Source: Verrucomicrobiales bacterium
GTDB lineage: Bacteria > Verrucomicrobiota > Verrucomicrobiia > Verrucomicrobiales > DEV007
Direction of reading: 5' to 3'
NCBI GenBank assembly: GCA_028047635.1
Contig: JAOFXR010000032.1
Coordinates: 1 to 33,033 of the forward strand
Length of the DNA stretch: 33,033 bases
The notes under the pieces are model-generated. The model was not told the origin of the DNA. It did not search any database and worked only from the letters and a program-made list of their open reading frames with translations. The translations under genes and the position numbers were made by a program. This document shows, piece by piece, positions 1 to 33,033 of the stretch (position 1 is the first letter of the stretch; each line of letters starts with the position of its first letter).

Positions 1-948
1 ATGTCCGTGATCAGTGAGGCAATCCCCGTGATCGCTCGTGAAAACGATTACCGAATTTTCGAGATAGCCCTGTTCGTCTAGCGAAGCGATGATTTCTCCG
101 ATTTTCGTATCGATCATCGTCACATTCGCGAGGTAGTGTCGGCGCTGGTCGAGTCGTTGCTCCTCGGTTGGCGCTAATGGCAGAACTACGGAGTCGTGAT
201 CGACCTCATTGTTATGCTTCCGCATTGCCTGATAGGCGGCTGGTTGATTTTCGAGATCGTCGTCAGTGACCTCTTGCAACGGAATCTCGCGGTCGGCGTA
301 TTCGGCGAGCGCTTCCGGAGTTGGGTCGTAAGGTGGATGCGGTCCCGGGAATCCAATTTGCAGAAATAGAGGATCTTCTTTGGGGTGCGTCTTGAGCCAC
401 CACTTGGTGAGATCTCCGACAAAATTGTCTGATTGCGTTTCCTCCGGCAGGTCCCAGGTGAAAGCTCCCAGCTTGTCTGGGTAGTCTTCGCGCTCGCGGT
501 AAGTGACGCGTTGTTGTTTGGTGAGCCCTCGAGCGGCGAGTGCTTTGTCCCATTCGTCGAAAAAGTAACGCCCTTCCAGGTAGCGGTCTTTGTTTTCGAC
601 GACGTAGCGCTCATGAAATCCGCAGGGTGTCGTGAAAGGGTAGGTGTGCATTTTCCCCGCGTTCACACAGTGGTAGCCGGAGTCAGCAAGGTCGCTGACC
701 CAGCTCTTTGTCCAGCGATCGGCATTTTTCAGGATTCCATTGGTGTGCGGGTATTGGCCGGTGAATAGGCTCGCTCGCGAGGGCGCACAACTTGGTGCGG
801 TGACGTGGCAGTTGGTGAAAGTAACGCCTTCGTTCACGAGCTTATCGAGGTTCGGCGTATCGACGTGGGGGAAGCCAAGGGCGTTGATGGTATCAAAGCG
901 CTGTTGATCTGTGATGATGAAAATGAGGTTGGGGCGGCTCTGATCCAT
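1..948 (-). CDS. Type I sulfatase, C-terminus cut by window edge
   Basis: Formylglycine-dependent sulfatase of the alkaline phosphatase superfamily, which hydrolyses sulfate (or related) esters. The frame is open from the ATG at 948 to base 1, giving 316 residues of a family that is usually about 450-500. Near the N-terminus is the metal-binding segment PNLIFIITDQQ (D14). The maturation motif CAPSR is at residues 54-58 with the usual downstream TGQYPHTNG. At the cut edge is SDHGD (D306, H307), a second metal-site motif. The DQQ form and the TSDHGD ending resemble the choline-sulfatase / phosphonate monoester hydrolase-like branch more than heparan sulfatases, but the substrate cannot be assigned. 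I see no signal peptide at this start, so the protein is either cytoplasmic or starts differently. The next gene upstream on the same strand lies 199 bases away. Family certain, substrate unknown. Confidence 0.93.
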   Translation of the reverse strand, partial: MDQSRPNLIFIITDQQRFDTINALGFPHVDTPNLDKLVNEGVTFTNCHVTAPSCAPSRASLFTGQYPHTNGILKNADRWTKSWVSDLADSGYHCVNAGKMHTYPFTTPCGFHERYVVENKDRYLEGRYFFDEWDKALAARGLTKQQRVTYREREDYPDKLGAFTWDLPEETQSDNFVGDLTKWWLKTHPKEDPLFLQIGFPGPHPPYDPTPEALAEYADREIPLQEVTDDDLENQPAAYQAMRKHNNEVDHDSVVLPLAPTEEQRLDQRRHYLANVTMIDTKIGEIIASLDEQGYLENSVIVFTSDHGDCLTDHGH

Positions 949-1147
949 AGTTTCGAGTGGGCAGCACAGCTGTAGCGGTAAACGGGGAGGGCTTCAATTC
1001 CGCGTTTCGTCAATTTGCGTACTCAGCGAGTGCCAAACTCGTGAGCCGAGTGAAATGTAACTCGAAACCGCCGCCTCGAAATAAAGGTATGCGGAGCTGA
1101 ACGGGGGAGAATCAGTACCCCAAATCGCGTCTTGGTGAAGTAGACCG

Positions 1148-1879
1148 TTAATTGCGACTCTCAAGATTTTTTTCCACGAGGCTATCGGCCTTCAATTGTA
1201 GAAGCTTCTTCCCGATGCCGGGGGTGTCATCGATCTCCCGCTCGAGCAGAGCGATTGACGTTTCGATGGAATGGATTTCGCCATCACTGTCCTCAAGGAT
1301 GAAAATGTATCCGTAGTATTCCCAGCCACCGACATTTGATGAGTCACGATCCGAGTCATAGGAGGTAATCACGGGTTGTGCTTCGAACTTGATTGATTCT
1401 CCTGCGAGAATCGCCGGCGTGAAGCTCTGTTTGCTCAGCACTTTCCCGTAGTCGGCGTTGTCTTCAGAATAACGTCGTGTCTGCTGAGCGACTAGAAAAA
1501 TGGTTCCCTTCCCCTGGGGAAAGTCGATGTCCCGGGATTTGTTCTCCAAATTGACACTCGCCGAGATCGTCTGGTCTTTCATGTAACTGCTATCTCCTTG
1601 TCGCGATCGGCGTTTCCCTACCGAAACGTCGATGAGGAGCTTTGCTTTCTCTTTCGGAGCCGCTTCCTCGATTCTCTTCTGCGACTCAGCATCGAAGATT
1701 GAAAGTTTCACGGAGAAGATTTGGCCGGTTGTTTTTTTGATTTTAACGTTCCCACTCGACTTATTGTAGTGGATTACGACGACTTCCATGGAGCGTCCCT
1801 GCGTATCGGTGACTTCAACAGCTGCTCCCGCTGAATAAATGAAGAGAGTTGAAATGAGTAGATAGATGAACTGCTTCAT
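1148..1879 (-). CDS. Exported protein with SHD1-like N-terminal domain
   Basis: A 243-residue protein of unknown function. Residues 1-19 form a signal peptide (short positive start, then IYLLISTLFIYSAG and an alanine-rich cleavage region). Residues 20-75 have the pattern 'D-x-x-G-R-x-M-E-V ... V-K-I-K-K-x-T-G-Q-I-F-S-V-K-L-S-I-F', typical of the SLA1-homology-like (SHD1) fold common in exported Verrucomicrobia and Planctomycetes proteins. The remainder (about 80-243) looks like one beta-rich domain and ends in a charged tail; I do not recognise it. The gene is divergent from the foldase gene at 2212, with 332 bases between them. Existence and export are well supported; the role is not known. 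Confidence 0.8.
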   Translation of the reverse strand: MKQFIYLLISTLFIYSAGAAVEVTDTQGRSMEVVVIHYNKSSGNVKIKKTTGQIFSVKLSIFDAESQKRIEEAAPKEKAKLLIDVSVGKRRSRQGDSSYMKDQTISASVNLENKSRDIDFPQGKGTIFLVAQQTRRYSEDNADYGKVLSKQSFTPAILAGESIKFEAQPVITSYDSDRDSSNVGGWEYYGYIFILEDSDGEIHSIETSIALLEREIDDTPGIGKKLLQLKADSLVEKNLESRN

Positions 1880-2211
1880 CTTATGAGACTACAGTGGGAT
1901 TGACGGGTAAGTCCATCGGTGAATTAGGTGGCCATTTTTAGCAAAAAAGGAAAGTGAGGGGACACTTACCGTACGCGCTCTTGTTTTTCTGCGCGATTTG
2001 GGAGCGATGAATGGTGAATCGCTCCGAGTTTCCTGCTTTTTTGTTTCAGGAGAAATCTTCTTAAATATCTCGCATCTGAATTTCGAAGGGAGATCTCTGC
2101 TAAAATGCCCTTGATACAGCTCTAAAAAGGGTTTGATCAGTAGAGACTTTCTCTCTACCTTCCCGACCCTGCGGAGATTCGAAATTCCGCGCCCCATTTA
2201 GAGCTATTCTC
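1880..2211. other. Divergent intergenic region, 332 bp
   Basis: This stretch separates the minus-strand exported protein (starts at 1879) from the plus-strand foldase gene (starts at 2212), so it should carry promoters for both. A 102-codon minus-strand open frame crosses it, but its composition (many Arg, Lys, Ser, Pro) and lack of any recognisable domain argue against a gene. The recognisable structure is a perfect hairpin at 2140-2158, a weaker dyad GCGGA/TCCGC at 2171-2190, and a short dyad AAGTG/CACTT at 1952-1967. I found no convincing -35/-10 pair. Confidence 0.6.
2140..2158 (+). other. Perfect hairpin upstream of the foldase gene
   Basis: GTAGAGA at 2140-2146 and TCTCTAC at 2152-2158 are exact reverse complements separated by CTTTC. 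The structure ends 53 bases before the ATG at 2212. It has no following T-run, so it is not a terminator for the plus strand. It could be an operator or a 5' UTR stem. A second, weaker stem (2171-2190) follows it directly. Confidence 0.4.
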
Positions 2212-3750
2212 ATGCTGACTCAAATTCGTCATATCCAAAAAGGCACGCTGATCGTCGTGACCATTATTATCGTGATCGCTTTCGCGTTTCTCTATTCCGA
2301 CTTTGATTTTGTGAAAGGGTCCGTGGGAAAACAGAACTGCGTCGTGAAGGTCTACAATCGCTGCTACCGTCAGAAAGAAGCCCAGAAGCTTGGAAGTAAT
2401 TTCGATGTCGCTCTTCGCCTCGGCATGTATGACTTCGCTACGGTGCTCTTCGGTGAGAATCGCAAGGACCGTGATCCAACCGACTTCATCATGAGTCTTG
2501 TCATCCTCCGGACAGAAGCCGAAAAGATGGGCATCGAACCCACGGCTGAGGAGATCAAGGAAGCAATTCCCAATCTGCCGGTATTCCAGCAGCCTTTTGT
2601 GAATGCTGATTTCGTCAAAAATAACATTCTCGGACCGAATGGATTTTCAGAAGGCGATCTGGCACAACTGGTGAAGGATTACCTTTCGTTCCAAAAGCTT
2701 CGCAGCCTCATTGGTGCAGGTGTCGCCGCCGTTCCGAGTGAAACGGATCGACTCTATATCCGAGGTAACCAGCGCTATACCGCTTCAGTGATCAATTTTG
2801 ATCGTGCTGAGATTGTGAAAAATCTTAAGATCTCAGATGATGAGGTGAAGGCTTACTTTGAAGAGAACAAAGAGTCGCTCAAGTCAAATCCCAAGCGCGG
2901 CTTTGATTACGTGAAGTTTACTCCGAAAGTCCAGCCTGAAGGGGCTACTAACGAGCAGAGAGCGAAAGCTGAACTCAATTTTGCCAATGCGGTAAACCGG
3001 GCTTATTCCGATCTTGCACAGGAAGACGCTGACTTTAAGGCCATTGCGAAACAGTATTCGGGGAAAAAGGCAAACTTTGATCTGGTTCTTGAGGAAATCG
3101 CTCCGTTCTCGCCAGCTTCACCGCCTGAGTTTGCAGAAGGGGATGAAGCGATGCTTCGCGTTCTCTTCAGCAATGCTCTTGCCATGAAGAGTGTTACTGT
3201 TCCTATCTCCTCTCAGGATGGAGGCTACTACGTCTTCCATTACACTGCTGAAGTTGAGCCTCAGCCTCTCACATTGGAGCAGGCGAGCCCTGCGATCGAA
3301 GAGAAGTTGCTCGCCCAGAAATCGAACAGCGCTGTCAATGAAGCAGCGAACGCAGCACTTGCCTCGATCCGGGAATCAATTTCGGATGGAAAATCATTCT
3401 CAGACGCCGCGTCTAAAGCGGGCGTGAAAGCGAAGACAATTCCCAATTTCTCTGAGGCTGAGCCTCCCGCCGGCTTCGACGACTCTGCCTTGATTCTTGA
3501 GGCTGTTGAGGGCCTTGGTGAGAAAGAAGTCTCCAGTGTGATTGAAAGACCGGCCGGCGCGGGAGTGCTTCTGGTATACGTCGACAAACTCGAGCTCTAC
3601 AAAAACGAGGAGGAAGCGGCCGCAAAAACGTCAATCGCTGCATCCTCTTCGAATCAGCTTGATCGAACACTTTTCTCGGCCTGGTTTAATCAGCGTCGTG
3701 CCGAGTCTGCTTCCGAGCGCGTCGGCCTGGCCGTGGCGCCTCCACAGTAG
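2212..3750 (+). CDS. Membrane-anchored PpiD/SurA-like peptidyl-prolyl isomerase or chaperone
   Basis: A 512-residue periplasmic folding factor. A short cytoplasmic N-terminus is followed by one transmembrane anchor (about residues 10-30, hydrophobic run TLIVVTIIIVIAFAFLYSDF), the topology of PpiD. Residues 40-215 form a helical SurA-N/PpiD-N-like region, including the usual 'A-E-x-M-G-I-E-P-T-A-E-E-I-K-E-A-I' segment (about 102-118). Residues 225-360 contain a parvulin-like region that ends in VPISSQDGGYYVFHYTAEVE, matching the usual 'PV.t..GYhi.k' strand. After that come 'L-T-L-E-Q-A-S-P-A-I-E-E-K-L' and a second, more degenerate repeat. Catalytic parvulin residues are not clearly conserved, so it may act only as a chaperone. 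The TPR gene follows after 12 bases and is probably co-transcribed. Confidence 0.85.
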   Translation: MLTQIRHIQKGTLIVVTIIIVIAFAFLYSDFDFVKGSVGKQNCVVKVYNRCYRQKEAQKLGSNFDVALRLGMYDFATVLFGENRKDRDPTDFIMSLVILRTEAEKMGIEPTAEEIKEAIPNLPVFQQPFVNADFVKNNILGPNGFSEGDLAQLVKDYLSFQKLRSLIGAGVAAVPSETDRLYIRGNQRYTASVINFDRAEIVKNLKISDDEVKAYFEENKESLKSNPKRGFDYVKFTPKVQPEGATNEQRAKAELNFANAVNRAYSDLAQEDADFKAIAKQYSGKKANFDLVLEEIAPFSPASPPEFAEGDEAMLRVLFSNALAMKSVTVPISSQDGGYYVFHYTAEVEPQPLTLEQASPAIEEKLLAQKSNSAVNEAANAALASIRESISDGKSFSDAASKAGVKAKTIPNFSEAEPPAGFDDSALILEAVEGLGEKEVSSVIERPAGAGVLLVYVDKLELYKNEEEAAAKTSIAASSSNQLDRTLFSAWFNQRRAESASERVGLAVAPPQ

Positions 3751-3762
3751 TTTCTGACGATT

Positions 3763-4104
3763 GTGAGCGAGGAGTTAGACGATCTTTTTGATGATGCCAA
3801 CGGCGATCTTGCCGTGGGCGATCTTCACGTGGCGGTGGAGAAGTATCGGGCTTGTGTAGCCCTCGACTCGGATTTCTTCGATGGGTGGCACGCTTTGGCG
3901 ATGGCGCTCATGAAAACCGATCAAATCAAAGAAGCGATTGGTGCGGGGCTGAAAGCGACCACTCTCAAGCCGAATGATCTTCTTGCCTGGACCGCATTGT
4001 CTCAAATGTATGTTCAGGATAAGCAAATCGGCGAAGCCGAAGATGCTAAGGCGAATGCCCGAATCCTTTCCCTTGGAGGGAAAGTCGTAAGAGACGCGGA
4101 CTAG
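3763..4104 (+). CDS. Small TPR-repeat protein
   Basis: A 113-residue soluble protein made almost entirely of tetratricopeptide-like helices. About two and a half TPR units are visible: roughly residues 14-46 (AVEKYRACVALDSDFFDGWH), 47-80 (ALAMALMKTDQIKEAIGAGL then LKPNDLLAW) and 81-105. The start is the GTG at 3763, only 12 bases after the foldase stop; no ATG fits and no clear ribosome-binding site is visible. Its spacing implies an operon with the PpiD-like gene, so a scaffold role in envelope-protein handling is possible but inferred. The next gene is 488 bases downstream. Confidence 0.75.
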   Translation: MSEELDDLFDDANGDLAVGDLHVAVEKYRACVALDSDFFDGWHALAMALMKTDQIKEAIGAGLKATTLKPNDLLAWTALSQMYVQDKQIGEAEDAKANARILSLGGKVVRDAD

Positions 4105-4194
4105 AGATCTCCGCTTTTGTGGGGGCGAAACGAATTAAGGGTGGAGATCCTTTGGTTCACGGGTTCGGAGCTGTGTCCGCTATCGTCTTCCGCG

Positions 4195-4251
4195 GTGACC
4201 ATTCGTAAAGGCAGTCCGGGCTGGTTTTAATTAAGTGCAGTGACCATTCGT
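4195..4251. repeat. 12-bp direct repeat, two copies, upstream of amt
   Basis: GTGACCATTCGT occurs at 4195-4206 and again, identically, at 4240-4251, a period of 45 bases. The second copy also forms one arm of a dyad with GTCAC at 4258-4262. The repeats sit about 260-310 bases upstream of the sigma-54 promoter, a reasonable distance for an enhancer-binding protein, but the sequence is not an NtrC consensus. A chance 12-base repeat within 60 bases is unlikely but possible. Confidence 0.4.
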
Positions 4252-4507
4252 CTCATTGTCACCTTTCTCGAGCGGTTGAAATCTCCTTCTATTTAAAAAA
4301 GTAGAGCACCCTGCGAGTCATTGATGCGAATTTTGCAAAAATGGCTTCGGTTCAATCTTGGTGGGGAGGCCTACCTTTTTGTGGTTTTTCTGGATGTGTA
4401 ACTGCCTTGTGAAGAGTTAGTTGTAGCTGTTTCCAGGAAGGTGGTCTGATGGGTCTAAGGGTGGGATGAACCCTGAAAACAAATAAAAAATTCATTTCTC
4501 ACTAAAC

Positions 4508-4524
4508 TTGGCACGGGGGGTGCT
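4508..4524 (+). promoter_or_regulatory. Sigma-54 (-24/-12) promoter of the ammonium transporter gene
   Basis: The sequence TTGGCACGGGGGGTGCT matches the RpoN consensus TGGCACG-N4-TTGCW in all positions but one (G for the first T of the -12 box). The invariant GG is at 4510-4511 and the invariant GC at 4522-4523, with exactly 10 bases between them. Transcription would begin near 4535, leaving a leader of about 58 bases before the amt ATG. Control of amt by sigma-54 and a nitrogen-responsive activator is well known in Proteobacteria; here the promoter is read directly and the activator is inferred. Confidence 0.8.
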
Positions 4525-4592
4525 TTCTAAATGAGGAAAGAGTGATGAGTGGCACCTAGGAATGCTGCTTTTGACCCCTAACTAAAACAAAA

Positions 4593-5990
4593 ATGAGAAA
4601 TACATTCACCCTGAAATTGTTATTACTGGCCACCTTCTTGGTGACACCCTTGCTGTTCGGCACTGCGATAGCGCAGGAAGCTGCCGCTCCTGAACCCGGT
4701 CCTGTTGATGAATACCTTGAGCTTGTCGAAGCCTCTGGTGGAGCTGAATTAGCTCCAGCTTTCGACTTCTTCACTGTTTCGATGCTCTGGACCGTAATCG
4801 CAGCTGCGATGGTTTTTATCATGCACCTCGGTTTCGCCACGCTTGAAGCCGGTCTAACCCAGGCCAAAAACACGGTGAACATTCTGTTCAAGAACGTTTG
4901 GATTATCAGTATTGGCCTTCTTACCTATGCTCTACTGGGATTCAACACACACTATCCGGTAGATTCCTGGCAGATCCCGGGATGGCTCGGCATTAATGGC
5001 CCTATCGGCGATCTCGGTGGCGGTGAGAACGACACGTGGGCTTATGGTGGCCTGAGTCTCGCCATGACTGCTTACGGTGACTTCATTTTCCAGGCGATGT
5101 TCGCAGCGACTGCCGCGACTATCGTTTCCGGTGCAGTGGCTGAGCGCATGAAGCTCGGTAGCTTCATGGTTTTCTCCACTATTCTCGTCGCATTCGGCTA
5201 CACAATCGCCGGTTCTTGGCATTGGGGTGGCGGATGGCTCTCCGATCTCGGTGGAGGTGATGCTGCTTTCTACGATTTCGCCGGTTCTACCGTCGTTCAC
5301 GGATTCGGTGGTGCTGCGGCTCTGGCTTGTGTCATCATTCTTGGCGCTCGCAAAGGCAAGTATACCAAAGATGGTATCAAGCCAATCCTTGGACACAGTA
5401 TGCCTTTGGCTGCAGTGGGTGTCTTTCTCCTCTTCTTCGGATGGTTTGGATTCAACGGTGGATCGGTTCTTTCCGCTAACCCCGGGCCACTTGGACTTGT
5501 TTTCACCACAACGGCTCTCGCTGCTGCCGCTGGTGGTGTCGCTTCCATCTTCATCTCGATGATCGTTCTTAAGAAGCCTGATCTCTCGATGGCTCTCAAT
5601 GGTCTCCTTGCTGGACTTGTGAGTATTACCGCTGGAGCGGATTCAGTGACTCCTTTGTCAGCTATCATCATGGGTGCTGTCGGTGGTGTAATCGTAGTCT
5701 TCTCGATCCTCTTCTTTGATAAGATCAAGATCGACGATCCGGTCGGTGCGATTTCTGTTCACGGTGTCTGCGGAATTTGGGGAACGCTTGCCGTTGCTAT
5801 CTTTGGTGGTGCAAACTTCATGTCACAGCTCATCGGTGTGGTTGCTGTCTACGCTTTCGCATTCATCTTCTCGTTCGCCGTATTCTACATCATCAAGCTC
5901 GTTATGGGCGTTCGTGTTAGCGAAGAGGAAGAAGCTGAAGGTCTTGATGTTGCTGAGCACGGTTGCCCGGCTTACAACAACCTTCACTAA
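4593..5990 (+). CDS. amt: Amt/MEP/Rh family ammonium transporter
   Basis: A 465-residue inner-membrane ammonium channel/transporter. A cleavable signal peptide (residues about 1-27, ending AIAQEA) precedes an acidic linker and about eleven transmembrane helices. The two pore histidines are present: H236 in the STVVHGFGG motif and H390 in AISVHGVCG. The conserved HLGFATLEAGL, the SGAVAERMKLGSF loop and WFGFNGGS are all there. The C-terminus ends 'E-G-L-D-V-A-E-H-G-C-P-A-Y', the usual cytoplasmic tail that communicates with P-II proteins. No glnB/glnK gene is adjacent, which is the common partner, so it must lie elsewhere. Expression is probably nitrogen-regulated through the sigma-54 promoter at 4508. 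A strong terminator closes the unit at 6041. Confidence 0.97.
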   Translation: MRNTFTLKLLLLATFLVTPLLFGTAIAQEAAAPEPGPVDEYLELVEASGGAELAPAFDFFTVSMLWTVIAAAMVFIMHLGFATLEAGLTQAKNTVNILFKNVWIISIGLLTYALLGFNTHYPVDSWQIPGWLGINGPIGDLGGGENDTWAYGGLSLAMTAYGDFIFQAMFAATAATIVSGAVAERMKLGSFMVFSTILVAFGYTIAGSWHWGGGWLSDLGGGDAAFYDFAGSTVVHGFGGAAALACVIILGARKGKYTKDGIKPILGHSMPLAAVGVFLLFFGWFGFNGGSVLSANPGPLGLVFTTTALAAAAGGVASIFISMIVLKKPDLSMALNGLLAGLVSITAGADSVTPLSAIIMGAVGGVIVVFSILFFDKIKIDDPVGAISVHGVCGIWGTLAVAIFGGANFMSQLIGVVAVYAFAFIFSFAVFYIIKLVMGVRVSEEEEAEGLDVAEHGCPAYNNLH

Positions 5991-6040
5991 TCGAAGTCAA
6001 ATTTCGGTCTTTTCCAATTTTAATAGTGAGACCCAAATGG

Positions 6041-6070
6041 GCGGCGAGGCGAAAGCCTCGCCGCTTTTTT
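6041..6070 (+). terminator. Intrinsic terminator after amt
   Basis: A perfect 10-bp stem, GCGGCGAGGC (6041-6050) / GCCTCGCCGC (6055-6064), is closed by a GAAA tetraloop and followed by six T residues (6065-6070). It lies 50 bases after the amt stop and isolates amt from the next gene, which has its own promoter. Confidence 0.95.
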
Positions 6071-6107
6071 GTTTATGTGACAACCTTCTTAAACCGATTT
6101 TTGGCGC

Positions 6108-6136
6108 TCGACAGGAACCTCACCAAAACCTATATT
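6108..6136 (+). promoter_or_regulatory. Sigma-70-type promoter of the cyclic-nucleotide-domain gene
   Basis: A -35 box TCGACA (6108-6113) and a -10 box TATATT (6131-6136) are separated by exactly 17 bases, each one mismatch from consensus. Seven bases after the -10 box is the G of the GTG start codon at 6143, so the predicted transcript starts at or very near the first codon (leaderless mRNA). Its position right after the amt terminator supports it as a real promoter. Confidence 0.6.
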
Positions 6137-6142
6137 TTAACC

Positions 6143-6643
6143 GTGCAAGAATACGCTTATATCCACGACGAAGATGAGGTCCCCGGAACTCTGCTGGAAG
6201 TCCCTTTCCTCGAGTCCTTTTCAAAGGAGCATCTTGATCAAGTTCTCCACGCTTCCGCATTTATCGAGTGTGATGCGGGTGATGTTATTATCGCTGAAGG
6301 AGATGAGGCTTCGCGGCTGTTCATTCTTCTGGCAGGTACAGTGGCTGTCGTCAAAAACGGAGAGCAGATCGTCTCAATGGACCAGGTCGGCGATATTTTC
6401 GGGGAGCTTGCCGCTCTCGAAGGTGAAGTTCGGTCTGCCTCAGTGGTATCGGTGAACGAATCGTTTTGCCTAGCGGTGGATCAGAAATTTCTCCACCACG
6501 TGCTTCCGAGAAACAAGAATGCTCCGTTTTATGCCGCACTCTATGAGTTTATTGCGAAGCTTACGACAATGCGTCTCAAGGCGACTTCCGATTACCTCGC
6601 GACGGTTGATACCGAGTTGCGTGCGTTGAAGGCGAAAGGGTAG
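6143..6643 (+). CDS. Stand-alone cyclic-nucleotide-binding (Crp/Fnr-type sensor) domain protein
   Basis: A 166-residue cytoplasmic protein with one cNMP-binding beta-barrel, about residues 20-135. Visible signatures are 'F-I-E-C-D-A-G-D-V-I-I-A-E-G-D-E-A', then LFILLAGTVAVVKNGEQI and a phosphate-binding-cassette-like FGELAALEGEVRSASVV (canonical form 'FGE.all...R.asv'). There is no helix-turn-helix after the barrel; the remaining 30 residues are helical. It therefore probably acts by protein-protein contact rather than DNA binding. The frame is open upstream into amt, but that would cross the terminator at 6041, so I chose the GTG at 6143, just downstream of a good promoter. The gene converges on the SNF2 gene. 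Ligand (cAMP, cGMP or none) not known. Confidence 0.8.
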   Translation: MQEYAYIHDEDEVPGTLLEVPFLESFSKEHLDQVLHASAFIECDAGDVIIAEGDEASRLFILLAGTVAVVKNGEQIVSMDQVGDIFGELAALEGEVRSASVVSVNESFCLAVDQKFLHHVLPRNKNAPFYAALYEFIAKLTTMRLKATSDYLATVDTELRALKAKG

Positions 6644-6683
6644 TAATCCTCTCGTCGGGAAACATTTGATTTCGTGCTGCGGG

Positions 6684-6718
6684 CCTAAAAAGAGGGGCAG
6701 GCAATCGTTCCTGCCTCT
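6684..6718 (-). terminator. Intrinsic terminator after the SNF2 helicase gene
   Basis: Read on the minus strand, AGAG-GCAGG (6718-6710) pairs with CCTGC-(CC)-CTCT (6701-6691), with a two-base bulge, and is followed by TTTTT (6690-6686). The plus-strand side has no T-run, so it serves the minus-strand gene ending at 6864 rather than the convergent plus-strand gene. Confidence 0.65.
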
Positions 6719-6863
6719 GGCATTACCTCATTGGGTAGCCGTCTGACTGGCGCTTCATTCGATAAAGTTGGAGCAGAGGTAAGATAGTTTACCCTTGCTA
6801 GTTCAATGATCCGACAGGGGGAGGTGGTGACTCAAAATTGGCTCCGAGTCTGATCGTTACGCC

Positions 6864-9800
6864 TTACTTCTTTTTCTCCTTCTTAGCGGGAGGTTCGACA
6901 GATCCGTCGCTGAAGAGGAACTTGAGATCATCCATCTCCAGATTTCTGGTGAAGCCTTCCTCGCCAAGGACACTGGTCATCATCTCGTTTTTCTGCTGCT
7001 GCAGAATCCGGATTTTTTCCTCAACACTGTCTCGCACGAGCAAGCGGTAGGCGTTCACCTTGCTTTCCTGACCAATACGGTGACAACGGTCAATTGCCTG
7101 GTTCTCAACGGCAGGGTTCCACCATGGATCGTAGAGGACCACGTAGCTTGCCGAGGTGAGGTTTAAACCACTACCACCGGCTTTCAGTGAAAGCAAGAAG
7201 ACCTTGGATTCTTCTGTTTCCTGGAAATCACTGATCACCTCGTGTCGGTTTTTCGTCTGACCGGTGAGGTAACTATAAGGGCGGTTACGCTCCTCTAACT
7301 CATCTTTAATGATGTCGAGCATGGAAACAAACTGGCTGAAGACGAGCACTTTGTGGCCTTCTTCATGCAGCTGGTCGAGTAAGTAAAACAGAGCGTTCAG
7401 CTTGGAGCTGGGTTCGTTGCGATGCTCGGATTTGAGCAAACCCGGGTGACAGCAGATCTGTCTCAGTCTCATCAAGCCCTGAAGAATTACGAAGCTGTTC
7501 TTTCGTAGGCTGTCGTCGTTTTCGACGCCTAGAAGCACTTTCTGAATCCGCTCAAGTTCCTCCTGATACATTTCCTTCTGAATGTCCTCCATGTCGCTGA
7601 AGACGTCCTCTTCGATTTTAGGAGGAAGGTCGAGGGCTACTTCGCCCTTGGTTCGGCGGAGAAGGAAGGGGCGAAGTCGCGCGGTGAGGCGATTCTTCGA
7701 TTGAAGGTCTTTGCGACGATCAAAGTTTTCACGGAAATACTTTCTGTCACCGAGGATACCGGGCATCGCGAAGGACATCAGGCTCCATACGTCGAGAAGG
7801 CGGTTTTCGATCGGTGTTCCGGTAAGGACGAGGCGGTTCTGTGCTTGCAGTGATCGTGCAGACTTGGCTGCTTTCGAATCAGGGTTCTTAATCTGTTGGC
7901 CCTCATCAAGAATGATACCTAGCCATTTGATTGAGGTGAGCTCTTCGGCGCAGGTGCGAAGCTGGCTGTAGTTAACGACGAGTAGATCGATGTCTTTACC
8001 CAGCTTGTCGACGTCGAGTTCGATCTTGTTTCTCAAGACTTGAACCCGGATCGAAGGGGCTGCCTTAATGACCTCAGCTCCCCATACATCGAGAACGGAT
8101 TTCGGGCAGACAACGAGACTTGGTGGAGCGTCGTCACCGGCTGTTTCTCTGAGCCACAGGAGCCAAGTAAGAGACTGAATCGTTTTACCTAGACCCATGT
8201 CATCGGCGAGAATTCCGCCGAATTGATTGGTCGCGAGATAGGAGAGAAAGTGGAATCCTTCGATCTGGTAGGGGCGAAGATTGACGTTCAGGCCCGGTGG
8301 GATTTCAGGTCTCACCTGAAGCTGAAGATTCTTCGCACGATCAGTGATTTTCTCCCATGCCTTGGCATCAAAGACTTCTTTCGCGGCCGGTTCTGCGAGC
8401 TGAAGGGCATGAAGGCGGTGGGTCTCACCGGTGAGATCAAACGGATCCAGTCCGATTCGGGATACGGCTTCCTGCTGTTCCTCGCTGAGGTTCATCTTGA
8501 GGCGAAGCCACCCACCACGATCCATTCTTACAAATTCGCCCCGTGCTTGAACGAGGGCACGAATTTCTTCTTGAGAGAGATCCATTCCCTCCACTTTGAC
8601 GACGACTTTGAGGTCAAACCAATCAATTTCTTCGTCAACGACCTCAAATGAAACCTGCGCTTCCACGGGCTCCGCCTCAAGGGTGGCAAGGTCATCATCG
8701 GCTTCGATGACAATCTCTTCGGGGAGTGATTCAATCCACTCGGCGTACTTCTCAGGGAAGTTTTTGGTAACCCGCGCGCGGTAGCATCCGAGGTTCCCAT
8801 CGAAAGTGGGCTGCATCGGAGCGATGAGTCGTCCCGACCGGCGTTGCAAATTTCTGTCGTAGCGATAGAGAAAATCAGAGGACTCTTTTGGCTGCTTGAC
8901 GACTTCCCAGCCTTCGCGGCGGAGTTGTTCTTCGCGCGTTTCTGAACTGTTCCGTGCAAGGATGTTCATGAGCATGTGCTCACTGCTCGCGCCCGTTGCC
9001 CTGGAGGAGATGCTGAGATTGAAGATAATCGTGAGCGCTTCTTCTTTGACCTGACGCTCCAACTGCTCTGGGAGTTTGGCTCCGAGACGGTAGAGGAAAG
9101 CAATTCCGTTTTCAGTTTCGATGACTTGAACCGGAATTTCGATTCGAGGGTCGATCAATGTTTCATCGCGAACCCAGTGTTCCGGTCCATGGAAAACCCA
9201 CTCGTCTGAGACATAAAGGTTTTCATCACCTGGGAGCAGCCGCACGGTATGAGATACTTCGTGACCGTCTGCCGTGAAAAGTTGAATTTCATAGTCATCC
9301 GTTCCCATGGTGTCCTTCTGACAGACCCAATGCAGTGGTGCATCGCTGATCCGAAAAGGCTGTTCATCGAGATTGACGATGCGGCCATTCAATTCGGATT
9401 GATGAAAAAGACGATTTAGAAAGCGGCAGTTTTCGATGCGATCAAGCAGGAGGACACCAGTACTCGATTCCTCCTTATCGGCGGCGTTGAGGAATTTGCT
9501 CCAGAGAATTTCTGAGGGCCCGTCCATTCGGAGACCTCCGTTTTTGTAGCGTTCAAGGAGACGCTCAAATTCTTCTTCTGATTCCACTCTGAGAAACTTC
9601 TCCTTGTCCCCTACGTTGGTGAGGAGACGAGCCTCTCTGGTGCTGATTTGAAGGCGAAATTCGACCTCTTCGACAGGGTCCTCAGCGGGGCGTTTTTCAA
9701 AGGTTTCAACACGGTAGCGCCACTCGCTTTCTTCGCGGCGGCGTTCCCATTCGGCGATTCTCTCTTCAGTCCACTCGCGATCGGTGATCGATTCGAGGAA

Positions 9801-10370
9801 TTCAGGGAAATCGAAATTATTTTTCTCGAACGCATGCGACACATAGTTCCAGAACTCCACAATGTTGTCGGGAGGCGTTGGCCAAAGGATCAGTGGCTCA
9901 AAGCTTTCGACCGGCCAACGTGGGTTCAATCGGACGAGATCGGAATCGAAGATTTCTCTTTCGAGCTCGAAGCGGCGGAAACGGCGTTCGATCTTGCTCA
10001 GATACTCATCTTCCTCCCCGGTGAGTGAGCGACTGAGCTTTTCTTCGATGACTTCAGTGAGCGTTTGTTCACCGACTTCATTAGGAGCTTCGGGAAGGTC
10101 GCCTTTACGAGCGACTTTCTCGAGCATGGTTGCGTAGAGTGCGGCGCGTCCGGATTCTGTTTTCTCGTCTGCTTCGCCCTTCCAGTCATTACCTTGAAGC
10201 TGGATCTTGGTGCGACATGACCAGTCCCGGTCTTCCACTTTCCCTTGAATGAGAAGGTGATTTCCGAAAATCTGGGTCACGCCTCCTTCGTCATGGATAC
10301 GTTGGCCTTCATTCTTTTCATCTTCGGAGAATGCATTCAGGAAGTCGAGAGTCGCACGGTCTACGTTCAT
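6864..10370 (-). CDS. SNF2/SWI2-family DNA helicase-like ATPase
   Basis: A 1168-residue superfamily 2 ATPase of the RapA/SNF2 type, expected to translocate on duplex DNA and remodel protein-DNA complexes. The catalytic core fills the C-terminal 470 residues: motif I DDMGLGKT (about 723-730), motif II as DEGQ (822-825), motif III LTGTPIEN (849-856), the helicase-C segment VFSQFVSMLDII (about 1010-1021), motif V around AGGSGLNL (1064-1071) and motif VI QAIDRCHRIGQ (1091-1101). The N-terminal 690 residues are acidic and poorly recognisable. A segment near residues 36-65 (GNHLLIQGKVEDRDWSC) looks like the start of a SWIM domain that has lost most of its zinc ligands. The lysine-rich C-terminus PAKKEKKK may touch nucleic acid. 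The gene is transcribed alone, between terminators at 6684 and 10551. Confidence 0.93.
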   Translation of the reverse strand: MNVDRATLDFLNAFSEDEKNEGQRIHDEGGVTQIFGNHLLIQGKVEDRDWSCRTKIQLQGNDWKGEADEKTESGRAALYATMLEKVARKGDLPEAPNEVGEQTLTEVIEEKLSRSLTGEEDEYLSKIERRFRRFELEREIFDSDLVRLNPRWPVESFEPLILWPTPPDNIVEFWNYVSHAFEKNNFDFPEFLESITDREWTEERIAEWERRREESEWRYRVETFEKRPAEDPVEEVEFRLQISTREARLLTNVGDKEKFLRVESEEEFERLLERYKNGGLRMDGPSEILWSKFLNAADKEESSTGVLLLDRIENCRFLNRLFHQSELNGRIVNLDEQPFRISDAPLHWVCQKDTMGTDDYEIQLFTADGHEVSHTVRLLPGDENLYVSDEWVFHGPEHWVRDETLIDPRIEIPVQVIETENGIAFLYRLGAKLPEQLERQVKEEALTIIFNLSISSRATGASSEHMLMNILARNSSETREEQLRREGWEVVKQPKESSDFLYRYDRNLQRRSGRLIAPMQPTFDGNLGCYRARVTKNFPEKYAEWIESLPEEIVIEADDDLATLEAEPVEAQVSFEVVDEEIDWFDLKVVVKVEGMDLSQEEIRALVQARGEFVRMDRGGWLRLKMNLSEEQQEAVSRIGLDPFDLTGETHRLHALQLAEPAAKEVFDAKAWEKITDRAKNLQLQVRPEIPPGLNVNLRPYQIEGFHFLSYLATNQFGGILADDMGLGKTIQSLTWLLWLRETAGDDAPPSLVVCPKSVLDVWGAEVIKAAPSIRVQVLRNKIELDVDKLGKDIDLLVVNYSQLRTCAEELTSIKWLGIILDEGQQIKNPDSKAAKSARSLQAQNRLVLTGTPIENRLLDVWSLMSFAMPGILGDRKYFRENFDRRKDLQSKNRLTARLRPFLLRRTKGEVALDLPPKIEEDVFSDMEDIQKEMYQEELERIQKVLLGVENDDSLRKNSFVILQGLMRLRQICCHPGLLKSEHRNEPSSKLNALFYLLDQLHEEGHKVLVFSQFVSMLDIIKDELEERNRPYSYLTGQTKNRHEVISDFQETEESKVFLLSLKAGGSGLNLTSASYVVLYDPWWNPAVENQAIDRCHRIGQESKVNAYRLLVRDSVEEKIRILQQQKNEMMTSVLGEEGFTRNLEMDDLKFLFSDGSVEPPAKKEKKK

Positions 10371-10511
10371 ATAAAAATAAAGAGGGATCGGGTAATGGCC
10401 TTCGGAAGCCGTTAAATTCGGTTACGTCTGATGGGAGGGGGAACATCCGGGTACTATCAGAAGAGTAACCGTTTGCGCTGCATCGGGGGGCGGGCAATTA
10501 AGCCCACGGCA

Positions 10512-10535
10512 GGCCCGGCGTCAACTAGTCGGGCC
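10512..10535. other. GC-rich dyad upstream of the SNF2 gene
   Basis: GGCCCG (10512-10517) and CGGGCC (10530-10535) form an exact 6-bp stem with a 12-base loop. Pairing may extend imperfectly outward (CACGGC / GCCGTCGTG). It lies 140 bases upstream of the SNF2 start and has no T-run on either strand, so it is not an intrinsic terminator; an operator or leader structure is possible. Confidence 0.3.
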
Positions 10536-10550
10536 GTCGTGTCAGGAAAT

Positions 10551-10590
10551 AAAAAAGCCTCCAGCACCATGAGATGGCGGGAGGCTTTTG
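10551..10590 (-). terminator. Intrinsic terminator after rpsF
   Basis: AAAAGCCTCC (10553-10562) and GGAGGCTTTT (10580-10589) form a 10-bp stem, with an inner CCAT/ATGG stem and a GAG loop at 10567-10577. On the minus strand the stem runs into TTTTTT (10556-10551). It ends the pilin-VWA-pth-rpsF direction of transcription. Confidence 0.9.
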
Positions 10591-10658
10591 TTGCTTAGTC
10601 GGAATCGCACAGGAACAACAGTCTAAGCAATGGGTTTTTCAATTTGAAAGATGATTGC

Positions 10659-10946
10659 TTAGCGACGGCGGTAATACTGAAGCATGATTTGGTCGTTCAT
10701 TTTGAACTGTGCCTCAACTTCTGCCACTGCTTTGGCTTCTGCTTCGAAGTAGAACTGCACGTAGTAGCCATGCTTTTGCTTAATATTGTTTTCGTGAGCA
10801 AACTCTCTGCGACCGAGGCGGTCGATCTGCTCGAGTGATGCACCACCGGCCTCAAGCTCTTTCGTGATGCCTGACACCATTTCTTCGATGCCTTCGTCCT
10901 GGCCCTGTAGTTTGAGGATGTAAACTCCTTCGTATTTGCGCTTCAT
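10659..10946 (-). CDS. rpsF: Small ribosomal subunit protein bS6
   Basis: A 95-residue ribosomal protein S6 of the 30S platform, which pairs with bS18. The family pattern is clear: 'Y-E-G-V-Y-I-L' in strand 1, the helix EEMVSGITKELEAGG, 'R-L-G-R-R-E-F-A' leading into strand 2 (canonical 'G.r.layp'), and HGYYVQFYFEA in strand 3. The protein ends in YYRRR without the glutamate-rich tail found in enterobacteria. It follows pth by 39 bases, a common bacterial arrangement. The usual downstream partners ssb, rpsR and rplI are absent; a strong terminator and the SNF2 gene follow instead. Confidence 0.95.
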   Translation of the reverse strand: MKRKYEGVYILKLQGQDEGIEEMVSGITKELEAGGASLEQIDRLGRREFAHENNIKQKHGYYVQFYFEAEAKAVAEVEAQFKMNDQIMLQYYRRR

Positions 10947-10985
10947 AAATAAATTACGTTTTAGATTCTCCGATCACGCTCAAAA

Positions 10986-11612
10986 TTAGGCGCGCCTGTT
11001 GAATTGGTTCATTGCCTGATCCATTCCTTCGGAGAGCGCGCAATTTACTCCATCTACGGCAATCGCGAGCACTTTTTCGAGTTCTTCGGCCTCATTCGGC
11101 GAGAATTTCCCCAGAACGTGGCCAATTACGGTCGCATTTTGGTCAGCGGCTCCAATTCCGAGCTTCAATCGGGGGAAATCTTTGGTGCTGAGAAACTCGA
11201 TAATGGATTTGATTCCATTGTGCCCTCCTGATGAGCCTTCCTTCCGAAAACGAATTTTCCCTATCGGCAGATCGAGGTCATCGTAGACAACGAGAATCTG
11301 GTGGGGGTGGAGTTTGTAGAAGCGTCCAAGACGCGCAACCGCATTGCCACTGAGATTCATATAAGTGAGCGGCTTTGCAAGAAAGGTGCCGTTTTCGGTT
11401 TTGGCGACTTTGGCGCGGAATTTTCGCTCTCGAGACCATTTTGAATCGTTTTCGGCGGCAAGGCGATCTACCAATTCAAATCCGATATTGTGGCGCGTGC
11501 CGTCGTATTCGGTCCCGGGATTTCCGAGGCCGACGATGAGCTTAATCTTATCTGATGAGGCAGCGGGGGGGGCTTCGGCTCCGCCGCTCCGAAGTTTTTC
11601 AAGTAGAGACAC
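10986..11612 (-). CDS. pth: Peptidyl-tRNA hydrolase
   Basis: A 208-residue Pth1-family esterase that frees tRNA from stalled peptidyl-tRNA. All catalytic and binding motifs are present: KLIVGLGNPGTEYDGTRHNIG with catalytic His41 (E. coli His20), KPLTYMNLSG with N86, the acidic YDDLDLP (about 110-116, containing the E. coli Asp93 equivalent), and GSSGGHNGIKSI with H131/N132. The start is GTG at 11612, giving about 20 extra N-terminal residues rich in Ala, Pro and Ser compared with E. coli. A later start is possible, but no ATG lies before the core. It is linked to rpsF (39-base gap) and lies 59 bases after the VWA gene. Confidence 0.95.
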   Translation of the reverse strand: MSLLEKLRSGGAEAPPAASSDKIKLIVGLGNPGTEYDGTRHNIGFELVDRLAAENDSKWSRERKFRAKVAKTENGTFLAKPLTYMNLSGNAVARLGRFYKLHPHQILVVYDDLDLPIGKIRFRKEGSSGGHNGIKSIIEFLSTKDFPRLKLGIGAADQNATVIGHVLGKFSPNEAEELEKVLAIAVDGVNCALSEGMDQAMNQFNRRA

Positions 11613-11671
11613 AGTAGTCAGTAAAAGCGGAACTTTGGATTCTGCAAGTGTCCTCCTGTGTTCGAGACGCT

Positions 11672-12418
11672 TTATTCGGTGATGTCAACGTATTCACCGC
11701 CCATTAGGTTGGCGATAGAAGAGAGAATCGAAGAGGCTGTGCTATCTGCATCGAAAGCAACCGTATTCACGGTGATCCCTGCTGACTGAAGTTGGGTCAA
11801 GGTGCCCGAGTAATTTTGAGAGTTTGGCCTTCCATCACTGAGCATAACGACCTGGACTGGCTGGGGATTGAAACTCAGAGCAGCTGACAAGGCTACCTGA
11901 TAGTTAGTTCCGTCGCCGGCAGAGAGTCCCTGAAGCGCTGCAATCACGGTGTCCTTGTTTTCCTGGGTCGCGGGTTCGAGAATGTTGCTGCTATTGTATT
12001 TTAGACTACTCGAGAAAACAACGACTCCGAACCGGTCGGCCGAACTGAGTGCGATTAGAGGAGGCGCTAGTTCTGTAGGGGGAGCGGCTGCGATAAATGT
12101 CCACGAGTTGGAGGTCTGGACGCTGCTGGTCCAGTTGCTTGGATTTCCCTCGGCGAAAGCCAGAACAGTCGAGTTTTCTGTGACCTGAAATGGTCCACTG
12201 TAAGTCTCAAAAGGCTCACTGTTGATCGAGTAGAGCATCCAGGTGCCTCCCGGGTTGGGGTTGTAGAGAGAGACGGTGAGGGGGCTGGCGCTTTCGGGAT
12301 AGTCGCCGCTGGCCGGATAGATCTGCGGCGGGCTCAGTGATTGAACAATCTCGGGAGGCTCCGTGGAGGTTGGGTTTCCGGTTCCAATCGCCGTGATGTT
12401 GGCGCGTCTCTCAGGCAT
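11672..12418 (-). CDS. VWA-like protein lacking the first MIDAS strand, coupled to a prepilin
   Basis: An approximately 248-residue protein from the ATG at 12418, which overlaps the end of the prepilin gene by 8 bases. Residues about 30-105 (YPASGDYPESASPLTVSLYN, then 'T-W-M-L-Y-S-I-N-S-E-P', 'T-E-N-S-T-V-L-A-F-A-E-G-N') look like a chitobiase C-terminal-type beta-sandwich. Residues about 120-248 look like a von Willebrand A domain from its second strand onward: ADRFGVVVFSSS, DGTNYQVAL (MIDAS Thr), VQVVMLSDGRPN (MIDAS Asp), GITVNTVAFD, and a GGEYVDI end. The first strand with DxSxS is missing. There is no signal peptide. It may be decayed, or may be the frame-shifted continuation of the prepilin. 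The frame is open upstream to 12529, but that overlaps the prepilin. Confidence 0.6.
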   Translation of the reverse strand: MPERRANITAIGTGNPTSTEPPEIVQSLSPPQIYPASGDYPESASPLTVSLYNPNPGGTWMLYSINSEPFETYSGPFQVTENSTVLAFAEGNPSNWTSSVQTSNSWTFIAAAPPTELAPPLIALSSADRFGVVVFSSSLKYNSSNILEPATQENKDTVIAALQGLSAGDGTNYQVALSAALSFNPQPVQVVMLSDGRPNSQNYSGTLTQLQSAGITVNTVAFDADSTASSILSSIANLMGGEYVDITE

Positions 12419-12953
12419 CTTTCGACACCATCCCATACCCATCCGGCACCTTTGTTGTAGTTGAACGTTCCCGGGTCTCGGTGCCGTAGTCGATCTCTGC
12501 GAGTGAGTCATCGAGAATAAACTGAGCAATACCCTTACCGGATCTGAGAGTCTTGATTTTAAACAGCATCTCGTTCTTATCCCAAACCGCGCGGGGGACG
12601 TTAGAATCCCTCTTTTCCTCTTGTGTCAGGTAGGAAACTGCGAGCCGCTTGTCGATCATGCTGCCGCTGAAAGTGGTCGAGATTTTAGCGGCGTCTATAT
12701 CGTTGCGCGATTTCAGCTTATTCAGGACGACTTGAGGATCATTAATATTTTTTAGATCTCCGCCGGTGGCCTGATAGGCTTGAATCGATCGATTGATCGT
12801 AGCTACGTCGGAAACAAGAGAGGTTTCTTTCACTCCATTCGAAAGATTCCCCATAGAAGGCATCGCGATCGCCGCGATGATTCCGATCACAGCAACAACT
12901 ATCATGACTTCCAGCATTGAGAAGGCACGCTGAAATGAGGTTTGTGTTTTCAT
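12411..12953 (-). CDS. Type IV/type II prepilin-like protein
   Basis: A 180-residue prepilin. The N-terminus has the class III export signal: a short positive leader (MKTQTSFQRA), cleavage before F11, methylated-Phe context FSMLEV with Glu at +5 (E15), then a hydrophobic helix (MIVVAVIGIIAAIAMPSM). Position -1 is Ala rather than the usual Gly, which prepilin peptidases process less commonly. Residues 35-165 form a globular head with no family I can name. The stop overlaps the start of the VWA-like gene, suggesting translational coupling or a former single reading frame. It diverges from metX across 232 bases. No pilus assembly genes are nearby, so it may be a pseudopilin-type surface protein, a group that is abundant in Verrucomicrobia. 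Confidence 0.85.
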   Translation of the reverse strand: MKTQTSFQRAFSMLEVMIVVAVIGIIAAIAMPSMGNLSNGVKETSLVSDVATINRSIQAYQATGGDLKNINDPQVVLNKLKSRNDIDAAKISTTFSGSMIDKRLAVSYLTQEEKRDSNVPRAVWDKNEMLFKIKTLRSGKGIAQFILDDSLAEIDYGTETRERSTTTKVPDGYGMVSKDA

Positions 12954-13061
12954 ATTTGTTTACGATTCCGATCCTTAAAAGAAAGTATCTACAATAAATA
13001 CAATAACTAAAACAAAATCAATACCGAAATTTCAAACAAGAAGTTAGAATCCCTTTACTAT

Positions 13062-13094
13062 CAGGGTCTGTGGCTCATACCAATGGATACCCTG
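13062..13094 (+). other. Hairpin in the metX/prepilin intergenic region
   Basis: CAGGGT (13062-13067) and ACCCTG (13089-13094) pair exactly, and inside them TGG (13071-13073) can pair with CCA (13080-13082). The structure lies about 90 bases upstream of the metX ATG. It could be a leader structure or an operator shared by the divergent genes. I cannot match it to a known S-adenosylmethionine riboswitch. Confidence 0.35.
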
Positions 13095-13185
13095 TCGCTT
13101 TTAGTTTTGCTGTGACGAGACATTGTTATGACACCTAAATCGGTGGCAATAAATTGGCAGGTGAGTTAGCCTACACTCCTTTTTT

Positions 13186-14349
13186 ATGAGCGATCCAGGT
13201 CAGGTAGAAACTCAATTTCAGACAATTGCGACGTCTGAACGTCCCTTTGCGTTCCGAAACGGCGACTCGTTAGATGATGTCGTAGTTGCCTATGAAACCT
13301 GGGGTACATTGAACGACGAATGCAGTAATGCGATCCTGCTGTTTCACGCTTTTTCCGGCAGTCAGCATGCCGCGGGATACAATCCTGAGGTCGAGGGGAA
13401 TGAATTTTGGACCAAAGAATGTGAGCAGGGATGGTGGAATTTGTTCATTGGGCCGGGCAAAGCTTTTGATACGGATAAGTATTTCATCATCTGCGCCAAC
13501 TACATCGGAGGTTGTTACGGGTCGACCGGACCGGCAAGTCGGGACCCTGCAACGGGGCTTCGCTACGGCAGCATTTTTCCCAATGTTACCGTGAATGACG
13601 TCGTGAGGAGTCAGGCGCTTCTTCTCGATGCGCTGGGAATTGAAAAGTTGTTGGCGGTGGTAGGGCCTTCTACTGGCGGTCTTGCCTGTGTCTGTTTTGC
13701 GACGCTATTCCCCGAGCGTGTCAGCCTTGTCATTCCGATCGCCACAGGAACGAAAACGACGGTTCTCACTAGAATCATTCTCCTCGAGCAGATTTTGGCA
13801 ATCGAGAACGATCCGAAATTCAAATCCGGCAAATACTATGATTCGGGCGTTCCCGAGACGGGACTGTCTCTCGCACGAATGATCAGCCACAAAACATTTG
13901 TGCATCTTAATGCAATTGAAAGGCGGGCCGGAAAAGATGTGGTACACCCGGAAGATCGTTTTTCCTGGTATAGGGCACACGACCATGTCGAGAGCTACAT
14001 GCTTCATCAGGGGAAGAAATTCACTGCTCGTTTCGATGCCAATACTTACCTTCGCATTTGCGAAATGTGGAGTCGTTACGACCCCGTTGTTGAGGGGGAT
14101 GCTGAGGACTCGATGAGTTTATTTAGTCGCTCCCGTGAGGCGGGGCATCAGTATCTCGTTTTTAGCATTGATGAGGATTACTGCTTCTATCCCGAGGAGC
14201 AGGCGGCTTTGGTAGAGCAGCTGAAAAGCGCAGAAGTGCCTCATATGTTTCTTACCGTGCATTCTGAGAAGGGGCACGATTCCTTCCTACTTGAGCCGGA
14301 ACTTTACACGCCTCATATTCAGGTGATGCTCCAAAACGCGGCAGGCTGA
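13186..14349 (+). CDS. metX: MetX-family homoserine O-acyltransferase-like protein
   Basis: A 387-residue alpha/beta-hydrolase-fold acyltransferase. The family normally acylates homoserine with acetyl- or succinyl-CoA in methionine synthesis. Visible landmarks are FHAFSGSQHAAG (canonical 'hALTGs.H'), FIICANYIGGCYGSTGPAS (canonical 'NvLGgckGsTGP.S'), the nucleophile Ser162 in VVGPSTGG, Asp331 in DEDYCFYPEEQ and His364 in SEKGHDSFLLE. The nucleophile elbow is unusual: MetX enzymes normally have GGSMGGMQ. It could therefore be a divergent branch with another acyl acceptor. Length is normal for the family. The start ATG follows a TTTTTT stretch with no clear ribosome-binding site. A Dabb gene follows on the same strand within 70 bases. 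Fold certain; the gene symbol reflects the family rather than proven substrate. Confidence 0.82.
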   Translation: MSDPGQVETQFQTIATSERPFAFRNGDSLDDVVVAYETWGTLNDECSNAILLFHAFSGSQHAAGYNPEVEGNEFWTKECEQGWWNLFIGPGKAFDTDKYFIICANYIGGCYGSTGPASRDPATGLRYGSIFPNVTVNDVVRSQALLLDALGIEKLLAVVGPSTGGLACVCFATLFPERVSLVIPIATGTKTTVLTRIILLEQILAIENDPKFKSGKYYDSGVPETGLSLARMISHKTFVHLNAIERRAGKDVVHPEDRFSWYRAHDHVESYMLHQGKKFTARFDANTYLRICEMWSRYDPVVEGDAEDSMSLFSRSREAGHQYLVFSIDEDYCFYPEEQAALVEQLKSAEVPHMFLTVHSEKGHDSFLLEPELYTPHIQVMLQNAAG

Positions 14350-14416
14350 GAAGAAAAAGCGAAAAGTGATCGAGTCGCCAGTTGATATTCCGCAAGCGGT
14401 GTCATACGATCCGAAT

Positions 14417-14719
14417 ATGGTTCGACACAACGTATACTTCTGGCTGAATGAGACCGTTTCCGACACTGAACGTTCTGCGTTTGAGGCGGGATTGAAGGCG
14501 CTTTTCAAGATCGATGTGGTTGCCCGCGGATCGTTCGGTGAGGCTGCCTGCACCCCGGAGCGCCCTGTTACTCAAAACTCTTTCGATTACGCCCTGGTGC
14601 TCGAATTTGACTCGGTAGAGCTTCACAACGCCTACCAGGTGCATGACGAGCACACTGTCTTCGTGGAATCTTTCGGCAGTTGGTTTAAGGAGGTTCGTGT
14701 GTTCGACACACAGTTCTAA
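14417..14719 (+). CDS. Dabb (stress-responsive A/B barrel) domain protein
   Basis: A 100-residue ferredoxin-like alpha/beta barrel protein. The N-terminus MVRHNVYFWLNE is the classic Dabb opening ('M.rHiVlfklk'), and the C-terminal half 'Y-A-L-V-L-E-F-D-S-V-E-L-H-N-A-Y' with HDEHTVFVE gives the second half of the fold (canonical 'Y.....H..fv'). A GTG at 14366 would add 17 residues, but the family length and opening favour the ATG at 14417. Members dimerise; some bind small hydrophobic ligands, but most have no known role. It lies 67 bases after metX, so co-transcription is likely. Confidence 0.82.
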   Translation: MVRHNVYFWLNETVSDTERSAFEAGLKALFKIDVVARGSFGEAACTPERPVTQNSFDYALVLEFDSVELHNAYQVHDEHTVFVESFGSWFKEVRVFDTQF

Positions 14720-14789
14720 TCTGCCCTTTTGTTTTTAAACACTTTGGCTGGACAATCTCCGGCACGCCCGCAAATTAATCTCACTAACG

Positions 14790-15524
14790 ATGCACCTCGA
14801 AATTTTTAATTCTTCAAAAGAGCAGCTCGATTACGAGTTTAACGGCGATCCCAGCGATACTTCGTTACTCGTGATCATCGGTCATGGTGTGACGGGAAAT
14901 AAAGATCGTCCATGGGCGGTGGGCCTCGCTGAAACACTCGAAAAAGAGGGTTTTAACGTGCTCAGATTTTCCTTTTCCGGAAACGGAGAGTCCGAGGGCG
15001 ACTTTGCGAACTGCACGATTTCCAAAGAGGTTAAAGATCTCAAATCGATCGTCAACGCAGCGGAAGACGAAGGTTATCACCGGATTTGCTACATGGGGCA
15101 TAGCATGGGAGGCGCTGTAGGCGTTCTCGCTGCACCAAAAGACTCACGAATCGAGCTGATGGTTTCCCTTTCGGGCATGGTGCATACGAAAAAATTCCTT
15201 GAGACCGAGTTTGGTGATCAAGTTCCCGGAAAAGGTTTCATGTGGGATGACAAAGAGTGCCCACTTTCTCAGGCTTTTGCTGATGATATGGCGAAAATTG
15301 ATACCACTCTCGGTAAGACTGAGAAAATCGAAATTCCCTGGCTCATCGTTCATGGTGATGCTGATGACGTCGTTCCAGTTGAGGAAGGCCGCGAAATTTA
15401 TCGCAGCGCCTACGAGCCGAAAGAACTCGAGATCCTCGAAGGTGTTGATCACGTCTACAGCGGTGATGGGCTTAAGAAGATGACTGATGTGGTTGTTGCC
15501 TGGCTGAAAACGCATCATAGCTGA
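14790..15524 (+). CDS. Alpha/beta hydrolase
   Basis: A 244-residue soluble serine hydrolase of the esterase / acylaminoacyl-peptidase-like group. The catalytic triad is readable: Ser105 in MGHSMGG, Asp192 in HGDADDVVP and His221 in GVDHVYSG. An oxyanion-type IIGHGVTGNKDRPW stretch is near residues 29-42, followed by RFSFSGNGES (canonical 'D.rG.G.S'). No signal peptide. Its TGA overlaps the ATG of the PfkB kinase by one base (TGATG), strong evidence for translational coupling with that gene. Substrate unknown. Confidence 0.9.
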   Translation: MHLEIFNSSKEQLDYEFNGDPSDTSLLVIIGHGVTGNKDRPWAVGLAETLEKEGFNVLRFSFSGNGESEGDFANCTISKEVKDLKSIVNAAEDEGYHRICYMGHSMGGAVGVLAAPKDSRIELMVSLSGMVHTKKFLETEFGDQVPGKGFMWDDKECPLSQAFADDMAKIDTTLGKTEKIEIPWLIVHGDADDVVPVEEGREIYRSAYEPKELEILEGVDHVYSGDGLKKMTDVVVAWLKTHHS

Positions 15525-16501
15525 TGTCCGTTTCTGCAGATTCTACTGCAGAAGTTAGCGAGCATCGCTCTTTCGACATCCTCGGAATCGGGATGTCGAT
15601 GATCGACTCCATTCAGGTGGTCGACGAATTTCCGTCGGGCGCCGGAGTGACTGAGTCTTCTCTCGCCACTCTGATGGGTGGCGGGCCGGTTCCTACAGCG
15701 CTGTGCGCTGCTTCGGCGCTAGGTGGCCGAACGGCAATGATTGATCAGATCGGTGACGATTGGCGGGCCGGGCTGATTCAACGGGACTTTGAAAAATTCG
15801 GAGTCGACTGTCGCTATCTCAAACGTCAGGAAAAGCGAAGCAGTTCATTGGGGGCTGTTCTTGTCCGTCAGGTTGATGGGGAGAGGCATATCGTTTTCAG
15901 TCGGGGCACGTTTGATGAGCTTTCGTCTTCGCAGTTACCGGTAAAGGATTTGGAGACCTGTTCGATATTACATCTGAACGGGCGTCATTGGGACAGTGCG
16001 TGCGAAGCGGCTCGCCTCGTAAAAGGTGGTCGCGGTCGCGTCTCTTTTGACGGCGGAGCGAATCGCTATGAGCGCCGTTTTATCCCGCTTCTGGCTGAAG
16101 TGGATATTCTGATAGTGGCGAGAGACTTTGCCGAAAAGCTTTCAAAGTCAAAAGATCGAGAGAGCCAGCTTACCGCGTTGCGGCAATGGGATGCTGAACT
16201 TGTCGGTATCACCGATGGCAAAAATGGAAGCTGGTTTCAGCCACGTGGGGAAGCATGGTTTCATCAACCGGCCTTTGCAATCAGTCCGGTGATCGATACA
16301 ACGGGGTGCGGTGATGCCTTTCACGGTGCTTTTTTGTATTCTCTCTCAAAAGGAGATTCATGGAAAGAATGTGCCGCTTTTGCCAGCGCTGCTGCGGCTT
16401 GCAATGCTACTGCTCTGGGCGGGAGAGGGGATCTCCCCTCGCGGGAGCGGGTGCTCGCTATGCTGGAGTCCCAGGCTTTTACCTTGCTTCAAGGTGAATA
16501 A
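15524..16501 (+). CDS. PfkB-family carbohydrate/nucleoside kinase
   Basis: A 325-residue ribokinase-fold kinase that phosphorylates a sugar or related alcohol with ATP. The N-terminal substrate motif is 'M-G-G-G-P-V-P-T-A-L-C-A-A-S-A-L-G' (about 51-67), followed by IDQIGDDWRAGLI. The PfkB signature 2 is DTTGCGDAFHGAF with catalytic Asp264; Cys replaces the usual Ala/Gly in GAGD. The opening 'F-D-I-L-G-I-G-M-S-M-I-D' is typical. Compared with fructokinases, the substrate specificity cannot be told. It begins inside the stop codon of the preceding hydrolase gene (TGATG), so the two are co-translated. The broken glycosyltransferase follows after 126 bases. Confidence 0.9.
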   Translation: MSVSADSTAEVSEHRSFDILGIGMSMIDSIQVVDEFPSGAGVTESSLATLMGGGPVPTALCAASALGGRTAMIDQIGDDWRAGLIQRDFEKFGVDCRYLKRQEKRSSSLGAVLVRQVDGERHIVFSRGTFDELSSSQLPVKDLETCSILHLNGRHWDSACEAARLVKGGRGRVSFDGGANRYERRFIPLLAEVDILIVARDFAEKLSKSKDRESQLTALRQWDAELVGITDGKNGSWFQPRGEAWFHQPAFAISPVIDTTGCGDAFHGAFLYSLSKGDSWKECAAFASAAAACNATALGGRGDLPSRERVLAMLESQAFTLLQGE

Positions 16502-16627
16502 AACCTGATCGAATGCGATTCCAAAATTATTGATTTTTTGAAATTACAGACTGGGCTACAGCGAATGTGCCGATAGATGCCTTAGATTTAAGGCTGGTTC
16601 GGTGCTGATAACGCTCGTTTTTCCTGA

Positions 16628-17862
16628 ATGAATTGTCTCTGGCTCACTCGAAAATACCCTCGCCCCGCGAATAGCGGAGAGTTGATCTATTCGAATGGTC
16701 TGATTCGTTCGTTTGCTAAGACGGGTGCTAAACTGACTGTGCTCGCGCATGACAATGACGAGGTTCCCATTGGAGAAGGGGGATCCCATACCGATTACGT
16801 TGATGATGACAATGTGCGGTGGAGGCTGGGCACGCCCAAACTGGGTAGTCGATTGACGAATCTATTCACGCGTTATCCCAGCGATTCCTGGCGTCTCAAA
16901 AACGGGGGGGCCGGAAGAGGCGCTTGTCTATGCGCTCGAAAATGAGTCGTGGGACGCCATCATCATCGATCATGCGGCTCTGGGATGGGTATGGCATTTG
17001 ATTCAAACTGGAAAGCGTAAAGGTATTTTTGCGAATGATCCTGTGATTGTCTATCTTTCCCACAATCACGAAGCGAAGATTCGAAGAGAGATTGCTAAAA
17101 ATTCGAAGGCCTCTTTCCCGCACAAGCTTGCGCTGCAGTTGGACGCTGAAAAGTATGCGAGACAGGAGGAGATGCTTTGTCGCGAAGTGGATCTGGTCAC
17201 GGCGATCACCGAAACAGAAGTGGAAGCTTATCGGGAGAATTTTCCTTCGCAGCATTACATTAGCCTGACACCCGGATATGAGGGCGAATCGCATATTCGT
17301 CGGATTTCTGAAGCGACGCCCCGCCGCGTAGCGATTTCAGGTTCGTTTGAGTGGGTCGCGAAACGAATCAATCTCGAGCGATTCCTCGAGCAGGCGGCAT
17401 CTCCACTGCTGGCGGCAGGGATTGAACTTCAGATTGTCGGAAAAGCGGACGACGACTATCGCCAGGCCATTTTAGATCAGTTTCCCGGTGTGGATATGGT
17501 GGGCCGTGTCCCCGAAATGACGCCGTTTCTGTTGGATGCACGAATGGGGCTCATTGTTGAAGAGTTCGGAGGTGGCTTTAAATTGAAGACACTTGAATAC
17601 ATTTTTTCATGGATTGCCGCTCGCGGGGTTGGATCATGCCGTCGAAGGCTCGCCGTTGAGCGGCCCTGAAAATGTATTGCTCACTTCTGACACTGAAAGT
17701 TTGATCGAGGCGATCATTGATAAGATCGACGGCTTTGATGTGCTCAACCGGATGCAGGAAACTTCACTCGCGATTTGTGAAACGTCCTCTCGTTGGGAGG
17801 ATAGAGGTCGCAAGCTTTATGAGCAGATCAAGGACATGAGAGCCGTGGTTCTCGCCGGGTAG
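16628..17862 (+). pseudogene. Glycosyltransferase (GT4-like) split by two homopolymer frameshifts
   Basis: Three overlapping frames together give a coherent glycosyltransferase of about 410 residues. The first runs from MNCLWLTRKYPRPANSGELI (16628) to a run of seven G at 16904-16910. Removing one G continues into PEEALVYALENESWDAIIID. The second frame includes VYLSHNHEAKIRREI, LTPGYEGE, AISGSFEWVAKRINLERFL and RMGLIVEEFGGGFKLKTLEY, a GT-B nucleotide-sugar region. It ends at six T (17602-17607). Removing one T gives YIFHGLPLAGLDHAVEGSP and the C-terminus up to 17862. Both defects are +1 insertions in homopolymers and do not cancel. This may be sequencing error, recent gene death or phase variation. 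If intact it would probably act with the sulfatase and PfkB kinase neighbours in glycan metabolism. Confidence 0.8.
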
Positions 17863-17907
17863 TGCTTGCGAATAGGAGAGGGAACGGGGATAATCCTTTT
17901 CTTGCTC

Positions 17908-19395
17908 ATGGGTAATTTCTTCAAAACTCTTCTCGCTGTCTTTCCCTTCCTCCTTGCCGCTTCTGCCACTGTCGCGGATGACAGGCCTAATATTCTCTGG
18001 ATTATTCCCGACGATATGTCGGCGCATTTTTCCTGCTATGGGGAAACGGCGATTGAAACGCCGCATGTCGATGCGTTGGCCGCGGTGGGAGTGAAGTTTA
18101 CAAACGCCTACGTCACCGCGCCGGTTTGCTCCACCTGCCGGTCAGCGTTTATCACGGGGATGTATCAAACCAGTATCGGAGCCCATCACCATCGCAGTGG
18201 GCGGGGAGAGGTGAAAATCAATCTTCCGGAAAATGTAAAACTGGTGCCCGGGTTATTTCAGGAGGCTGGCTATCACACTTCGATTTCGGGATGGCCGGAA
18301 AAAAAGAAAGGCCTGGGAAAGACAGACTATAATTTTGAATGGGACAAGACGATCTATGATGGCGCTGATTGGTCCAACCGGAAAGAAGGTCAGCCTTTCT
18401 TTGCTCAAATCCAATCAAAGGGTGGCAAACTACGAGGTAAGGATGCCAAGGGATGGGAGTCGGTTTCTGCCAGCGCGGAGAAAAATCTTGGATCGCGCAC
18501 TTCTCCCGATGACGTGAAATTGCCACCGTATTATCCGGAGGTGCCTGAGCTGTTGAGCGATTGGGCTGCTTATCTCGATAGTGTTCGTGAAACGGATCGC
18601 ATGGTCGGTGAAATCGTTGCCCGTCTCAAAGAGGAGGGTGATTGGGAGAACACCTTGATTTTGTTCATGACGGATCACGGGATTAGCCACGCGAGAGGAA
18701 AGCAATTCATGTACGACGAAGGGCTCCACGTGCCATTGGTCATTGCCGGTCCCGGAATCAAAGCGGGGACGGTGCGAACCGATCTCGTCGAGCACATTGA
18801 TATCACCGCGTTGTCATTGGCTGCTGCGGGTATCGAAATCCCCGAGGTAATGCAGGCGCAGGATATCCTCGCAGAAGACTATTCACCGCGTGAGGCTGTT
18901 TTTTCCGCGAGAGATCGTTGCGACGAGACGGTGGATCACATCCGCGCTGTGCGAACCAGGGATTTTAAATACATTCGGAATTTTCTTCCCGAGCGCCCCT
19001 ATCTGCAACCGTGCGCCTACAAGGATGCGAAAGAAATCCTGAAAGCGCTTCGTCGGGCGCACAAAGCCGGGGATTTAAATGAAGCTCAATCACTTATCTT
19101 TCGTGAAACTCGTCCGGGCGAAGAGCTCTACGATCTGCAAAATGACCCTCACGAGTTAAAGAATCTGGCAACTGATCCCACCTTTTCAGAAAAGTTGGCT
19201 GAGTTGAGAGGGCGTCTTGACACCTGGATGGAAGAAACCGGTGATCAGGGACGAACCGCTGAACCGGAGGCTCAGTTTGAGAGTGATATGGCGGTTTATC
19301 TCAAAACGATTCAAATTCGAAGCACTCCTGAAAACTACAAGACCATCGCAGACAATATCGCTCAGATGAAGCAGTGGGCAGCCGAAGGAAAGTGA
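17908..19395 (+). CDS. Secreted type I sulfatase with atypical CSTCR maturation motif
   Basis: A 495-residue exported sulfatase. The signal peptide is residues 1-23 (KTLLAVFPFLLAASATVADD around the cleavage site). The metal-binding start is 'R-P-N-I-L-W-I-I-P-D-D'. The formylglycine site is C74-S-T-C-R78, followed by SAFITGMYQTSIGAHHHRSG, a layout typical of heparan-N-sulfatase-like marine sulfatases. Position 3 is Thr (usually Pro/Ala) and position 4 Cys (usually Ser). FMTDHGISHARGKQFMYDEG supplies the second metal site and DEGLHVPL the usual substrate strand. A TTG at 17866 could add 14 residues, but the ATG gives the better signal peptide. It probably acts in the periplasm on sulfated polysaccharide. 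It converges on the oxidoreductase with 13 bases between stops. Confidence 0.92.
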   Translation: MGNFFKTLLAVFPFLLAASATVADDRPNILWIIPDDMSAHFSCYGETAIETPHVDALAAVGVKFTNAYVTAPVCSTCRSAFITGMYQTSIGAHHHRSGRGEVKINLPENVKLVPGLFQEAGYHTSISGWPEKKKGLGKTDYNFEWDKTIYDGADWSNRKEGQPFFAQIQSKGGKLRGKDAKGWESVSASAEKNLGSRTSPDDVKLPPYYPEVPELLSDWAAYLDSVRETDRMVGEIVARLKEEGDWENTLILFMTDHGISHARGKQFMYDEGLHVPLVIAGPGIKAGTVRTDLVEHIDITALSLAAAGIEIPEVMQAQDILAEDYSPREAVFSARDRCDETVDHIRAVRTRDFKYIRNFLPERPYLQPCAYKDAKEILKALRRAHKAGDLNEAQSLIFRETRPGEELYDLQNDPHELKNLATDPTFSEKLAELRGRLDTWMEETGDQGRTAEPEAQFESDMAVYLKTIQIRSTPENYKTIADNIAQMKQWAAEGK

Positions 19396-19408
19396 GGCCG
19401 AAGGGAGG

Positions 19409-20419
19409 TCACTCGATTTCGCTGAGCCTGGTTTTGGCTTCGGCTTGTGCTTCTGCCATGACACTCTTCAGCGATACGGAGGCACCTGACTGACGTTTGC
19501 TTTCGTCAGCCGCTTCCATGAAGGCGTAAATTTCAAGTGTCTCAGCGGGATCGACGGGGAGGGTGCCGGTTTCGAAATACTTAGCGATTTCGACGACGAG
19601 AGGTGCATAGCCCGGATAGGCTCCGACTTCGCTGGTGCCTTTAGGACCTGTTGCAGTTCCCCCGTAGCCTTTGCGTTCTTCGAACACGCCGGTCCGGTCG
19701 CCACTCCAGGTTCCTGTTACCTGAATCATTCCCTCGTCGCTTGTTGAACGAACGACTGATTCGCAGCCGGTTCCCATCACGGTGAAAAGTGATTCCACTC
19801 CGTGAATGCCATACCAGAACAGGTCTGGGTGGGTTTTCTCAAGCGAAGCAGGGCTTCCCGTTTGGGCTTTGGTCACCGTGCCGATTGAACCAGCACGAAC
19901 GAGTTGAGAATTAGGCCCGTAGCGAAGCGATGAAGAAGAAAAGAGTGGGACATCGTATTTCTCCGACGCTTTAAAAATTAGAATTGCATCTGTGAGCGAC
20001 CCCGCAATTGGCTTGTCGATGAAAACGCGTTTGCCCGCTTTGAGCACGGGAATGACCTGTTCGAGATGGGGGCGGCCATCATTTGTTTCCAGAAGAACGG
20101 CATCCACTTTTTCGAGTAGCGCGGGAATGGAGTCTACAATTTCAACGCCATAGGTATGAATTTCTTCCGTGTATTTAGGAACGCGGCTTGTGCTCGATTC
20201 GATGTCAGCGCTTCCTTGTGGATAGGCGGCGACTACTTTGCAATTGGCAAGTGCCCCCTCCGCAGCGGGATCGTTCATTGTCTTCGTGAAGGCGATCACA
20301 TGTCCTGTGTCGAGCCCGATGATGCCTACTTTGATCTCTTCCGCTTTTACCGAAAGGGAAAAAGAGAAGGCTCCAGATAATAGCGCTACGCAGAGTAGGG
20401 GGAAAGATGAATGCTTCAT
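19409..20419 (-). CDS. Exported Gfo/Idh/MocA-family oxidoreductase
   Basis: A 336-residue NAD(P)-dependent oxidoreductase-like protein. From the ATG at 20419 there is a clear signal peptide (PLLCVALLSGAFSFSLSVKA); the frame is open 11 codons upstream, but that adds only a poor leader. The Rossmann start is VGIIGLDTGHVIAF, lacking a classic GxGxxG. The 'V-L-L-E-T-N-D-G-R-P-H-L-E' and VFIDKPIAG motifs correspond to the family's 'vD...p...H' and 'EKP' elements. The catalytic-region HGVESLFTVMG fits too. Exported members are common in Verrucomicrobia and Planctomycetes and are usually linked to sugar breakdown. The UMP/CMP kinase gene lies 92 bases upstream on the same strand. Confidence 0.85.
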   Translation of the reverse strand: MKHSSFPLLCVALLSGAFSFSLSVKAEEIKVGIIGLDTGHVIAFTKTMNDPAAEGALANCKVVAAYPQGSADIESSTSRVPKYTEEIHTYGVEIVDSIPALLEKVDAVLLETNDGRPHLEQVIPVLKAGKRVFIDKPIAGSLTDAILIFKASEKYDVPLFSSSSLRYGPNSQLVRAGSIGTVTKAQTGSPASLEKTHPDLFWYGIHGVESLFTVMGTGCESVVRSTSDEGMIQVTGTWSGDRTGVFEERKGYGGTATGPKGTSEVGAYPGYAPLVVEIAKYFETGTLPVDPAETLEIYAFMEAADESKRQSGASVSLKSVMAEAQAEAKTRLSEIE

Positions 20420-20511
20420 GGTTGAGGATAGTGTCATGAACCGTTCAGTCATGTCACCTCGAAGCCTCGGCGCAATCCTGTCCCCCCCAATGCAGTTTAA
20501 CCCTGCCCGGA

Positions 20512-21552
20512 TTACTTCTTCGGATAGGGGCGCAGTCCCAGCAACACCTCAGCTCTTTCGGTGAGAGGTTTGGCAGCCAGTTCGCTATCGGTGTGCTCCG
20601 CCAGTTGGTCGGCGACGAGAGAATAGACCGCTTCACGCCCCTGGCTGGTATCGACTTCAACACACTTTTCCCGGGACCTGAAGAGCTCAACGATGGGCAG
20701 CGTCTCCGCTTTGAAGGTGTCGAATCTCAGCTTGAGACTTTCTACGTTGTCGTCGCTTCTCCCTGACCATTTGGCGCGGCCGAGAATACGTTTCTCGAGG
20801 ATTTCGAAAGGACATTCAAAATAGAGCATTTTAGGAAGCTCCGCCTCTTCTGTAAATATCTCCCGCCAGGCTTCGAGGTTGGCAGGGGAGCGGGGGAACC
20901 CGTCGAGAAGGAAATTATTCTTTCCCGTTGTCCGAGTGAGTCGTTCCATCTCTGATTTGAGCAACGTCACCATGATTTCGTTAGGAACCAATTTTCCCGC
21001 GGTTATGTGCTCTTCGATAGTGGCCGCGATTGCACCGCCTGACTCGCACTCCGCCCGGAGTAGTTCTCCTGTGGATAGATGGCTCCATCCGAGTTGAGAC
21101 TCAGCTAGTTCGCACATGGTTCCTTTTCCCGCTCCGGGGCCGCCAAGGACGAAGATCACATTTGGAGGCGGGCAGGGAAGCCTTGGATCGTAATGGTGCA
21201 GTACGACTTTCGGCGCAGGGGCAACTCCCTTTTTGTAGACGTGCCACTCAATGTCAGTGGGCGGCATCTCATCATCACCGTTGGTGTCATAAGCGAGGTG
21301 CCCATCAAGGCGACAGATTCGCCAGGAGGTATAGCTGTTGGAAAAAGAGAGGGCCGGGCTTCTCTCTGATTTTCCATCAGCACGATCCCACGCCATTTTT
21401 TCATTCCAGTATCCGAGGCTCGATAAGCTACCTGATTCAGACTCGGCGGGTGGGGCGGTTGAAGGAACGAAGAGTCCGTCGACTTCGGGTAGACCGGCTC
21501 CGGACACTTCGATAAAGAAAGTGTTAGGCTTGAGCTCGTTTGTTTTAGACAT
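20512..21552 (-). CDS. Eukaryote-like UMP/CMP kinase fused to an N-terminal module
   Basis: A 346-residue protein. Residues about 130-320 are a nucleoside monophosphate kinase: Walker A GGPGAGKGT (137-145), HLSTGELLRAE (158-168), DGFPR (217-221), and the short LID 'K-W-S-G-R-S-D-D-N-V-E-S-L-K-L-R' (about 261-276). LVPNEIMVTLLKSEM and the short LID resemble eukaryotic UMP/CMP kinases more than bacterial Adk or Cmk. Residues 10-120 are a separate beta-rich module with 'E-V-S-G-A-G-L-P-E-V-D-G-L-F-V-P', 'Y-W-N-E-K', 'S-W-R-I-C', 'M-P-P', 'E-W-H-V-Y-K-K-G-V-A-P-A-P-K-V-V', a pattern I associate from memory with proteins of marine microalgae. The start at 21552 avoids overlap with the gene upstream. 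No signal peptide. Confidence 0.85.
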   Translation of the reverse strand: MSKTNELKPNTFFIEVSGAGLPEVDGLFVPSTAPPAESESGSLSSLGYWNEKMAWDRADGKSERSPALSFSNSYTSWRICRLDGHLAYDTNGDDEMPPTDIEWHVYKKGVAPAPKVVLHHYDPRLPCPPPNVIFVLGGPGAGKGTMCELAESQLGWSHLSTGELLRAECESGGAIAATIEEHITAGKLVPNEIMVTLLKSEMERLTRTTGKNNFLLDGFPRSPANLEAWREIFTEEAELPKMLYFECPFEILEKRILGRAKWSGRSDDNVESLKLRFDTFKAETLPIVELFRSREKCVEVDTSQGREAVYSLVADQLAEHTDSELAAKPLTERAEVLLGLRPYPKK

Positions 21553-21622
21553 GCTACTTTCTATCAGCGATTCACCGGTTTGGAAACAACGTTCGCGGTG
21601 CGCCGTAGAGATCTGTGATGGT

Positions 21623-24601
21623 CTATTTGCTGAGGGGCTTTGTCGTTCGCAGATAGAGAAAGAGATCACGAACGTCTTCTCTTCGCAGAGAATCTAGAAG
21701 ACCGGGGGGCATTAGCGAGACGTTGGAAGTCTGCCGGGTTTTGACTTCACTGGTATCGATTCGTTCGACCTGTCCCACTTGTCGAAAAGTGATCACCTGG
21801 TCGTTCTCTTCAACCACATTGCCCACGAGGGTTCGGCCGTTGTTCAGGGTGAGGGTGACGAGGCGGTAATCGGGGGATACATCCTCTGACGGGAACAGCA
21901 CGTTGATCAGGAAGTAGTCGAGATCAGCGCGTCCTGAACCGGTGAGATTGGGGCCGATTAGGCCTCCTTCCTCGTAGAGTTGGTGGCAGGCTGAGCAGAC
22001 TCGACGAAATACTTCGCGCCCGTCAACGGCATCACCACTGGCGAGATAGTTTTCAGAGAGTCGTTTCTTCCATGTCGCAATTTGGGCCGCTTTTTCAGAC
22101 GCCCCTTTTTCTTCTATGCCGATGAATTTGGTGAAAGCTTTTTTCTGCGACGTTGTCATCATGATCTGAAGCGCTACGTAGGTGGGAATCCGCTCCTTTG
22201 CGATGTCGCTTTTAAACAGGGCTTCAACGAGGGCATCGGCAAAATTTTCCCTCGATGCGAGGGTTTCGAGAATGGCCGTAATTTGCTCATTCGTGGTTTC
22301 CTCTTCAGAGAGAAGCGCAAGAAGCCGACTCGCTGAGCCTTCGGTTGCGAATACGCTTTCCGCGCGAATCGCCTCGAGAGTCAGTTCGGGGAATTTAAGC
22401 GCCTCCGGCAGTTTTCCTGCGATCACCGGCGATTCTGCAGAGATGAGCATCCTGAAATAATCGAGCCGTTTGCTGTCCGGTGTTGTTTCCGCAAAAATTC
22501 GTTCTGCTATTTCTTCTTCACCGGAGGGATCGCCGAAGCGAAGGGCGAGTTGAAATGCCTGTGTCAGGATCTCGGGATCTTTTTTTCCTTTTAAAATGGA
22601 GAAGAGATTTCTCCATTCCGCAGGCATGTCCGCGCGCATGGGAAGTGCTTCGAGCAAACCGGTGAGCATGGCGTGAAGTGCCTGGGTCTCAATCTCTTTG
22701 CTTTGCAGCGCAGTGACGACGGCGGGGAGCGAGTCAGCGGTAACGGCTCGTTTTGTGATCGCCTGACTGAGCCATGGATGTCCGGGTTTCAGGGCCACTT
22801 GCATTGCCCGGGCGGGATTGGTTTCGACAAGTGGTTCAAAGCCGTACCAGCGCATCAAAGCGAAATTGCGATCATCTTTGCTGATGGTGATGCGCGCCAG
22901 CGCCTCGGCGGCGTTCCAGCGAAGTTCAATGGGAATGCGCTGCAGCAGGGCTGCTATGCGATAAAGAACAGCCGAATCCGTTTCCTTCTGAATGATATTT
23001 TCTAACCATATCACCTGTTTGAGGGATGGGGTATTTTCGGTGAATGTCAGGGTGAGAAGGTGAGTTCGGACAGGCGCGCGCTTTTCTGAATCGAAGGAGG
23101 CATCGTAGATTGGCTGAACCCAGTTCTCGGCAGGCAGCAGGGCATGCAGTGCTTGAACGGCACTGATCGCATCGGGAACGGGAGCTGTTTTAGCTTTCTC
23201 TAAGAGAAGCTTTCTAGATTCATCGCTCACCAGCGTTGCGGCATGATTGGGTTGGTTGCCGCGCTCATGCAGGTTCCGCAGTGCGTGATGCCGCCACCAG
23301 ACGTTTTCGTGAAACAGCAAGGCGATGAGCGTTTCATTGCTCATTGAGGCTACGTCGAATGGCGTCTTCTCAGCTCGATTGCCATACCAGACTTCGTAGA
23401 GTCTTCCGCTGCTGCGATGGATCCCGTCTCTGTCGTGGCATTCTCCCAGGTCGGTCCACTCGGCCATCATCATTTCCCCGTAGGGCCCCTGACAAAGGTC
23501 GACGGCTCGAAACCACGGGCTGGTACTGCGCAAAAAATCTTCGCCGTGACTTGCGGTCCAGGCCGATTCTTTACGGCTCAGGTGCTCCATATTGAGGCGT
23601 TGGCCCAATACGTTGCTGAAAAATACTTTTCCGCGGTATTTGTCGGGCCATGCGTTGGCCTGATAGATCATCATGCCGCAGTGGGAATGGCCCCCGCCGG
23701 CCTCATCGTTTCCGGTGAAATCTTTACGTCCGGTTTGTCCCCCTGACCAATGTCGGTGATCGGAGGTGGGTTCCATCATTGCGTAGCTATGGGCGCCTGA
23801 ACCCTTTCCTGAGCCCTGATCGTAACGCGCACCGGGAACGAGGTGCCAGAAATGGTCGATAACACTCGTCGTAATAAATCCTTCGCCCTCCTCATTCCAG
23901 GCCAGGCCCCAGGGATTTACGGTTCCCTCCGCCCAGACTTCGAAACGTGTTTTTGAAGGGTGGTAGCGCCAGATCGAGCAACTGAGTGGTGTGCGCTCGT
24001 CATCGGGTGTGCCGGGTTTGCCTACCTTGGATGGTTTCTTAATTCCATGTCGTCCATAGAGCCAGCCGTCCGGCCCCCATTTCAGACCATTGAAAAAATT
24101 ATGTTCTGCCTCGGTGCTCCAGCCATCGAGGACTATGGTCGGATCTCCATCCACCACGTCATCCCGATCCGAGTCGGGAATGAAAAGTAGTTCGGGTGCA
24201 TCGCAAAGCCACACACCTCCGTGTCCGATCTGAAAACCGCTCGTGTGATTTCCCTGATCCCAAAAGATGGTGCGTTTGTCGAATTCGCCGTCGTTGTCGG
24301 TGTCTTCAAAAATGACCAAGCGGTCTTTGCCGCTGCGTTTCCACTCGATGTAAGAAAAGCTTTCAAGGACCCAAAGGCGACCACGGTCATCGTATTCGAT
24401 CGCGATGGGTTGGGCTACGTCAGGTTCTCCTGCGAACAGGGAAATGTGGAAGCCCTCCGGAACTGTGATGAGTTCCAATGACTCAGTAGGCGAGGGAGGG
24501 GCACTGGAGGGGTTCTGTGTATCGACAATGCCGTCAGGCAGTTGGCCAAACGATTGGACGGTGAGAAGTGCAAACAGCGCAAAGGAGGTGAAAATTCTCA
24601 T
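21623..24601 (-). CDS. PVC-type membrane-bound dehydrogenase/heme-binding CxxCH protein
   Basis: A 992-residue exported protein of a family restricted largely to Verrucomicrobia and Planctomycetes. In order: signal peptide (1-19); a PQQ-dehydrogenase-like beta-propeller (about 35-420) with 'V-P-E-G-F-H-I-S-L-F-A-G-E-P-D', 'D-D-R-G-R-L-W-V', NFFNGLKWGPDGWLYGRHG and several HxH/GGGHSHCG elements; a HEAT-like alpha-solenoid (about 430-830); then a cytochrome c domain with the heme motif CSACH at 869-873 and the sixth-ligand region LMPPGLLDSL. The FITTSVIDHFWHLVPGARY segment is typical. It probably oxidises a sugar-like substrate and passes electrons to the periplasmic chain. The kinase gene is 70 bases downstream. 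Confidence 0.93.
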   Translation of the reverse strand: MRIFTSFALFALLTVQSFGQLPDGIVDTQNPSSAPPSPTESLELITVPEGFHISLFAGEPDVAQPIAIEYDDRGRLWVLESFSYIEWKRSGKDRLVIFEDTDNDGEFDKRTIFWDQGNHTSGFQIGHGGVWLCDAPELLFIPDSDRDDVVDGDPTIVLDGWSTEAEHNFFNGLKWGPDGWLYGRHGIKKPSKVGKPGTPDDERTPLSCSIWRYHPSKTRFEVWAEGTVNPWGLAWNEEGEGFITTSVIDHFWHLVPGARYDQGSGKGSGAHSYAMMEPTSDHRHWSGGQTGRKDFTGNDEAGGGHSHCGMMIYQANAWPDKYRGKVFFSNVLGQRLNMEHLSRKESAWTASHGEDFLRSTSPWFRAVDLCQGPYGEMMMAEWTDLGECHDRDGIHRSSGRLYEVWYGNRAEKTPFDVASMSNETLIALLFHENVWWRHHALRNLHERGNQPNHAATLVSDESRKLLLEKAKTAPVPDAISAVQALHALLPAENWVQPIYDASFDSEKRAPVRTHLLTLTFTENTPSLKQVIWLENIIQKETDSAVLYRIAALLQRIPIELRWNAAEALARITISKDDRNFALMRWYGFEPLVETNPARAMQVALKPGHPWLSQAITKRAVTADSLPAVVTALQSKEIETQALHAMLTGLLEALPMRADMPAEWRNLFSILKGKKDPEILTQAFQLALRFGDPSGEEEIAERIFAETTPDSKRLDYFRMLISAESPVIAGKLPEALKFPELTLEAIRAESVFATEGSASRLLALLSEEETTNEQITAILETLASRENFADALVEALFKSDIAKERIPTYVALQIMMTTSQKKAFTKFIGIEEKGASEKAAQIATWKKRLSENYLASGDAVDGREVFRRVCSACHQLYEEGGLIGPNLTGSGRADLDYFLINVLFPSEDVSPDYRLVTLTLNNGRTLVGNVVEENDQVITFRQVGQVERIDTSEVKTRQTSNVSLMPPGLLDSLRREDVRDLFLYLRTTKPLSK

Positions 24602-24647
24602 TCTGTCTCAATCTGCTAACTTTTGTCGTTTCGACCATTGGCTTATA

Positions 24648-24670
24648 TCCGGATCAGGTTTCTGACCGGA
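24648..24670. other. Hairpin between the NhaC and PVC cytochrome genes
   Basis: TCCGG-(A)-TCAG (24648-24657) pairs with CTGA-CCGGA (24662-24670) around a GTTT loop, a 9-bp stem with a single bulge. It lies in the 76-base gap between two minus-strand genes. There is no strong T-run, so it is at best a weak attenuator or mRNA-processing stem. Confidence 0.35.
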
Positions 24671-24677
24671 GCGAATG

Positions 24678-26555
24678 CTAAGCGAAAAAGGCAACCGTGA
24701 TCGTCCAGAGGATCGCGGCCAATCCCGCTGCGTAAGAAGCGGGGACGATCTGCGTTTTGACGTGATCCATCAGATCGCAGCCGGTTGTCATGGAACTGAG
24801 AATCGTCGTATCCGAAATGGGGGAGCACTGGTCACCGAAAACACTGCCGTTCAGAACCGTGGCGAAACAAACCGACATAAAGAGCTCAGGGTTCGCGAGT
24901 TCACTTCCCTGGGCAACGCTCCATGCGAGTGGCATCGCAAGTGGGAAGGCGATCGCGTAGGTGCCCCAACTCGTTCCGGTCGAAAACGCGATGATCATGG
25001 TGAGGATTTGCAAGGTCACGGGAAGCGCAATGTAGGAGATTTTATCACCTAACAAGTCAACCAGGTAGCTGCCGGCCCCGACTTCACGACTGATACTGCC
25101 GATCGTGACTGCGAGCACGAGAATGACCGATCCGAAAACAACACCCTTGAGACCGTCACCAATTCCTTCGATAACATCACCGAGTCTCATTCCTTTGAAA
25201 AGCGCTACGAAGACGGAGACTAGCAACGCGACGCCAAAAGCCCAGTTTACCTTGGGGCTGCCCATGAAAATGAAGGTCCCGATCGCGATGCCGAGCAAGA
25301 GAACGAGAGGTATGAAAAATTCAAGCACGTTCGTTTTGTAACCTTTGGGAACATGACTGACTTGCAGTTCTTTTGCATTCATGGGGCGCGCATCGGGAGC
25401 GTCGAGCTGCCCCGTTGTTCGCGCCCGCTCGTGGGCGGCACGAATCCCGGGACCGGAAAACCGGGTGATTCCGAGACTAAGCAACAGGGTCCCAATTACG
25501 GCAAGAATTCCATAAAAACTAAATGGAACACTGCTGAAAAAGAAGGAAATGCGATCCGCTTCGGTGGCAAGAAAAGCGACGCCTGGAACAAAAATAAAGG
25601 CCTGGACATATACCGGCCAGGCATTGAAGGCGAGAACTGATGCGATAGGTGATGCGGTTGAATCCACAATGTAGGCAAGTTCCTCGTGACTCACTTTCTC
25701 TAAATCGGCGACAGGTTTCACTATGGTTCCGACCAAAACCACGCTGACGGTGCCCCCCTGAAAAAAGAGCACTCCCATCACCCACGAGACAAACTTGGCA
25801 GATCGAGGGCCTTTCACGAAATGTTTCGTCATGAACTCGGCAAAGGCCTGAGCCGCTCCCGTCCGCGACCAAATCCCCATGAGCCCACCGAGTAACCAGA
25901 GGTATAGCAGAATAATTCCGGCGGCACTCTTGCTTCCGATGCTTGGTAATAAAACAGCGTCGGTAATGTCAAATCGCCCCAGCATGAAGGCGCCGACAAC
26001 CACTCCGCTGAATAGCGCTGTCATCGCTTCTTTGGTAACGAGACAAAGGCAGATGGCCATCAAGGCAGGAAGTAACGACCATACTCCAAAGTGAAATTTG
26101 GCTTCTAAGAGTGAATACTGTTTTGCGGTTACGCCGTCTTTAGTGACTGTTTCAACGACCCACTGGCTATCGATCGCGGGCTCATCCGAACTGACGCTGA
26201 GCACTTCCTGTCTCAGTGGAGACTCAGCGTAAGGGACCACGTTTTCAATAAGTGTCTCGGCGCCTTTGAAAGTGTAGGCCAATTGGCCGGCATCGTTGGT
26301 GTAAGTGTTATACGTCGATTTTTGCTCGAGCCATTTCACATCGACTTTTGCGGCAATGAGTAAGCTCGCAACAAGACCAACGATAAGAATGATCGCGGCT
26401 GAAAATTTCGAAGGTTTCAGAAAGCCCGCGGATCTGATTTGGATATCGGGTTGGTCTGCCGTTCCCGTGGCCGCCTCTTCGATCGCGGCAATTGGCTCAT
26501 AGACTTCCTCTTCAGTCGATGGTTTTTCGTTCTTGGGGTCTTCGGAAGTGCTCAT
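24678..26555 (-). CDS. NhaC-family Na+/H+ antiporter-like transporter
   Basis: A 625-residue inner-membrane transporter of the ion transporter superfamily. Characteristic motifs are '[18 protein letters not shown]' (about 290-310), [15 protein letters not shown] and [20 protein letters not shown] near the C-terminus. An acidic N-terminal tail of about 45 residues precedes TM1 (about 52-70). An insertion of about 85 residues (71-155) between TM1 and TM2 has no hydrophobic run and should lie outside the membrane; it is longer than in classic NhaC. Related proteins include malate/lactate and amino-acid exchangers, so sodium/proton exchange is not certain. The gene lies 52 bases after the racemase gene and probably shares its operon. 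Confidence 0.87.
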
Positions 26556-26607
26556 GTTGGATGATTGGAAAATAAAGTGGCGTGCCCGACTTTTGGAAAC
26601 CTAGCCT

Positions 26608-27369
26608 TCAAATGGAAAGATATTTTTCAGCAAATTCAGAAACGCTTGATGTGGATACTACCTCACCTGTCACGGTAAGATCCAGTTTTCTATTTGAGCT
26701 AAAGGTGTCGAAATCCAACAGGCTCGAACAATAGGCTCGCGGGTCGAGGAATTCGACCGTGGGAAATAGAGCTTTCAGTTGACGCTCGGCCATGGGAAAG
26801 CAGGTGCAGGCTAATACCGCGAAGTCGGTGTCTTGCAGTGCTTGTCGAAGCCCGGGAGTGATGACTTCTTCTTCGAGCCAGGGATGGAATCGGGCGACGC
26901 TTCGCTCGAGTTCCGTCGCGGCGATGGTCGCAATTTCTATTTCAGGGATGCCGATCCTCAGTAGATCAGGGTAGAGTGGCTGGCTGGCGGTAAACGAAGT
27001 CCCGATAATTAAGACGCGCTTCCCTTTCATCGCGTCGGCTTCCGCTGCAATCATTGCTTCAAAGCAATTGACCATTGAGACCACTTGCCTGAGGTCGGGA
27101 TGCGATTGTTGCGTCTCAGGAAACTGGTGAAAGCGAATCGACAAAGTGTTGCACCCAATGACCAGCGTCTCTGATTGCTGAGCCGCGTGTTCCAACCACG
27201 TCTTCGCGACTTCCGCGATTGCCTCGTCGGGTTTTACGCCCAGCGGATTGATCGCATAGTCGGCAAGGAACTCTACGTCGCAATGGTTTCCTGCTGTCCG
27301 GATCGACCGAAGAACGGAGAGACCTCCGATACAGGAGTCCGCAATAAAGAGCGGGCGGGTATCACTCAT
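26608..27369 (-). CDS. Divergent glutamate/aspartate racemase-like protein
   Basis: A 253-residue protein with the two-domain racemase fold. The opening [17 protein letters not shown] matches MurI (usually 'gvfDSGvGGLtVlr') with Cys13 for Gly. Cys73 in VIGCNTLS and Cys188 in [10 protein letters not shown] match the two catalytic cysteines, but Cys190 replaces the His that in MurI follows the second cysteine in CTHYP. The chemistry may therefore differ; amino-acid racemase or a relative is possible. I chose the ATG at 27369, as it overlaps the C26 peptidase gene by 8 bases (ATGAGTGA), a coupling arrangement; the open frame reaches 27570 but overlaps that gene far more. The NhaC-like transporter gene follows. 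Confidence 0.8.
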
Positions 27370-28162
27370 CCACGGCGGTTGCCGAACTTTTTGCTTTCGT
27401 TGAAGCCTCGATAAAAGCGCGAAAAATCTTCGCGTGCTTCTCGTCCTCTTCGATGAGTTTTTCAGGGTGCCATTGCACACCGATGAGAAAGCGATCCTTT
27501 TCCGTCGTTTCGGTCGCTTCAATAACTCCGTCCGGACTTCTTGCGACAACACGAAGGCCTTCGCCGACATCGCGCACCGCCTGGTGATGAAGAGAGTTCA
27601 CTTCAAAAGAAGTCTCGCCGAAAATCTCACTCAATCTTGAATCGGCTTCGAGATCGACAAGGTGAGTAATGTCGCGGTGATTGACCCCAAATTCCGAAGG
27701 GATATCCTGAACCAGCGACCCGCCATGGGCTACGTTGATCCATTGGCTCCCGAGACAGATTCCCAGGAGCGGCTTGTCAGTTTTCTCAATCCACTTGGTG
27801 ATGAGCTCCTTTTCAAAAAGGTAACGATCTTCTTCGAGCAATTTCGTGGTCGGGTGTTGCTCTTCGCCCCATTCGGAAGGGGGGATATCGGCACCGCCCG
27901 GCATGAGCAAGCCGTCGACGAGTTCCAGATACTCGCTGATTTTTTCAGGACTGCCATCTCCGTTGGGGAGAACTACCGGAATGCCGCCCGCTTCGCGAAT
28001 CGCGAGAACGTAGGTGTCGTTCGTGAGGCTGGCGATTCCGATTAAGGGCGCGTCGAAGTCCGGTTTTGTTTCCAGTCCTCGCTGGCTTTTGTTCCCTGCA
28101 AGAAAACCCAGTAAAAGGGCCGCGATCAGCCCGGTAGCGAGAAGTAGGTGGCGTCTATTCAT
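27362..28162 (-). CDS. Gamma-glutamyl-GABA hydrolase-like class I amidotransferase (peptidase C26)
   Basis: A 266-residue glutamine-amidotransferase-fold hydrolase. A membrane anchor or signal sequence occupies residues 5-23 ([19 protein letters not shown]). The triad is readable: Cys136 in LGICLGSQ, and His232 and Glu234 in GVQWHPE. Other family marks are [13 protein letters not shown] and 'V-N-S-L-H-H-Q-A-V' near 188-196. PuuD-like members cleave gamma-glutamyl amide bonds of small molecules; an exported or membrane-anchored form suggests a periplasmic substrate. It is the first gene of a likely C26-racemase-NhaC operon and is divergent from a LysR regulator with 121 bases between. Canonical PuuD has GICRGxQ; here Leu replaces Arg. 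Confidence 0.88.
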
Positions 28163-28215
28163 TCTGAAAGTGATTCTTCGAACCTAATCACGCAAATCGT
28201 ATCGTCTTTGAGCAT

Positions 28216-28260
28216 AAAGCACTAGCTTTTACTTCTTTACCAAACCAAAAGTTTCCTTTT
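28216..28260. promoter_or_regulatory. Two related dyads in the LysR/C26 divergent region
   Basis: AAAGC-ACTA-GCTTT (28216-28229) and AAAAG-TTTC-CTTTT (28247-28260) are both five-base inverted repeats around a four-base spacer, and their centres lie 31 bases apart, about three DNA turns. They sit between the divergent LysR and C26 genes, where LysR-family sites are expected. This is the best operator candidate, but neither is a textbook T-N11-A. Confidence 0.45.
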
Positions 28261-28283
28261 AGACTGTGGGTCGCCTTCTGCCT

Positions 28284-29150
28284 ATGGAAATACGTTATTT
28301 TGAGAGCCTGATTTGTGTTGCCGAATATGGTTCGATTGCTCGTGCCGCCCGGAAGCAAAATCTGACTGCTGCTGCTGTCGGTCAACGTATCGCCCTGCTG
28401 GAAAGTCACTTTGATATTGCTTTACTGGACCGAAGAGCGCGCAGTGCGGTTCCCACTGAAGCCTGCTCTCAGCTGTTGCCGCTCGCCCGGCATATCGTAA
28501 GCAGTTTTCACGAAATGGGAGCAGTCCTTGAGCCTTCGGGCTTGTCGGGGAAGTATAGCCTCGGGGTGATTCCCACCGCCCTGACCGGGATACTTCCCGT
28601 GACGATTCGCAGGCTGGCGAAGCTTGCGCCAAAGCTGGTTCTCGAAATTAAGCCCGGTACTTCAGAGACTTTGTTCACAGAATTGAGCGACGGTAAGTTA
28701 GATGCAGTGATTATCGCCTTACCTCCTTTTGACTTGCCTGATCGATTTGTTGTCGATGTGATTCGTGAAGAGCCTCTTGTTCTGCTTTCAAAGAAGAGCG
28801 CCGGGAATTCGCCCCGGGAGATCCTGGAGAATAATCCCTATATCTGTTTCGATCCCCGCTCGTGGGCGGGAAACGGAGCGGTTTCCTATCTGAAGGAGGA
28901 AGGGATTCAAATCGAGCCTTTCTACGAGCTCGATGCGCTCGAGCCCATAGAAAAACTTGTCGTCGAGGGGATGGGCGTTTCACTGGTTCCGCAGTGGCCG
29001 GATTTAAAACTCAATTCACGGCGTCTCAATTGTCATGTCATTAAGGACCGGCGCTATAAAAGGAAAATGGCAATGGTGACGAAAGATGACAGCACCCGGC
29101 CTCAGGTTCTCGAAGTGCTTCGTGATTCTCTTAAAAGCACTCAGCGATGA
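28284..29150 (+). CDS. LysR-family transcriptional regulator
   Basis: A 288-residue LysR regulator. The N-terminal winged helix-turn-helix is MEIRYFESLICVAEYGSIAR through 'A-A-V-G-Q-R-I-A-L-L-E-S-H-F-D-I-A-L-L-D-R' (about 1-60), and residues 90-288 form the two-lobed effector-binding domain (GKYSLGVIPTALTGILPVTI at the first strand; LVVEGMGVSLVPQW near the end). The frame is open from a GTG at 28266, but the usual family opening and length favour the ATG at 28284. It is divergent from the C26 peptidase gene and probably controls that operon together with itself. The effector is unknown. The serine hydrolase gene converges on it with about 100 bases between. Confidence 0.93.
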   Translation: MEIRYFESLICVAEYGSIARAARKQNLTAAAVGQRIALLESHFDIALLDRRARSAVPTEACSQLLPLARHIVSSFHEMGAVLEPSGLSGKYSLGVIPTALTGILPVTIRRLAKLAPKLVLEIKPGTSETLFTELSDGKLDAVIIALPPFDLPDRFVVDVIREEPLVLLSKKSAGNSPREILENNPYICFDPRSWAGNGAVSYLKEEGIQIEPFYELDALEPIEKLVVEGMGVSLVPQWPDLKLNSRRLNCHVIKDRRYKRKMAMVTKDDSTRPQVLEVLRDSLKSTQR

Positions 29151-29251
29151 ACAGCGTGATGTTGCCATAGGTCTGATCACAGGCACTGCGCGGGGAAATT
29201 TTTCAAGTTCCTCTGCGGAGTTGAGGCCTGCAGAAGAAGAGGCGAAGGCTT

Positions 29252-30292
29252 CTATTCGTCTGCCAGGCAGGCTTCGACTGCTTCAACCAATTCGGCACGC
29301 CTTGCTTTGTTGAAGCGGGTGTTTTCACGGACGAAAAGGGCGACGGTAGTTTCGTTTCTCAGATCCCGTGAAATTCTGTTCCTTGCACTGCGGGGTGGGC
29401 TGCCGACGCCATCGTGATGAACTTTAACAAGTTCCTCGTTTTCGAACTCGAGTCGCCACCCCATTCCGTAATTGACGAACTCTCCATCGTTGAGCTTGCC
29501 CGAGGTGAAGTAGAGCGTTGAGGTTCCCTCATTGATCAGCGACTGATTCCACAAGGCGCGATCCCATTTTGCGTAATCGGCTATGGTTGTCATCATATTA
29601 CCCGATCCATTGAAACGCTTACTATCTGTCGTGTCATCCATTTTGAGCGGATCGAAAAGGTGCTCTTGCTGGAATTCGTGAAATGGCTTTTCGGTAATTA
29701 CCTCCATGATCCTACAGAGCAAGACATACCCTGAATTGGTGTATTCAAATTCAGTCCCCGGTTTTCGGAGCAAGGGCAGTGTCACGAGCCACTCAGCATG
29801 GGTCAGATTGTTCAAAGTTTTGAAATCGCGCGCCTCCTTGTAGGCGGTGATGGAGTCTCTCTCTTTCTGTTTAATGAAATTGGGCAAACCGCTGATGTGC
29901 CAAAGCAGATCCTGCACCAACAATTCACGGCCTGGATTCTTAAAGGTCAGCTCCGGAAGGTATTCGGAGACCTTGTCCGTCATTTTCAGTTTCCCTCCTT
30001 CAATAAGCATCGCAGCACACATCGCGGCAAATTGCTTCGTGACTGAAGCTAGCGGCATTCTCGTATTGGGAGTTACTGCATCTTCTCCATTCACCTTTCC
30101 GTAGCCTTTGCAATGCCGAATCTCATTGTCCTTTGTTACGAGGAGAGCGAGCCCTCCTTCGGAATTTTCAGGAAAAAACTCTCGTACGATGGCTGTGATT
30201 TTTCCGTTCGCGACTTCGGGATCGGTCGCAAGTGACCCTTTTGTCAAAAGCAGTGCAGCAAGAATAGTGAGAGCTATTTTTTTGGAAGACAT
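29252..30292 (-). CDS. Serine hydrolase of the beta-lactamase / D-alanyl-peptidase fold
   Basis: A 346-residue exported enzyme of the class C beta-lactamase superfamily. Signal peptide about 1-22 (ALTILAALLLTKGSLA). Catalytic motifs: S83-V-T-K86 (SxxK), Y184-T-N186 (YxN) and H293-D-G295 (HxG). The LLWHISGLPNF and 'G-Y-V-L-L-C-R-I-M-E' segments are typical. Family members are esterases, D-aminopeptidases, or peptidoglycan-related carboxypeptidases; specific function cannot be told. It lies only 15 bases after the BPL_N gene and so is probably in that operon. The C-terminus from about residue 320 is charged and ends EACLADE. Confidence 0.9.
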   Translation of the reverse strand: MSSKKIALTILAALLLTKGSLATDPEVANGKITAIVREFFPENSEGGLALLVTKDNEIRHCKGYGKVNGEDAVTPNTRMPLASVTKQFAAMCAAMLIEGGKLKMTDKVSEYLPELTFKNPGRELLVQDLLWHISGLPNFIKQKERDSITAYKEARDFKTLNNLTHAEWLVTLPLLRKPGTEFEYTNSGYVLLCRIMEVITEKPFHEFQQEHLFDPLKMDDTTDSKRFNGSGNMMTTIADYAKWDRALWNQSLINEGTSTLYFTSGKLNDGEFVNYGMGWRLEFENEELVKVHHDGVGSPPRSARNRISRDLRNETTVALFVRENTRFNKARRAELVEAVEACLADE

Positions 30293-30307
30293 CTTTTTGC
30301 TGAATTA

Positions 30308-31981
30308 TTACAGGACATCGATGATTGAGATAGCATGCTTGATCTGCTCGCGAACCGCTTCGTTCGGCTCGTGCACATAGGCTTCTTTGAGGAAGCTTGC
30401 TGCTTCGAAGAAATCCAATTGCACCGCGGCAGCGACAGCAGCGCTTCGAATTGCCTTTTTGGAGTCCTGTAATAAGGCGAGCAAATCGGCATGGCTCTTA
30501 AAGCGTCGCGGATTCGTTTTTATGATTTCTTTGAACATGGCGACTCTTTTGTCGGGTGCCTCCGAGGAATTCAGCATCAGTTTTAACCCACTGTCTGTTT
30601 TCTTGTTTCGACTTGTATCATACATGGCTTCACTGCTGTAAAGATTTGGTCTAACATAGTGAGAACTGTAGGGGACGCTATCCTTGCCAAGCGCCCAATA
30701 AATCATGCGGGGTGCCATCCATCGCATTCCAGGCGTTGCTTCCGGATGGGATGAGCAAAGCACCACCTTGCCGTCTTTCCGGTTACCTATCATCAGATTG
30801 ACTTTGCCCGGCATAATTCCTTTGGCTTCGGGATTCTTGTGATGAACATCACTGGCGAAATGTTGGAGCACGACGTAATTTTCGACCGCAGGGACTTCTT
30901 TAATGCCAAGTAGAGGTCCCTGATTGTAGGCATAAAAAATTTTGTCGGCGCCTTCGTATTCGGGAAGAAGGCGCTTCGCGTATTCGGTGTTCTCCAACTC
31001 CACCATCGCGGCGCCACGAGCCCAACCCTTATTCTCATGATCGGGATGAATGCCTCCCAAAAGATTCAGTGTGCTCTTTGATTTTCCTCCGGTTCGCTCG
31101 GCCCCTGAGTAGGCACCCGCGCAAATTCCGACATAGCCACCACCGCTCTCGACAAACGATTCCACCTTTTTAGTTCCCTCCGGGCCTAGATCACGGATCT
31201 GACCTGCGCCGCTGCCTCCCGGTAAAACGATTGCGTCCAACTCGTCCAGTATTCCATCCTGAACTTGCGATGAAACGATTCCGATCGAACGGATTTCCGG
31301 ATCGATTCGCATCGCATAGATAGCGGCATTCGACATCGACTTTCCAACGCGATAGATGCCGACATTGATTTTTTCGTCGTCACGGAGGTAGAGGTTGACA
31401 GATGCGTTTTGTCGCAGCTCTCCGATGATGCCTCTCGCGAGAGATGAAATGGCGAAGTCTTTATCTTTCGTTGCCTTCATCGCTTCTCTGTGGAGAGCGG
31501 TAAGGGTACTCGAATTCTTTGTGGGATCGCAAACATCGAAGACTATGCCGTTCGCCGACTTTACGCGCTTCTCTGCTGCCTGCGTTGCCCCGGTGTATTC
31601 CTTGAATGCAATCGCCCGAATTCCCTCTGGGTAGTTTGTTACCTCTGAACTCACATCTAGATACGAAGGGGCCAAATGATTGAAAATTGCATGTGGATAG
31701 TGCCCTGTTAGGAGGTTGATTTCAGCGATCAGGTTCCGGGCGAAGAGCTTTACTTCGCTGGTTCTTGGCGTGCCTTCGTCCGATGAATTCAAAGGATTCA
31801 TCGTGCCTCCATCTGGAACCAGAATCAGAATGGGGGCATTCCCTTCAATTGATTCCGTGTAGCGGCGTTGACCGTAGGTGCTTTTTCCAGGGGGCGTATC
31901 CGCTTCTGCGAAAACCATTGCACCTGCTAATCCAAAGCAGAAAATAGTGATGAGGCCAAATTGGCTGCTGGGAGATTTCAT
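30308..31981 (-). CDS. Exported protein: FGase-like domain + BPL_N amidotransferase-like domain + alpha-helical tail
   Basis: A 557-residue protein with three parts. A signal peptide (1-25) precedes residues about 48-195, which resemble an N-formylglutamate amidohydrolase fold (ILILVPDGGTMNP like 'i.vPHgG...P'; YPHAIFNHLAPSYLDV like 'NrlhRs.lDlNR'; GIVFDVCDP like 'glliDiHg'), with metal-ligand positions apparently replaced. Residues about 205-430 are a BPL_N/class I amidotransferase-like domain with PGGSGAG, nucleophile Cys287 in GGGYVGICAGAY, and His412 in SSHPE. The tail (about 470-557) is helical and HEAT-like. It is the second of two tandem relatives, 53 bases after the first. The substrate is not known; the fusion suggests hydrolysis of an amide. 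Confidence 0.78.
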   Translation of the reverse strand: MKSPSSQFGLITIFCFGLAGAMVFAEADTPPGKSTYGQRRYTESIEGNAPILILVPDGGTMNPLNSSDEGTPRTSEVKLFARNLIAEINLLTGHYPHAIFNHLAPSYLDVSSEVTNYPEGIRAIAFKEYTGATQAAEKRVKSANGIVFDVCDPTKNSSTLTALHREAMKATKDKDFAISSLARGIIGELRQNASVNLYLRDDEKINVGIYRVGKSMSNAAIYAMRIDPEIRSIGIVSSQVQDGILDELDAIVLPGGSGAGQIRDLGPEGTKKVESFVESGGGYVGICAGAYSGAERTGGKSKSTLNLLGGIHPDHENKGWARGAAMVELENTEYAKRLLPEYEGADKIFYAYNQGPLLGIKEVPAVENYVVLQHFASDVHHKNPEAKGIMPGKVNLMIGNRKDGKVVLCSSHPEATPGMRWMAPRMIYWALGKDSVPYSSHYVRPNLYSSEAMYDTSRNKKTDSGLKLMLNSSEAPDKRVAMFKEIIKTNPRRFKSHADLLALLQDSKKAIRSAAVAAAVQLDFFEAASFLKEAYVHEPNEAVREQIKHAISIIDVL

Positions 31982-32034
31982 AGGTTTGTACTCAGTTTTC
32001 GTGTCTTAGGTTACCGGGTTGTTCCTACCAGTGC

Positions 32035-33033
32035 TTACTCCAAATGCTGCGCGCCCCAACGAATGGCCTGTATAATAATCGGATGCAGCTCGGGCGTCAG
32101 CTCCGGATGAGGGCTTACCGAAACAACCCGCCCCTTGCCGAACCGTCCCGATATGATGGCCGGCGTGTTAATCATTGTTCCTTTTTGCTTTTCCCAGAGG
32201 CTGTTTTCACTTCTGAACCAGGCCAGCACTTGGTAGTCTTCGAGGGCCTCTGAACCGTGTCGCGTGATGATCGGTCCGTTCGCGTATCGCACAATGAAGT
32301 TTTTAGGAATCCCTTCGCTGCCGAAAAGGGCCTCTCCCTTGGCGGTCAGTTCAATGTCTACTGCGGTTTCGGGCCCTCGATACCATAGATTCTTCTTTCC
32401 TTTCTCCGGGATATCCACTGTCCCGGTGAACGCACGTGAATCAATCAAGTCGAGCGACCATCGGTAATTGGCCGAACATAGATAGGCTCCTGCACAAACG
32501 CCAACATAGCCTCCGCCTGATTCAATGAACTCTCTGACGGAAGTGCGCCCCTGCTCGCCGATGGCGCCACCTTGTTTGGATCCGCTCCCGCCGGGAAACA
32601 CGACAACGTCGAACTGTTTGAGTATCTCTGACTTCATCGCGTTAGGTCCGATATGGAAAAGTGAGAGGTCTGGCGCCTCATCAATCAGGTTCATCAATTT
32701 GAAACTGCTTGGGCCGGTTCCTACGCCGTCGAACAACGCGACTTGCAGTTTGTCGTTTGATTCTGGAACTGCGAGTTGTTGCGAACAATCACCGTCGATC
32801 ACTCCAATGTGATTCAGGAGCACATTCGTCATTGCCCGGTGTTGCCGTGTCCGAATGGACATGGGTTGCTCATTGTAGGTCGTTTCAAGGATGAGCGATT
32901 CAGCGCCCATCACGTTGATGCATGCTCTCGTCAGCCCGGTGCTCACGGGGCCGCGGCGGAGCATCGAGAAATATTTCGCGGGATCTGCCACCGTGGCATC
33001 GGCTGCGGCGACCATTTTCTGGACGAGAGGATC
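32035..33033 (-). CDS. M14-carboxypeptidase-like + BPL_N amidotransferase-like protein, N-terminus cut by window edge
   Basis: At least 332 residues; the frame is open through base 33033, so the start lies outside the window and the ATG at 33015 is probably internal. The N-terminal visible part ('A-C-I-N-V-M-G-A-E-S-L-I-L-E-T-T-Y') followed by 'S-I-R-T-R-Q-H-R-A-M-T-N-V-L-L' resembles the end of a zinc carboxypeptidase (M14) domain with its general-base Glu. The rest is a BPL_N domain: FPGGSGSKQGGAIGEQG, Cys in GGGYVGVCAGAY and a late SPHPELTP His. It shares this with the next gene, which lies 53 bases downstream on the same strand, so the two form a tandem pair. Localisation cannot be judged without the N-terminus. 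Confidence 0.78.
   Translation of the reverse strand, partial: DPLVQKMVAAADATVADPAKYFSMLRRGPVSTGLTRACINVMGAESLILETTYNEQPMSIRTRQHRAMTNVLLNHIGVIDGDCSQQLAVPESNDKLQVALFDGVGTGPSSFKLMNLIDEAPDLSLFHIGPNAMKSEILKQFDVVVFPGGSGSKQGGAIGEQGRTSVREFIESGGGYVGVCAGAYLCSANYRWSLDLIDSRAFTGTVDIPEKGKKNLWYRGPETAVDIELTAKGEALFGSEGIPKNFIVRYANGPIITRHGSEALEDYQVLAWFRSENSLWEKQKGTMINTPAIISGRFGKGRVVSVSPHPELTPELHPIIIQAIRWGAQHLE

Follow-up and report, generated by a model that had tools for sequence, protein, structure and literature searches.

The window, i.e., the whole stretch of 33,033 nucleotides analyzed here, belongs to a genome assembly of a Verrucomicrobiales bacterium that is 63% complete (G000, contig C120). On its minus strand it carries a gene in which an N-terminal module is fused to a nucleoside monophosphate kinase. 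The features of the locus are:

20512–21552, minus strand: whole fusion gene, 346 amino acids, ATG at 21552 and stop at 20512–20514
21169–21522, minus strand: N-terminal module, residues 11–128, with an all-beta prediction; 48 of its 118 positions do not vary among 76 sequences
20602–21168, minus strand: nucleoside monophosphate kinase domain of UMP/CMP type, residues 129–317
21118–21144, minus strand: P-loop GGPGAGKGT, residues 137–145, with Lys143 aligned to Dictyostelium Lys19
20878–20880, minus strand: Asn225, aligned to Asn97 of Dictyostelium UMP/CMP kinase, Asn in 76 of 76 fusions
20746–20766, minus strand: short LID segment SGRSDDN, residues 263–269, including Arg265
20515–20601, minus strand: C-terminal tail, residues 318–346, mean pairwise identity 0.654
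21623–24601, minus (same) strand: DUF7133 and cytochrome c protein, upstream of the fusion gene
19409–20452, minus (same) strand: GFO_IDH_MocA-type oxidoreductase, downstream of the fusion gene

A longer reading frame could begin with GTG at 21669; we prefer the ATG at 21552 because 67 of the 76 relatives aligned have Met at its position. The fused gene as a whole, and the motifs by which the preliminary description had characterized it (HLSTGELLRAE, VPNEI, SGRSDDN, GAGLPEVDGLF, YWN, SWRI and GVAPAPKVV), were all recovered in the translated protein, and chance can be excluded. The C-terminal tail is conserved less than module and kinase. Elsewhere in the window, two adjacent minus-strand frames (30308–31981 and 32035–33015) both contain a PGGSG...GGYVGVCAGAY-like segment that we take to be reminiscent of glutamine amidotransferase-like proteins.

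The kinase half is a member of the nucleoside monophosphate kinase superfamily PF00406. Pfam ADK matched residues 135–294 with 130.8 bits (gathering cut-off 26.8; whole-protein E 5.8e-38). The best NCBIfam model was the UMP/CMP kinase TIGR01359 with 185.3 bits, i.e., below its curated cut-off of 207.6, and no match above this cut-off occurred in sets of 56, 288 and 199 genomes. Among the adenylate kinase models listed, TIGR01360 scored highest (135.2 bits), and TIGR01351 reached 131.2 bits. The bacterial cmk model TIGR00017 gave 16 bits at a cut-off of 135.55, and the PyrH model TIGR02075 was absent from the 25 NCBIfam families listed for the protein. Sequence identity of the kinase domain was 44%, 43% and 41% to the UMP/CMP kinases from human, yeast and Dictyostelium, respectively, 35–36% to AK1 and 27–37% to the 42 bacterial kinases compared. 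The slime-mould (Dictyostelium) UMP/CMP kinase was also its top structural match. The earlier assignment to the eukaryotic UMP/CMP type is thus supported, with a score below the NCBIfam cut-off and with the caveat of a topology test described below. Ten genomes of the phylum draw (L117–L126) and one from the search of relatives (G068, L110) encode double adenylate kinases, arranged in tandem and about 400 residues long. In their second domain GYPGSGRGSQ replaces the P-loop GPPGAGKGTQ, and given this altered P-loop the second half may be non-catalytic.

The positions of Dictyostelium Lys19, Arg42, Arg93, Asn97, Arg131, Arg137, Asp139 and Arg148 are occupied by identical residues in the window protein and in all 76 aligned rows. 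The roles of the arginines in UMP/CMP kinases are known. We take Asn97, i.e., Asn225 of the fusion, to be a contact to the pyrimidine base; this residue name did not occur in the literature matches listed. The position is Gln in human AK1, yeast Ura6 and four bacterial kinases of the alignment. Thr161 of the fusion stands in place of Dictyostelium Ala37, and Thr is also found there in AK1 and in three of four bacterial rows. By analogy, the fusion kinase would use ATP to phosphorylate UMP and CMP, and probably dCMP, to the diphosphates. Catalysis would proceed as in eukaryotic UMP/CMP kinases, with the P-loop lysine, the conserved arginines and a short LID, and Asn225 would read the pyrimidine base.

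The preliminary description had regarded such a fusion as unusual for a bacterium. It is not peculiar to a single bacterium, as the family occurs in eight bacterial phyla by the labels in the record titles. When 84,980 species genomes were scanned, at a reach of close relatives only, 89 stretches were found to encode relatives of the module; 80 of these were kept. In 91 of 92 loci examined, the kinase or a part of it comes after the module, three of these loci having broken frames, and the remaining locus is cut at a contig end. For alignment we used 76 rows, leaving out 16 of the 92 loci, i.e., nine duplicates of the same genomes, four loci cut at contig ends and the three with broken frames. 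According to the record titles, these rows comprise 38 Planctomycetota, 21 Verrucomicrobiota, seven Pseudomonadota, three Myxococcota, two Hydrogenedentota, one each from Lentisphaerota, Bdellovibrionota and Acidobacteriota, and two without label. To judge from the titles, many carriers may come from marine sources, but the set also includes a bin from sheep gut and a plasmid from wastewater. Since isolates (by title Rhodopirellula, Stieleria, Adhaeretor, Rubripirellula and strain K23_9) are among the carriers, errors in binning cannot account for all occurrences.

Carriage is sparse. Both including the window's own genome, 11 of 95 relatives and 2 of 387 genomes in an even draw of its phylum carry the fusion. 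In the window's family, 74 genomes hold ten full copies (the window's included) and one cut at a contig end; 22 of them gave matches at E up to 1, 11 below 1e-9, and the other 11 were taken as chance. Among 294 Planctomycetota genomes, with at most 14 candidates scored per genome, six are carriers including the centre genome, all with E of 2.1e-76 or lower, and nothing else was found up to E 0.01. Two of 200 genomes from the phylum of a Halomonas carrier (G480) have the fusion, one being this carrier itself, and the fusion module was found in one of 72,556 plasmid records. A module profile recovered the fusion in all of 19 carrier genomes; five further matches (E 0.097–0.78) were taken as chance. 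No account of the module–kinase fusion was found among the literature matches listed; the passages covered from PMC3505017 do not contain the word "kinase", and those from PMC4807772 deal with protein kinases only.

In a tree of 56 kinase rows, a branch supported by 99/98 set the fusions and three UMP/CMP kinases apart from all other rows, the fusions alone being supported by 100/100. An earlier tree of 59 rows gave the same group with 99/91. The eukaryotic rows in these trees were three UMP/CMP kinases and two AK1 only, eight of the 42 bacterial kinase rows were left out of the 56-row tree and five of the earlier one, and both trees were flagged by the program for long branches that meet. The phylogeny proposed in the preliminary description favours kinship with UMP/CMP kinases, but an approximately unbiased (AU) test did not reject a single clade of fusions and bacterial Adk (p 0.163). 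This leaves room for a kinase half that arose in bacteria from a short-LID adenylate kinase, its eukaryotic likeness going back to an old shared ancestor or to a bacterial gift to eukaryotes. Such an origin would agree with the missed TIGR01359 cut-off. It would also agree with the stem of the fusion clade, which is long (1.27 changes per column) and blurs the exact place of the clade among the UMP/CMP kinases. We nevertheless consider it rather unlikely, in view of the 99/98 branch and because the base position holds Asn and not Gln. Moreover, in the 200 genomes from the phylum of G480, the two fusions scored 364 and 348 bits, compared with 104 bits for the kinase that ranked next, and in 199 genomes from the phylum of another carrier (G467) non-fused kinases scored at most 149 bits on TIGR01359.

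The kinship of the kinase and the closed, nearly all-or-none bacterial family, with no credible intermediate matches in three module searches (19 carriers, Planctomycetota, the window's family), fit an import, possibly from a protist. A eukaryotic source would be our reading, although any transfer may have run in either direction. In a bolder form, which we put forward tentatively, a protist-type fusion would have crossed once into bacteria and spread over many phyla. Its undescribed front beta module, selected more strongly than the kinase, may then itself be what spreads, acting as a sensor, or as a second enzyme, tied to the supply of pyrimidine nucleotides. The preliminary description likened the module to a marine-protist domain and associated its motifs with microalgal proteins; patterns of the GAG, W-x-I and PAP kind may indeed occur in algal proteins. 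Two motif scans for this pattern returned four stretches each. Four of the eight have a stop inside the match; of the others, one had too short a frame for scoring, and three reached at most 4.1 bits.

The front part had been described as an independent module, and this holds for about residues 11–128. The module is conserved even more than the kinase, with a mean pairwise identity of 0.828 versus 0.730 and the higher value in 2772 of 2850 pairs. Its invariant polar residues include Glu39, Asp56, Arg57, Asp59, Arg64, Arg78, Arg81, Asp83 and His85 (42 full-length rows of alignment A1). The proposed database search with the module found close relatives in bacterial genomes, but Pfam, NCBIfam, PHROGs and PDB returned nothing credible. 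For the 130-residue front part of the window protein, the best Pfam family was Thr_synth_N at E 0.19. Over 59 module members Pfam returned three families, each in one or two members with a best E of 0.037, which we took as chance. NCBIfam gave zero families, and PHROGs, searched with 29 members, three families in one or two members (best E 0.14). The best PDB matches had E 1.8 with the profile and E 1.2 with the single sequence, and structure comparison of the predicted all-beta fold gave no clear match. A viral origin was rejected. Viral contigs contained zero module relatives among seven and among 21 candidate stretches, and a full-length profile matched four loci of 25 candidate stretches in the kinase part only (30–34% identity). 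In a phage collection, 15 records matched, none with 80% query coverage and all from residue 124 or later.

We infer that the module most likely binds a ligand or partner and, stably fused to the kinase, thereby directs or regulates it. As the chief alternative, the protein would be bifunctional and the module an enzyme in its own right, e.g., one releasing or using CMP or UMP. Conservation beyond that of the kinase and the many invariant polar residues would suit an active site, yet conservation alone does not tell catalysis from binding, and no enzyme domain matched credibly in family or fold; we regard this alternative as unlikely. A module that merely stabilizes or dimerizes the kinase without a ligand might explain why it was not seen apart from it in the 92 loci. 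One would not, however, expect a plain scaffold to change at a slower pace than the catalytic domain, and kinases of the same class were solved as single domains without such a module (1uke and others), which makes this role distinctly improbable.

How the fusion reached its hosts was read from the gene tree. Phylum labels change 20 times along it (18 without the two unlabelled rows); the minimum would be 8, and shuffled labels gave 34 on average. Groups of mixed phyla appeared with SH-aLRT values of 96–99 in a quick tree without bootstrap, i.e., L028 with L053, L030 with proteobacteria, and L059 with Hydrogenedentota and Lentisphaerota rows. Label changes between minimum and shuffled mean together with these mixed groups indicate that the history of the fusion combines transfer with some vertical inheritance, and transfer would be the main cause of the patchy spread. 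Gene GC tracks flank GC (r 0.876, n = 79), and over 3081 pairs the median identity is 0.755 for amino acids versus 0.32 at four-fold sites. Synonymous sites are thus near saturation, and the gene has long been resident and under purifying selection in most hosts. Broken copies were found at L013, L077 and L090 and as a second copy in Halomonas. The latter (G480:C2:37662–38045) is a module copy with an internal stop in a bin that also holds an intact fusion. Some 450 bases upstream of its intact copy, the Adhaeretor mobilis chromosome (L039) also carries a 37-residue 5′ piece of the fusion gene (4438–4548). The DNA of this piece is almost identical to that copy over about 60 bases, indicating a partial duplication.

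The surroundings of the gene are variable. When four window genes were searched in the 80 named loci, close versions of both neighbours occurred beside the fusion only in a carrier of the same genus (L015; 75 and 82% identity), and the other two matches were distant (26 and 34%). Flanks of 400 bases from about 80 sequences gave 26 similar segments upstream and 13 downstream, some pairs being counted twice. A mobile cassette was rejected, as few flanks are in common and the commonest neighbour cluster is found at just 15 of 81 loci. The single plasmid copy lies at 25819–26865 on NZ_CP101744.1 from Comamonas, with two genes between fusion and integrase and an IS3 transposase also nearby. It stands in a same-strand row with genes for a SulP transporter, a universal stress protein, cfa, RF3, a diguanylate cyclase and a NUDIX protein. 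A role as accessory to phage defence or to some particular mobile element, as the patchy spread and this plasmid copy could suggest, is very improbable: PADLOC at E 0.01 matched neither the fusion nor four window neighbours, no neighbour or flank is widely in common, the near-saturated synonymous sites speak for long residence, and no module relative was found among the candidate stretches from viral contigs.

In all 22 carriers examined, Cmk scored over its cut-off. The PyrH family was matched in all of them as well, in 21 over cut-off, the exception being G005 with a best match to positions 144–233 only. Given these matches, the fusion enzyme is supplementary in the carriers tested. A separate Adk-like kinase was found in the same-genus carriers G005, G006, G007 and G024, and none was seen in the window's own, incomplete genome. 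Taken together, we consider it fairly probable that the fusion is a supplementary UMP/CMP kinase, joined to a ligand- or partner-binding beta module, that moves between unrelated bacteria and then comes under strong purifying selection. What the computations establish of this account is the fusion itself, the class of the kinase, the conservation of its active-site residues, the patchy spread, the constraint and the presence of other kinases in the carriers. The gene would travel without fixed neighbours, and its product would add to the Cmk, PyrH and Adk of the host. Judged from sequence, the enzyme would act in salvage or recycling of UMP and CMP.

To our knowledge, few clear examples exist of eukaryote-type enzymes that bacteria have retained and exchanged among themselves. 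Here, the enzyme is fused to a domain that none of the libraries searched models and that is under tighter constraint than the enzyme itself, which points to an unknown input into the pyrimidine nucleotide metabolism of the carriers. As the family is closed and easily recognized, it is directly testable.

An annotated relative is WP_256497028.1 from Comamonas sp. C11, encoded by a gene of fusion length, with a module 70% identical over 130 residues. Unlike the window gene, it is plasmid-borne and lies beside NUDIX, diguanylate cyclase and RF3 genes. Its product name, "nucleoside monophosphate kinase", the single annotation seen, gives no N-terminal domain and so hides the module. The bacterial Cmk (TIGR00017) and PyrH (TIGR02075) families are expected to overlap with the fusion in substrates, but the fusion is distant from the former model (16 bits) and both families were matched besides it in the 22 carriers. 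Bacterial Adk, in its long and short LID forms, shares Pfam family PF00406 and the fold with the fusion kinase; in contrast, the fusion is only 27–37% identical, forms a separate clade in the best tree and has Asn at the base position, where the four Adk rows compared have Gln. The best PDB sequence matches are the eukaryotic UMP/CMP kinases, i.e., human CMPK1 (1tev), the Dictyostelium enzyme (1uke/1qf9) and yeast Ura6 (1uky). The short LID and the arginines are common to these and the fusion, and the base-contact Asn is common to human, slime mould and fusion. The fusion differs from them in its bacterial host, the extra N-terminal module of about 118 residues, the C-terminal tail, a score under the TIGR01359 cut-off and Thr where Dictyostelium has Ala37.
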